Assembly: GCA_019044685.2 (NCBI GenBank)
Contig: JAGTXX020000017.1
Coordinates: 248,001-312,000, forward strand
Reading direction: 5' to 3'
Origin: Nannochloris sp. 'desiccata'
Taxonomy: Eukaryota; Chlorophyta; Trebouxiophyceae; Chlorellales; Chlorellaceae
Length of the DNA: 64,000 nt
The notes below the pieces were generated by a model. The model saw only the letters and a program-made list of their open reading frames with translations, was not told where the DNA came from and made no database searches. A program made the translations under genes and the position numbers. This document shows, one piece after another, positions 1 to 64,000 of the stretch. Position 1 is the first letter of the stretch. Each line of letters starts with the position of its first letter.

Positions 1-357
1 CAAGCATAATAAATCATATCAAGCATTAGAGAAAGCCCCAGCTTGGTGCCATTTAGTGAAGAGCCATCAACCTTTTCTCAATGTGTTCCATAAGCCATCA
101 AAGCATAGCAAGTAGTGAAGAATCGTCGGATCTACTAAACTATAGGCATGGTGAGTTGCCAAAGTCCACGGTTTGGGCTCAACGCAGCAAGTGATCTTGA
201 AAATGACAGCATGTTTCTATTATTCCCTTTCTTATGCTGTTCCAAGCTAAAGATACAGCACCCAGCAATTACTTCAAAACACCTAAACGATATTTGCAGC
301 CCTTAACTCCGGAATAGCTACTAAACTCTTCATACCCCTTATTTTCTCGTCATCCAG

Positions 358-1052
358 GTAATCGCGAAAAAAAGACAATAGAACCGCTTAAACTGTTCCG
401 CATCACCTCTGTGATAAAGGCTACTGGTGGCTTTGATCCGTGTTTCCTCTTCCAGGGCACTCTAGCCACTTTAAATGGAAATGGTCTTCCAGCCCATTCC
501 TCCATGTCCCTCTTCACAGCCGAGCGCTCAGACACTGGAACTTATTCCTCTCTTCGCACACCCTCATGTAGCCCTGATCAACCACTAACCTTATATATCT
601 CCTACGAACATCCCTCTCCTAAGATTAAACGTGCCCGTCTTGACACAGCTCCTTATCGCTACTCTCTCCGAGATGATGTGGACGACTCACTGATAGCTTG
701 CTCTCGTGGCCTTGCTACCGAGATTCTATTTGATACCACCATAAATATGGCTATCTGGGGCGCAGAAATCGCTTTATCGTTCCCTTCTTTAAAAGAAATG
801 CAGCATTTTGCTACCTGTCTTCGCAACGTCACTACCAAAAACATGTCGCTTGCTAGCCATCCTTGTGCTGCGTTTTCTACTCCTAGACCCTTAACTCCTC
901 CTGGCGTGGCGGCACTCACGTGTATTACCCCTGAAGTGAGTCTCTTGACAGGTGCTGATTCTTTAACAGGGGCTCAAGGCGCGCTTTTAGCACCCCGTCC
1001 TGAGGACGCCGCGAGCGATGCCGACTCGCCTCCTCCTGAAGAAGGGAAGTAG
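358..1052 (+). CDS. Unidentified protein, 3'-terminal exon (partial)
   Basis: An open frame runs from an apparent splice acceptor (catccag ending at 357) to a TAG at 1050-1052, about 231 codons. There is no ATG near its start, so this is most likely the last exon of a gene whose earlier exons lie in the first 350 bases or beyond the window edge. I could not fix an upstream exon. The product is a soluble-looking mixed-composition protein ending in an acidic, Pro/Ser-rich tail (DADSPPPEEGK). No signal peptide, membrane segment or familiar motif is seen. I do not recognise the family. It could also be a chance open frame, but the composition is balanced and looks coding. Confidence 0.45.
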
Positions 1053-2904
1053 AGAATTTCCTTTTATTTGTTTTGTTTTCTTAGTAATAGAGTCGCATTA
1101 ATGACTCGTAGTTTACTTTCCCAGTGTAGATGATTGCCATAATTGATTGTTTTCCTTCTAGTTTCTTACTTTTAGTTGTACTATAGAGCGTTGAGTGTTG
1201 TGCTCTACATAGCTAGTCTTTTTTGTTTTAAGGTTTTTTTTCTTAGCTTTTTCCCTTACGGAAGCCTCCTCCTTTGCCTCCTATGGCGTAAATGCAACTT
1301 GGTTCCTTTGAGGCTTCTTTTTATTTGAACAAAATTGAGTTTCTTATTGTTTTACCTTTCTACTTTGCCCTTCTCCCCCCCCCCCCCTTGCGTTACCGGT
1401 GTTGGTGTACAGAGTGAAACAACTTTCCGACAGTACACTTCACTGTTTTTCTTTACTATTTCAAGTTTCTGTGTCTCTTCTTACCTCTCTCTTGCCTGCT
1501 GTCGCTTGTTGCAACGTATTGAAAACCTCGTTGTAGATATACTTACTCCATCCTTTTCCAGAACTACTTTGATTCTCCACCCCCTTTGGACTTCTCTATT
1601 ATTTTTCATAGGCTCGGGGTTCCGAGCACCCTTCCCTTAACTTACCAACCTTTCTGAGGCTTTCTTGTATTACTAAACAACAGCTTAAATCGACAACACC
1701 GCATAATGTTTTTCCAATTTCATCAAAATCTCTATTAACTCTTTATTTTTTTCATTCTTTCTTATTTTTATGAATACCCCATTGAGTTCTATTTACTTTG
1801 GTTTTTAGGAAGATTTTCTCTCGCTACATCACCCACAGATATTGATAAAAATTGATTTTAACTTCCCCCCCCCCCCCCCCCTTGTCCCCCTTTTCCCCCA
1901 AGAATGAGCTTTACCCTAACCTACAATTTGATTGAGCCCGCTATCAACACAATCTAATATAATCTAAAATTACATGTTGGTACTAATTAAATCCTTTATT
2001 TCATGTCGTATCATTAATTAAATGATCCATACTAGACAACTCTAAGTCTATAATTAGTAGCAAAAGCGGTGTAGCGTTTTCTTTCTTTCTTTCCCCCCTT
2101 TTGAAAGTAAAACAAAGAGTATCAATCCTCTTTCTTCCCCCCACCCCCACCCCCAAAAATAAGCTTGAAACAAGCTTTCTTTTCCCTCAAGTTTTCGGAT
2201 GCATCAATAACCCTTGTCTCCTTACATGCTAATTACATGCTATGCCCTTGCTTAATTTCTTCTCTGCATAGAAGATTCATTCGTTCATTCAAAAATATAA
2301 CTTACTAATAGCATGTATTTGCTTAATTTTCTCCCCGCATTGGGAGTGATAGTTCCCAAAACAGCTTGGTTTTGCAATCATTCTCCCCTCTGCTTTCCCT
2401 TGAAATAACATAATGCAATACAAATGCTGAGTTTTCTGCCAATTTTTTTTATTCCTGCTATATTTGCAAAACTTTAAGCTGGAATTTAACTGCTTACTGA
2501 CTACTCAGTAAGGTAAATCTACCTCCCTCTTGCCCCTGCATTCCCCCGTTCCCCCCTTTTTACTGAACTAATGGTACGGTAAATATAAACAAGTTCAGAC
2601 CCCCATCCATTGATACTTGGAAAATAGATAGTGTCGTGTAGTGTAGATTTTGCCCGTTATTTTCCCGCACCCCTTTGCATCCCCTTGTAAGTAATACCCA
2701 TTGAATAGAAAAATCTTATTACACAGAAGCACAACGCAGGCACACAAAGAAATGCAGAAAAAAAGGTAGAAATGAAACACACACACGAAACAGCACTACA
2801 TGCTCACTCACTCGCTTTGCTGGCTTGAAAACAGATTGATTGAGACAAACGCTTTTGGTACTCCTCTAAACGACCTAAGAAGGATCATTCAAATCTCAAC
2901 TTTT
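1053..2904. other. Gene-poor T/C-rich stretch
   Basis: No convincing gene is seen on either strand over 1.85 kb. The sequence is strongly T-rich on the plus strand with homopolymer runs, including 13 C at 1375-1387 and 17 C at 1865-1881. The left part is probably the 3' UTR of the exon ending at 1052, and the right part the 3' flank of the OEP80-like gene. Open frames here are low-complexity F/S/L-rich translations. Confidence 0.6.
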
Positions 2905-5160
2905 CTAGCCATGACTACCAATTCCTAAATGGAATCGTCTCTTTTTCGCATCATTCATTGCATACTCCAACCGTAAGGGTCCAATCGGAGTATCAAATCT
3001 AACTCCAGCACCGCCACCAAAACCCGCTCCGGGCTTTTGCCTTGACCCCGCAGGATCCCCTGGCACTGTGTGTCCACTCCCCAAATCAGAGCCATAATCA
3101 CAAAATAAACTTCCTTGTAAGCTTTGAATCAACGGAAAATGAATTTCAGCAGTACCGCTTACGTAATTGCGCCCAGAACCGACGCCGCCTTCGTTGTATC
3201 CTCGGACAGAATTTGTACCGCCAATGGGGAAGGCCTCATAAGGGGGCAGATCACCTACAATAGCACCGCCTTTCGCAGAAACCCATAACCGCAAGGGGCC
3301 TAATGGAATGCCCTTATCTGCACGGAGAGTGAATCTATTAAAATTAAGCCAATCACGTTGTAACGGTACGGCTTGCTCCATGGACGCCACCAGCTCTGTG
3401 TCTCCAGATGGAGCATTATAAGCCACTCTGATGGTTCCTAAAGCCATGGTATCCCTACCCTTTCCACCACGATTGATCATTAATGTGCCTCCGTACATAT
3501 CTTGCAATAACGGTCTATTATGGTCATCGACACACTTTGCTTGTTGCCAATTAACACCAAGACTGCCTTGCCACCCCATGCCTAAAGGTCGTCCGTACTC
3601 TACTCCGCTAACTATACGAGTCACATAAATTCCCGGACCGGTTGTAGTGGTCGTACCTGATGCTGAAGCTCCTCCTGCTGTTGCTCCGGTACCAGTACCA
3701 CCACCAAGAGAACTCGATGCATCAAAGGCTTCATCTGCTGCAACACCGTGCACCGGAGCAGCACTGACTTTAGTATTTTGAGCAGAGATTGTACGGGAAG
3801 TACGGTACGCATCACCTCGTACCCATGGATCAGTATGTGCTATACGGAATGTGCTATCTAATTGACCTACTTCAGCAGAGGCGACAAGGCGTTGTCCAAG
3901 GCCAAATAAATTTCTTTGAGAATAGGAGAGGGTGCCTACAAAGCCGGGCAAGGACCCTTCAGAAGCAGCTCCCGCAGCAGAAATACCTCCGCCAGCAGCT
4001 AAACCTCCCGTTTTCTTCCTTTCTTTCACTTCCAGGGTTAGATCAACACGGGGTGCTTCGACTGTAGAACCTTCTGCTGGCTGAGGGCGAATTGAAACAT
4101 CTTCAAAAAGGCCCATCGAGTAGACGGCCTCAATATCAGTTTTTGCTTGTTTTAAGTTGTAGACCTGCCCTGGTTGGGTGGTAAGATGCCGTAATACGAT
4201 ATCAGGTCTGGTTTTCCCTTCTTCACGTGCTTCTCCAGTCTTTGGGTCTACATAACGTAAAGCAATTCGATTTACAGTGGCCTCGGCAACTTTGACTTGG
4301 GCGACATCACCTTGTCCGAGCTCAACGTCAATTACTTGGCCTAAAACGCCGTGTTCTTCATACCAGCTGTTGAGTTTGGCTACTGCACGAGTTAAAGAAT
4401 TATAATTCAAGGTACGGCCGCGCATTCCGTGGAAGGCATCTTGAATTATTGCTTGTGGAAGACGGGCAGCACCTGTGGAGACAACTCCCCTTAATTCAGG
4501 GTTTGGAGTGACTTCTACAGTGAGTCTGACACCATCACGGGTATCTTCTGCACGAGGACGGCAAGTAGAGAAATATCCAGTATCAAAAACGCGTTGTACG
4601 TCTTCTTGAACTTCTCGAACGGTATAGGCAAAGTTTGGGCGGGTAGTCAATGCTGCAAGAACTGCTTCACGAAGCTCTCCATCAGCACCAGAGACGTCTA
4701 CTTCACTAATCAAGATGCGTTCTTCGTCTTCTTCCCCTTTCTTCTTTTCGTTGTTTCCTTTAGGGTCAGAGGAAGGATCTGTCTGAGCTGAGGAAGATGG
4801 ATCAGAAGAAGAGTCGTTGCCAGAATTTTTACCGGGCATGCGTGCCCTGAACTTGGAAGGGAAGAGTGCCACAGCTTCAGATTTGGAGGGTTGGGCAGAG
4901 GAAACTGAGGCAAAAAGCGCAGGTCTGGGAAGTGCAGCTAGCTTTTTATTGGGATTAAAGATCATTGAGTGATCACCAACAGCAAGATGAATCAATTGTC
5001 GTGTAATTTCCTGGCCGATATTCGCCATGGTATTGTTTGCACACATAATCCCTTGCTTGCATTGCTCTGCAACGTTTGCTGCAAACTTTTGTGAAACGAT
5101 CGTGCCATCATGAGCTTGGCTAGTTCGCCTCGCTTTGGCCCTGCGCGACGCAGAAAACAT
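2905..5160 (-). CDS. OEP80: Omp85-family plastid outer-envelope protein (OEP80/Toc75-V-like)
   Basis: A single 751-codon exon. After a Ser/Lys/Glu-rich N-terminal region (about residues 90-145) come three POTRA-like repeats (about 148-385) and a C-terminal 16-strand-type beta-barrel (about 390-751). The diagnostic Omp85 motif is present near the C-terminus as IGGTNSVRGYNEGG (the VRGY loop motif), followed by FCDYGSDLGSG and a final amphipathic strand ending RFHLGIGSHG. Family members insert or translocate beta-barrel proteins in the chloroplast outer envelope. The short N-terminus and three POTRAs fit the OEP80/Toc75-V branch better than Toc75-III, which carries a cleaved poly-Gly transit peptide. 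Inserts rich in Gly, Ala and Thr (about residues 480-510) probably sit in barrel loops. SAM50 is an alternative but normally has one POTRA. Confidence 0.85.
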   Translation of the reverse strand: MFSASRRAKARRTSQAHDGTIVSQKFAANVAEQCKQGIMCANNTMANIGQEITRQLIHLAVGDHSMIFNPNKKLAALPRPALFASVSSAQPSKSEAVALFPSKFRARMPGKNSGNDSSSDPSSSAQTDPSSDPKGNNEKKKGEEDEERILISEVDVSGADGELREAVLAALTTRPNFAYTVREVQEDVQRVFDTGYFSTCRPRAEDTRDGVRLTVEVTPNPELRGVVSTGAARLPQAIIQDAFHGMRGRTLNYNSLTRAVAKLNSWYEEHGVLGQVIDVELGQGDVAQVKVAEATVNRIALRYVDPKTGEAREEGKTRPDIVLRHLTTQPGQVYNLKQAKTDIEAVYSMGLFEDVSIRPQPAEGSTVEAPRVDLTLEVKERKKTGGLAAGGGISAAGAASEGSLPGFVGTLSYSQRNLFGLGQRLVASAEVGQLDSTFRIAHTDPWVRGDAYRTSRTISAQNTKVSAAPVHGVAADEAFDASSSLGGGTGTGATAGGASASGTTTTTGPGIYVTRIVSGVEYGRPLGMGWQGSLGVNWQQAKCVDDHNRPLLQDMYGGTLMINRGGKGRDTMALGTIRVAYNAPSGDTELVASMEQAVPLQRDWLNFNRFTLRADKGIPLGPLRLWVSAKGGAIVGDLPPYEAFPIGGTNSVRGYNEGGVGSGRNYVSGTAEIHFPLIQSLQGSLFCDYGSDLGSGHTVPGDPAGSRQKPGAGFGGGAGVRFDTPIGPLRLEYAMNDAKKRRFHLGIGSHG

Positions 5161-5651
5161 CGTTGCAGGCCGTCAACTTCTACTTAAAATATGTAAATTA
5201 TTTCAACAACCGATACGGAGGGGATCAAATATTAAAGAAAATTCTTATCAAAGACAAAATGAAAGCGGCGACGGCGAGAGGAGACTTGCAGACGGTCACG
5301 GTGGATGTTGCGGTGCTAACGTGGTGCCATCGTGGGACATGATGACTTTTTCGGTCAGTGGGTTCTTGGGTAGAAAGAATTGCTGCCGGCTTGCTGCCTT
5401 GTGGGACTGCTGCTAGAATACTTCGACTTACAAAGAGACGCTAACTTAGTCAAAGAATAGAAAACAAGCAAGGATAACAACAACAGCCTTGGATAAAAAT
5501 GGTAAGAACAACGTATATGAACAAGAATATGAATCTACTCAAAGAAGTACGTATCGTACAAAATAAAAAACAACAACATGGAATTTCAATCTTAATATTA
5601 CTATTGCTATTTCGGCACTCTACCTACTCTTCTATTTTTTCGAGAGTTTCT

Positions 5652-8309
5652 TTACTCTGTCCAAGCCTCAGCAGCCCCGCCTTCTCTACGAATAGCATGC
5701 CTCAAAGCGGCCAAATCACTTAAAGTTAAGCTTCGCTCTAATTCCATCAACTGACCGAGCAAGGTGCTCGAAGAGGCATCCACAGCAATGCCAACGTCAG
5801 CAGCAGCAGCAGGAGGGCTCGGAGGAACTTCTTCTCCCTCCTTGGTAGCAACGACACTTCCGCTGGCACTTCGTGCTACAACAGCATCAGATAAGCTCAC
5901 CAACTTCTGTGCAGCCACATTAACCAAAGGGCTTAGCTCAGCTTTGCCAGAGAACAAGGCATTAGGATTGAAGACAAACCCATCATCTTCTTTGATACTG
6001 CCTCTCTTTTGCATTTCAGCTGACGTCGCCACTGCGTTGCTGTCGCTCTGATTACTATTTTTCACTCCACCTTCTTCTACGAAAGACTCTTCCATAGGCA
6101 CGAAAGATTTCGTAGGTTTTTTTGCTTCCTCTACTCGAGCCAGATCCACGCTCATGCCTAGTGCCAGCCTTTCAAGCATCTGATAAAACCCGGGGCTGCG
6201 AGGCGGGACAGGGATCGAAGTGGCCGCTAAATTATTGTTATCAGGAACGATAAGGGAATTAACAGCAGAAATATTAGGATATTGCTGTTGAATCTTCTTT
6301 AAGACAGCTCGAGTGCCTGCAGCAGGAAGGTGGTACCCATCAGCACCGGCAGCGATGTTGACTGCCTCTTCTTTACCTACCCGTCCTTGCTCGGTTATTT
6401 CATCATTAGAAGGGTGGGTTTGAGCGCTACGGGGACGCTTTACTTGCATTACTTCATCGCTCTTTATACTAGAACCACGGCTAGGATTGTGATTTAACAT
6501 AGATCCCTCTTTTCTTTTCGCTGCACGTGGGTGCAGATTTGCCAAGTGTGCCATTTCCCGTTTTCTTCTATTTTCCAAAAGGCGCTGGGTAGCCTCGCTA
6601 CGTGCTGAAGAGGCTTTTGTCATGCGGGGCTTGATAGTGGGTTGACGTAAAGGGCTTACAGCTCTGGAAGCAGGGGCAGACTGAACCTGTGGGCGATGAT
6701 ATTGTTGCTGCTGCTCTTGAAGTGAAGGGATTGGAGCAGCCGAAGCCCCGACAGGTGCTACTTGAGCAGCAGCAATCTGCTGCTGTCGAGGTGACTTACT
6801 GTTAACTACTACTCCACCTCGCTTCTGGGGGGATACAGGGGCGCTACGAATATCTTGATAGTACCCACCTTGCTGCTGCTGCTGCTGGAGGTGGTGGTGA
6901 CTTTTAAAGTAACTGTTGTTGTTTTTTGGATCCATCAGTGCAGCCAAAGTGACTTGAGTCTGCTTGGCACCACCATTTGAAGGTTTTCTTTGGCCCATTT
7001 GACCAGCCTGAGGAGGTAAAGGCACAGACAACGCTTGAATCAAAGCAGATTGCAACTCCTGTGCATGGGCTTCCTCTGTGCCTCTAATTTCAGACGACTG
7101 CCGCTGCAGCTGAGACGGTTGCTGCTGCTGCTGCTGCAATTGTTCTGGCATCATACCAGGAACCTGTTCTTCTTGGTGACGTTTTTGTACTAAGGGGCGT
7201 CCATCCGCTCCTGCTACAGGAGTCCGACGATACATCGCTGCCCCCGGTGTTACCAAACCACCTTCATGATCACTTAATTCTGCTTCCAAAGACTCAAAAG
7301 AAGCCTCTGAATGCAGTTCTTCATGTTGAGGGGTACTAGCATTTAAGTGGTCGCCTTGAGTGATCCAAGTGTCGCGATTTCTAGGAGGAAAGGCAAGATT
7401 TCCAGCAATAGTGCCAAATTGAGGGGTGGGAGGAGTACCGCCACTGCTCAAAGGCTGCTGCTGCTCAGAAAGGGCAATTGCTGTAGCAGAGTTGATACCA
7501 TGGCCACTGGCATGAACACCACGGCTATAACCCTGTGCACCATCAGCAAGTGCTGCTGCAGCAAGCCCTGGCTTCAAAGATGCTAAACTCTGCCTAAGGG
7601 GTGCCATTTCAGAGGTTAGTTTAAGCGTAGGTGGAGTGACTTTAGCGCTAAGTGGACGAGGACGCGTAGGAGTACGAATTAAAAATGGAGAAGGCGGGCC
7701 ATGACCTCCACCTCCTCGGGTTTGCCGAGGTGCAAAGCAAGAAAAGGAAAAGAGCTTGGCAAAGAAGCCTTTCTGCTTTCTGTGAGGGAAGGGGACACCA
7801 TAGCCAGGTTCATCGAGCTCGCAATGCATGTTACGGCGCTTAGCAGTCAGGAATAGAGGGGTCAAAGCCTGCTCTTGCTGCTGTGGTTGTTGTTGGCTGG
7901 CGCGAGCGTTGGCTAGTGCTGGCAAGGCGACGATGCGAGGACCTAGTTGTTGAGAAGGGACAGGGGTATGCAGCATATTAGCCACGCTTTTAGTAATAGC
8001 AGCGTCTATTTCACGACCTATAGTGTCTTGAGAATCCGTAGGGGATGGGGGTCGGAAGGCAGGGATAGTAGTTCTAGAAGAAGGTTTCGAGTTCTGTTGA
8101 GCAGCATGGCGACCAGCTGGAATGAGCTGCTGTTTAGGAGGACCCTGCTTTTTGGATGGCTGAGGACGAGGTGCTGGGGCTGGTACCTTTTTCTTCTTGG
8201 ATGGAGAGGTTGCTACGGTGTGTATAATATCAGCACGCTGCTGTTTTAGAGCTGCTTGAGAGGCTAATGCTTGCTCGAGCTCTCGCAGCAGTTGCTGATT
8301 GTTCGCCAT
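5652..8309 (-). CDS. Glutamine-rich low-complexity protein of unknown function
   Basis: An 885-codon frame beginning MANNQQLLRELEQALASQ. It is dominated by low-complexity sequence: several poly-Gln runs encoded mostly by CAG/CAA (for example near residues 393-400, 475-482 and 535-540), Pro/Lys-rich segments, and basic stretches (KRKREM-type and SPSKKKK near residue 35). Short ordered islands occur at the extreme N-terminus, around FYQMLERLALGMSVDLARV, and at the C-terminus (LMELERSLTLSDLAALRHAIRRE), which may form helices. No known domain is recognised. A splice-acceptor-like CTGCAG immediately 5' of the ATG (minus strand, around 8322-8327) suggests an intron in the 5' leader or a further upstream coding exon. 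Basic patches and Gln-richness would fit a nuclear or RNA-associated protein, but that is inference only. Confidence 0.6.
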   Translation of the reverse strand: MANNQQLLRELEQALASQAALKQQRADIIHTVATSPSKKKKVPAPAPRPQPSKKQGPPKQQLIPAGRHAAQQNSKPSSRTTIPAFRPPSPTDSQDTIGREIDAAITKSVANMLHTPVPSQQLGPRIVALPALANARASQQQPQQQEQALTPLFLTAKRRNMHCELDEPGYGVPFPHRKQKGFFAKLFSFSCFAPRQTRGGGGHGPPSPFLIRTPTRPRPLSAKVTPPTLKLTSEMAPLRQSLASLKPGLAAAALADGAQGYSRGVHASGHGINSATAIALSEQQQPLSSGGTPPTPQFGTIAGNLAFPPRNRDTWITQGDHLNASTPQHEELHSEASFESLEAELSDHEGGLVTPGAAMYRRTPVAGADGRPLVQKRHQEEQVPGMMPEQLQQQQQQPSQLQRQSSEIRGTEEAHAQELQSALIQALSVPLPPQAGQMGQRKPSNGGAKQTQVTLAALMDPKNNNSYFKSHHHLQQQQQQGGYYQDIRSAPVSPQKRGGVVVNSKSPRQQQIAAAQVAPVGASAAPIPSLQEQQQQYHRPQVQSAPASRAVSPLRQPTIKPRMTKASSARSEATQRLLENRRKREMAHLANLHPRAAKRKEGSMLNHNPSRGSSIKSDEVMQVKRPRSAQTHPSNDEITEQGRVGKEEAVNIAAGADGYHLPAAGTRAVLKKIQQQYPNISAVNSLIVPDNNNLAATSIPVPPRSPGFYQMLERLALGMSVDLARVEEAKKPTKSFVPMEESFVEEGGVKNSNQSDSNAVATSAEMQKRGSIKEDDGFVFNPNALFSGKAELSPLVNVAAQKLVSLSDAVVARSASGSVVATKEGEEVPPSPPAAAADVGIAVDASSSTLLGQLMELERSLTLSDLAALRHAIRREGGAAEAWTE

Positions 8310-8321
8310 AGCTAATCGAGC

Positions 8322-9308
8322 CTGCAGGGGAAATCATAATGAATCACATAATATTTTGGGTTTAGTGTTGCGAAAATGGGAGCTTAAGGTGCCTGAAAGC
8401 AGTGTATTATGCTCTTTCAACGCAGATTGCTGTCTCTCATGCAACATCTTGTCGCACCTCCAATGTTGGAGCTAATAGATCTAAAAAGATCTTGAATAAT
8501 TACTAAATATTTTACTATGCTCTAATATCTTGGTGCGGGTGAATATGAAGTCGTCTTGCACTCTTGGGTGGTGAATGGCGAACCCAACTAACTGCAATTG
8601 AATTGACGACGTGGACACGGTTCGGGCTTGAGCCTTCTAATAAATTTACCTATATCTTAATACTTTGAAAATGTACTCTATTTACTTGTTTGTCTGAATT
8701 ATAGCTGTTTCTTTGAAGGGAATACTTTCTACAGCCAGTCTCGGCCCGAAGAGTCTGAGAGACCACTGCTGGCAGCGTCGCTGGCAAGACGAGCCGGGGT
8801 ATATTGTTATTCAGGAGGAAGAGTACAGTAAATGGGTTTCATTGATATAATATAGTTACATATTGTGGCGCTCACAGAGCAATGTGTGTAGGAAAAGAGC
8901 GGGGAAAGACTGTCCGCCCGGCTGCCGCCATGGTTACCACTGCCGCGGGTGGTAGAGCATGTGGCTTGAACCCAACTATGTACATAGACTTACAGCATAG
9001 AGAAGAAACATATCGTCTCATGCACTAGGGGGTTGTCATTAAATAGAAGGATCCACCCCTCAGCTAAAGAAAAGCTGGGCATGGTTCTAAAAACCAAAGC
9101 TGTACCGCCTGTTGGCGACTTGTACATCGATATGGCAATGCCGGCTGTGAGAAGAACTCTTTACTCGCTTCTTCAGACAATGGTGGGCCCCTTTCAAATT
9201 TAGTTTAAGTAAGTAGGCATAAGATTGAGCACAGCTGTTGTCCTCTTAGCTCTGCTGCTTCGCCTGGGACTCATTATAATCTTCGAAAATCTTTCTGCAG
9301 GAAACAAG
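8322..9308. other. Divergent upstream region of Q-rich gene and RPL37
   Basis: About 1 kb between two divergently transcribed genes, with no supported coding sequence. The right end holds the RPL37 leader: a GTAAGT donor at 9209 and a TTTCTGCAG acceptor ending at 9299-9300 outline a probable 5' UTR intron of about 90 nt just before the ATG, common in ribosomal protein genes. The middle (8700-9180) is more GC-balanced and could hold a noncoding RNA, but no tRNA, snRNA or snoRNA signature could be matched. Confidence 0.45.
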
Positions 9309-10106
9309 ATGGGAAAGTGCGGAAAGGGAACAGGAAGCTTTGGTAAGAACGCATTTTAACTATTCTGGAGCTGCGTTGGATGGATTAACGCAATAGAGCT
9401 TCGAATTTTCAGCCTTGATGTGGAATTTTGCTTGAATCCTTAATTTTTACTTTGAAAGAGATATTTGATGCCCCTCGCTTACTGATTGATTCCATTTATA
9501 ATTTATATAGGTCTTCGCCACACCAAGTCGCACACTCTGTGCCGTAGGTGCGGTCACCGCTCATTCCATAACCAGAAGAGCACTTGCTCTCATTGCGGCT
9601 ACCCTGCATCTAAGATCAGGAAGTGTAAGTTTTTGATGATTTTACTGGAAGTAACGGGTAATTAATGCCCCGGGGATGGCTGGAATTGAGAATAGAGATA
9701 GCCCAGCAGCATTTACATTTATTTATTTAATGTTCAGCCAAACTTATAATATTGCGTGGTGTGGCGCTGTGCTTGAGGAGTACAAACGTATATATAGGGT
9801 TTCGTAATTAGGGAAACGCCATCTTTATCGATTAAATTCTCACCATCCTTTCTGATGTTTTTGATTTCCCGCAGACAACTGGAGTGTGAAGGCTATCCGC
9901 AGAAAGACTACCGGTACTGGCCGCATGCGTCACATTAAGGAGGTCCAGCGCCGTTTCAGGAATGGATTCCAGGAGGGTAAGTAGCGTTTAGAGCTTTGCT
10001 GTCGATTAATTGAACAACAATAATTTAACACGTGTTTAGTCTTTTCACCCTTTTTTTTCTTGCTTTGTTTGGATTTGCAGGCCAGGCCAAGAAGGCGTCA
10101 GCATAA
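9309..10106 (+). CDS. RPL37: Cytosolic 60S ribosomal protein L37 (eL37)
   Basis: Four coding exons: 9309-9342, 9511-9624, 9875-9976, 10081-10106, giving 91 residues. All introns are GT-AG. The product begins [20 protein letters not shown] and carries the eL37 zinc ribbon [20 protein letters not shown] (CxxC...CxxC), then the conserved tail [20 protein letters not shown] and [10 protein letters not shown]. eL37 binds 23S-like domain III rRNA near the exit tunnel in the large subunit. The length matches the usual 90-97 residues. The leader probably contains a further noncoding intron (9209-9300). A TGTAA signal lies 29 nt after the stop. Confidence 0.97.
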
Positions 10107-10134
10107 ATGACAGTGCTTTAAATCTTTCCTAGAA

Positions 10135-10139
10135 TGTAA
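10135..10139 (+). promoter_or_regulatory. TGTAA polyadenylation signal of RPL37
   Basis: TGTAA lies 29 nt downstream of the RPL37 stop codon. This pentamer replaces AATAAA in chlorophyte green algae. Confidence 0.55.
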
Positions 10140-10407
10140 CAATAGATTAATAGTTCGTTAAATTATAGCAGGAGCGGCGCGAGAATCTAAGGGGCCCCAA
10201 AAGCGAGGAGAGTTGAGAAAATTTACATGCAATGTTGGGTTGCAATCGAGTAATAGAATAACATTGAGAACTGGGTCTGTTGGCCCACCTAGTCGGTAAA
10301 TTGCCTTCTGTGTAGGAAAAAGCAAGTCAGCACTTCCAGCGCTCCAAAAACAAAGACAAAAGCTCTAATTCCATCCTTCGGGCACATTTTACCGTATTCT
10401 TTCCAAA

Positions 10408-11275
10408 ATGATACTCAGAACTATAATCTCAATCATTTCACTAGCGGCCCTTGGGTACTGGTTAATAAATGATCACAACCAGCGATCGAGAGGAAACGAT
10501 CTCAAAACCTTCACTTGCCAAGGTATCAACCGGTTCTCTATTATTTCGCATTGACTTTTCTGAAACATTCTCTTTGGGTTTTAAACTCCGATACTATTTT
10601 TTCCAAAATTTATTCAGATTGCCGTCGTGCCGCAGATCAAGTAATCACAAAACTATCTGCAGCATCCACAGTTCAAACAGATCAGCTCTCAGGGTATGTA
10701 TAGTACATAGTCTACATTAAGCCCGAAAATACCTTTCTTTTCTTATCAAAAAAATTTACTAAATTTTCTTCCCTCAAAATGTTTGACAGACCGGGGCGGA
10801 GATTAAACTTACCTTTAAGTGAAGACCAGATTGTGGACTCTTTAGACTCTGCTTGTGATGCATTTACAAGCTTAGACAAACATGGATCATGCCAAAGGTA
10901 AAACGAGAAAGTATCATGTTAATTACGCCTATATACAATAATCAGATTTACTTTAAAGTCGTGGTGGCAGTGTTGTCGTCATTCCAGATTTCATAGTGTC
11001 AGAAATATTAAGCCCGCCGTTTTTTTTCTTGGACGGTGAAAATCAGCCGAGCGCGATTAAGTATTGTCCCATAGATTCCCACGCTGTCCTGTACTGTGAA
11101 ATAGCATCACTAATCTTTATTTTTCTTCTTCTACAGGCAACTCTCTCCCTTCAGGGCAGCGTTAGAGGAGAGTCTCTTTCAACAAGAAGAATATAAGAAA
11201 TATGATATAACCATGTGTTCTGACATATTGAATCTATGTGATCCTCATGAAGTAACAAGCCCTGGAGAATTGTAA
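10408..11275 (+). CDS. Canopy/DUF3456 (saposin-like) ER luminal protein candidate
   Basis: Five exons can be joined in frame: 10408-10522, 10618-10693, 10790-10897, 10959-11090, 11137-11275, giving 189 residues. The N-terminus is a hydrophobic signal or anchor (MILRTIISIISLAALGYWLI). The mature part has the cysteine spacing of the canopy/MIR-interacting saposin-like family: a CxxC start (TFTCQDCRRAADQV), a central Cys (SACDAF), and a closing pair in TMCSDILNLCDPHEV. Canopy proteins are ER-resident folding factors for secreted and membrane proteins. The ends of exon 4 are less certain: the acceptor at 10958 and donor at 11091 were chosen because they keep frame with the well-conserved last exon. 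The C-terminus (SPGEL) is not a canonical HDEL/KDEL. Confidence 0.6.
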
Positions 11276-11295
11276 AGCTGGCTGATCAAAGAACT

Positions 11296-11300
11296 TGTAA
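11296..11300 (+). promoter_or_regulatory. TGTAA polyadenylation signal of canopy-like gene
   Basis: TGTAA lies 21 nt after the stop at 11273-11275, in the chlorophyte position. The stop context itself also reads TTGTAAAG. Confidence 0.5.
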
Positions 11301-11378
11301 CAAATGACGGTTTGTCTTTAAGAAAGGGTAGGTGATTGCGGATAGGTGGATGTTATAATCCACTTTAAGATTTTTATT

Positions 11379-12815
11379 TTATTTCAAATTTTTATAAGCA
11401 GCGATAGCTTCAGCGACTAAACGCCTCCTCTCTTCTTCTATCGCCCTCTGCTCGTCTTCGTGTGTCTTTTTTAGGTCACTTTGAGTTGCAGCTCTAACTT
11501 TCTTGGCCGCTATCTGTGCTGCTAACTGGGTAGATATTCTCACAGCTTCCGCACGCTGAGCCTGCTTTGAGGCCGCCTTTTGTGCACCACTTTCCAACGC
11601 AATTTCACCCATTCTTCTTCTAATATTCATGTCTTCCACAGTTAATGCTTGCTTTTTCACTCGCTCTACTTCAATGAGAGCTTGATTTACTTTTAAAATC
11701 GCGCGTGCCTGTTGTTGTCGCCTGAGGGTTTGCTCTTTGGCTGACTCGGCATGTTTTTGAGCTTCCTGAGCGAGTCGGAGTCTTTCTGATCGTTTCTCGG
11801 CCTCTATTCTAGTATTGCGATCTTCACTTTTAGCTCTTAAATTAATTAACTCTCTCTCAGCATCCTCTCGCAGCTTAATTTTAGCACTTGAATGCTTTGC
11901 CATCTCCTGTTGTTGTTGCAGTTTGATATCAGTTACCAAACGTTTCTCAGCTTTTGCTTCCGCCATAGCACGCTTTGAAGCTTGTTTTGTTTGCCATTCA
12001 CGCGTAATCTCTGCACTTTTCAAAAACTCGCGCTGAATTTCCATTTTTTCTTGCTCTTCTCGAACAGCAGCAGCCTCCTCCCGATCCCACTGCTGCCGCA
12101 GTGCTGCCTCCATTGCAGCATTTTCAGATCTTTCCTCAGCCTTCCTGCGCTGAGATTCTTTTATTTGTAACTTTAAGTCACTAAGCTCGTTTTTCTGTGT
12201 ATGCTTTTTGTCCTCCCTTGACAGGACTGTAGTCAACCCTCCTGGAAGAATACACGAGCTTGTGCTCTTTGGGTCGTTGGCACTCTTCGCTTTTTGAATA
12301 AGAATAAGCTTTTCTTTTTGATGCTGCTCCCACTCCGCTGCTAGTTCCTTGTCACGCAATTTTCTAATGCATTCCCTCACCTCAGGGTCGCGGTTTTTTA
12401 ATACTGTCAACTTATGCTCCTGTACCTGGGCTTCTCTTCTACTATCTCGTTCTGCGGCAATGGTCGCCGCCTGCTGCAGCAAAGCTTCCCTCCGAACCGC
12501 TGCAAGTTGCTTTTCTGCTGCCTTAAGAGCTTGCTTCTCTTCAAGATCCTGCTTGAGAATATCAGCAACGGGGAGACTGCGAGTTGGTGGGCCTGGTGAA
12601 GCATTCTTGTCTTCTACCCAGGGCTCTTCTCGTAATGTGGAAGCAACCAGCTGGGCCTTGCCCTGTGAGGCCTCTTCCCACTGCGCTCTACATTTGTCAG
12701 CCCTTGATTGACTAGTATATTCTTTTAGGCCCTGGTCAGAGGACTCTCTTTTCTGGTTGCGATGAATTTGTAACAGTCCCTCGGCCGTTGCTCTCGGCTC
12801 CCAGTCAAACCTCAT
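11379..12815 (-). CDS. Long coiled-coil protein, possible flagellum-associated
   Basis: An intronless 478-codon frame. From about residue 85 to the end it is an almost continuous alpha-helical coiled coil rich in Glu, Lys, Arg, Ala and Gln, with clustered charged heptads (for example RKAEERSENAAMEAALRQQ). The composition resembles trichohyalin/plectin-homology and ciliary coiled-coil proteins and is very similar in style to the MNS1-like protein at 44.5-46 kb. No unambiguous family motif was recognised. An axonemal inner-junction or microtubule-inner-protein role is plausible but inferred only from composition. It converges on the canopy-like gene with about 100 bp between stop codons. Confidence 0.6.
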   Translation of the reverse strand: MRFDWEPRATAEGLLQIHRNQKRESSDQGLKEYTSQSRADKCRAQWEEASQGKAQLVASTLREEPWVEDKNASPGPPTRSLPVADILKQDLEEKQALKAAEKQLAAVRREALLQQAATIAAERDSRREAQVQEHKLTVLKNRDPEVRECIRKLRDKELAAEWEQHQKEKLILIQKAKSANDPKSTSSCILPGGLTTVLSREDKKHTQKNELSDLKLQIKESQRRKAEERSENAAMEAALRQQWDREEAAAVREEQEKMEIQREFLKSAEITREWQTKQASKRAMAEAKAEKRLVTDIKLQQQQEMAKHSSAKIKLREDAERELINLRAKSEDRNTRIEAEKRSERLRLAQEAQKHAESAKEQTLRRQQQARAILKVNQALIEVERVKKQALTVEDMNIRRRMGEIALESGAQKAASKQAQRAEAVRISTQLAAQIAAKKVRAATQSDLKKTHEDEQRAIEEERRRLVAEAIAAYKNLK

Positions 12816-13101
12816 TGTTTTGCTTACTCAACCAGCAATTGGCTTGTGAATGATAACTGAATTTTTGAAATTAAATAGTCACGAGGTTGTTATTAGTCTA
12901 GGGTGAAATAGTTGAAGACGGAGTCAACTTGTAGAGGTGGTCAACCAAATTATAGAGGTGGGCGGCGGAAAGGAAAGAAAATCATTTTCAAAATAAATCA
13001 AAGCCCATTGCTCTGCATTGTTGCTGCTATTCCAAAATATTAATAGTTTAGAAATATTAACACCATTTGCCTATATTTAGCAAATAATAACGGGATTCAT
13101 C

Positions 13102-13386
13102 ATGGGTGCTGTGCAAAGGTTCATTATATTTGGAACAGGATCGGTAGCCATGTTTGCTGTATTGAAATCGTTGGATGGATTGCTGTATTCTTATGACGAA
13201 AGGTAGGGAGAACGATGATTGTACGAAAGATCAGCTTGTCACAATGACGAAACTTTTGACTGTAAATGACCTCATTCTTTTCACTTCAATTGTAGGCGGC
13301 CTATGCGAGTCAGAGAAGAGACTCTGAGAAGACAAGTAGTAGCCGAAGAGCGGAAGAGGAAGCTTGAATTAGCAGCACAGTCTTGA
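13102..13386 (+). CDS. Small single-pass membrane protein, unknown
   Basis: Two exons, 13102-13202 and 13296-13386, joined in frame (GT-AG) to give 63 residues. The N-terminal half holds one hydrophobic segment (VQRFIIFGTGSVAMFAVLKS). The C-terminal half is a short, strongly basic/acidic helix (REETLRRQVVAEERKRKLEL). This shape, with an N-terminal membrane anchor and a charged helical tail, is typical of small mitochondrial inner-membrane assembly factors and subunits, but no family could be assigned. The gene sits between divergent and co-oriented neighbours with its own short leader, and a TGTAA lies 26 nt after the stop. Confidence 0.65.
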
Positions 13387-13411
13387 AATACGAACTCATA
13401 CTTAATTCACT

Positions 13412-13416
13412 TGTAA
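13412..13416 (+). promoter_or_regulatory. TGTAA polyadenylation signal of small membrane-protein gene
   Basis: TGTAA lies 26 nt downstream of the TGA at 13384-13386. Confidence 0.5.
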
Positions 13417-13739
13417 CATAATGTAGATATTGAAAAACTTTGGTTTACCGCCACCGCCCTCATGCCGGTGTTATTAAAAGAGCATACAAGCCCCGTTTAT
13501 ACAAAAGGATGCAATCTTGCATTTTATGGAAGCTCTTTGTCTGTAGGTAATTCACATCTCTTTCGTTACATGAACCACAGCAACCTGCGCCTCACTGACT
13601 AGCAGCTGCGTGATCAACCGCCAGCAGCAAGAAAAATAAAACCTCATTCAATTCCACACACACGCATTCCTCTTGTTCTAACTTCAAATTTTGTAAACAG
13701 ACATTGCAATTGCATTATTTTAAGGCAAAAGCAACGGCA

Positions 13740-14525
13740 ATGCTGGCCGTGTTGCGCCGATCGTTTGCATCTCATCCTTTGTCCACGCAACAACTACAAC
13801 TTCTCTCTGTGTCATTGCTTCCTTCCCTAAATCATGGACTCTCATCTCAATTAGATGCCTCTTTGTCCAACCCTCTAACAAGCCCTCTCGCTTCTCTCCT
13901 CGCCTCTCAATCTCCCACCACCTACCACCAGCGATCAATTTTCTCTCTACCTGGCTTTGAAGATGACCTAGCGAAGAAATACACTGAACGGAAACTTCTA
14001 GGCTATTCTCCTCAACAAATGTTTGATGTCGTAGCTTCTGTAGAACACTACAAAGACTTTGTTCCTTGGTGCCAAAAATCCACCGTTGTTCTCAAACAAG
14101 ACGATAACACCTATTTGGAGGCAGAACTTGAAGTAGGGTTTCAAATATTCGTAGAGAAGTATCTTAGTAAAGTGAAATTACAACGGCCTACTATGATTTC
14201 TTCCCATGTCGGTGAATCGACGTTGTTTTCTCATTTAAGTAACTCTTGGAAATTTCAACCAGGGCCAACACCACAGTCGGTCTGGATGACATTCCACGTC
14301 GATTTTGCCTTTAAAAGCCCTTTATATCGACATGTAGCATCGCTATTCTTCGAGGAAGTAGTGGAGAAAATGATGGGTGCGTTTGAAGGGAGGTGTAGAC
14401 AGCTGTATGGGCCTTCAAGTTTAGCTAAGAGTTACCAGCAGCAGCAAGAGCAGAGGCGGCGGCTTAGTGATGACGGAGAAGAAAAGCATAGTGCTGCTGC
14501 TGCTGGGCCACAGACACGAAGCTGA
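13740..14525 (+). CDS. COQ10: Coenzyme Q-binding protein COQ10 (START-like)
   Basis: A 261-residue protein from the first in-frame ATG at 13740. The upstream frame has no earlier ATG. The N-terminal about 75 residues are Arg/Ser/Leu-rich without acidic residues until ALSN-type segments, as expected for a mitochondrial presequence. The START/polyketide-cyclase-like domain spans roughly 85-225: KYTERKLLGYSPQQMFDVVA, HYKDFVPWCQKS, ELEVGFQIFVEKYLSKVKL and VDFAFKSPLYRHVASLFFEEV are typical COQ10 blocks. COQ10 binds ubiquinone and is needed for efficient CoQ delivery and synthesis in mitochondria. The tail is Gln/Arg-rich and low-complexity. An AG acceptor-like site just upstream (13700) may reflect a leader intron. 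Confidence 0.9.
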   Translation: MLAVLRRSFASHPLSTQQLQLLSVSLLPSLNHGLSSQLDASLSNPLTSPLASLLASQSPTTYHQRSIFSLPGFEDDLAKKYTERKLLGYSPQQMFDVVASVEHYKDFVPWCQKSTVVLKQDDNTYLEAELEVGFQIFVEKYLSKVKLQRPTMISSHVGESTLFSHLSNSWKFQPGPTPQSVWMTFHVDFAFKSPLYRHVASLFFEEVVEKMMGAFEGRCRQLYGPSSLAKSYQQQQEQRRRLSDDGEEKHSAAAAGPQTRS

Positions 14526-14675
14526 GATTACATTCTTTTATTTTTGATATTAGCAAATTGTATCTTTTTTGTACCAGAATATGTATCCCTTATAAAGGTC
14601 ATTTAAAATAGAAAGCACCACCTCCAACTCAAAAAAAAAATAAAACCAAACGGAGATGAAGGAAATAAGAATCTC

Positions 14676-17277
14676 TCAAGATGATCTTTTAGCTGCAGAG
14701 GTCTTGGCGGCAGCAGTAGTAGTAGGACCCGTAGCACCTCCTGCAGCAGCCTTTACTGTCTTCACTTTAGACCCAGCAGCCTTGCCAGCCTTGGGTTTCT
14801 CTTTTTCTTCATTTACTAATGCATATGCGACTACCGTTCTTGACGGTGCCAGCACTTTCAAATACTGCCCTCTGTCATAAAACTGCCCCGCAGGATCTTG
14901 AGGACTTCCAGGCTGTGTAAAATGATCTACACTATGCCCAATTCTTCCTTTCCCGCCAAATTCTACTCCATCACTATCCAATACAGCCCGGTATTTCCCA
15001 GGAACAGGGGCAGGCACAGGCAGCCCCTCGTAATCGTCAAATGGCGATAAATTAAAAACGAATAATAAAGGCCCTCTTTCAGCGACTAAAACTTGTTTTT
15101 CATCATCCATAACCGTCACCCACTGTAATCCCGAAGAGATATACCCGAATTTTTCATCTGCTGCCATGCATGCTGCGTCAAAAGCGTTCAATTGAGGATA
15201 TCTCAAATGCTCGGAATCTACAAGACTCCATTGTCGACGGCAATATTTGTAGCTCCAATCATTGCCTTCACGAGGAAAATCCATCCATTCTGGGTGTCCA
15301 AATTCATTTCCCATAAAATTTAGGTACGCTTCCCCGCCCAAAGCCATCGTTACAGCTCGAATCACTTTGTGCAATGACATGCCTCGATCGATTAAAGGGC
15401 TTGCTGGTTGAAGAGCACTCATTCCACTGTACATTTCAGCACCCATAAGCCTGAAAGCAATCGTTTGATCACCAACTAGCGCTTGATCGTGACTTTCAGC
15501 GTAGGCTACCGTCTTTTCTGTATACCGTCTATTGCATAGTACCGAAACAATTTGACTCGGTTTCCAGTCTTCATCTCTGGTATGTTTCAACAATTTGATC
15601 CAAAAATCAGGGATTCCCATACCTAATCTATAATCAAAACCACCTCCACACTCTTCTACAGGTCGTCCAAGTGCAGGCATGCCAGAGACATCTTCGGCCA
15701 CCGTCAACGCTTCCTTGTGCAATGAGTGAATCAATTTATTCGCCAACATGAGGTACACCACCGCATCAACGTTTGTAGATGGAGAGCAGTACTCTGCGTA
15801 ATTACCAGAAAACCCAACATCAATACCGTGGTGATGGTACAACATGGAAGTGACCCCGTCAAATCTAAACCCGTCAAATTGGTACTCATCCATCCAGTAC
15901 CGTATATTAGAAAGTAAGTACCGAAGGACTTCATAACAACTGTAATCGAAAAGTTTAGAATCCCATTGACGGTGATAGCCAGCATCGCCTTGTAGGAAGT
16001 AATTGGCGCCACGGCCTTGACCAAAATCAAAACCAGCCAGCCCGTCATCAGCGTTGCTGGAAATGTGGGAGTGTACGACATCGAGTAATACGACAAGGCC
16101 GAGGCGATGGGCTTCATCGACAAGTGCTTTGAGTTCTTCAGGGGTACCGGAACGGGAAGAAACGGCGAAAGGGTTGGTGACATGGTACCCGAAGGAGCCG
16201 TAGTAGGCATGTTCTTGTATTGCCATGAGTTGGATGGCATTGTAGCCTAGTTTGTGGATGCGAGGGAGAACGTTGTCTGTAAAGAGAGACAGAGGGGGAA
16301 TAATAATAGATTCATTTAATTAAATACTGGAATTGGTCTCTCCCACCCCCCCCCCCCCACCACCCCACCCACCCACCACCACCAAAAAAATAAAAGTTTT
16401 CATGGCAAAAAAACAAGAGCGGGATGGGGGTTGGCAAGGATGAACATAATTAAAGAAAAAGTACTACTCTAGTATGATTTTCTTTACCTTTAAAATAGAT
16501 ATAGCTGGCAACACCTTCATTTTCTGAAGACATACCCACATGCGCTTCATAAATTCTCAAAGAACCGGGCTTTTGAGGCCTTGTATGTTTGAATTTATAT
16601 TTTTCATTAGCGGGAGGGTCCCAATGAATGCCGTCGAATTTAGCGCCCATGACGCCCTCAGGCACTGTAGCCCATTTAATCCATGCAGGTAAGCGGTCTA
16701 CCCACCACCCACCAGGGTGTTGAAGGCGGATTTTCACTCTGCTACCGTGAGCGATCGCGGGTGCCCCAGTGGTGGGGTCATCGGGAAGCTCCACCGACCA
16801 CACCCCAAAATCATCTTTTGTCATCCACGTACCAGCCCAGCCATTAAAATCTCCGATAAGTTGTGCAGATTCTGCACCCGGAGCCCATTCTCGGTAGATA
16901 GTACGCCCATTTTCGCGAGTAATACCGAATTTTTCATGGCCTAGAGCGAAATTTTCAAGGCTGCCTTCGTATTCGGTGATGTTGTTCAGAGTGCGTTGGT
17001 ATTGAGACCAGCGATAGTTGAGATGGCCTTCATGGGGGGCAAGTTGAGCATCTAAATCAATGATGGCTTGAGGGCCTGGGTCTTCGGTACGAGAAGAAGA
17101 AGAAGAGCCAGCAGCAGCAGGGATTGAGGCGTGCGGGCGGCTGATTGGTGCCTTCCAAGGGGGGGAATGGCCCCTACCAAGCTGACCAGGAACCATACGC
17201 CCTTTGGAAATTAAGTTTGGTTGTTGTTTTTGGCGGCTATGCGGTGTGCAAGTTGGCACAAGGGTGGCCGAGCTCAT
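14676..17277 (-). CDS. SBE: 1,4-alpha-glucan (starch) branching enzyme, GH13
   Basis: Two exons on the minus strand, 16488-17277 and 14676-16276, joined G|AC in frame to give 796 residues. The N-terminus is Ser/Pro/basic (plastid transit-like). A CBM48 domain follows (about 75-240: NFALGHEKFG, YREWAPGAESAQLIGDFNGW), then the GH13 barrel with region I DVVHSH, region II DGFRFDGVTSML (nucleophile Asp), region III TVAEDVSGMP (acid/base Glu) and region IV YAESHDQ, and a C-terminal all-beta domain. It makes alpha-1,6 branches in amylopectin. The last about 40 residues are a Lys/Ala/Thr-rich tail not typical of the family. The intron (211 nt) holds a 13-C homopolymer at 16346-16358. Confidence 0.95.
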
Positions 17278-17458
17278 GCTGGCTTTGCTGACCCTTTGTG
17301 ATCAAGTTTGAAACTTAGTTTCAACTGATCGTGCGCCGATGCAAGAGTGCAGTCCGCGGTTCCTCTCGAATTCGATATGAAATTGGAGAATTGGTTATGT
17401 TACATCGATCTTTTATGGCTCTGTTATTTCTGGCAAGCCTAAATCAGCGTCCAAAAAA

Positions 17459-17625
17459 AGTGCTGAAGCTTCAAAGTTGTCCACAAAAGTCATTTCATAA
17501 AAAAATTGTTCTAGGAAACAAAATCCTTCCTTGGAAAAATCGTAGGAAACTATGTAAAGCCTTCAGCACGCCAAAGTTGCTAAAATAATACAAAATTTTG
17601 TTTCCCAGAGAAAGAGAAGCGATAG
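17459..17625. repeat. Diverged structured repeat, copy A
   Basis: Copy A has a stem formed by GTGCTGAAG (17460-17468) and CTTCAGCAC (17561-17569) and a second one by GGAAACAAAAT (17514-17524) and ATTTTGTTTCC (17595-17605). After the first stem comes CGCCAAAGTTGCTAAAATAA, which is shared exactly with copy B, then TTTTGTTTCCCA and a purine-rich AGAG segment. Confidence 0.6.
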
Positions 17626-17996
17626 CAGCGTCTGCAGTGATCGAAAAACGCAATGATCACAAGGTCACTGCAGCCCCTTGCATGGAAAGCTTGTGGCACC
17701 TCTGTAACCTCTCTGCGTAAAATTAATTATCACTTTACGCTGGCACCGTTAAAATTGGATATAGGAGCAGCTTGAAAAAAAAGTTAACAGCCCGGCCAGC
17801 CAGCCGCGGCGAGCCTTCTCGGCGCCCGCCCTCGCTGCCCGCCTACAGGGCGATTCTGCTGGATAAGAGTCAATTACTCCTTGCACCTATAACACCCCAT
17901 CTCTTTATATGCCTTTAGAAACCAGCTCTCACCTTCCTCAGGCTGCGGCCGGTTAGTAGACACTGCAGAAAACATTTGATCATTTGACAAAAAAAA

Positions 17997-18125
17997 AAGG
18001 TTCAGGAAACGAAATCGCTCCCTGAAAAAATCGAAAAAATCGCAGGAAACCTTTTCTCGCCTGAACCTCGCCAAAGTTGCTAAAATAACTTAGACTTTTG
18101 TTTCCCAAGAGGGAGAGGCATGCGC
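17997..18125. repeat. Diverged structured repeat, copy B
   Basis: Copy B repeats the same order of blocks about 490 bp downstream: AGGAAACGAAATC, a GAAAAAATCG block (present twice here), CAGGAAAC, then CGCCAAAGTTGCTAAAATAA and TTTTGTTTCCCA. Its stem is GGTTCAGG (17999-18006) with CCTGAACC (18060-18067). This is a different sequence from the copy A stem but is still self-complementary, so pairing was kept while bases changed. Confidence 0.6.
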
Positions 18126-18534
18126 GTTGATTCGCTTTCCACCGCCGCTTCTGCCCAGCCTGCAGCTTCCCTGCCCAGTGCGGGCTTGTCCGCCACCCCG
18201 CCCAGGCCGCGCCAGGCCCTCTCCTCGGATAAACCAAGATAAAAATATGTCTTACCCCTCTAGACTCGTCATCTCTTTCTATGCCTTTACACTACAGCCC
18301 GGACCTGCCCCGGCCACTGTAACCGACGGTTGCTGCTTCCGTCGGTTCCAAACCCACCAATGAAATAGCATAATATCGTTCAGCGGACGTTTCTCGAGGC
18401 CCGCTGTGGGGCGGAGAAGACCTCTGTGCCAACCAAACACCAAACATCCAGCCATGCTGTGCTCGGCGGCGATTGGAGGATTTTTTCATTTGTCAAGTAA
18501 CTCTTGAACTGCCACGAGTTATGCTGCACAAGTT

Positions 18535-18583
18535 GTATTTTACATAGAAATGTTGTGCTGCACAACATTTCTATGTAAAATAC
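18535..18583. repeat. 49-nt perfect palindrome (hairpin)
   Basis: Two 24-nt arms, 18535-18558 and 18560-18583, are exact reverse complements around a single T at 18559. The centre reads GTTGTGCTGCACAAC. Nothing else in the window has a comparable perfect inverted repeat. It could be a foldback element footprint, a hairpin RNA, or a cruciform-forming site. Confidence 0.85.
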
Positions 18584-18869
18584 CTTCGGCCACAGAATGA
18601 CATCACGCGGTTTACAAGTGCACGTATATAAAAAAAATCCACAAGATTTTTTATTTTTTTCTCGATCAAAATTAATTCTGCGCTGCATCTCTAGCAACCA
18701 GCAACAACTTTGCCACTATTTATGTTTGAACTTTATACGTGAAGATTTGCGGCCAGTAGGGTTAACTCTGCACTGCAAAGCCTCTGTTGCTTATAAATTG
18801 AATCTACTTTTTTATTTTTTGAATAATGTTTATCTTGCTTCCTCACCTTGATTCAGTTCTCTGAGTATC

Positions 18870-20945
18870 ATGCATTGCAGAAAGCCTCTCCCCTTCAAGC
18901 CAACAGCTCCTCGAGCGGCAACGGCAGTGGTGGCAACGCCACGCTTTGGATGTCGTCGTCTGCAACGCCCTTGTTCAACACAAGTTTGTGGCCGGCGTTC
19001 CCAGTCTAGTTATCCCAAGCTGCCCTCCATCTTTCCAAGGGACCTTAAGCGGAGTATTCTAAGTACAGTAGCACACATTCCACGTGCCGCCAAAGAGGAT
19101 GATGCTATTGCTCCTGCTGGCCAACCACACATGCCTGAAGAGTGGCCCGATTTTTCGAAGATGGAAGTAGATCCAGACATCGAGAACAACTTCTTCAACC
19201 GTAAGGAGGAGTATGACATGATCATTGAACACTTAAATGGCACACCCAAAGTATCTCTTCTGCTACTTGGCCCCAAGAATAGTGGAAAGTTGGTAAGTTA
19301 TGCCAACGTCAGTTGAGCATCAGCACAGTCACCGTTTTGACACACTGTACATTTCTCTCATTCATCTTAACATGGGATTCTCAAACCTGAACCATGCAGG
19401 CAAATTGAAGTCGATTATAGAGAAAGAAAAGTCGCGTGTGATTTATTTAAACTGTGGCCGCAAAGATGTCTCGACCCCAGAGTTCATGGCAATGGAACTG
19501 CGTAACCTGGCACGCAATTTCCCTTCACAGCTGGACATGAAGTTTATTAAGTTACTTGCTTCCCAATTGGACCCCCTTTCCAAGCTTTATACTATGTTTT
19601 ACCCTGACCAGAAAAAACAAATCACTACCGCTGCCACCTCCACAGAGGCCGTTTTTAAAGCAGTTTTTGAAGAATTTTTCCCCGATGATAAGGCAACCGA
19701 CTTGAAGGCTGTCATTGATACATACGATTTTCTTTTACAGAACATACCGCCTGGGCAAAAGAAGCCTGCTATTGTTATCGGTGCGCTGCTTCAATAGTGA
19801 TATTATTCCCGCCGTCAATTTCACTTCCCTTCCTTCTGTTTTTAATAAAATCCTTCTTTTCCTCCATTTTTTTTGTGCAGATGAGGTTAATGCCTTGATA
19901 CTGTGGAAACGTAAAGATGCGGTGGCATTGAAACAGTTACTAGATTTTATTAAGCGCAGTTGCAAGGAAGAACACTTGGCACACGTAATTCTTGCCACCT
20001 CAGAGGTTTTTTTGGTCTCGTGGCTGGAATCACGTAGGTGTTTTTCATTTCCATTATCATGAATATCGACAAAGACTGTTTTTCGTATTGCTAACTAATA
20101 TCTGTTTAATAATGGTTGCAGAGGGCTTTGAGGAGAATGTGCGTGATGACCAAGTGTTGGGTGATCTGACGAGCGCCGAGGCGTTTGTGTATCTTTGTGG
20201 CGGCAAAGTGCTCAACAGGAATGGGGTTGTGGAAGCTTGGCCAGGCTTGATAGCTCAATCTAAAGAGACTAAAAAGCTGGGCATGACACCAGAGGATTGG
20301 AAGAAAGTGTGGTCAGTGTGTGGTGGCAACATTCAACTTCTCAAAGTTTGTGTTGGCTACGCCAAGCAGTCCAAGAGCTGGGAAGAAGGTAAGAAACTTC
20401 TAGTGCTTTTGTACTCTTGTTTATTGCCAAATAATTAATCCCAAGATGTGTTTGCTTGTTATTTCTTGCTTGCAGGTGTGGCTAAAGTATTGTTAAAGCC
20501 TAGCATGGCCGTCACGAAAGCTTTGGAATACCCAGAGTTAATTGATCCTCCAGTTGGCAGCGGTGGCCCTCGTCTCTGGGAAGCAAAACACTACAAATCA
20601 GTGCTGCGCCTCATTGCTGCAAGCCCCTACTACGCTGTTCGTCGAAAGGAGGTACATGCTGCGCTAAAGGATATTCCTGAAAACGTCACAGCTGCTCAAG
20701 TGCTGCTGTCCATGGTGGAATTTAATGTCTTATCTCTGCGGCCCTACACGGAGATGGCTAAAGATATTCCCAGGGAGGCGTTCTTTAAGAAGGTTGGAAG
20801 GAAGGAGAAGCAGGACAATGTGGTGACCATGCCTTCGCCAGCACACCTTGCTGCGGTTCTTGAACTAGATGTGGAGTTGGAGGAGGAGCAAGAGGAACTC
20901 GAAAGCGTAGAAGCTGTCGAGGACAATAGTCAAGCAAACAGCTGA
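18870..20945 (+). CDS. Archaeal-type (ATPase_2-like) P-loop ATPase
   Basis: Five exons: 18870-19292, about 19411-19780, 19881-20033, 20122-20388, 20476-20945 (560 residues). The N-terminal about 70 residues are Arg/Ser/Pro-rich with no acidic residues, resembling an organelle presequence. A P-loop domain follows: LLLLGPKNSGK at about residue 130, beta strand SRVIYLNCG, Walker B-type strand with DEVNALILWK, and sensor-like strand HVILATSEVFLVSWLES. The C-terminal part (LGDLTSAEAFVYLCGG, a winged-helix-like segment, Glu-rich tail) matches the layout of the archaeal ATPase family PF01637, found in some protists and plants. The exon 1/2 junction is uncertain: the strong GTAAGT donor leaves Leu where a Walker A Thr/Ser is expected, and the better-looking acceptor at 19399 breaks frame. 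The biochemical role is unknown. Confidence 0.7.
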
Positions 20946-21516
20946 ATCGACACCGTTAATTTGCACTGCATTCGTCTGCCAACATAAATAGGACAGAATT
21001 TGGGAAGGCTTGAAAGCTCGTCAGCTTTTTACCGCTTTATGCATTTTGTAAACTAATTTTCTATTTCCAGTTGCATTTCGTTTTTTTAATTTGCATGTGT
21101 ACATATATAGAATGTAAAGCAGCACTGTTATTAGTCAAATTATGGTTACACGCAGTGTGATAATGGAAAGAAAAAAATATTGCACCACTGCTACGCCACC
21201 GCTGCTGCCAAAGATTACGGCCATAAGTTGGTCTAAGAGCGAGCATCGCCCGTTTGCCAAGGGTCTGTTGTGCTTTCCAGAAGTTTTAAAGGAATGCTCC
21301 ATCCCGTTTCCTAGTGCGTTTCTCACTGGTGCCAAATAGCCACGCTGTGGTCATGATCTTTTGCAGGGGCAGCGCTGCCAGCCGGAAATTATTGAATTTT
21401 AGGTTTTGAAACTCGCAGAGAAATGCATATGGAATAACATTTGAGATAGAAAGAAAAGAAAAAAAGAAAAGAATACCGTCGTAACCGACAACAACTATTT
21501 AGTCTATAGCTTTATT
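20946..21516. other. Convergent intergenic region
   Basis: About 570 bp between the stop codons of the ATPase (plus) and the GH9 enzyme (minus). It carries the 3' UTR of the ATPase with a TGTAA at 21047-21051. Nothing else is recognised. Confidence 0.5.
21047..21051 (+). promoter_or_regulatory. TGTAA polyadenylation signal of ATPase gene
   Basis: TGTAA lies about 100 nt after the stop codon at 20943-20945, within the expected 3' UTR. Confidence 0.4.
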
Positions 21517-23488
21517 TTATGCACTTTGATGCCAAAGGCCAGCTAATGCGCTTGCAAATCCTGCATTATAGTCTGTAGCAGGCTCATTGCCATTAATATT
21601 GGACCTTAAATCAGTGTAACTATTATCAGGATCGACTGGATTCACAGCAACGCCCTCTGGACCTCCAACGAGCGCTCCGTATATAATCTGAGGATTCGCG
21701 CTCGGAGAGCTATATTGAGCCCAACCACAGGGAGCAGGCAAATCAGGGCAGGATGCTCCTCCATGATGTGGTTGCAAAGGATACATAGATCCATACCCTA
21801 CCACATAACTACGTTCAGTGCTTCCTAAAGCGTAGTCAAGCTGTTGTTGAGCAAAGGCCAGCTCAGCGGCTTTTTGATTGGGATCTGGGTTGTTCTTTGC
21901 ATGCATGACTGCTACCATTGCAGCAGTGGTAGAGTAGCGTAAGTTACCCCATTTACTCCAAGAAGGATACGCCATCCCTTTTGGGGTCCTGACAACTGAA
22001 AAGAATCCGTCTGGATTCAACCACGCTCTTAAAAATTGATCATTCATATATGAACGATAAACCTCAACCCCTGGAACATTAGCAGCTCCGGAATCAGAGA
22101 GAGAAACCAACATTGCAGCGGCAGGAGCCCATTTGGAGTCCCAGCAAGGGTACGGGTTGGAACTTTCCCTTTCCCAGTAGAACTGTGCAGCGGTGAGATA
22201 CTTTTCAGCATCTCCTGTTGCTCGATAGAGCCATGCAGCTCCCCATGCCATATCGTCTGCCCAGTCAGTACTCGGGTAGACAGCTGTAGCGATAGGGTAG
22301 ACTAAACTATATAGACCCTCGCTCTGTGTTCCCCAATCCCACAGCTCTACTGCTTTATTCTTTAAATTCTCCGCATAGGAGTAGTCGACTTCGACATACA
22401 CCATGGATGCGGCAGCGAGCGCGGCAGCGACTGAGCCAAGTAAGTCTGCTTGGTTTGTGGCTTGAGTGTATATGAATTGATCACGTGGCAGTGTATTTAT
22501 AGGATATTGACTCGGACGGCCCCAGAATTGGTGATCTATATCTGCCTCTCCAATTTGACCGACATATGAATATGGCCCTGTATAGCTATTTAGTAGATAA
22601 TCCACGGCAGGTCGAAGCGTATCACGTGCAGTATTTAATTGACCATTTCCAGCATACGCGTCGCGAAATTCGACTAAACCCCATGCGAGAAAGGAGACAG
22701 CACCAGATAAGGGGAAGTTGCATTTGAGGGTGTCACCAGCATCGTAGTACCCTGGTTGAACTGGGTCGGTAAGTAGGGACGAGGTGATCCAGGGGATGGG
22801 ATAGCCTGAAGTGGGGATCTCACCAGCACGCTGGGCTTGGTAATACTTCCAGGCCAAACTTAAAACTTCGGCATATTTCTCTTTGCCGGCGGGAAGAGGG
22901 GAAGGGCCATAAGGCGGTGGTGGGGAAGGTGGTGGGGGACGGGGTGGGGGAGGGCTTTTACGTGGAGGTGGTGGGCGTTTTTTAGGCGGTGGAGGGGAGC
23001 TTTTTTTAAATGGTGGTGGTGGTGGTGGTGGTGGGCGCCTTCTTGGTGGTGGTGGTCGCCTGCGAGGTGGTGGTGGTTTCTTCTTTTTCTTCAAGAGACT
23101 CCGTCCGGCAGTGGAATCGAAGCTACTAGTTTGTTCATCAAGCTCACTCCACAGTACAATAGCTTCCTTTTTGGCAATATGTTCTTCTATACGAGAGACT
23201 AGTCGGTTTTGGGAGAGCTGAGATTGCGCTGTGAAGTTTGCAGAGAGTGAAAATGCCAACTTGACAGCACGGTCGTGGATTGCAGCCGGAGATGATAATC
23301 TAGCCTGCACGGCTGAGACTTCTTCGGCGCTCTGCATATAAAGAGAGACACTATGTTTTATAATATCTTCAAGATGCACGTATTTCATTTTCCTGCTTAA
23401 AATGTGTCGTGCTACTTACCTGAGCATTTGCCATGACAAGAAGCAATGACAAGACTGCAAGGCAGCAAACGGTAAGCGTTTTTCGCAT
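21517..23488 (-). CDS. Secreted GH9 endoglucanase with Pro-rich linker
   Basis: Exon 1 (23420-23488) encodes a 23-residue signal peptide, MRKTLTVCCLAVLSLLLVMA plus NAQ. Exon 2 (21517-23331) encodes the rest, total 627 residues. The frame remains open into the intron, but the GTAAGT donor at 23419 and TATATGCAG acceptor before 23331 restore a clean signal-peptide junction, so the intronic MKYVHL start is not used. A variable N-terminal domain (25-100) leads into a KKKKK/PPPPRRR/SPPPP linker (about 105-170) typical of volvocalean-type wall proteins. The (alpha/alpha)6 GH9 catalytic domain follows, with PGYYDAGDTLKCNFPLSG (catalytic base Asp), PLQPHHGGASCPDLPAPCGW and a terminal NEPATDYNAGFASALAG (acid Glu). 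It probably acts on beta-1,4-glucans in the cell wall or extracellular matrix. Confidence 0.92.
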
Positions 23489-23962
23489 AATGCGTGAAGT
23501 TACTATGCCGACCGAGAGTTTACTGTAGGCTCCAAGCCTACAATTTTGCTTGTTTACAAGATAGCGAAACCAAATTGATTACTTCAATCAATCAGGCAAT
23601 GCAAGGTATGTTAAACAAGCTCACGTTATCAACAATTTTGAAAAGTTTCTATTAATGCAATATCATCGTGGCCGGTGTGCACGCAGATATTTTCACAAAA
23701 AAGAAACTTTCTTGGAGACAGGCAGACCGCCGGCGGGCAGGCACAATGGCCTTACCGGAGCAACTCTCGGAGTCTGCCATTGCCAGCAGTTCCTTTTCAG
23801 TTCAGTTTAAGGACATACTTCAAGTGCAAGGCCTGGTAATGAAACAACCCAAAATCAAAGAAAGAGTATAATTACACGTCAAGCGAAAAAGAAAAGAAAA
23901 GCATTTAAAATTCTCCATCAAATAATAAGTTATTATCTTCCCTGGCATTTCCAACCCTTTTG
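23489..23962. other. Promoter region of the GH9 gene
   Basis: About 470 bp between the GH9 start and the stop of the AAAP transporter. Nothing beyond short A-rich tracts is recognised. Confidence 0.4.
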
Positions 23963-25500
23963 TTATTTTTTACTAAACAACAAGGTATTCAACACCCCAA
24001 CCACTCCCATCAGCAACCCTAATCCCACACATACCCATCCTAACACTCTACTTGTCATACTAGACCCCTCCACTTTTGCTACCAAGGCTCCAGGTAAGAT
24101 ATACGCCAAAAACACAGCTGCCGTTGCGCCTGTGAGACTCATAGCTGTCCACACTGAAGGAAACATGATAGACACAATATATTGCACAAGCAGAATTCCA
24201 TAGCTAATAACGTAAAACCCAGATCCAGAGACCATTTCCACGTTAAACACAGCTTTGGTAATGGTCTCTCGTAATGCCCAATTAAGCATTGCAAAGGTGC
24301 TCATCAGACACAAACAGTACCCAGCTCTTATAAAGAAACACAGGCCAGCTGCCATCGCTTCAGGAACGTATTTCGCTACAGATTCCGGGGTCAAATTCAA
24401 AAGAATGTTATCTTTGGTGTCGGAGCCGAAAAGAAGGACACCACTTGCAGCGACAGCTGTAAACAGAGCTGTGCAGATGATCAGCGCTCGGCGGGTAACC
24501 ATCATTATCCTTCTTTCGGTGAGCCTTTCCAAACTTCTCGCCACGGGGAGAAGGTTATAATGACACACATACGACATCGTAATGACGGGTAATACTGCTA
24601 ATAAGTTGATAACAATGTGCATAGGGGAATCGCCAAGCATGGCTTTGGTAGGCAACCACTGGAAATTACCGAGCTGGCCTTGAAAAATTGCTGCCACTGC
24701 TAAACCGACCACACTTGTAACAAATAGCCCCGCAACTCCCACTGCTGCAGTTGACATGGGTGCGAGAAGACTTAGATTACGGAGAGAAAGCAATGGAGCC
24801 AGGCAAAGCAGGCATAGCATGGCCATGACAAAGGGACGGGACACCCAAAACACGGAAGGATCATGGATGCCTATTAAGTTAGTTATTAAGCCGCTATAAT
24901 CTGGCGCTACGCCACATAAAACATCCCCGATGATAATTAAATAGATAATCATGCTTCCAGAGTTGTTAATAATGATGGCAGCTTGCAGTGCTGCTGAGCC
25001 TGCTGTGCCAAAAAGCGTGCGGGCCAGTTCAGCGTAAGAATAACATTTTGTGGACTCTGCTGCTTTGATAAGGGCAGATAAAGAGAAGAAAGAAAGGCCG
25101 AATACGATGGAAAGTAAAGTAAAGCCGAGGACGAGGCCAAGGGTGGCAAAGGCTCGAGGTAGGGCCATGATACCAGCTCCTGTGTTTTGGGGGAAAAGAG
25201 AAAAGGCAGGTTGGCGGCAATGAGATGGAAAAACATTTTTTAACTTGGTACGTATTTCAAACATAGATGAGATTAGCTCAGAGATCAAATAAACTCACCG
25301 ATGATTGTGGCTGCTAGGGTGGCTGTTGCTTGATTGAGTCTGACATCTCCACGAAGCGGCTCGCCTCCATCAGAGACAATCGACTGACTGCGACCACTAG
25401 CTGCCAAGTCGCATGTTATATCGTTAATACTGGCATTTTCAGGTTGTATCTGGGTGTCGGACAGCAATGGTTCTTCTATATCCGCGTTATTTCTAGGCAT
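23963..25500 (-). CDS. Amino acid transporter, AAAP/SLC38 family
   Basis: Two exons, 25299-25500 and 23963-25179, joined within a Gly codon (ATC ATC G|GA) to give 472 residues. The first about 55 residues are a hydrophilic cytosolic N-terminus with an acidic dileucine-like IEEPLL motif of the kind that sends proteins to vacuole/lysosome membranes. The first membrane helix carries the family signature ATLAATIIGAGIMALPRAFA (TM1 GAGIMALP), followed by about ten more hydrophobic helices, matching the 11-TM AAAP fold. Members are proton- or sodium-coupled amino acid carriers. The substrate cannot be told from sequence. The exon join removes the intronic stretch that would otherwise add a non-family N-terminus to the long second frame. 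Confidence 0.88.
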
Positions 25501-25748
25501 TGTGGCTCAATTTGTGCAATTATTAGAGATCGAGTTAGGGTTTCAATATGGTTGCATCACGCCTTTCAAAACCTTTCAGTGTGCTTTGCTGTGTGTCCTT
25601 GACTAACAGCCATGAATTACAAATAAACTGAATACACAATATAATAATCTACAAATTTCAAGAGAATAAGCCAATTTCTGTTCATTTAGTCTTTTGATTT
25701 AGCGCCCTCGAAAACAGAGCTGCGCTGAGAGCCTTTCTCCACCTCCTT

Positions 25749-27344
25749 CTAAGCAGCTTTATAATCACTTGGTCCCAGATCAACCCAATCAGCTCCTCCC
25801 CCCTCCCTCAAATTGATCCTATCATCTTCAAACACCTTCAAACTCGGTGCCAACAATCTTGTATATCTATCAAAATACAAAATCTGTTTTAACAATAAAG
25901 CAAATTCCCTCGGGAACCTTACTCCGTTATTTTCTCCTACCCTAACTAAATCCAATAAAAAGCTATTCAACGCAGCATCATCTGTAGCAACAGAAGCAGC
26001 CATACCACCCTCAGCTTGCGCTTCTACGATTACTTGAGCATCAATTGATTGCAAACTTTTCGACAGCTCCTTCAAGTCGGCTGCAAATGCATCTAAGTTT
26101 ACCTCTTCACTGGTGGCTCCGATAGTGACTAACGCGCGTGCCATGGTATCATAATCTTCAATAGTCGTAGCACGGAGTAACGCTTCTATAGCTCGCCACG
26201 TAGGCTGAGATATTTTCCCAACGATGCCAAAATCGATGAAACCGACTCTGCCATCGGGTAAAACTAACAAATTACCAGCATGAACATCTGCGTGGAAGGT
26301 CTCTGCACCTACCACAGACCCAAACCATACATTCAGCGCATTAATTAAGATACCTTCAGCGTCTCCACCTTTTGCTACAGCTCGAATCGCGTCCAGGTCG
26401 GTGAGTGGAGACCCTCGAAGACGTTCCATAACTAAAATTTTCTGTGTGCAGTATTGCCGGTATAATCGTGGGCATGTAGCCAACATACGAAGTCCAGTGG
26501 AGTCTAAATAGGACGCGAATTGATCAATATGGATTGCTTCTTGTCGAAAATCAACTTCTTGGAGCATTGACGTTCTGATGTCAGCAGCGATCGCAGAAAG
26601 AGAGACAGCAGACATTTGGGGTGCAGCAATCTCTAATGCTCTACTTGCAAGATATAAGAAGTTCAAATCAGTCACCAACGTATCCTCTACTCCTGGCTTC
26701 AAGACTTTAATAACAACTTCTTGTCGAGAGCCTCGAAGAACGGCAGAGTGGACTTGTGCCACAGATGCAGCAGCCAGGGGAACAGGATCAACGCTTTCAA
26801 AGACATCTTCTAACGACATCCCAAGTTCTAATTCTACGATACGGCGGATGACGTCAAACGGCACGGGTGTCGTCTGATCTAGACACTTTTGAAATTCCAA
26901 TACATACTCTTCTGGAAAGACAGTAGGGCTAGAAGCGATAAACTGGCCTAACTTAATATATGTAGCGCCAAGACGTTCGAATAATTGGCGGAGGACGACA
27001 GCAGGAGGGTCGGTGGTTTGGGTGGTTTGCATTCGTTGCAATTGGTCACGGCCAAGAAGGAGCACTGCTTCCGCTGCCTGAGCTGTGCGTCGAATTCCCT
27101 TTGGGCCGCTGGAAATGGCCATTTCCGCAGCTTCTTGAGCGAGTTCTCTGAATTTGTTGAGGCGATCAGAGAGAAGTTCCATGTCAGAACGTTGTTGTTG
27201 GGGGGTGCCCCGTGAAGATGAAGAAGATGAAGCAAATGTGCTGGAGCCAGAGAATCTACCGCTCGCTCGGCAGGCGACCCTTATAATAGGTGATCTGATC
27301 ATGCTTAAGCGATGCATTTTAGCGCTGCTAAATGCGCTAGACAT
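25749..27344 (-). CDS. ABC1K/UbiB-family atypical kinase (ADCK-like)
   Basis: An intronless 531-codon frame. A basic, Ser-rich N-terminus (HRLSMIRSPIIRVACRASGR) looks like a mitochondrial or plastid presequence. The ABC1 domain spans about 110-420, with the KxGQ motif (YIKLGQFIASSPTVFP), the Ala-rich loop AAASVAQVHSAV replacing the usual Gly-rich loop, VVIKVLKPGVE (ATP-binding Lys), QEVDFRQEA, the catalytic-loop-like FHADVHAGNLL and the metal-binding GRVGFIDFGIVG. ABC1K proteins are ATPase/kinase-like factors for prenyl-quinone synthesis and membrane-lipid homeostasis. Which subfamily (mitochondrial COQ8-like or plastid ABC1K) is not decided. The KLGQ form with a VxxHADVHxGN loop fits plastid or cyanobacterial-type members at least as well. 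Confidence 0.9.
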   Translation of the reverse strand: MSSAFSSAKMHRLSMIRSPIIRVACRASGRFSGSSTFASSSSSSRGTPQQQRSDMELLSDRLNKFRELAQEAAEMAISSGPKGIRRTAQAAEAVLLLGRDQLQRMQTTQTTDPPAVVLRQLFERLGATYIKLGQFIASSPTVFPEEYVLEFQKCLDQTTPVPFDVIRRIVELELGMSLEDVFESVDPVPLAAASVAQVHSAVLRGSRQEVVIKVLKPGVEDTLVTDLNFLYLASRALEIAAPQMSAVSLSAIAADIRTSMLQEVDFRQEAIHIDQFASYLDSTGLRMLATCPRLYRQYCTQKILVMERLRGSPLTDLDAIRAVAKGGDAEGILINALNVWFGSVVGAETFHADVHAGNLLVLPDGRVGFIDFGIVGKISQPTWRAIEALLRATTIEDYDTMARALVTIGATSEEVNLDAFAADLKELSKSLQSIDAQVIVEAQAEGGMAASVATDDAALNSFLLDLVRVGENNGVRFPREFALLLKQILYFDRYTRLLAPSLKVFEDDRINLREGGGADWVDLGPSDYKAA

Positions 27345-27815
27345 AGTTGAAACCCAGACAATCGATGATAGCCAGAAGCTTCCAACTTGAAAATTTTACG
27401 TAGCGCCCACTGTCCAGCTTAAACTCGTTCAATCTATCCTCTTGGGAGTTTTAGAATTGCGCTTTGAAGGTTGCTACGAGACCTGAAAACAGCAAGTAGA
27501 CTTTCTATCCAAGTGAGTCCAAAAGTGTAGTTCAATTCAATTTCAAAGAAATGAAGGCTTGGTAGCTGGCAGCTGACTCCTTCCCCACCTTCGATCGGGC
27601 TTTTCATATCTTGTTCTGCCCTATTCTACCCGTCATTAATTAATACTGTTAAATCCTATTGTGATCTAAACATCCCAAGCCCTCTACAGGGGAATACTAT
27701 CACAACACCGCCCTTGCGGCCATATAACTGATCCCACTCTCATCCGTCATTTTCTTTGACCAAGCAATTGGCTTTTTCAAATTGCCTCATTTACCATATA
27801 ATATAACTTCATATA
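27345..27815. other. Divergent promoter region ABC1K / chitosanase
   Basis: About 470 bp between divergent genes, AT-rich. No coding potential or recognisable element is seen beyond a TATATAA-like stretch just before the chitosanase ATG (about 27797-27815). Confidence 0.4.
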
Positions 27816-29168
27816 ATGAAGATCCGTGTAGTTTGCATTGCATTGCTTGTCTTCATTGTCGGTGCGGCCATCGTGAGTCCCCGTGCTAATCTTTCCCCCA
27901 GCTTCTATTTCCCATTATGCCCTTTGTAGCTCATCGGAACACCTACATAATACCAAATTAAACTCTTAAGCTCATTTTAATACCTGCAGGCTGATGCCAG
28001 AGAACTCCTGGACAAACCATCTGCTCCAGGCCAGCAGAAGAAGAAGGGTAAGGGTAACGACAAAGGCAAGGGTAACGACAAAGGCAAGGGTAATGGCGAG
28101 GGAAACGCTAACCCCAATGCCAAGTTCAACCGCCCTGACAGTGACTGGTATTGCACCCCTGAAAGCCCTCACCCCAAATGTCAAAACGCCAATCCCAACG
28201 CCGCCTTCAACCGATTCAGGGATCCCACTACGGACTCCAGTGACTGGGAGGATGTTATTGATAATCAAATTCCTCCTATTCCTAGTCCTATCGTCCCCAG
28301 TCCTGTTCCCAGTCCTGTCCCCACTCCTGTTCCCAGTCCTGTCCCGACTCCAGACCCCCCCAGCACCCCCAACATGTCCTCTGCTCAACGCCGTCGTGCC
28401 GAAGCCCTCACCAACGTTTTCGAATTCTCTACTGTTACTCCTCAATACGACTATGTTGAATACCTTGGTGATGGCCGTGGTTTTACTTTTGGCCGATGTG
28501 GATTTACCACTGGAACTGGCGATGGTCTTGTTGTAATCCGCGAGTACACTCGTCGAAAAGCGCGCAACCCTCTTGCCAAGTTCCTTCCCGCTCTGGAACG
28601 CATTGACGCTGCCAAAAGCGGTGAAGCTAACAATGATGTTACTGGTTTGAAAGGTTTTGTTGAAGCTGTCAAATCTGTAGGCAGTGATAGAGTGTTCAGG
28701 GATGTCCAAAACTGGGCTCACAAAAGCATGTACTGGGAGCCTAGTCAAAGGGCTTCGGACGAACTTGGCCTCAAATACCCTTTAGCTCGCGCTCAGCTGT
28801 TTGATGCCTACTTTATGCATGGTAGAAACAGACCTAGCGATGCTTTCTACCCTAAATCTGCTAACGGAATGGCAGCATGGACTAATGTTAAACTTGGAGG
28901 TTCCCCTGCCACTGGCGTTGATGAGAAGCAATGGATCTCCACGTACATGGCCCGCCGTAAGGCCGTCCTTGAGAGGTCTGGTAAGGTCTGGGCAGCAGCT
29001 TCTAACCGTATTGAAATATATAGATGGCTTCAATCTGCTGTTGTGTATAAATTAGATAGGCCTATCAAACTTTCCAACGCTAGATGCGGCACTGACGGTG
29101 TATGTGCTGTCTCTTCCAAAAGTGTCACTATTGGACCCTCTACCTACGGCTCGTTCACCATTAAATAG
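27816..29168 (+). CDS. Secreted GH46 chitosanase with Pro/Ser linker
   Basis: Exons 27816-27872 and 27990-29168 give 411 residues. Exon 1 is a signal peptide core (MKIRVVCIALLVFIVGAAI). Next comes a Lys/Gly/Asn tandem repeat (KGKGNDKGKGND...), a small Cys pair region with the doublet NPNAKFNR / NPNAAFNR, and a PSPVPSPVPTPVPSP linker like algal hydroxyproline-rich proteins. The GH46 domain (from about 190) has NVFEFSTVTPQYDYVEYLGDG (general-acid Glu), GRGFTFGRCGFTTGTGDGL with the second catalytic Asp in GDGRG, VFRDVQNWAHKSMYWEPS, and LKYPLARAQLFDAYFMHG. GH46 endo-chitosanases cut beta-1,4-glucosamine polymers. The family is mainly bacterial, with members in chloroviruses and some algae and fungi. 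Here it is clearly embedded in algal architecture and spliced. Confidence 0.9.
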
Positions 29169-29697
29169 TTCCTTAGTTAAATTAATTAAATGCTTAATAA
29201 CTTAAAACGTAATGCGAAAGGAATACTGCTCTTTTTGCATTCCTTTTTTCCATTTTCTTTTGCTGCTGTGCGGTGTATTTGCAGCGGGAAAAGATAAAAT
29301 AATTGAAGTTTTTAATAATTTATGAGTACATGCGTGATAAATAAACCCAATAAAATTACCAAGATCTCTCTTCCTATCTACCCATTAAATTATTCTGAGA
29401 GAAATAAAATATATTAACGTCTCTATTAGCTTTGTCTATCCCCTTTTTTTTCCCTTCCCGTCCCCGACTGGTTGTCGCTCTTCCTTGTCATTTTCCAAAG
29501 GAAGACCTATTTTTATTCTGCTAATGTCCCTTTTATGTCGATCTATATTTGTTCTTTGCATTACGCTTAAAATCAGAACAAAGAAAGTTAAAAAAAAACC
29601 AGAACATTCACACTTGATTATCATCTAACAAACAATGGAAGATTTCTTCAGAAATCGCCACAGAACACACGGGCCAATTTCAAGATTTTCCATTACT
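29169..29697. other. Convergent intergenic region
   Basis: About 530 bp between the stops of the chitosanase and eIF4E genes. AT-rich; the 29220-29260 segment has an inverted repeat (AAAGGAATAC...TGCATTCCTTTTTT) that may be part of the 3' end of the chitosanase transcript. Confidence 0.4.
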
Positions 29698-30585
29698 TTA
29701 GACAGTATACCTATCCTTAGCTTTCCTCTCATCACGCTTCGCATCCGCGTGTACCAAGTATCCCATACGCACGTTATCAGGCATGCCGAAAATCTCTTTC
29801 AATTGCTTTCCAATCGCCACCTGAGCGGCTTCATTTGATGCGGTCTTGGTCCACATAGCAATACGATTCTGCTTAGGTCTGACGTTCACAACAACGCCAC
29901 AGATCTCCTCACCATCATCAAACTGTTCACCGACGCATGCAAGGACAGCGTGGAGCCAGTTAGCGTCGAGTAGCTGTTGGTTACCCTTGGGAATGACTGC
30001 AGTCCACTTGCCACCAGCCTCGCACATGGGGTCCTCCCATTTAGGCTCTACGTTTTCACGGAAGAGGTGAAGATCGCTACCGCTGGAAAGACGGCTAGGA
30101 GGGATGATGTTGTTATATAAGCTGCAGAGGAAAAAAGGGTTGAAAAAATAAATCAGCGGTGGGATTGATTGGCTTTTATTTTTTGCCAAAGCTCATCTAA
30201 GCTCAGTTTCTAGGGTTTTGAAGCAGTCCTTCGATTGGGTTCGTCGATATCATATTCTACTTACCACCAAAAGTCCTCAACAGTGTCAAACGTATAGACT
30301 GCTCTCAGTGTCTGGCCCCATTGAGACTGCTTCTGCTTTCCGTTGGGGTTGTCAAACCACAAAGTCCATTTGGTTTCCAGAGGGTGCTTCTGGGAGAAGT
30401 CAGGCTCTCCTGCAAAGTGTTAACATGACATGTTTTAAAAGATCGGCAATAAATGGTCTGAGCAGCATGGAGCCAGGTCGGCGGCGAGTGGGTTGTGCCA
30501 TTTCTAGTGCGATTTCCTGTTTCAATTATCACATACCTGTCTGGACATCAGCCTGTTCAGGGTTAGTGCTAGCTTCGTCCGCCAT
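29698..30585 (-). CDS. EIF4E: Translation initiation factor eIF4E (cap-binding)
   Basis: Three exons: 30537-30585, 30265-30409, 29698-30121, giving 205 residues. Conserved blocks in order are [14 protein letters not shown] (the eIF4E start of fold), [31 protein letters not shown] (cap-stacking Trp in EPKWEDP), [21 protein letters not shown] and [10 protein letters not shown] (Trp near phosphate-binding basic residues). Together these are the m7G cap-binding pocket and the eIF4G-binding dorsal surface. The N-terminal extension is only about 20 residues, shorter than in land plants. It recruits mRNAs to the ribosome in the cytosol. Introns are GT-AG and the junctions rebuild the FWCLYNN motif exactly. 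Confidence 0.96.
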
Positions 30586-31341
30586 TTTTATTTTGCGAAG
30601 ATTTTAATGTGATGAAAGAAGAGGTGATGAATAACTATAGGCAACAAGAAACTTGCTGCACAAATGGAAAACTATTTAGGTTGATTTATAATAGTATCTG
30701 CAATCTCACTCCCTGCTCAGCAGTATTTATCGCTTTTGGGTCCACAATCTTTGGTGAACTTCTTTTGAGCAGCCAACCCACCCTCCGTGCTCCTCTCTTC
30801 CTCTACTTCTACAAACTGTCTTGATAAAGTTACAACCGGGAAATGCCAGCATTTTTAGAGGGCCACAGAAGCGCAACCTTTCTGAGAAAGCAAAGAAAGA
30901 TAGCGAATGTATTAACTTCACTCAAGAGACAGCCAACAAAACTTTCCCGACGCTAATTTTTAAAATTGTTTTAATTTTAAATAATGCAAAGCAGCAAGGG
31001 GTGCAGCATAGAGGCTACAGAAATTAAACAATATAATATTTAGTTCAAAAGGAAGCATATAGTTCGGAGGGGAAAGAGGTGACGAGTAATACTAAGAAAG
31101 AAGATCAGCATGCTTTTAGAAAACTAGGAGCAAAGCAAAGCGTGGAAAGAAACCTCTACCGCCCATTGAGCATTCCATTTTCCATTGAATTTGCCTTGAT
31201 AGAACTCCATTTATTCATCCTTATTGCCAGGCTGCACTGTCACTGTCTCTTCAGACATTCTGCACATAAATTTTCAAGGGAATAAAGGGGAAGAAGGCTT
31301 AGCAACTGCAACTATCAATCAGATCTTTTTTCGCAAAGTAC
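30586..31341. other. Intergenic region upstream of eIF4E
   Basis: About 755 bp between the eIF4E start and the ERG28 stop (both minus). Nothing with coding support is seen. The eIF4E promoter should lie at the left end and the ERG28 3' UTR at the right end. Confidence 0.4.
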
Positions 31342-31964
31342 TTACGTAGGTTCTGCATGAGGTGCAAAGGCTGTATAATAATTCCACCCTGCAATCATCC
31401 ATAAGGATGATACTCCAGCTACAACCATAGGCTGGATAGCAGTCTTCAAGCCTACGGTTTTGAAGGCAAAAAGCTCCAAAAGGAAATGAAGAAGAGCGAT
31501 CAAGAAGGAACCCAACGTGGCGCCATAGATTGCTGGAATGCACGGGTTGCGTGCACAGATTAAGCACAATAAACACGATGTAAGCGTCCATGTAGCAAAC
31601 GTTCTGGCTTGAAGTGCAGATACTGCAATGGAGGGATCGTGTTACGTTGTTGGAAACTGTTGTTTTGGCAGTAGAAAGCAAGAGAAGACGCTCTCGCCGC
31701 CTGGACTGGTCAATGTTAATATTTCTTTTCATCTTACCTTCATCCGGCTGCTCTGTGTATAAATTTGTCTGCAGTTTGGTTGGATATACATATCCTAGGA
31801 CGACTGCAATTGTTGTTAAGATGCGAGAACAACGGATTAGAAAATGGAAATTTGAGTGCAAGTAATTGTGAGAAACGAGAGCGGGAAAAATGTCTGTTAC
31901 CTGAAAACAGTCTGAGCAAAGCCACAAAGACCAGCCACCGCCTTAATGCTGTGACTGATGGCAT
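31342..31964 (-). CDS. ERG28: ERG28-like sterol biosynthesis scaffold protein
   Basis: Three exons: 31901-31964, 31738-31803, 31342-31622, giving 136 residues. The order of features matches Erg28: an N-terminal hydrophobic segment (LRRWLVFVALLRLFS), LQTNLYTEQPDEVSALQARTF, the conserved ARTFATWTLTSCLLCLICAR helix, a third helix (GSFLIALLHFLLELFAFKTV) and a last one ending GVSSLWMIAGWNYY. Erg28 is a small four-helix ER membrane protein that tethers the C-4 demethylation enzymes of sterol synthesis. The stop TAA lies inside a sequence that also looks like a splice donor (ACGTAAGTAC), so an alternative end a few codons away cannot be excluded. Confidence 0.88.
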
Positions 31965-32240
31965 ACTACTCCAGATCGTATTGGGGTAAATGAATAAGGG
32001 TTGTCTTCAAGGCACAATTGTCCAAACGAGCAATGATCAGTTTGAAATTAGAAGCTATTCAAACGAGTCTCAAGCCCACTTCTGGATTTGTATATATCAG
32101 ATATAGTTGCTGATTTTCAATTAACGCCTCAGATCCCTTGGATCTCTTATAAGATGGGTTGATAGCCCGGCTTTTTGCTGGCGCCCTGCTCTAATTTTGA
32201 TTTTTCAAGGGCATGTATAAATTCCGAACACTCGGCCCTG

Positions 32241-33053
32241 ATGATCACATTAAAAAAAATGCAGATCATATGTGCACCAAGGGCTTTATGCCCACCTCCC
32301 CTCAGGGGAAGTCCCCGACGCCGTGATTCTCTTATCACCACTTGTGCAATTCCAAACTCTCGACACTCTTTAGACCGTCGGGAGCTAATGACTGGCAGCG
32401 CTGCCCTCGCAGCATCTACATTACTATTGAACGGATCCAATCCTGCTCTTGCTGCTGGAGGAGCTGATTCCATCTACTCTTTTTCAGGCACACTTGATGG
32501 TAAAGACTTCCCATTCTCCCAGTTCATAAATAAAGTAGTATGTATCGTCAACATTGCGTCTCAATGACCCTTGCAAAACGTGAACTATCCTGGACTTCGA
32601 TATTTGTTAGAAAAGTATCAAGATCAGGGGTTCGCGGTGTGCGCAGTTCCCTGCAATCAATTTGGAGGTCAAAGCCCCGGCACAGATCAAGAAGAACGGG
32701 ATGCAGCCTATCGTAAATTTGGGCTGGATACATTCCCTGTAGTTGATCATATGTTGACCAATGGACGGGACGCCCATCCGTTGTACAGATATATGAAATC
32801 GGAGCAGCCTATTGAGTTACCGTCATCTCAAGGGGCCCCGCCTGGAGAGAAGGGCGTGCTCACGTGGAACTATGTTAAATTCTTGATTGATAGAAACGGC
32901 AAGCCTGTGAAGAGGTTCAAACCTGGCTTTGATCCCATGGAATTCGAAGGTGATGTGAGATTATTACTCGCTGGAAAGGATCCTCTACCGGCCGAGTGTA
33001 TCATGCACCCGGGACGTAAAGTGTGCAACGTGGATCGCTTACTTTCTGCATAA
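32241..33053 (+). CDS. GPX: Selenocysteine-containing glutathione peroxidase-like protein, lumen-targeted
   Basis: A 271-codon frame interrupted only by TGA at 32565-32567 (codon 109). That TGA sits exactly at the catalytic position of the GPx motif (VNIASQ-U-PLQNVNYPGL, normally NVASxC/U). The rest of the tetrad is intact: Gln in CNQFGGQ, and Trp/Asn in LTWNYVKFL. The same frame stays open and conserved after the TGA to the TAA at 33051, so TGA most likely encodes selenocysteine. The N-terminus has a basic Ser/Arg stretch, then DRRELMTGSAALAASTLLL and ALAAGG, a twin-arginine plus hydrophobic core plus AxA site, as in Tat-dependent thylakoid-lumen proteins. It should reduce hydroperoxides with thiol donors, probably in the thylakoid lumen. 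The start at 32241 (MITLKK) could instead be the Met at 32259. Confidence 0.88.
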
Positions 33054-33129
33054 GAGACCTTCTTTTCTGTTTTATTGTTATATATAGAAGCGTATGGATT
33101 GAGAACTGTGTTACCAGGAGCCCTGTGCA

Positions 33130-33240
33130 TTGATTTAAAATAAATACTCTATGACAGCAGCAGGGTCGTCCCTAAAATTCTCTTTTTATTTTATTTTATT
33201 TGAAGAGAAAGGGCCCTTGCCGCTTGACACGTATTGTTAT
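33130..33240 (+). promoter_or_regulatory. Candidate SECIS element in the GPx 3' UTR
   Basis: About 100 nt after the stop, ATGA (33151-33154) and TGAC (33225-33228) could form the non-Watson-Crick quartet. AGCAGCAGGG can pair with CCCTTGCCGCT between them. A further stem TTCTCTT/AAGAGAA lies above an A-rich 5' bulge (TAAAA), closed by a T-rich loop. Below the quartet, AATAC and GTATT can pair. The A-rich bulge is farther from the quartet (about 20 nt) than in a textbook SECIS, so the fold is tentative. Confidence 0.4.
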
Positions 33241-33318
33241 GTTAGTGTACTGCTTCTTCCTGTCATATTTCTTCAATTTTTATGAATTTTTGTTGTATTA
33301 TTATTACCTCCCACGGTT

Positions 33319-33323
33319 TGTAA
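33319..33323 (+). promoter_or_regulatory. TGTAA polyadenylation signal of GPx
   Basis: The first TGTAA after the GPx stop codon lies about 265 nt downstream. Using it would place the candidate SECIS inside the mRNA. Confidence 0.4.
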
Positions 33324-33668
33324 ATTTTTGAAAAGCAGAGAAGCAAGGTGATGGGGGTTTTTTTCGATTCAGACCAAGCCAAAGTCTTCCTATACCGATG
33401 GAAACTTTAGTTAAAGCTGTGTGTGTTCTTTGGCTGTAGTGAAATGCAGGAGGCTTAGCGATTAATCTGAAGAAGGATCAAACAGGCTACTTCGCTCAAA
33501 CGAATTCAGTGGTGGCAAAATTCTGCCCCTCCATGCGAAGTTTGCCTTGGTCAAATGCTCGCCGCAACTCAATTTTCACGTTCAGACTCGGTTTTAATGG
33601 CCCTGCAAGCTTCTAAATCGTCCTCTTATTAGCACAATAGCTTTAGGGCACCTTAAACAATCTGCAGC

Positions 33669-34536
33669 ATGCCATTCCAGAGGTATGTGGAGATTGGCCG
33701 TGTGGCCATGGTCTCATTTGGGGCTGAGTATGGCAAATTAGTTGTTATCACCGATGTAGTAGATCAAAACAAGGTAAATATATATACGAATGCACTGGGA
33801 TGAATGCGATTCGGGAAGGAATTTGTTCAAGGGCCTGAAAGCTCATCAAATGTCTGGGAAAATGCTGCACTCGGAGAGTTTTTTAGACTGAGGAGGAGGT
33901 TGCGCTTGGAGTTGGATAGTTTTGGATGCATCATTAGTTTATTGACTGCAACTAAACTTGATTGCAAGCTGTTCAAGCTGAGTGGTTGTCTCAAATCGAA
34001 TTTGAGCCATCACCAGAGCATTTGAGCGGTTCAGCAAAATTTTCGCCGTCTGATAGCAAAATGCAATGCATTGGCAACCCCTCTTTGCAGTGCTACAGCA
34101 GAAAGCCCCGCCGCCGCTATGATTTGGGTTATTTTTAGCTCTGCTTGCTTGCCATTTCAGAAATTTTCTTTGGGTCTGTATTTAAATATTTTCTCTGCGT
34201 TCTGCTAGCTCATCTTATCCTCTAATTTCTAATTCACAGGCTCTTATTGACCGCCCTGATGAGGCTCGTCGCGTAATGAACTTCAAGCGCTTAAGTATCA
34301 CCGACTTCAAGATTGATATTCCCCGCTGCGCCAAGAAGACTGTGTTAAAGAAAGCTATTGAGGACTCTGACGTCTTCAACAAGTTTGCTGCCTCCGGATG
34401 GGGCAAGAAGATTGCCAAGCGCGAGGCCAGGGCAGCACAGAATGACCTTGACCGCTACAAGTCCACTGTTGCTAAGATCAAGCGCTCTGCTGTGGTCCGC
34501 CGCACTGTCAACAAGCTTAAGAAGTCTGCCAAGTAA
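33669..34536 (+). CDS. RPL14: Cytosolic 60S ribosomal protein L14 (eL14)
   Basis: Two exons, 33669-33773 and 34240-34536, joined at a codon boundary to give 133 residues. It begins [20 protein letters not shown] with the KOW-type SH3 core ([21 protein letters not shown]), then [20 protein letters not shown] and a basic C-terminal helix ending VNKLKKSAK. This is the standard eL14 layout and length. It is part of the large-subunit surface. The intron is 466 nt, the longest clear one in the window. I looked for a box C/D snoRNA inside and saw no convincing C and D box pair. Confidence 0.96.
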
Positions 34537-34564
34537 TTAATATGTTGGTATTAGAAGCTAAATT

Positions 34565-34569
34565 TGTAA
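34565..34569 (+). promoter_or_regulatory. TGTAA polyadenylation signal of RPL14
   Basis: TGTAA lies 29 nt after the stop of RPL14, the same distance as in RPL37. Confidence 0.55.
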
Positions 34570-34647
34570 CATAAGATTAGAGACTTACAATGAGATAATT
34601 TGATTAATAAACTAATTAAATGGAAGGGGGTTCGAAATTCAATGTTT

Positions 34648-36204
34648 TTAAGCCTCTGTCTCCTCCAGAGCTCCTTGTCCTTGGCTTAAACAGAAGCTGC
34701 CGGTAGGGTACACACCTCGTTCTAGCTCCCACCCCACTTTGTTCGCACCATTTTCCAATTCAGGAAACTCACTCTGCATGATTCTCAGCGACTCTTCTAA
34801 CTTTTCAAACACCACCACTCCAATACTTTCTTTTCCGCTCTCACCCTCTGCCCCCTTCATTTTATGAATACCATTATGCAACCAAGCCGCTTGCCATAGA
34901 GCTCTCAGCATATCTACTGCATCCGCACTCTCCCATAGAACTACATACGCTACTCCATCTCTCCATGTGAGTATATATCGTTCCTTCTCATACAACTCTA
35001 TCAAAATTTTCAAAACGTCATCTTCACCCCTCCCGCCACTGAGCTCTCTATGGTATGTATTATTAAGAGGAGGTTCTATTGAACCTAGCAATTCTTCAAT
35101 TGAGCAGCCAAGGACGCATTGTAACCCGTCAGGTCCATATTCAGGTCCTTGAAGCATTTTTTCTTCTTTATTTGCTTCCTCCACTGTCAAAATTTCTTTC
35201 CCACGAGAAGAAATAAACCGATGCACCAGAGCCGTCCCCCTCTTAAAGTTGGGAAAAGGGAATCGTAGCTGCTTCATAGCTGCATACCTCAAGGCCACGT
35301 GGATAGAATGTATCGCAGCCCAGATAGGCACCACAGCTTCTGGTGTCCGTGTTGCCTCCAAAAAACTAAGGAGGGCTACGCTCGCAGCCAGTCCAGTCAT
35401 CTGCGCTGTCACTTCCCAGACTTCTTCTTTTGCAGAGACGTCTCCCACGTTGTTCTTCGCTGCGAAATGGGTCTGAACTACACGGAAACATGGTCTGCCC
35501 ATACCTCTACCTGTCGCTTTCGCTAGGGTGCCTGCTCCAGCCAAGGTCACAAAATTAGCGGGAAATAGTTGGGTTGCAATTTCCAAGGCAAGGCCCAGAC
35601 TCGTGACAGCCTCTGCTATCATTCTCCAACGCTTTGGGTCTTCATCAAAAACCGCACTTAGTTTCCCCCCGACAAATAGACGACCTGCAGCACCTACACC
35701 GTCCTTTGTGACCCATTTTATTGCGGCAGAAAAGCCCACTGCACCTGCAGGACCAACCCCAATGCCTAAAGCTTTTAGCATGCTCGACCCAGCTAAAGAG
35801 TGACTCATCCATCCGAATATATGGCATGGGAAGCTGTATATTTGATAATTCAGGTAGTCTTCCGTGACGCTAGAAGGCCAGCCTTGTGGGAGAAAGAAAG
35901 ATTTAATCGATGCTGGGGCAGACTGAGATGGCGGTGGAGGAGATAATGTAGAAGAGCCATTGCTGGTAAAGGAAATAGAACGCTGCGTTCCAGTTTTGAT
36001 ATTTTTTTCTGTTAGGGTTGCGGCTATGGTAGACGGGTAATTGTTGCCGTTGGAAGCTTGAGCTTGGAGGGTGATCGAGCGGCGGAGACGAGGATGAATA
36101 TATTTTCTATTTAAGCTAAGGTGTAGGAATCTCGGCATCGTCTCGCGAAATATCGGAAACTCGTTCATTGTATTAAATAGTAAAAAGACAACATGTATAA
36201 GCAA
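34648..36204 (-). CDS. RUS (root UV-B sensitive)/DUF647 family protein
   Basis: An intronless 518-codon frame. The likely start is an internal Met at the MPRFLHLSLNRKYIHPRLRR segment (about residue 23), which begins a basic, Ser-rich transit-like leader. The first Met at 36204 adds an atypical hydrophobic stretch. The DUF647 core spans about 105-330: LPQGWPSSVTEDYLNYQIYS, KALGIGVGPAGAVGFSAAIKWVTKDGVGAAGRL, VFDEDPKRWRMIAEAVTSLGLALE, a GRGMGRPCFRVVQTHFAAKNN segment and NVGDVSAKEEVWEV. The C-terminal about 190 residues are the variable RUS tail. RUS proteins act in vitamin B6/auxin-related development in land plants. The biochemical activity is not established, and plastid targeting is common. 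Confidence 0.87.
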   Translation of the reverse strand: MLIHVVFLLFNTMNEFPIFRETMPRFLHLSLNRKYIHPRLRRSITLQAQASNGNNYPSTIAATLTEKNIKTGTQRSISFTSNGSSTLSPPPPSQSAPASIKSFFLPQGWPSSVTEDYLNYQIYSFPCHIFGWMSHSLAGSSMLKALGIGVGPAGAVGFSAAIKWVTKDGVGAAGRLFVGGKLSAVFDEDPKRWRMIAEAVTSLGLALEIATQLFPANFVTLAGAGTLAKATGRGMGRPCFRVVQTHFAAKNNVGDVSAKEEVWEVTAQMTGLAASVALLSFLEATRTPEAVVPIWAAIHSIHVALRYAAMKQLRFPFPNFKRGTALVHRFISSRGKEILTVEEANKEEKMLQGPEYGPDGLQCVLGCSIEELLGSIEPPLNNTYHRELSGGRGEDDVLKILIELYEKERYILTWRDGVAYVVLWESADAVDMLRALWQAAWLHNGIHKMKGAEGESGKESIGVVVFEKLEESLRIMQSEFPELENGANKVGWELERGVYPTGSFCLSQGQGALEETEA

Positions 36205-36459
36205 AGGTTAAGGCTAAAAGTGTGGTCCACACAAATTCGAAATTCAAGTTCAATTTGAAGGCGCCAGAAAGATGATGATGTAACCCTCATTCATTACAAT
36301 TCCAGCTCTAAAGAACATACATTTCTCTTATTTGAACTACTACCATCATCAGAAAGCGGCGCAAAGACGGGCATTGCTTGATCATACAATAAAATCAGCC
36401 GCATCTTTACATCTCAAACCCTGGCTTGTTTTATTCTGGATTAGACTATACACATTGCC

Positions 36460-39400
36460 ATGGAGTCGCCATCTGGAAAAAAGGTTGCAGTTATTGGATC
36501 AGGGATTGCGGGTTTAAGTGCAGCATGGCTTCTTCATAGGTGAGCGTTGGCCTCCATCTTACTAGCCATTACCCTCAGTTTATTCTGGTTCAAAAAGTTC
36601 CCCATGTTTCTATAGAATCTGACCCCCCTTTTCAACTCATTCTAAGCTTTCAATTTCATCCACATTTCACAGGAATGGTGCTCATGTTACATTGTATGAA
36701 TCTGAAGAAACTGTTGGCGGCCATACGCTTACTGACGACAGCTCTGGTTTCCCTGTAGACCTAGGCTTTCAAGTATTCAATCTCACCACCTACCCTCACA
36801 TGACTGCATTTTTAGATGCTCTTGGTGTAGATTCTGAGCCTTCAGATATGTCTTTTGCCTTGTCTGTTGACGATGGCCGCTTGGAGTGGGCGTCTCACTC
36901 ACTAGACACAGTATTCACCCAACGCTCTAATATCACCTCCCCATCTTTCCTCCGTATGCTCAAAGATGTGCTGCGCTTTGGAAAAGAAGCCCCTCGTGTA
37001 TTAGAACACGGAGCTTCGAATTACTCAGGCATGACTTTGGGCGCTTACCTCGCAAAACATAAATATTCAAAAGCGTTTATTGACAACTACATTTTGCCCA
37101 TGTGTGCTGCTGTATGGAGTATCCCTAGTTCCACTGTTTTAAACTTCCCAATCACTATGCTCGTTCGCTTCTGGGTCAACCATCACTTGTTGGATATCAC
37201 TCAGCGCCCAGTCTGGCGAGTAGTCAAAGGCCGTAGTAGAACCTACGCTCAACGCGTTGTTTCCGAGTTACCTGATCTCAGAGTTTCTACTCCAGTACAT
37301 CAAATTAAAAGCATGGGCCCATCCGGTCCTGTTCAGATTGAAGCCAAAGATGGAGTAGCGCTCTACGATGCAGTTGTCTGCGCAACTCACTCGGACACAA
37401 CTTTACATATGCTCTCTCCTACTACCTCTGCAGACTCCAACACTGATTTAGAAGAGATTTTGGATGTATTACGTGGTATTCCTTACTCTGAAAACGATGT
37501 TTGGCTTCATACTGACTCTTCCTTGATGCCCCGAGATAGAAAAGCTTGGGCTTCTTGGAACTGTTTAACTGGCAGCGCAGCTGAAGCACAAAATCGCGCT
37601 GTCTGTGTCAGTTATTGGGTAAATTCATTACAATCTCTCCCTTCCTCGGCACCTGATCTTTTTGTTACGTTAAATCCAGTCCACGAACCTGCTGAGGGGA
37701 CAGTGCATCGTCGTCTGAAATTAGCTCACCCCATTTTCGGGCCCGAATCTGTCTCTTCTCAAGCCAGAGTTCCTACAGTGCAGGGAAAAGGTGGTATATA
37801 CCTTGCTGGGGCATGGTGTGGCTATGGTTTCCATGAAGATGGCATTAAATCCGCGGTTGATGCAGTTACTACAATGGGCGCGACTATTCCTTGGATGCCT
37901 CGAACGACTTCCCCAAAAATTTCCTGGGTTGATTCCGCTGCAATCACCATGTTTGATAAATTCGCAAAAATTTCCATTACCACTGGTCGTTTGCGCTTCA
38001 TTTTGCCTACTGGGGCAGAGCTGTGCTACGGGCAGCCTGCACCCGCACCGCTGGTCGAAGGTCAAGAATGGCGTGGTCGCCCTCCATTAGATGTGATTGT
38101 CCGTATCTATAATACTTCATTCTTTAGAAAAGTGATTACCAGGCATGATACGGGCTTGGGTGAGTCCTACATGGATGGTGACTTCGAAGTTATTTCTGGC
38201 ATCGACGGTAGTGGAGACATAGGCTCTTTAATTGCTGTTATGACCGCAAACGCCCATGATATTGAAAAAAAACGTGAATTCTTAGGTATTTTCAACAAAT
38301 TAGGTGATCGTGCGTTGGCATTAGCTCACAAAGCGAGGTCAAACACAGTGACAGGAAGTCGTAAAAATATTGAAGAGCACTACGATGCAGGAAATGATAT
38401 GTATCGCTTATTCTTGGACGAAACCATGACCTATTCCTGTGGCATATGGACTGCTGACACTACCACAGGAGGTGGTGGTGGCACCGTGGTGGCACCTGAT
38501 TTAAAAACCTCCCAATACAACAAACTCGACGCGCTCATCGCGAAAGCTGACTTGAAACCTGAGCACCATGTCTTAGAAATCGGCTGTGGCTGGGGTTCTT
38601 TCGCTATGCGCGCTGCTTCTACTACAGGATGCCGCGTCACTGGGCTTACTTTATCCAAAGAACAGCTCGCTGAAGCCAACATGCGGGTCAAAGCAGCTGG
38701 TCTTGAAGATAAGATCACGTTATTATTCTGTGATTATCGCGATGTTCCTGGTCTTGGCACCTATGATCGAGTTGTTTCTTGCGAAATGATCGAAGCAGTA
38801 GGACATGAACATTTACGTGCGTATTTCATGACGGTGGGCGCTGCGCTGAAACCCGGTGGTAGGGCTGTTATCCAAGTTATCGCAGAGCCTGATGAACGAT
38901 ATGAAGCCTACTGCATTTCTTCAGATTTTATTCGAGAACACATTTTTCCTGGAGGGCATTTGCCTTCTGTCGGAGCTTGTGTAGAATCCGCGAGAGGAAC
39001 TGGCCTTACAGTTCATGGGTGCGAAGATATTGGACCCGATTATGCTGTCACGTTACGAGCTTGGCGAAAAACCTGGGAAGAAAAGAAGAATGATGTTTTA
39101 AATCTTGGGTATTCAGAATGGTTTTGGAGGAAATATCGATTTTATTTCGCGTACTGTGAAGGTGCTTTTGATGCAAAATACATTCATACTTTCCAGATGA
39201 CCTGGGTCAAAGACCAGGTACCAAGTTTAACCGAAGGTGATGTGAGAATTGCTATGGAAAGGAGTAAAGCTGGTCTGCCTGTGGAGGTTGCTCTGAACAG
39301 TGGTGTTGGCGCCACAGCCAGATCACTTTTCTCAAAGGATGATGGCTCTATCTCTTCCACCTCGCCTAGAAACGATGCTCTGACGCAGATTATCATGTCT

Positions 39401-40216
39401 GTATATTTCTTCCTAGCTGGAGTCGCAGTGTCTACCTCTCATGTTCTCTGGCTTTTGCCGTTGGTCACTGCCCTGTCTGCTTTTCTCTTCTCCATCAACG
39501 CTGCCATCTCCCGATGGCTTTTACCCTTTTACCCGTCTCTGACTCCAGATCGTGCTACCCTTTGGAACTTACAAGCTGTGCATCTCATGTACTCCCCTAT
39601 TGCCGCAGCATGCGCAGCATGGCAGGTGATGACTCACCCAGATGCACTTTCTTTAGTCGCGCCTCAAACGGGCACCCCCCTCGATCTAGCTCTCGCTGCA
39701 GCTTCTGCTGGCTTCTTCGGTTTTGCTCTCTGGACTGAAGTGGGTTCTAAGCTTTACCGACGTAATTATTGGGCTGTACTGCATTATACCGTGCTTTTAG
39801 TTATGTTTAGTAGCGCAGCGTATAAAAATATCAACACACCTTTCTTGGCAGTCACCCTGCTGTCAGAGTTTAACACAGTGTTTCTCATGTTGAGAAGCCA
39901 AGCTGCTATTTCCACGGGCTCTGAAACTGTTAATTCTAGTTCTATTGGTAATTTTAAGGGTAAAGAATCATCTGCATTTGTGAAAATGCTCGGTGTAGTG
40001 AATTTCTTAACTTTTGTGCTCTTTCGCTTGATCGCTCATGCCGCTCTGGCAACTACCGTCTTTGTCAATCCTCAAGCATTCCCTTCGCATGGAACGCATT
40101 GCATGGCTGTAGCAGGGATGGTGTATATGAATGCTGCAAATGTGAAGCATGCTGTCTCGTTTGTTCGTCGTAGTGATGTTCGTACAAAGCAGGGAGATCC
40201 TAGGAAGCAAAACTGA
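36460..40216 (+). CDS. Flavin amine-oxidase + cyclopropane-fatty-acid synthase + TLC-like fusion
   Basis: Exons 36460-36539 and 36673-40216 give 1207 residues. Part 1 (about 8-430) is an FAD-binding NAD(P)-like oxidoreductase: KVAVIGSGIAGLSAAWLLHR, then YESEETVGGHT, and GIYLAGAWCGYGFHEDGIKSA near 400-420. Part 2 (about 460-870) is a cyclopropane-fatty-acid-phospholipid synthase with EHYDAGNDMYRLFLDETMTY and the SAM-binding LEIGCGWGSFAMRAA near 660, followed by VSCEMIEAVGHEH. Plants and algae share this two-part protein, which methylates or cyclopropanates acyl double bonds. Part 3 (about 930-1195) has some seven hydrophobic helices with LHYTVLLVMF and NTPFLAVTLLSEFNTVFLMLR, like TLC (TRAM/LAG1/CLN8) membrane proteins. 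It is one uninterrupted frame, so the fusion is not a joining artefact. Confidence 0.88.
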
Positions 40217-40636
40217 TTTAAATTTTTTTCCGTCGGTTCTATGAGTAGTGTCGGGGTTTGTGCTGCTCGATAATTATATAGACAATTCTTTTTGCTTATA
40301 TAAATCTATACTATAATGCCATTTTTTTTGATTCTTTCTAATGCGTTCATGTGCGTATATGTGTACTGTTAAAGTCCATCTATGTTTTAATTCTTTTTAT
40401 TTTTTCTCTCTCTCTTTATTTTTTCCTCCTGCGGTGTCGTGGTAATGCCGCAGCCGACCGGCCCCTTCTCCCCCATTTTTGGTATAAACTTCGATTCTTT
40501 TGTATAAATACTTGCTTACTAGTATTAATATTTTGAATAATAAAGAGATCTCTAAAGAGCAATGTAATTAGATATATTATCAAGCGAATTAAATTTAAAA
40601 CCGCAAATTTTAAAACAAACAAATGCTTTATTGTCT
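40217..40636. other. Convergent intergenic region
   Basis: About 420 bp between stop codons of the fusion enzyme and the HCNGP-like gene. T-rich with a TCTCTC run. No gene is seen. A TGTAA occurs at 40563-40567, far from the fusion stop. Confidence 0.4.
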
Positions 40637-41544
40637 CTATCGGCCTCTATTTGCCGCCAGTTTCTGAGCCATAGCTTGCGCCGCTTTAATCGCAGCTGCC
40701 GTCGCTGTAGCCGTCGCTGCGCCACCTCTCGCACCACCACCACCACCAGCTCCACTACCTTGAGTGAATTCTATTTTGGTTGTGCCAGCTATTCTCCTCG
40801 CTTTCTTCCTTTCATCCTCTATTGTCAATTCTTTTTTAAGCGCTTCTATACTATCTTCTACCGGTAAAGACCCAGGGTTAAACAATTCTGGTGCAAATGC
40901 AGTCCCATATTCATCTATTTCCCAGTATTCGACCATTTTCTTAAAAAATTCTGGGTTTCTATAATCTCTTGAAGAGCGTAATGTGTCGGTCAGGCGACGA
41001 CCATCTCGTTGTAGCTCCAACCATCGTGCTATTCGGGCTTGAACTTCAGGGTTGGATTCTCCAGATGGAGCGGAAGCTAATCTTGGCGGTAGAGCGTCGA
41101 AGCTTAGTGAACTAAACCCTACTTTATCTTCAATGTCAACTTCATTCTCATTATCTACGATGGTGTCAATGTCACCGCCACTGGGGTAAGCATACACAGC
41201 TTCTGGGTCATTAGGAGGTGGTCGTTGTGGACCTTGTTCAGGGGCTTCATCTAATATTCCTGTTGCTTCATTATCTAGTAGCATAGCCTCTGTTGCAGGA
41301 TTCTCCTCTTGCAGTGGTGCTTGGGGTTCTTCTGAAGCGGGATGGGCATCTCTAGTTTCTCTTTTCTCTTCACCTGTTATTTAATCGAGGAGTAAGCGTA
41401 GTTAATTTGAGTTGTAGCTATAACACAGATATCAGAATGCATATTAAATTGATAAAACTAACTATCTGCTGAATTTTGATCTTCCACATCAGAATCGGAA
41501 ATATATGCACCCAAGAGGGCTCCAAGGCCACCTTCCTCACTCAT
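40637..41544 (-). CDS. HCNGP/SAP30BP-family transcription or splicing cofactor
   Basis: Two exons, 41463-41544 and 40637-41373, joined within a Ser codon to give 272 residues. It begins MSEEGGLGALLGAYISDSDV, a short conserved acidic start like SAP30BP (LSSLAVYAEDSE). The HCNGP core is at about 115-215: NPEVQARIARWLELQRDGRR, LRSSRDYRNPEFFKKMVEYW, EIDEYGTAFAPELFNPGSLP, followed by the conserved KKARRIAGTTKIEF. The C-terminus is a Gly/Ala-rich segment. SAP30BP-type proteins bind the SF3B/U2 snRNP or SIN3-SAP30 complexes. The gene sits head-to-tail with LHCA. The acceptor TAACAG fixes exon 2 about 90 nt upstream of the first internal Met. Confidence 0.82.
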
Positions 41545-41806
41545 ATTCCATCCAAATAAATCCAACACTGTGAAGATGTAAACTATCTGAAAAAATCCAT
41601 GTGATCGTGAGAAGACGAAAGACCCTTTAAGGGTGCCTGGCCTTGACATTTTGTCGCCTTTCTCAGAAAGCTTCTGATTTTGTCTTCTCAAAATTTCATC
41701 TGAACAGAATTATTCTTACAAATTTCGACACCTAATGATGCTTATTCCTTACTAAAATCTCGAAAATCTATGGAAATACACAGCACTAATACACAAAATA
41801 CTATAT

Positions 41807-42651
41807 TTACCAGGGGATAGCCTTGAACTCATCATCGTCATCACCGAGAGCCTTACGGGCCTCAATAATGATAGGGAGGATAGAGAGAGCCATGACACCA
41901 ACCGTGGCTTCATTACCGACAGCAGAAGTGTAGATGTTGTTCATTCCAGGGTTCTCAAGATGTTTTTGAAGGCACTCAATGGGTCCCATGCCCTGAACGG
42001 CAGCCTGAGAAGAGAATCCGAGGAAAGCAACCATAGCAAGACGAGCGTTCTTAACCTCCTTGAGGCGGGTCTCAGGAGAGTCCATGCCTGCGGGGTCCTG
42101 AAATTTGAAGTCACCAGTCTTCTCAAAGCCCCTGGCGCGGAGGCCCTCAAGGACGATGAAAGTGGGGATGCCGACGAGGAGCTGAGTCTTGATATCGACA
42201 GCGTATTCCTGGGCACCGGCAGTCCACCAGTCACCGCGTCCAAGGAGATCCTCAGCCAAGATACCAGCAACGGCAGCCATAGCCCAGCGTCCGTTGATGA
42301 TCTCGGCATTCTGATAATACTTCAACAAATCCTTCTTGGCACCTAAGCCGAGGGGATCGAATCCGTAGTCTGCAGGTAATAAAAATAATGATGTTTAATA
42401 CGTGGTCAGCAAACTTGACAACGGAAACTTGACGAAAAGGAGCCAATTTAGAGAGAAATGTATAAATAATCGATTTTATAAGATTGAGCAAACTCACCAC
42501 CGGGCATAGAGCCATCGAGGTATTTGGGGGTGTTGGTTGCACCAGGGTACCAGGTAGCTTTAGCAGCCTGGGTAACAACCCTGCGAGCAGCGCGAGGCTT
42601 CACAGCTGCGGGCTTGGCAACGAAGGCATTTGCCTGAATAGCGGCAGACAT
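41807..42651 (-). CDS. LHCA: Photosystem I light-harvesting chlorophyll a/b-binding protein
   Basis: Two exons, 42498-42651 and 41807-42369, joined in an Asp codon to give 238 residues. The N-terminal about 30 residues are an Ala/Arg/Lys transit peptide, followed by TWYPGATNTPKYLDGSMPGD and YGFDPLGLG, the usual Lhca start. Helix B has EIINGRWAMAAVAGIL (Glu-Arg chlorophyll-ligand pair), helix A has EVKNARLAMVAFLGFSSQAA, and a third helix ends near NNIYTSAVGNE. It ends with EFKAIPW. The product binds chlorophyll and carotenoid in the PSI antenna of the thylakoid. TWYPG plus lack of the Lhcb trimerisation motif favours LHCA over LHCB. The subtype cannot be fixed by eye. Confidence 0.93.
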
Positions 42652-42897
42652 AGTGACAAGATTACTAATAATTTACTCCCAGAAGTCGAATTGAAAATAG
42701 TTAAAGCTGTAGCGAGGGTCTGATGCGCTTATATGTGCTGAAAACATCGCAATATTTACAGATTTTGTCGATAGCTAAAAAACATTTCCTTTCTTCCTTC
42801 ATGACCGAAACCCACAAATTTTGCTAAAATCGTGCCTAGAGAGCTTGTCTGCATAGAAGAATACCATTGGGATGAAGCTATAGTGGGTCAGGCAACA

Positions 42898-44403
42898 ATG
42901 GCGCGCAGAGAACGACGGCAGAGATTAGCTCTTGATCTGAATACCAACTTGGATGAAGAGCCTTTCTCTGCTCAGGACCAAGGAAATATTCAAGAACAGG
43001 TACTTGAATAAGCTGCATTTTCATAATCAGTGCCCAGATGAGATCCAAACAGCCTAATTTTACAGTCACATATACTTTTTTAAATTTCATCAATTTCACC
43101 GCCACCTAATCATGTATGTCGACTGCAGTTTTCAAAACTTGTCGAAGATATTGAGCGAATAAAAGCAGGCGCTACCCCTTCGTTAGATCAAGTTGTACTA
43201 GATGAGGTTAACAACGCACCAGGCTGGGTGCGCGTCTCTAGACCAGGGTTTTCCTCCCCTCCCACCGCCCCAACACATTATTACTGGCACCCGGCTACTG
43301 GCCAACTTTCTTGGACCTCTCCAGAAGGCCAAGATGCTTTGAAATCTATGGAGATGACACGTACCATCATCTCAGACGCAGTAGAAAGACTCCAGAATGC
43401 AGCAGCGAATACGGAACTGCAGACTGAAATCCCAATAGCTGCCCAGAAAGCCATTCAAGCTTCGGCTCTTTTAAATCTATTAGATAGCCTCTCTAAAGAG
43501 CAGCATAAAAGCAACCCATCGGAGCAAATGGGGATTCATGCGAGTAGAGTTTGGTGTACAGTGCACGCTTGTATAGCAGCAGCAGTTGCAGAAATCGGGG
43601 CACCAGCACCGGCTTCAGTGGCTCCATTGGAAACCCAAGGAGCGCTGCAGACACGAGTGGAAACAGAAGTGGTTGATGGTGGAAAGGCCATCAAAGAAGC
43701 TGCTGCTGCTGTAGTAGGGGGGAAAAGCGACGATGATATGGACATAGAAGAAGAGAAAGACGAGGGAAATTTAGGACCAGATAACGGCCAGAAACGAGCA
43801 ACAGGCCAGACAGCATCTATTTCAAAAGTACCGCCATCGCTTGCGGGGGTTAAATTAACAAAAAAAACGAAAATTAAGCCTTTTTCTAGAGTATCAGGAA
43901 GTAGAGGAGCTTCAGCTATGATGACTAAATGGGCTTCTGTACAAAAAGAACTTAAAGAAGATATTCAGAGTGACCTCTGTGAAGATGACTTTGGCGATGA
44001 TGTGGAGGCGCTCGCTGCGATCCGAGAAAAAAAAAGATTGAAACAAGCTGAAGCATGGAGAACTGAACAGATTCGTAGTGGCGCAGTTGACGGTAACCCT
44101 AACTTTGCTCCTGTTATGGGTGATTGGAGAAATAAAGTGAAGAACACTAGCGTTCATGAAGGAGAAATAGAAGAAGAGAATGAAGAAGACGGCGTTAACC
44201 AAGGGGGAAATACAACTTTACAAAAGGAAGAGCAAATTCCCGCTCCTGATCCTGCTCTTCTTGTCGCTGCTGCTACATTTGATGTAGATGCTTTATCTGT
44301 GGGTCTACCACCTGAATGGAGGGCAATCTATGACGCTAACACCGGTGGGGTGTATTACGGGAACATAGAAACCCAGGCAACCCAGTGGGAGCGGCCTAGG
44401 TAG
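42898..44403 (+). CDS. Two-WW-domain protein (splicing-factor-like)
   Basis: Two exons, 42898-42999 and 43129-44403, giving 458 residues. An N-terminal MARRERRQRLAL basic start resembles formin-binding protein 4 (FNBP4) and similar nuclear factors. The first WW-like module is at about residues 69-105 (WVRVSRPG...HYYWHPATGQLSWTSP), and a canonical WW domain closes the protein (PPEWRAIYDANTGGVYYGNI, then TQWERP). In between are charged segments rich in Asp/Glu/Lys (DDDMDIEEEKDEG, a basic KKTKIKPFSRV), likely disordered. This two-WW plus acidic-linker layout is typical of WW scaffold proteins that bind Pro-rich partners in splicing. The exact family is not proven. It starts 247 bp from the LHCA start, with a shared promoter region. 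Confidence 0.75.
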
Positions 44404-44518
44404 TCAGTAAATGGCTTAAGAGGTCAATATACTCTGTCTATATCGTAGTGTTTCTTCTAGTTGAATACATGTACGTTTTACAATACATATCGTATTATAC
44501 GCTCTTTTAGACCCCCTG

Positions 44519-46024
44519 TTATGTAATAAAACTCGCTTGTCCCTCATCACTTGCTGCATCGTTGATATATGTAGAAACAATTTTTAAATCTTCTGGCCGC
44601 TCTAGGAGTCCTCGAGGCATGTGTCTGCAATCGCCATTCAACGACTTTGCTGCTTCTGCAAGCAACCGTAATCTCTCTTCTTCAATGATACCTTGTCTTT
44701 CGGCTTCTTTTTCTGTTAAACGCAAGGCTGCTGCAGCTTCTTCTTCTATTATAGCCTCGGCAAGTTTTTTCTTGTAGGCAACACATCTCGCTGCTTCTTT
44801 CAGATGCTCTGCAACAGCAAGGCGTCGTGATACTGCATTCATTTTACCAATTTTATCCTCCTCAGCCATTCTTTCGATTAACTTTTGGCGGTATTCTGCT
44901 TCCCGGGAAGAGTCAGTCGCTTCTCGTTGCTGTTTTAGTTTTGCTGCCAGGTCTCTCGCTTCCAATAGCTCTTTCTTCTGATTTGCGCGCCGACTAGCAG
45001 CTTCTGCCGCTTCTTCTCGGGCACGTTGTACATCCATTTCAGCGCACAGCATGTCGAGTAATGCTTCCTCTTCTTCAATTCGAAACCTCTCCTCTTCTGC
45101 TGCCAGTCGAGCTTTTTCAAAGTCTTCATCCACAGCTGCTTTGCGCTGAGCTCGCTGCTGGGAAATTTGGTCGTGCCTTTCTTTTCTAATGCGTAGATAC
45201 TCCTGTATTTTCCGTTCCTCTTCTGCTTCGACAGCGCGTTGTCGCTCTCTGAGCTCCCTTTGCAAGGCCATAAATGTTTGGGCTTCAGCAGCAAGGTCTC
45301 TCTGACGCTGTGCCTGGGCTAAACGTTGGAATGCTGCTTGCTGTTTCTCTCTCTCGATCATCTGCTGAATTGTAGCTCTGTCTTTTAAAGCCTCCTCTTT
45401 AGCAGCTGCTCTAAGAGCATCTCGCTCTCGCAGTTGGGCTTGGAGAGCCAGCCGAGCTTCCAGCTCTTTGGCCTTTTGAGACCGTGCTTGCTTATCCTCT
45501 TGACGAGATGCCAGTGCACGCTGCTGAGCTTCACTAAAGCTATATAATGCATCATTTTGTTCTTCCAATTCAGCGTCAAACAACGCTGATTTCAGTTGGC
45601 CGTGCTGTTCGTGAGCTACTTTTGCCGCCTCAATTTTTGCTTTGACTTTCACAAGCTCTGGGCTTGCATTAATAATAGCTTGTCGCTGCCTACGTTTTCT
45701 TATTTCCTGTTCTTCAACTAGTCTGTGTTCTTCAGCAGCTGCCCTGTCCTCTTCAGCTTTGCGCTGAGCCTCGAGCTGAGCTGCTCGGCCAGCCTCGGCT
45801 GCTTCCTGCTGAGAGCGGTCATACTCAGCTGCAGCTTTTTCATTCGCCGCAGCCCGCTCAGTTGCTCGTTGTACTGATTTACTGTTTGTTTCGTAGAATT
45901 TCGCTTCAGAATAGAAGTCTTTACTTGATTGAATATTGAAGTGGTGCTCACGTTCACGATGAACTTTACGTTCTTGATTTCTAGCCAAGTCCCCGCGACC
46001 CATGCTTTCGTTTTTTAAATACAA
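44519..46024 (-). CDS. MNS1/FAP127-like flagellar microtubule-inner protein
   Basis: An intronless 501-codon frame. Its start is either MYLKNES or, more likely, MGRGDLARNQERKVHRE at residue 8. Nearly all residues form a charged coiled coil. The C-terminal quarter contains the MNS1 fingerprint: LIERMAEEDKIGKMNAVSRR, the HLKEAARCVAYKKKLAEAI block, QGIIEEERLRLLAEAAKSL and the terminal HMPRGLLERPEDLKIV, which align with the MNS1 blocks KFAEDDRIELMNAQ, AIIEEERLKLL and YLPKGVF. In Chlamydomonas the MNS1 homologue FAP127 is a microtubule-inner protein of the axoneme. Its presence implies this alga builds, or recently built, flagella. The gene converges with the WW gene, and the TGTAA of the WW transcript (44522-44526) overlaps its stop region. 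Confidence 0.82.
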   Translation of the reverse strand: MYLKNESMGRGDLARNQERKVHREREHHFNIQSSKDFYSEAKFYETNSKSVQRATERAAANEKAAAEYDRSQQEAAEAGRAAQLEAQRKAEEDRAAAEEHRLVEEQEIRKRRQRQAIINASPELVKVKAKIEAAKVAHEQHGQLKSALFDAELEEQNDALYSFSEAQQRALASRQEDKQARSQKAKELEARLALQAQLRERDALRAAAKEEALKDRATIQQMIEREKQQAAFQRLAQAQRQRDLAAEAQTFMALQRELRERQRAVEAEEERKIQEYLRIRKERHDQISQQRAQRKAAVDEDFEKARLAAEEERFRIEEEEALLDMLCAEMDVQRAREEAAEAASRRANQKKELLEARDLAAKLKQQREATDSSREAEYRQKLIERMAEEDKIGKMNAVSRRLAVAEHLKEAARCVAYKKKLAEAIIEEEAAAALRLTEKEAERQGIIEEERLRLLAEAAKSLNGDCRHMPRGLLERPEDLKIVSTYINDAASDEGQASFIT

Positions 46025-46329
46025 ATAGATAGTTGAATACTCCTTATCGAGGATGATTGGGGGTATTCAACTGGGTCGTTTCTATAGTGAGTAACTGGTC
46101 AGTCAACTCTGGCGCCTTCACGACCAAAGCCCAGCTTTAAGCTGGTGCCAAAAGTTGGTTATGAAGAAGTTTCCAGTTCACTGCATGCCCATAATAAAAA
46201 TTACTACAAATACCTGAAACTATAACAACGTTGATACCGCGCCTGTTGCTCCAAGAATTTCAGTACACAAACAAATTGAGTTAAATTAATTCGTTTGAAC
46301 AGGTTAGCAAGTCAAACATCTACCTGGAA

Positions 46330-46865
46330 ATGGCGCATTATCAAGGCGGTTCAGGCTTTGCAAGCAGGTATAGTATACATTGATTCACTAGCTGTCCCAT
46401 TTTTACACACGATGTATCTCCAATCTTTTAATTCAACTATTCTTCTAATCCCGCCGCTCCCCTGTTAACTTCTTTGCTATCAGGCCTGGCCTCAGCGCTC
46501 GTCAGCCTCTCTTTGGCGCATCCAATCCCCCTCCTAATGATCAACTAGCTATCAACATGGAATCAGGCAACGCCTACGATCTAGACGACGATATAATGGA
46601 TCTTCGAAATTCTGTCGGCCGCTTAAAGCAAGTTTCATCTGCAATTCAAGAAGAAAATCAACTCACAAAACAAATCATGGACGGTCTAGAAAGCGCCATG
46701 GAAACAGCACGACTGACACTGAAACAGACTGTGAAGAGATTAGATAGAGTAGCCAGAAAAACAAAGAGTAATCATGTTTTATATGTCTTTTTATTTGGTA
46801 TCACGTTATTCTTTGTGGCCTACTTTTGGATTAGAGTGCACAGATTCCTCAAGTGGCTATTTTAG
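46330..46865 (+). CDS. BET1-like Qc-SNARE
   Basis: Two exons, 46330-46367 and 46484-46865, giving 139 residues. A short hydrophilic N-terminus leads to a SNARE helix at about 65-120 with regular heptads (DDDIMDLRNSVGRLKQVSSA, IQEENQLTKQIMDGLES, ARLTLKQTVKRLDRVARK). A C-terminal membrane anchor follows (VLYVFLFGITLFFVAYFWIR), ending RFLKWLF. This is the single-SNARE, tail-anchored layout of BET1/SFT1-type Qc-SNAREs, which act in ER-Golgi and intra-Golgi transport. The small first exon and NPPPND-type spacer are unremarkable. The gene is divergent from MNS1 with about 300 bp between starts. Confidence 0.85.
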
Positions 46866-47101
46866 AGGAGAGAAACAAGAAAGATTAGAAAAATACTAGG
46901 GAATTACTTACTTTTGTTGTTTATTTACTCTGACAATTTTCACCTTTACTAAATAATGAATAAACCTTCTGACTTGGCTTGACTTGCGGCTCGTCACTTG
47001 CCGGTAACTTGAAATTTAATTCACTTTCTACTTTTCTGCACTGTATTCTTGCTTTAAACAGAGGTCTTACTTTCTACATCATAAAGTAACTAACCATCTT
47101 T

Positions 47102-49813
47102 CTAAAAACTCAATCTAAACCAAGGAAAATGCCGCCGAAATACAGACAGAGTATGTCTTGAATTGCCAGTACGATGTGTACCGCTTTTAGTTGAATTTCT
47201 CCCGACGTACGATTTGTACCCCATCCAGAGCAGTACCCCTGCACATGCAGCCTGAGTCGCACGACGTAACCTCCTCAACCATATTAACGCAGAAGCACGT
47301 TCAAGCAGTTGTTCTAAATACGCAGCAGCAACAAGGATAGTTTCATCTTCTTGTCCAATCACTTGGCCATTGTCACCGCCGACCCCATCACTATCGTTAT
47401 AAGAATTTGAATCGTTGATAATACGGTTAAGACGGTATTGAGTGGCTGCTCTGCGTAATGCAGGTAGGACACCTGCAGATGCCATACGGAGGATCCTTTC
47501 TATAAATCCTCGGTTTTCATATAGAACATCATGTTCTCCATGAGAACCGTCACCATCATTATCACCGCCAATAGTACTACCAGAAGGTACTTGTTCTTCT
47601 TTCTGTCGTGCTAATATAGCTAAAACAAACACGCACGCCCATAAGACATCCTCATTTAATCCTTCGTATTTTTTCAACACCATTGCAATCAGCTCAACCG
47701 CTCCAGCAGCGACAATTCGGTCCCCAATCCAGATGGCGTCAGCGCTGCCTCCTTGAGCCAGTGCTCCGACCGCTAGTAATGCCTTTGCCACGACTTCTGC
47801 ACAATCCATATGCCGTTTCATAGCAGACAAAATTGTTGTAATCCCTAATTTTGTTATTTCTTTTTGGAAATAGGATCCCTCGAGAGCGAGTGCGACCAAA
47901 CAAAGGAGACAAGACAGCTGCACCATGGACTGATTTTTATATATTTCCATAGCCTGTATCAACATCTCCAGTCCTCCACACGTGCCTAATTGCCATCTAT
48001 TCGCCGAAGAACCAGGACTATCACCTCGTAACAACGCCATAAGCGCCAAACACCCGCTACACAGCGCGACCTCACTTTCTATCCATGCGTTAATACATTT
48101 CACTACAGTTTCAACACCGCCGTGGGTACTAACAATGCTTCGGGATTCTTTGTCGCTCCAGCATAGCCTGGCAAGGAGCTCTAAAGCTTCAACTGCAGCA
48201 GCCACCCCGATATTGAAATCAAGTGATGGTGAACCACTGGTGGTGGTAGCAAGGGCGGTAGAGTGGGAAATACTGGCGAGAATAGAGACCAGTTTATCAT
48301 CTTTGAGGGAGCTCAGGGAAAGAGGGAGACGGGAATCGTCGAGGGGGGCTGCTGGATGCATTATACAAGCCGCCGCTGCTGCCGCCGCCGCCGCTGCTTC
48401 AATTGATGCTGCTTCGTTTTTTACAGTACCTTCTTCTACTACTCTCTCGTTTTCTAATGCATCCTTCTTTTCTGCCTCTAACTGCAATAGTTTGAGTTCT
48501 TCAACCAACTCTCTCACAGCAGCATTCACCACCACCCGCTGTGGCAATGAACACCTCAAAGGACACGCCAATGCTTGACCATGCTCTAAACACGACCCAA
48601 AATGCTGTGATAAGCATGTAGCACAGTACGAATGTCCACATGGTTCCAATGCGACTGCATTATTCAATGTGTCTAGACAGATTTGACAGTGTAAGGTGGA
48701 TGGTTCCGCCAGTGCTGCTTGGGGGGTCGTATACAAAGACGTAGCACTCCTTTTCAACGCTGTCGTATGAGAAAGAACACGTGTTAGAGATACAGAAGGG
48801 GAGTAGGGGACAGGGGAGGAAGGGAAAGAGGAGGAAGCGGAACTAGAACGCAGTGGCGGCGGAAAACTTTTTGGGCTCGGACTACTAAGACTTGCTGGGG
48901 AAGTTGGCGAGCTGCATATTCCTTCCTTTCCTGGGATGATCACCCCAGTTCTCTCTCTTTCACCACTGAAACTACAGCCTTTCCACCCTATCCATTGAGC
49001 TGGGGGCGGTCCTTCTAATAATGCTGCAAGCGGGTGGCCCAGATGGAAAATAAACGCCTGCTCAGATAAAGGAGCTACTGATAGCACAAGAGAAATCCTA
49101 TCTCCATCTATAAGAGGTGCTTCTTCCCCTCGTGAGATCTTTCTCCCATTGAGAAAAGTCCCATTACGACTGATGTCACGCAAAGTAGGCAAAGAAGAAG
49201 AAGAAGAAAGAGAAAAAGATTTGTTGCTGTCGTCTGCTGCCGCTGTGGTTGTTATTGTTGTTGTATATAATAAGCAATGAACTCTAGATATTCGACCATC
49301 AGGAATCTCTACAAATAATCCAGGAACCTGTGCTAATTCACCCTCTCCAGTACCAAAAATAGCTTCATCAGTGCTTCCTGGAGCAGTGGCAGGAAATATA
49401 GAACCCATCATGGAGTTGATGAAAGGGAGTGGCCCGCTACCGTCATCACTCCTTCCTGCGTTTTGAAGCGGTTCTGGAACCTGTCGCCGCATTGCGAGAT
49501 CAAACGCGTCTGCACCTCGACCGATACCTATGAGACTTCCACGCAACATGACGTGGGGGAGAGCGTATTTAGAGCATTCAGGGGCAGGTTGTAACCACCC
49601 CCAACAGCTGTCGTCACAAGAATTAATGCCATGTGTAGTTGCTGCAGCGTCTGAGACGTGGGTACGTACTGTCAAAGGGCGCGATGATGATGTCATTGGT
49701 TCTGCCATCTGGGAATTTAAGGGTGTAGGCGCCCCGACTGACTGGGAAAGCGCCTGATCACCAATGTTTGACATGGAGATGGGATTTTGAAGGTCAATTG
49801 CGTCCCCTTCCAT
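47102..49813 (-). CDS. FHA-RING-armadillo protein with membrane anchor, probable E3 ubiquitin ligase
   Basis: An intronless 903-codon frame. An FHA-like domain lies at about 165-260, interrupted by Ser/Thr runs, with GRISRVHCLLYT, then LRDISRNGTFLNGRKI (the SxxxTFVNG-type FHA core) and DGDRISLV. A C3HC4 RING finger follows at about 375-425: CQICLDTLNNAVALEPCGHS, CATC, then CPLRC. After an Ala run come ARM/HEAT-like helices (about 490-740: LELLARLCWSDKESRSIVST, VETVVKCI, LEMLIQAMEIYKNQSMVQLS). A single hydrophobic segment near 855-872 (AACAGVLLWMGYKSYVG) is followed by a short basic tail. FHA-RING ligases such as CHFR bind phospho-Thr targets. Combination with armadillo repeats and a tail anchor is unusual. 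Partners cannot be inferred. Confidence 0.8.
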   Translation of the reverse strand: MEGDAIDLQNPISMSNIGDQALSQSVGAPTPLNSQMAEPMTSSSRPLTVRTHVSDAAATTHGINSCDDSCWGWLQPAPECSKYALPHVMLRGSLIGIGRGADAFDLAMRRQVPEPLQNAGRSDDGSGPLPFINSMMGSIFPATAPGSTDEAIFGTGEGELAQVPGLFVEIPDGRISRVHCLLYTTTITTTAAADDSNKSFSLSSSSSLPTLRDISRNGTFLNGRKISRGEEAPLIDGDRISLVLSVAPLSEQAFIFHLGHPLAALLEGPPPAQWIGWKGCSFSGERERTGVIIPGKEGICSSPTSPASLSSPSPKSFPPPLRSSSASSSFPSSPVPYSPSVSLTRVLSHTTALKRSATSLYTTPQAALAEPSTLHCQICLDTLNNAVALEPCGHSYCATCLSQHFGSCLEHGQALACPLRCSLPQRVVVNAAVRELVEELKLLQLEAEKKDALENERVVEEGTVKNEAASIEAAAAAAAAAACIMHPAAPLDDSRLPLSLSSLKDDKLVSILASISHSTALATTTSGSPSLDFNIGVAAAVEALELLARLCWSDKESRSIVSTHGGVETVVKCINAWIESEVALCSGCLALMALLRGDSPGSSANRWQLGTCGGLEMLIQAMEIYKNQSMVQLSCLLCLVALALEGSYFQKEITKLGITTILSAMKRHMDCAEVVAKALLAVGALAQGGSADAIWIGDRIVAAGAVELIAMVLKKYEGLNEDVLWACVFVLAILARQKEEQVPSGSTIGGDNDGDGSHGEHDVLYENRGFIERILRMASAGVLPALRRAATQYRLNRIINDSNSYNDSDGVGGDNGQVIGQEDETILVAAAYLEQLLERASALIWLRRLRRATQAACAGVLLWMGYKSYVGRNSTKSGTHRTGNSRHTLSVFRRHFPWFRLSF

Positions 49814-50164
49814 TGTATTTGGAGGAAGCGCCGGCTTCCTATAATACGTCTTGTTATAAAGAGTCTACAGTTTCAAAGAATGAAAAAATTAACTGAGTTT
49901 AAGAACACAGAATGCTTTCCTGTCGTTTCTGTCGGTGCTAGCCTAGTTTCTTCTGAGAAGAAACTTTGAAAATAAGAAGCTTGGTCTACACCACTTTGGC
50001 TGATTTTCAAATTCTCACCCGACTCAAAGTATTCCATTCAGCACGCGTGGCATGGGCGCACAGCTCCTGAGCATTCAAGCCTGATTTTTAGGCATTTTTA
50101 TAAATAGATTGCCCTTTTACTTAAACAAAAGGCTTTGGAAATTATAATCAGCAGTCTTTAAACA

Positions 50165-52752
50165 ATGAGAAGTAAGTATTCTAGCATTTTATCTTGCTTT
50201 CTCAGCTCGCTATATTTAATATTGCTTGAACATGCAATTAATTTCTTGCCTCTCTTTTTTATTTTGCAGTCTTAATCAAGGGCGGTGTTTGGAAGAACAC
50301 CGAGGATGAGATCCTGAAAGCGGCGGTGATGAAATATGGCCTCAATCAGTGGTCACGAATTTCATCCCTCCTTGTGCGCAAGTCTGCAAAACAGTGCAAA
50401 GCTCGCTGGTACGAATGGTTAGACCCTGCTATTAAAAAGACGGAATGGACGAGAGAAGAAGATGAAAAACTCCTCCATCTAGCAAAGCTCATGCCCACAC
50501 AATGGCGCACTATTGCTCCAATTGTCGGCCGCACCCCAACCCAGTGCCTTGAACGATATGAAAAACTTCTAGATATGGCAGCTGGCAAGGAAGGTGGCTA
50601 TGACGCACGTGATGATCCTCGTAGATTGCGTCCAGGTGAAATAGACCCCCATCCTGAAGCGAAGCCAGCTCGCCCTGATCCAGTCGACATGGATGAAGAC
50701 GAAAAAGAAATGCTTAGTGAAGCAAGAGCACGTCTAGCTAATACCCGCGGAAAGAAGGCCAAACGGAAAGCACGTGAGAAACAGCTCGAAGAAGCGCGTA
50801 GATTAGCAGCTTTGCAGAAAAAACGCGAATTAAAGGCCGCGGGCATTGATGTTCGTGAAAAAATAAAAAAGCGGGGAGTTGATTATAGCAGAGAAGTCGC
50901 ATTTGAACGTCGTCCTGCTGCTGGATTCTTTGATGTCGCCGAAGAGGATAAAATCACCCGTGAAATTCAGGAACATTTTAGGCCAGTAACAAAAGAAGAG
51001 CTTGAAGGCAAGAAACGGAAAGATATTGAAGCGGACTTGATGAAAAATGACATGCAGAAGGCTAAAATGAATGAAAGAAAAAACGTGCCTGCAGCAGTAG
51101 CACGGGCGATGGCGGCAAATGAAGCTCAAATGAGTGTACGTCGTGGAAAAATGATGTTGCCAGCACCACAAGTGAGCGACGCTGAATTGGAAATGATCGC
51201 CCGTCAAGGCGCCGGCGCCATGGATGTTGATGGTTTAGAAGGTGGAAGTGAAGCGACACGTGCTTTAATTGGTGATTATGCCACACCAGCACGGTTTGCG
51301 ACTCCAATGCAGACACCAGCTAGGACACCAGCTGTCGCTGGGGGAGTTAATAAAATTATTCAAGATGCTCAAAATTTAGCAAGACTCCAAGCAGGACAAA
51401 CACCGTTATTAGGCGGCGAGAACCCTGAACTGCACCCTTCAGACTTCTCTGGAGTTGTACCAAGAGTAGCAGCGAATGCAACTCCAAACCCATTAGCAGC
51501 AGCAGCTGCTGCCGCAGCTGCAGCAGGCGGTGGAAGTGGACCGACTCCTGCTTATGGTGGTGGTAGTGGTAGTGGTCGTTCTATTGCTGGTATTGCACCT
51601 ACGCCTGGGCGCGGTGGACTTCCTCTTGCTCCCGGTGCTACCCCAACACCCATGAGAGACGCCCTAGGTCTTAATGATAAAGACGCCATGATATACGAAG
51701 CAGCTACTCGACAAGAAGAGAAATTACGTGCTTCATTAGCCCGCAATGAACTCCGTTCAGGTCTAGGGCAATTACCTGCACCGAAAAATGAATATCAAAT
51801 CGCTGTCCCTGACCTCCCTGAAGGGGTCAGTGTTGATGATGGTGATGAGTTGATGGGTGGTTTTATAGAAGATGCTGCTGAGCGTGATGCGAAGCTTAAA
51901 GCAGCACGTGCAGCTGTGGTTGAAGCGGATTTAAAAAGAAGATCGCAAGCATTACAGAGGAATTTGCCTCGTCCAGTTGCGTTGGATATGTTGCCGTCAA
52001 TTAGAACAGATTCAGAATTAGTTGGGCTTGGGGTTGTTGAATTAGCAGAGGAGTTGGTGAATAGAGAAGTTTTAGCTCTATTGCATCATGATGCTACGAC
52101 ATATCCATTAGGAGACGGTCAAAAAACTGCTATGGGAGGAGGAGGAGGCCAAGCAGCAGCAAGTCGGTTGGAGAGATTCAGTGATAAAGAATTAAAAGCA
52201 TCATCTGAGTTATTAAACCAAGAGATTGCTGCTATTCGTTCCTTTATGGGCCATGAATCGACGCCTACAGAAGAATATGCATCAACATGGGAGACCCTGA
52301 TAAGAGATATAGTGTTTGTGCCATCACAACAACGATACATGCGAGGTGCAGCGTTGCCAGTCTCAGATCGTGCTGCAGCTCTGCAAGCTGATTTTGAAGG
52401 CGTCCGTAAAGAAATGGAACGCGAAGCCAAACGTGCTGCGAAATTAGAGCAGAAAGTCGGGGTGGTCAGTGGTGGTTTAATGACCAGGCAACAGCGGTTG
52501 AGCGGTGAAGTCGAAGGGACAATGAAGGAGCTTGTTGCTGCAGAAATAGAGCTTAAATGCTTCCAAGCCTTGCATGAACAGGAGCAACGTGCTGCTCCGG
52601 ACCGTATGGAAGCATTCCACGCCTTGGTTGCTGCTCAAGCGAAGAAAGAAAGCGAGTTGCAAGAGCGGTATCGAGATGCGGTGCTCGCGAAAGACATGGC
52701 TGCTGGGGGCAACGGTCTTGGAGCAGGGCAGGCCCAAGCAGCAGTTTCTTGA
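50165..52752 (+). CDS. CDC5: CDC5L/CEF1 Myb-domain splicing factor
   Basis: A 7-nt first coding exon (50165-50171, ATGAGAA) is joined to 50270-52752 to give 829 residues. The result restores the invariant start MRILIKGGVWKNTEDEILKA, then VMKYGLNQWSRISSLLVRKS and AKQCKARWYEWLDPAIKKTE W: two Myb/SANT repeats at about 7-105. A basic nuclear-localisation region (RGKKAKRKAREKQLEEARRL), the GVDYSREVAFERRPAAGFFD segment and the C-terminal DUF3351/CDC5 region follow. CDC5L is a core NineTeen/PRP19-complex protein needed for spliceosome catalytic activation. A Gly/Ala-rich low-complexity insert (around 390-440) is not usual. TGTAA follows about 33 nt after the stop. Confidence 0.96.
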
Positions 52753-52784
52753 TCATTAGATATATCTAATTTGTATACCTATCG

Positions 52785-52789
52785 TGTAA
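52785..52789 (+). promoter_or_regulatory. TGTAA polyadenylation signal of CDC5L
   Basis: TGTAA lies 33 nt after the stop codon. Confidence 0.5.
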
Positions 52790-52995
52790 TTTATGAATTA
52801 GAACTCGATGAAAAACGATCTGGACTTTTCGCTAGATTGCTCAAATCAATCGGAGAACTTTCTAATCGAATGCCGCAATTGCATTGTGGGCTAGTAGGTG
52901 CTGTCTTTCAGTTGAGTTCCTCATAAGCTATTTTTCTTCAAAACCTCTACTATACTTATTTTCTCTGCCCTTTAAAGGCCGCATAAACAGCAGCG

Positions 52996-55235
52996 ATGGC
53001 GCCCGCAAGGACCGCCGATAGCGGCAAGAAATCCGCCCCTCCTAAAAAGATCGTGGAAGCAATCAGGGAAGCCACTGGCGCAAGTGATGATGATATAAGC
53101 GCCATGCTTGCTGAGTGCAACTACGACGTAAACGAAGCCACTAGCAGACTTATTGACAGTAAGTAACCAAACTTTTGGTTTGCGATGAGACTTGCGAGGC
53201 GTTTACTGGCTGCATCTGGTATTAACATACTTGAACAACTTGCTTATTCTGCAGGTCCTTTCTCAGTAGTGGTATCCAAGAAGGATAAAACCAAAAAGGT
53301 GAGTCCTAGAGGGGGTGATGATGTGGATTGAAGCATTTAAGACGCTTGTCTCCCTGTTCTGTGGGGTTGAGGAGATGGGTGTACCCACGTTCTTTTAGAA
53401 TGGTTTATGAATATGGGGTTTGGGTTTACATAGCGATATAATCGCTTCGTTGGACTTTGCCAGAGCAAGATCTCTAATGGCTGCTGACTCCTTTAATACT
53501 TTAAATTATTGCAGAAGGATGATCATCCTCCCAAGCGGGAACCCCGCCGCTCTGCACCTTCATCAGGCCCATCTGGACGAGGCGGGCGCGGAGGTGGTGG
53601 ACGAGGAAATGGCCCTGGCCGAGGTAAGTTTGATGAAATAAATTTGAATTGCTCGTGTTGCCTGAATTTTTGTGTAGTAGCTTGCTTTTTAGAAAATTTG
53701 TGATGCTTCCTAGCGTAATTACACTTTCCTTTCTTCCGATTCCAGGACGAGTAATTTCAGCTGCCAAACCTGCAGACACAAATGGATCATCTGCGGCAGA
53801 ACCTACACAGACAGAAGAACAGCCTGCATACTCCAGCGAGCCAGCAGCAGCCCCTGCACCTCCTCCCGCAGCCCCAGCAGCAGCAGCGCCCGCAGCACCA
53901 GCCGGAGGCAGAACCGGGACTATGGCAGATCTTTTCAAGCCAAAGCCTGTCCCTGTCCCTGTTGCCCCTCGCCGCCCTTCTCCTCCTGCTCCTGCTGCTG
54001 CCGCCCCTGCACCTGCCCCTGCCCCTGCCCCCCCTACAACTCAGCCCTCTGCATCATTGACCGGTCTACCTGCATCTGGACAGCAGGGACTTGATCTCGG
54101 ATCTGTCTATCAACCACCTGCTGCACAAACCGCATCTCAGCCAAACGCATGGGGTAAACCTTCCACTGCTGGACAGGCGGGCCCTGCCACTACCACAACT
54201 GCAACCCCTCCTGCAGCCCCTCAAGGTCTTTCCGCCCAGTCTCTAATGTCTGCCCTTGGAGCTGGAACACAGCCTAAACCTGTGGAAAAACAGCAACAAC
54301 AGGTACCTGTACCACAGCAGCAACAACCTGCCGCCTCTACTCAAACTTCAGATGTCACAGGACTCAATCTTCAATTTGGAAATTTCGGATTAAGCGCTGG
54401 TGGTGACTTTGGAGCTGGTTTCGGTGCTGGATTTGATGCAGGAACAAAGCCTGCTGAAGCTCAATACACAGCTGCATCTACTGCACCGAAACCTCAAGAT
54501 AACACTCAGGCTGCTGCCGCTGCCGCCTTTAATTCTTATCAACAGGCACCTGTTCCTGGTACGTCCAAGCCTGCAGGACTCGATGCGGCTGCTTCTCAAG
54601 CTGCAGCAGCTATGCAGCAGCAGTACTATGCAGGATACAGCAATGCTGGGTACAATGCTGCTCATTGGAATGCCCCTCAAGGACAACAGACTGCTGCTGC
54701 TCCTCCCGCTGCACAGCAGCAACATGCAACCGCTGTCGCTCCTCACCATCACCAGCAGCAGCAACAACAACATCAGCAACAGCAAGGTATGAGTGCACCA
54801 AAACCCACGTATGGCCAGCCTCAACAAGGACAGCAGCAACAACAACAGCAGCCAAAGCAAGACACGACTGGCGCCGTCGCTGGTGGCATTCAGCAACAAA
54901 CCGCACAGCAGGCCCAGCAGGCTGCCATGCAGCAACAGCAATTGCCTTATGGCAATCCCGCTGCTATGCCTGGATATGGACAATACCCTCAGTATGGACA
55001 CTACTACCCTCCCCAGGCTTATGGGTATGGTGCCGGCTACTATCCCCCTCAAGCCTATGCCTACGGCGGTGTGCCCCAAACTCAAGGAGGACAGCCTCCT
55101 CGTGGCGGTGCTGGCTTCTATGATGAGACTGGTGCTGGTGTCTACCAACAAGGTGGATATGGTCAGCAAGGTGGCTATGGACAGCAAGGGTATGGACAGC
55201 AGGGTGGGTACACTCAGCAGAGCTATGGCCGTTAA
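52996..55235 (+). CDS. UBA-like (GIP1_N/UBAP2L-type) protein with prion-like Gln/Tyr tail
   Basis: Four exons: 52996-53158, 53255-53298, 53515-53623, 53746-55235, giving 601 residues. A UBA-like helical domain (about 15-65: KKIVEAIREATGASDDDISA, AMLAECNYDVNEATSRLIDS) resembles the N-terminus of plant GBF-interacting protein 1 and animal UBAP2L/Lingerer. An RGG-like segment follows (RGGRGGGGRGNGPGRG, about 88-105), then a long Ala/Pro/Gln-rich region, Gln runs, and a C-terminal Tyr-Gly-Gln repeat (GYGQQGGYGQQGYGQQGG). This FUS-like composition suggests RNA-granule condensation. The GGY/GQQ repeats are encoded by imperfect DNA repeats at about 55150-55220. Confidence 0.8.
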
Positions 55236-55877
55236 TTGAAGAAAAAGAAAGAAAGAAAAATCAAGTGTTGCTTTGCCTCCAAGGATGTCTGCTTTTTCAC
55301 AATCTCTCTCTCTCTCTGTATCTATGCTTTTCCCCTTTTTATATAACCCACAAAGGGAGCATATAGCAAAGGGACTTGATTTTTAATTAATGTAGATTGC
55401 CGTGGATTCTCCTTTTATTTCCTTATTTCTAAAGGGGGCGATGAAATGTGTTTTTATTTCTTCAAAAAAAGTTGTGCTTTTTCTGTTTTCTTGATTTGAT
55501 TTGTCAGTGCTACAGGACACTCTTGATGTAAGCTTTCTTCGCTGCCTGAAATAGTACTATTTCTAACAAAAAGGAAGTGCCAAATAATAGTAGGATAAAA
55601 AGTAAAAATAAAAATCGTCACTGCTTTCGAGGGTGTGCTCTCGTATACTCTCAAACTGTCGATAGCTCTTTTCCCACACAAACCGTCACACTCAAACCAT
55701 CATTATAGATTCATTTAGAACTAGACGTACACCTTTATATCTCTAAGCCCTTAAAAACTCTGGGAACAACAAGAGGAGGGCCAAAGAAGAGAAGGCAACT
55801 TTCCCCTAAGAAGAGAAAATATGCTCGAGGAAAAAAAAAAAGAAAAAAAAGACGACGGCATTACAGTTTTAAATCTA
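55236..55877. other. Convergent intergenic region
   Basis: About 640 bp between stop codons, A/T-rich with TCTCTC and poly-A tracts. No gene is supported. Confidence 0.4.
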
Positions 55878-57077
55878 CTACCAATCTACTGCCCCGCATT
55901 CTTCTTCATCATCTACACAATGCTCCACCCCTTCATTCGTCAGCGTCACTCGCCTCATCGCAGTCAACGCTCCAGACATAGGCAACCTATACTTGGCAAT
56001 AAACTTGTAAAAAATATCCACCAGCTTATCGACCAGCGGAAGCGCCATCAACGTGGAAACCCATCCCCACCCCACTGCATAATACAATTGCTGTAACGCA
56101 GCAGGACCAGTCATGATGGTACCATCTCTCTTAATAGCGTGTAACGATTCCATCGCTTCTTCATACGTAATACCCTCGTGTTCACGTGGGTTGTACGACA
56201 TCGAGGCAATATTCACAAATTTAATCCTACCTTGTCCAGCGTCTTTAGATTTTAATGTAGACATGAGTTGTTTGCACATATCGCATTCTCCATCATAGAG
56301 GTATTTAACCGTCCAGGTGGATTCAACATCCATAGACGATTGGCTGTCAGCTGCGTCTTCATCCATGCTGCGTTGAAACGCATCAGTTAAAGTGGATTTA
56401 CCCTCAAAGTCCGGGAGGACGGTTAATGCTTGGAAAACATCGGCTTTTTCGTTGAGAAGCGGGCTGAAAATGTCAGTGCGACTGACGATGCCGATCAGTT
56501 TGCCTTCTTTGTCGACGACAGGTAAACGGTGGATGTTGCGCGAGAGCATAAGGGCAGCTGCCTCGCCAATGCGAGTTTGTTGGCGAACAACAATCGGCGG
56601 GGTGGACATGTGCTGAGAAACCTTCACAGCTTCAAGATCAACGCCTTGTTTCTTAAGCCGGTTGATATCTTTGATACTGACTACACCTACGACAACGTTT
56701 TCTGCGTCGACGACAGCTAAACCAGTAATCTTGTCAAGTTTGCTGGCTGCAGATGAGAGCGGCTGTTCAGGGATGGCACAGCGCAAGTTGTTGGAAGTCA
56801 TGACGTCTTGGACCATGCCAAATGGGTCGTCAAGTTGTAAAGTGTCCACATCAAGCTTGTCTACGTCAAAGTTGCCATCTGGAGAGACAATAGATTCGGC
56901 AAGGACCAGGCGCCGAGGGTTGATGAGCTGGCGATCACGTCTATGGAGAGCCAAGGGTGCGGTGATACCACCTAGGGCATGCAATGTATATGCCGGCGTG
57001 GGAAAGGCTACCCGAGTACTCTTGGCTGCGCTCGTTTGTTTGCTAAGCAAAGATGATCTCATAATTTGAACGCTCAT
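55878..57077 (-). CDS. CBS-pair + DCC (DUF393) thiol-oxidoreductase fusion
   Basis: An intronless 399-codon frame with a basic Ser-rich N-terminus (SSLLSKQTSAAKSTRVAFP) that looks like an organelle transit peptide. Two CBS motifs occupy about 80-215: KLDKITGLAVVDAENVVVGV, VSIKDINRL, then QTRIGEAAALMLSRNIHRLP, VVDKEGKLIGIVSRTDIFSP. A DCC (DUF393) domain follows at about 255-370, with YLYDGECDMCKQLMSTLKSK (CxxC), NIASMSYNPREHEGI and a membrane-like GWGWVSTLMALPLVDKL helix. The CBS pair senses adenine nucleotides in other proteins, and DCC is a thioredoxin-like redox fold. A plastid redox or energy-sensing role is plausible. The tail is acidic with Cys residues (HCVDDEEECGAVDW). Confidence 0.82.
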   Translation of the reverse strand: MSVQIMRSSLLSKQTSAAKSTRVAFPTPAYTLHALGGITAPLALHRRDRQLINPRRLVLAESIVSPDGNFDVDKLDVDTLQLDDPFGMVQDVMTSNNLRCAIPEQPLSSAASKLDKITGLAVVDAENVVVGVVSIKDINRLKKQGVDLEAVKVSQHMSTPPIVVRQQTRIGEAAALMLSRNIHRLPVVDKEGKLIGIVSRTDIFSPLLNEKADVFQALTVLPDFEGKSTLTDAFQRSMDEDAADSQSSMDVESTWTVKYLYDGECDMCKQLMSTLKSKDAGQGRIKFVNIASMSYNPREHEGITYEEAMESLHAIKRDGTIMTGPAALQQLYYAVGWGWVSTLMALPLVDKLVDIFYKFIAKYRLPMSGALTAMRRVTLTNEGVEHCVDDEEECGAVDW

Positions 57078-57453
57078 GTTATCATGGGTTTGGACGCAAT
57101 GGGCTCAGATTCTCAAAATTCTTCACAATTAACCTATCCAAGATACCTTGTTAGAAAAGGTTGAAAAGAAAATAGACAAAGTTATGGTGTAATTTGCTTG
57201 AAAATTTACTCTTATTCCACACGATTTCGAGAGACGTGGCCTTTTTAATTCCTCCAACCTTTCAAATTTAAGACCATCCAGGCCTGCTGGGACTGGGAAG
57301 GGTATCCCTCAGCTTCTACATTACAAACCAAGACAACATCACTACAACGAAGTATACACTAAACATAAGCTTTCATCATATAGACTACTGGTGTTCCGAA
57401 GATGCAAGCAAAATTCCACAAGCTCCACCGCCACCAACACCTCTGTTTGAAAA

Positions 57454-58464
57454 CTACGCTACTTCTACATTAAAAGCTCGCCCCACGCCGTATGAGACAC
57501 CAAGTGCCAGCCAACCACCCAGAATCACGCGCATACCACCCTTAAGTAAGCCAGCACCACCCAAGTAAGCACCTAAAATACCAAAAACAAGCAGCCCAGC
57601 AGTCGTGGAAAGAGCAATTGCAATAAGCCTGTAAGCCTGATCTGAAATGAAAATGGCAGATAAAAGAGGTATGGCAGCTCCAAAGCTAAAGCACAGAGCT
57701 GATACGACTGCTGCTTGGAGAGGATTGGCCAGCTCATCCACATCAATGCCCAACTCATCTCGAGCGTGAGCTCTAATCACATCCCGTTCTGTCAGTGCCA
57801 CTGCAACTTGTCTGGCGAGGTCTACGGGTACACCGCGTTCAACGTAGATTTGAGCAAGCTCTTGAAGTTCCCGCTCTTGTGCTTCGGGGCCTTTTAATTG
57901 TTCTAAAATTTCTTTTTCAATATCCGCCTTCTCCGCATCTCTTTGAGAAGACACTGAAACATACTCTCCTAATGCCATGCTGAGTGCTCCTGAAATGAGA
58001 GCAGCTACACCAGAGAGACGGAGGGTAGCAAGGTCCGAAGATCCTGAGCCTACGCCCATAAGTAAGGCAGCAACAGAGACCAAGCCGTCGTTGGCGCCTA
58101 GGACAAGGGCTCGAAGCCAGGGTGCACGATTCGAGTGATGCACATGATCACAGAATTCTTCTTCTCCAGCTGTGGTGGCTATTTCTGCCATACTACTGCT
58201 TTGGCGGTTGTCTGCGGCTAATAAAGGAATGATGCCATCTTCTATAGCGGAGAGACGCTGCAGTATTTAAATAATTTGATGGCGGAACGAAGACATGGGG
58301 TAAAAGAGAAAAATATGGGTCATGGCACCGCATCAAATAATGTGGATATTTTGCGCGATATGCAAGCTAGGAGAAAAGCTACTAACCTGGTTACAAGTAT
58401 TTTCCGAAATCTGATCTTCAGTCGTAAATATACCATTGCTGGTGTTTGGGTTCTTTGGATCCAT
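57454..58464 (-). CDS. VIT/CCC1-family iron or manganese transporter, copy 1
   Basis: Exon 1 is 58387-58464 (26 codons, MDPKNPNTSNGIFTTEDQIS...) and exon 2 is 57454-58257, joined CAG|CGT, giving 293 residues. Exon 1 was found by matching the second copy, whose first exon ends HHISENISAQ against QISENTCNQ here. The core reads HHSNRAPWLRALVLGANDGL, VSVAALLMGVGSG, LRLSGVAALISGALSMALGE, YVSVSSQRDAEKADIEKEI, then two more hydrophobic helices and a C-terminal GGMRVILGGWLALGVSYGVG. Five helices and the charged cytosolic helix between TM2 and TM3 (metal-binding domain) define the VIT/CCC1 family, which moves Fe(II)/Mn(II) into vacuoles. This copy lies head-to-tail with copy 2. Confidence 0.9.
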
Positions 58465-58772
58465 TATCGCAACCTTGTCTTTATTCCTTGGGTATTTAAG
58501 ATTGCAATGTAGAATGTTACAGGTTCAAATTTATGTGTGGTAGTGGTGAAGAGCCTCGGAGGGCGTGGAATTCAAAGCGCCATCGTTGTGTGGAAATTAC
58601 TAGCTGCTGATAGGGGGAGTCGATTTTACTTTAGTTTTTCCTACAGATGAGCTTACAGGAAGCAGCTTGCTGTAGATTGACGCAGCTGCCTGCGTAGGTT
58701 GTGTAATATATTCTTTTTCGTTGAACTGGATTTCAGAATCCAAAACTCTTCCTAGAACATGGGAGATAGTCA

Positions 58773-59786
58773 CTACGCTACTTCGACATTAAAAGCTTGA
58801 CCCACGCCATATGAGACACCAAGCGCCAGCCAACCACCCAGAATCACGCGCATACCACCCTTAAGTAAGCCAGCACCACCCAAGTAAGCACCTAAAATAC
58901 CGAAAACAAGCAACCCAGCAGTCGTGGAAAGAGCAACCGCAATAAGCCTATAGGTCTGATCTGAAATGAAAATGGCAGATAAAAGAGGTATGGCAGCTCC
59001 AAAGCTAAAGCACAGAGCTGATACGACTGCTGCTTGGAGAGGATTGGCCAGCTCATCCACATCAATGCCCAACTCATCTCGAGCGTGAGCTCTAATCACA
59101 TCCCGTTCTGTCAGTGCCACTGCAACTTGTCTGGCGAGGTCTACGGGTACACCGCGTTCAACGTAGATTTGTGTCAGTTCTTCAAGTTCACGTTCTTGTG
59201 CTTCAGACCCTTTTGACTGTTCTAATACCTCTAATTCAATATCAACTTTCTCGGCATCTCGTTGAGACGAAACTGAAACATACTCTCCCGCAGCCATGCT
59301 GAGTGCTCCTGAAATGAGAGCAGCTACACCTGATAAGCGTAGAATAGAGAGGTCCTGAGAACCAGATCCTACGCCCATAATTAAGGCAGCAACAGAGACC
59401 AAGCCGTCGTTGGCGCCTAGGACAAGGGCTCGAAGCCAGGGTGCACGATTCGAGTGATGCACATGGTCACGTAGTTTTTTTTCTGCGTCTTTGGTACCTA
59501 TTTCTGCCGTACTTTCACGGCCTTCTGTGGCTAGAGAAGGGATGATGCCATTTTCTATAGCGGAGACACGCTGCAAAAAATTAACGACAAACGGGGAACA
59601 GATTAATCAGTTTTTAATTACTTTTCATCGACCCTGCGAAAAGAAGAACATTGTTTTACGAGCATATTTGCGTGGTGTATCCAAGGTGGGAGAAGTAGTT
59701 TTTCAGCTTCTGACCTGCGCAGAAATATTTTCGGAAATGTGATGTATCTCTTGAATCGTTACATCACCTAGGTTCTTTGATTTCAT
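58773..59786 (-). CDS. VIT/CCC1-family iron or manganese transporter, copy 2
   Basis: Exon 1 59715-59786 (MKSKNLGDVTIQEIHHISEN...AQ, 24 codons, GTCAGA donor) is joined to 58773-59570, giving 289 residues. The protein is about 90% identical to copy 1 after residue 45, with the same APWLRALVLGANDGL, ISGALSMAAGEYVSVSSQRD and GGMRVILGGWLALGVSYGVG blocks. Long stretches are identical at the nucleotide level, while the segment coding for the charged helix between TM2 and TM3 and the N-terminus have diverged. Tandem duplication with later gene conversion is the simplest explanation. Its divergent partner is the selenium-binding protein gene, about 280 bp away. Confidence 0.9.
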
Positions 59787-60069
59787 GGTTGCAAGCTTTT
59801 ACTGTCTTTTTCAATATTTGAAACCCATTGTGCTATTGTAAGCTTTAAATTATGTCTAATGGAAATCCCACTGTTTTTGACGTGGCTTGGCCCCAATTGC
59901 GAACTTCAATAGAATTCGTCGCGGTGAGGCAAGTTGCAAGTTGCGCCCCAGGGCCGTGCACAAAAGTTGCCTGCAAAAAATTTGTCTGCACATACCCACG
60001 ATGGTCTTCTGTAGGTCTTTACATATATTGTTGGTCAAAACTGAGCTTAGAACTAATCCAAAGCGCTCA

Positions 60070-61681
60070 ATGACTGAATCTGCTGTCCAGACTACAACGA
60101 CTTGCTGCCAACACGGCCCTGGATACGCAAGTCCCCTTGTAAGTCAACTACCCAACGCACAGACTCTCGTATCCTACCCATCAGTGTTCTCTGTGCCAAA
60201 ATCTTTCCAAAACTACTTGTTTCATCTCGACACCCAATAAACCCACCCAATGTCATCTTTCCATCATCACCCCTTTGCAGGAAGCGTTCAATTCTGGCGA
60301 CCGTGAGAAGCTTCTATACCTCCCCGCTGTTGTTCCAGATCATTCTCGTCCCGATTATCTTGTTACTGTCGATGCAAACCCCGATTCTTCCACCTACTCT
60401 CAAGTGATTCACCGCTTACCTCTCGGGACCGCTGACGAGCTCCATCATTCAGGCTGGAATGCATGCTCCTCCTGCTTCGATGACTCCTCCAAGGCCCGTT
60501 CTCTGCTAATTCTACCTGCATTGGGCTCTGGCAGGGTCCATGCTGTCGATGTGGCAACGGACCCCCGAGCTCCTCGTCTTGCCAAGACGGTGGAGCAAAA
60601 AGAGATCGTTGCTGCCACTGGATTGACCTATTTGCACTCTACTCACTGTTTGGCTACTGGGGAAATTATGATTTCGGCCATGGGTGACACTGAAGGCGAG
60701 GCTAAAGGCGGCTTTCTTGTTCTTGATGAAAAATTAAACAGCGTCAAATTGTGGAGCGATCACCCTACGTTACCCTATGGCTATGATTACTGGTACCAAC
60801 CTCGCTTGAATGTCATGATCTCTACTGGATGGGGTGCTCCAAAGGCCTTTACTAAAGGCTTCAACCCCGCCGAGGTAGAAACCCTCTATAACCGACAATT
60901 ATATGTTTGGGATTGGACCACCAAGAAAGTTATTCAAGAGATTGATTTGGGTGCTGAAGGCCTTATTCCTTTGGAAGTGCGTTTTTTACACGAACCTACT
61001 GCTCCCCATGGCTTTGTTGGGGCTGCATTAAGTTCAAATATCATTCACTTTACCAACTCTACTGCCACCGCCTCAGATGGCAATGGTACCCTTTCAAAGG
61101 ACTGGACAGCCTCGGCTGTGATCAAACAACCCTGGATGGATGTTGAAGGCTGGTTATTACCCCAAGTACCTCCCCTCATTACCGATATTTTAATCTCATT
61201 GGATGATAAATATCTCTATTTTTCAAATTGGCTCCGTGGCGATCTCGTTCAATATGATATTTCAGACCCTGGCCACCCAAAATTAGCAGGAAGGATTTGG
61301 CTGGGTGGGGTTGCACGCCGTGGGGATGACTCTATCAAAGTCACTGGGGGTTTGCCTGAGGATGTCGGCACGGAGCTGCCCGAGGTGCCGACCGTAAAAG
61401 GAGCGGTCTTACGAGGAGGTCCTCAGATGATTCAATTGAGCCTTGATGGCAAGCGTTTATACGTGACAAATTCTCTGTACAGTGCATGGGATAAGCAGTT
61501 CTACCCCGATATGGCCAAAAATGGCTCCTATTTGCTGCGGGTGAATGTGGACACCGAAAAGGGCGGGTTGAGTTTGGATCAAGATTTCTTTGTTGATTTT
61601 TCAAAAGAGCCTGATGGTCCTGCTTTGGTGCATGAAGTGAGGTATCCCGGCGGGGATTGCAGTAGCGATATCTGGGTTTGA
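60070..61681 (+). CDS. Selenium-binding protein / methanethiol oxidase
   Basis: Exons 60070-60138 and 60281-61681 give 489 residues, starting MTESAVQTTTTCCQHGPGYA. SBP56 landmarks are EAFNSGDREKLLYLPAVVP, the copper/selenium-site motif HSGWNACSSCFDDSSKARSL (CxxC at about 83-86), THCLATGEIMISAMGD, DYWYQPRLNVMISTGWGAPK, ISLDDKYLYFSNWLRGDLVQ, and the C-terminal VHEVRYPGGDCSSDIWV, almost identical to the animal and plant proteins. The family oxidises methanethiol to formaldehyde, hydrogen sulfide and hydrogen peroxide and binds selenium. An alga with selenoproteins (see the GPx) and this protein fits a selenium-using metabolism, although SBP homologues also occur without selenium use. Confidence 0.94.
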
Positions 61682-62338
61682 GTCATTTGGCGGTAAAAAG
61701 TTTCAAGTTGTGGTTCAATGAAGGGTCACGAAAACTTTTTTGGAAAAGGCTGACCTGGCAATTGCACCTTTAGTTTTAGGCTTTTTTTTAACATAAAACC
61801 CTGCATTGCCGTTAATATTTACCGATTAAGCTTTTGGATGCATTCTGTTTTATGTGAATATAAAAATGAGTAAAGAAATGACCTGGTTCATGCAACATCA
61901 TTCTATCTTACTAGAATTCTAGCAGAATCTGAATCAACTAACACCACTCATAAGAAACGACTGCACTCAAGTAGAACATGCTGGCGGTGGTGGTGGTTTG
62001 TAGATGGTATTGGAGCAATGGCTGATTATATCGGAAGACCAAATAGCAGGGAACGTAGCGACACAGAGAAGCTTTTACAGACAAGTAGATGAAGAGCGTC
62101 GGCTTGCTTATGTCGGTATCATCACGGGTTTTTAGGCAACCCGTCTCTAGCGAATTATATCTATGAGTATACTGCTTATTTGAGAAAACGATTTGATACT
62201 ATGAGGACTCATACGTGCTTTATAAAGATTGGGTCACTAGACACCATTTAGCTATGATTTTGTTACATCTGGTAGGCATTGTGCTACACCTCTAGAAAAT
62301 TAGGAGCATCACGCCCCAGTTAAAATTTTTATTTTTAT
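61682..62338. other. Convergent intergenic region
   Basis: About 655 bp between stop codons of the selenium-binding protein gene and RPL27a. AT-rich, with TTACA (TGTAA on the minus strand) around 62262 as likely RPL27a polyadenylation signal. No gene is recognised. Confidence 0.4.
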
Positions 62339-63155
62339 TTAAGCCACAAGCTGAACTACACCGCCAGCCTCGTTGATCTTCTTCTCTGCGAGCTTGGATA
62401 CAAACTTGGCACGCACGACCACGGGCTGAGCAGGGAGCTGTCCCTTGCCAAGCACCTTGAAATATCCGTGCTGAGTAACGTCAATGACGGGAGCAGCAGC
62501 AGTGTCCTTAGCAGCCTCAAGGCGACCCTCCTCACCGACGAGAGTCCAGAGCTTATCAAGATTAATAACGGGGCAGAAATACTTGTTCATACTCTTATGG
62601 AAGTAACGCATACCAACCTTTCCGAAGTAACCAGGATGATATTTGTCCATGAGAATTCTGTAAGGAAAACCAATAAAGAACGGGTTAGTTATCGTGCATA
62701 TAGGTCATACCGTGTATTGATTGTGTAACATTGTGCCAGGAATGACACACCCCAAAGCAAGATGCAATAAATAGCCAATAAACTATACTTGCCTGTGATG
62801 ATGCTGGCCACCAGCGTTACCGCGGCCACCAGGATGCTTCCTGTGCTTTCCGATACGGCCATGACCGGCACTAACGTGTCCCCTCTTCTTTCTATGTTTC
62901 CTCAAGCCTGCAAATACAAAATGAGGGCGGCCATCAGTTCATTAATTCAATTCATAGACAAAGTCTCCTCCAGAGCTGGCAATAATGCTGTCCGCTGCTA
63001 TAGAATAGTTAACGCTGGCTAAGTATCCAAATACCCATTGCAGGACTAACAGCAGACAGCTTTCGCCGTCTAAACATGCAGTCCTCTCTGGGCATTGCTG
63101 CTGGTTTAAAAAGGCCGCTTTTAAAATTCCCCCTGCAACTTACGGGTCGTCATCT
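62339..63155 (-). CDS. RPL27A: Cytosolic 60S ribosomal protein L27a (uL15)
   Basis: Three exons: 63146-63155 (only ATGACGACCC), 62793-62907 and 62339-62657, giving 147 residues. The product starts [20 protein letters not shown], continues [22 protein letters not shown], then [20 protein letters not shown] and a C-terminal domain ending [12 protein letters not shown], as in eukaryotic uL15. It sits near the peptidyl-transferase side of the large subunit. The intron between exons 2 and 3 has a GC donor: AG|GCAAGT at 62792-62791 (minus). Using any nearby GT would break the HHHR|ILMDKY junction. The gene is divergent from mS34 with 300 bp between starts. Confidence 0.96.
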
Positions 63156-63454
63156 TGAATAAATGCTCCCGAAGCCGACGATAAGGCTAATAAGAGGACG
63201 ATTTTGATGCAGGAAGTGGCCTAAATGGGCAGCATTGAGCTTGAAGCCGACTGCCAGGGTCAAAGAAACAATTTCACGACGCTATTTTGGGTCTTAACTC
63301 TTGCATTAAAGTTTCTCCTGATTGTGTTCATCAATTCGGAGTGGGCAATAAAGTAATGTGTAGTTAATTTCTAGACTAGACTCCTCGAACGATTTTAAAG
63401 TTGTTTATACCCGATCAAATTTTGTGCCTCAGTTTGAGGAAATTTACCTGAAAA

Positions 63455-64000
63455 ATGCGGCAAACACTCCCAAAGCTAGCTAAAAATGGTGAGAATAGAT
63501 GTAGATTTTCGGCAACAATGCGGCATAAGAAACATCCATTGAGAAATATCGTTATAAAGAATCTGAACGAAGCTTCAATTTTCACCGCCACTGACGCTAT
63601 TGCTCTTTTTCTTGTTTGCAGCTTATGAAGTGTTGAGTAGCTTACCAAAACATGGTATGGGAACAAAAATTACACGTAGCACATGGCAGGATAGTTCATT
63701 TTGGACGGTCACACAGATTAAAACTGAGATGGTACGTTGATTTTTCCTCTCTCCCCGAGAACCTCACTCTAGCGTTACTTATTCTAATTGTACTTGCTTG
63801 CATTCATTTAGCAGGATGGAAAAAGAGGGAAAGCATATGGTCTACTGACATGGCGAGGGGAGCAGCAAGGTGAGCAACCTTCCCGCATTAGAGGTGCATC
63901 TAAAAAACTATGGAGACCACTCGGGGCAGCAGCAGGAGCAGTAGGACCGGAGCCAACACCGGTATGGCCATCATTAGCAGCGTCTGCAATGGAAGAAGCA
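63455..64000 (+). CDS. Mitochondrial ribosomal protein mS34 (start, runs off window)
   Basis: Exons 63455-63488, 63622-63731 and 63812 (or 63815) to beyond 64000. The product begins MRQTLPKLAKNAYEVLSSLP, KHGMGTKITRSTWQDSSFWT, VTQIKTEMQDGKRGKAYGLL, TWRGEQQGEQ and then an Ala/Pro-rich stretch. The blocks (K)NxxYEVLxxLPxxGxGxxVTR.xW, FWTVTxIK and G(K)xYGxLTWRG match the mS34 family of small-subunit mitochondrial ribosomal proteins found in animals and plants. Two adjacent acceptors (ttagCAG) at exon 3 allow inclusion or loss of one Gln. A GT at 63870 is not used because the frame continues cleanly through it. The C-terminal part lies outside the window. Confidence 0.75.

Follow-up and report, generated by a model that had tools for sequence, protein, structure and literature searches.

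The gene at 32241–33053 on the plus strand of the window, the stretch of 64,000 nucleotides analysed here, is in our judgement a functional nuclear gene for a selenocysteine (Sec) glutathione peroxidase (GPx) whose internal TGA is read as Sec (probability about 0.94). An earlier note on this DNA had proposed a Sec GPx from the sequence, and homology, machinery and conservation support that reading. The proposed Sec decoding of codon 109 rests on these three lines, and what we say of SECIS function, location and electron donor we infer. The product would be a GPX4-like peroxidase belonging to the Chlamydomonas GPX2 subfamily; neither this known subfamily nor the twin-arginine leader and C-x8-C tail of the protein figured in the earlier note.

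The features are as follows; A2 denotes an alignment of a chosen 58 of 121 proteins, several with odd or short ends having been left out.

32241..33053, plus strand: Sec glutathione peroxidase gene, 270 codons and TAA, single internal TGA, PF00255
32376..32456, plus strand: Tat-like thylakoid-transfer domain RRELMTGSAALAASTLLLNGSNPALAA, residues 46–72, after a transit-peptide-like stretch
32500..32646, plus strand: intron of the public model (P0002), 147 nt, GT..AG, removing the TGA; judged false
32565..32567, plus strand: TGA taken as the codon of selenocysteine 109, at the catalytic position, opposite the Cys that is catalytic in solved GPx-type proteins
32670..32672, plus strand: tetrad Gln144, 58/58 in A2
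32865..32870, plus strand: tetrad Trp209-Asn210, 58/58 in A2
32997..33026, plus strand: C-terminal C253-x8-C262 tail (CIMHPGRKVC), both Cys 58/58 in A2, a favourable count because several odd- or short-ended proteins were left out
33151..33228, plus strand: candidate SECIS, 78 nt (AUGAC, helix, AAAA bulge, long mini-stem, helix, UGAC)

The reading frame and its genomic setting

The frame is uninterrupted, as had been claimed, save for one TGA at codon 109 (32565–32567), the sole other stop being the terminal TAA at codon 271. The second ATG, at 32259, may be the start codon in place of that at 32241, and it is the one used by the public model. Read through, the protein matched the Pfam GSHPx family (PF00255) at 1.6e-25 (89.3 bits against a cut-off of 27) and 41 distinct chain sequences in the PDB, named as GPx, GPx-like proteins, the yeast peroxiredoxin HYR1 and designs on GPX4. 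Its predicted structure matches the GPx fold, with a mean pLDDT of 79.8 and values of 79–98 in ten-residue blocks from residue 81 on.

The catalytic tetrad of GPx consists of Sec or Cys, Gln, Trp and Asn. Codon 109 lies opposite the Cys of NVASxC in both of the PDB alignments printed; we take this Cys to be the catalytic residue of GPx, and the placing of the TGA at that residue in the earlier note holds. The partner residues it listed are likewise retained, as Q144, W209 and N210, and with TGA109 they make the tetrad complete in the read-through protein. Sec109 would act with Gln144, Trp209 and Asn210 to reduce hydroperoxides.

The genome of Nannochloris sp. 'desiccata', a genus of the Trebouxiophyceae, comprises 21.55 Mb on 18 contigs, and the gene lies on contig C17 (653,437 bases). 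With its TGA it is present three times, twice on C17 (100% over 3.8 kb) and once on C9 (99.66%); because the copies are near-identical, they count as one event. It appears that the window (1–64000, C17:248001–312000) sits within one of the two arms of a large inverted duplication: pieces of C17 sampled at 100–104, 200–204, 278–283 and 310–318 kb matched, in reverse, places as far as position 561 kb (99.96–100%), the arms being separated by some 25 kb (317,691–342,747). Sampled pieces of C17 also matched C9 (99.2–100%), and those contig ends that were compared did not match each other. The duplication may be a real fold-back chromosome or an assembly artefact. Elsewhere in the window, two adjoining minus-strand frames (57454–59576; 245 and 267 aa) closely resemble each other and look like a tandem pair of VIT1/CCC1-type membrane transporters.

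Homologues around codon 109

Protein searches covered 41 relatives and then the best 120 of 1167 homologues at E <= 1e-20 (P0002–P0121). In 104 of these best 120 the alignment did not reach the site, starting at residues 111–114 in 59, at 115–135 in 36 and later in 9. All but three of the 59 (56) began within the homologue's first four residues, just after codon 109. The other 16, which include the public model of the window gene itself (P0002), show how recurrent the annotation failure is: nine have a gap at the site, in five the residue there is out of register (L, C, A, V, V), and two have a Trp, so that 14 show a gap or a residue out of register. The five out-of-register residues look like products of mis-spliced gene models. 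No credible Cys was found at the site among the best 120 of 1167 homologues; the C of P0061 was rejected as a catalytic Cys, KYCKGK being joined there to NVNYP with the active-site stretch absent. Independent support for the TGA comes from proteins of other species that do not reach codon 109 or are mis-modelled around it.

The two Trp residues stand in conserved context in metagenomic proteins (VNIASEW-PLNN in P0006, VNVASEW-PLQN in P0007). They are most simply explained as TGA translated by a genetic code that assigns this codon to Trp, a real Trp codon being the alternative. A second Trp of P0007 sits near the point where relatives end, and this would fit a TGA stop read likewise as Trp. 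A third W in the codon-109 column of A2 is taken to be that of P0093 (ETWWVM), out of register. GPx loci on viral contigs (49 and 28) were distant, at most 48% identical (over 52 residues) and at most 40% in the longer ones, and were left out.

Selenocysteine machinery and other selenoprotein genes

The earlier note had proposed a search for the Sec machinery, and the genome proved to contain it. A tRNA-Sec (75 bits; anticodon TCA by ARAGORN), SepSecS (424 bits) and SPS (292 bits, without a stop inside the match) all scored above their cut-offs; among 14 control genomes the same cut-offs were passed by tRNA-Sec in five, by SepSecS in three (one of them B. subtilis) and by SPS in two. The SPS (selD) match, L021 (G000:C9:737634-738587, minus strand), contains no TGA; its frame of 488 residues is extended at the N-terminus and may be of the oxidoreductase–SelD fusion type.

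The cut-off of the selB profile (TIGR00475) was reached nowhere in the genome, and its best match, L011, was rejected as EFsec since it looks like a mitochondrial EF-Tu. What looks like EFsec is L013/L017, named by eye from an EFsec-like GTPase start and a C-terminal part. An 812-aa frame on C16, with 635 residues inside the locus examined, ends in an L7Ae-type domain; it is likely SBP2, also named by eye, from features typical of that protein. Together, tRNA-Sec and EFsec would decode the UGA at codon 109 as Sec.

Other genes also carry a TGA at a redox motif, namely a SelW-like gene (L010, CGQU) and a SelT-like gene (L009, CTSU). Both are apparently TGA-terminated too, so that TGA would be both Sec and stop in this organism. 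The SelW-like protein (G000:C1:575460-575681) begins MGCLVSKA, which we take to be N-myristoylation-like. None of the four MsrA matches, and neither of the two SelU-type matches, in the genome has a TGA. A SelM profile matched neither this genome nor the controls, which does not imply absence. Five TrxR-type matches in the genome contain no stops, and the four examined were rejected as selenoproteins, looking like glutathione reductases and lipoamide dehydrogenases. Two further GPx genes of the genome, L004 and L005 (the latter after an intron), appear to be Cys-type; L004 (G000:C14:416507-416965, minus strand; VASQCGYT) has a long His/Asp-rich stretch upstream in the same frame.

A SECIS candidate in the 3′ UTR

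A SECIS in the 3′ UTR would direct the decoding of the UGA, and the element at 33151–33228, which starts 97 nt past the stop codon, is a plausible though unproven candidate. Its surroundings fold stably (33141–33240, z −3.04, 0/200 shuffles as stable; 33130–33250, z −2.54, 2/200 shuffles as good), statistics that flatter the candidate because the place was picked after scanning. The distance from AUGA to AAAA is 19 nt and that from AA to GA 48–50 nt; the rule given in the available text of PMC2375036 is 10–13 nt and 15–39 nt, respectively, and the candidate breaks it on both distances. The same text describes long mini-stems in SECIS elements of Ostreococcus and in several of those of Chlamydomonas. 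The SECIS prediction that the earlier note had suggested for the 3′ UTR gave a stable stem-loop with AUGA/UGA flanks, with neither a Rfam match nor the published spacing.

The Rfam model SECIS_1 found nothing in the gene, whether in 2.5 kb around it, in 201 bases of the UTR or in a search of the whole genome, and the SelT and SelW loci likewise gave no Rfam SECIS match. The sole sub-threshold genome match (L008, 23.5 bits against 35) was discarded, no selenoprotein reading being seen at that locus. Our own scans varied with their stringency. The first gave no candidate; a loose one gave 105 candidates with at least 9 pairs for the plus strand of the whole window, and within the UTR it placed 33348–33462 (GUGA, 11 pairs) above 33151–33228 (AUGA, 10 pairs), the latter being preferred because of its AUGA and A-bulge. 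When the published rule was applied strictly, 33151–33228 was not returned, and shuffles did as well in 37/60 cases for GPx, 33/60 for SelT and 32/60 for SelW. The SelT and SelW loci have AUGA candidates at 12–14 nt spacing, the folds of which are no more stable than those of shuffled sequences (z 1.13 and −0.50), and MAFFT aligned the SECIS quartets of GPx, SelT and SelW poorly. In the C9 allele an end pair of the GPx candidate's mini-stem is disrupted. Downstream of the candidate, at 33319, stands a TGTAA that we take to be a green-algal poly(A) signal.

Alternatives to selenocysteine decoding

In the public model of the window gene the TGA lies inside an intron, and the spliced mRNA would give a 215-aa protein without it. 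The earlier note had expected automated annotation to mangle the gene, and P0002 does excise the TGA: removal of 32500–32646, an in-frame stretch of 147 nt with GT..AG borders, reproduces it exactly. We doubt this intron because the stretch holds the active site, so that part of the GPx core would be lost with it, and because it is conserved as protein. It is identical to P0006 at 31/50 residues (66/109 downstream) and to P0007 at 27/50 (68/109), the latter somewhat below its downstream identity. The models of other species, moreover, break at differing points around the same codon, and we regard a true intron here as highly improbable.

There is likewise only a very slim chance that the gene is a pseudogene with a nonsense mutation. 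The internal stop is found in 3/3 copies, which count as one event; against its being a lesion, the remaining frame is intact, the homologues from other algae are broken at this same point, and the genome has both Sec machinery and other TGA-containing genes.

A twin-arginine leader, a C-terminal tail and a possible thylakoid-lumen location

Thylakoid Tat substrates combine a transit peptide with twin Arg, a hydrophobic core and an x-Ala end. The domain RRELMTGSAALAASTLLLNGSNPALAA has the twin Arg, a hydrophobic stretch and ALA. Leaders were compared in 18 entries or, P0002 being the window gene again, in 17 genes with any upstream sequence. RR followed by a hydrophobic stretch and an AxA, GLA or (in P0061) LLA end occurs in ten of the 17 (P0001, P0028, P0040, P0045, P0061, P0066, P0068, P0069, P0084 and P0086). 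Before a similar hydrophobic stretch P0022 has KR and P0073 a single R; the sequences of P0006, P0007 and P0088 start within a stretch of this kind or beyond it, and P0010 and P0093 lack one. The Pfam Tat models (TAT_signal) stayed below cut-off in two of 13 subfamily members and silent in 11, the NCBIfam Tat models were silent in 9/9 members, and a PDB search with the leader only gave no match.

The C-terminal tail recurs in a looser pattern in 102/121 proteins. In thioredoxin-dependent (2-Cys) plant GPx the resolving Cys lies at the position of residue 157, and the subfamily has no Cys there (0/58 in A2), which separates it from the plant type. It is the twin-arginine leader, together with a C-x8-C tail and the lack of the usual resolving Cys, that suggests a thylakoid-lumen enzyme. 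The peroxidase is probably imported into the plastid, and we lean slightly towards a Tat-type signal that would then take it into the thylakoid lumen.

The Sec protein could instead be stromal or mitochondrial, with the RR leader merely part of its transit peptide, which we consider rather unlikely. The recurrence of RR, hydrophobic stretch and x-Ala end in 10/17 genes speaks for more than a transit peptide. In favour of this rival, the other seven, mostly fragments or doubtful models, do not show the combination of RR and hydrophobic stretch, and no Tat model scored the leader above its cut-off. As a single control, a Cys GPx of plastid type in this genome also has RR, with a weaker hydrophobic stretch (12-residue maximum 0.94 against 1.28–2.19). 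In its available text, PMC3095285 gives a chloroplast-targeted status to CrGPxB, the Chlamydomonas relative, calls seed-plant GPx stromal and mentions the lumen for PrxQ only, and in the main text of PMC9404770 on GPX2 the words 'lumen', 'thylakoid' and 'chloroplast' are absent. No claim of a lumenal Sec GPx was found in the open literature covered, subscription papers mostly lying outside that coverage.

Our data are compatible with a broader model, for which we see an even chance, in which trebouxiophyte and chlorophycean algae share a dedicated lumen selenoperoxidase. Sec would be inserted in the cytosol, and the protein would cross the envelope and then, by the folded-protein (Tat) route, the thylakoid membrane. 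Its C-terminal C-x8-C, instead of a core resolving Cys, would act in the lumen as a disulfide or electron relay. Such a selenoenzyme would be located on the side of photosystem II where oxygen is evolved. Should the leader prove to be a genuine Tat signal, many green algae would have a selenoenzyme in that compartment, and two questions would follow: what donates electrons to a lumenal Sec peroxidase, and whether selenium supply limits photoprotection. Possible lumen targeting and the C-x8-C tail are the points of interest that go beyond the known kind of Sec GPx.

Comparison with known systems

Vertebrate GPX4, a monomeric Sec enzyme, has the same fold and tetrad as the window protein; natural or point-mutant GPX4 structures, designs apart, gave a TM-score of 0.81–0.87 by target length and are 34–36% identical to it. 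To our knowledge vertebrate GPX4, like the window protein, is without a resolving Cys at the 157 position, and it has no such C-x8-C tail and no plastid or Tat leader. The three best PDB matches by sequence are the Cys-type GPx-like peroxidases of plants and trypanosomatids 2p5q, 2vup and 3e0u, which share the fold but have Cys where the window protein has Sec. In the alignments printed, a Cys occurs at Tyr157 or beside it in both 3e0u and 2vup; it is presumably the resolving Cys, and the window subfamily has none there (0/58).

Going by the organism names of the homologues and their taxonomy, we take the subfamily to span Trebouxiophyceae and Chlorophyceae. It includes P0084 of the related trebouxiophyte Picochlorum SENEW3, a deposited model without the active-site stretch, which may be one of the two GPX that PMC11092101, as available, counts among the selenoprotein matches of that alga. 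Trebouxiophyceae selenoproteomes are small and GPX is widespread in algae, according to the accessible parts of PMC6627142 and PMC7539508.

Among the closest known counterparts is GPX2 of Chlamydomonas reinhardtii (CrGPxB, Cre08.g358525, CHLRE_08g358525; P0066), which belongs to the same subfamily (profile search 1.0e-72), is 50% identical over 69% of the query in this other species, and shares both the RR leader and the C-x8-C tail. Cre08.g358525 is named as the Sec GPX2 in PMC9404770, and the available text of PMC3095285 gives CrGPxB (GPx2) as a chloroplast-targeted Sec-type protein of 259 aa, the length of P0066, with RT-PCR support. The Sec identity of the Chlamydomonas GPX2 subfamily is already known, and the window gene adds a member to it.
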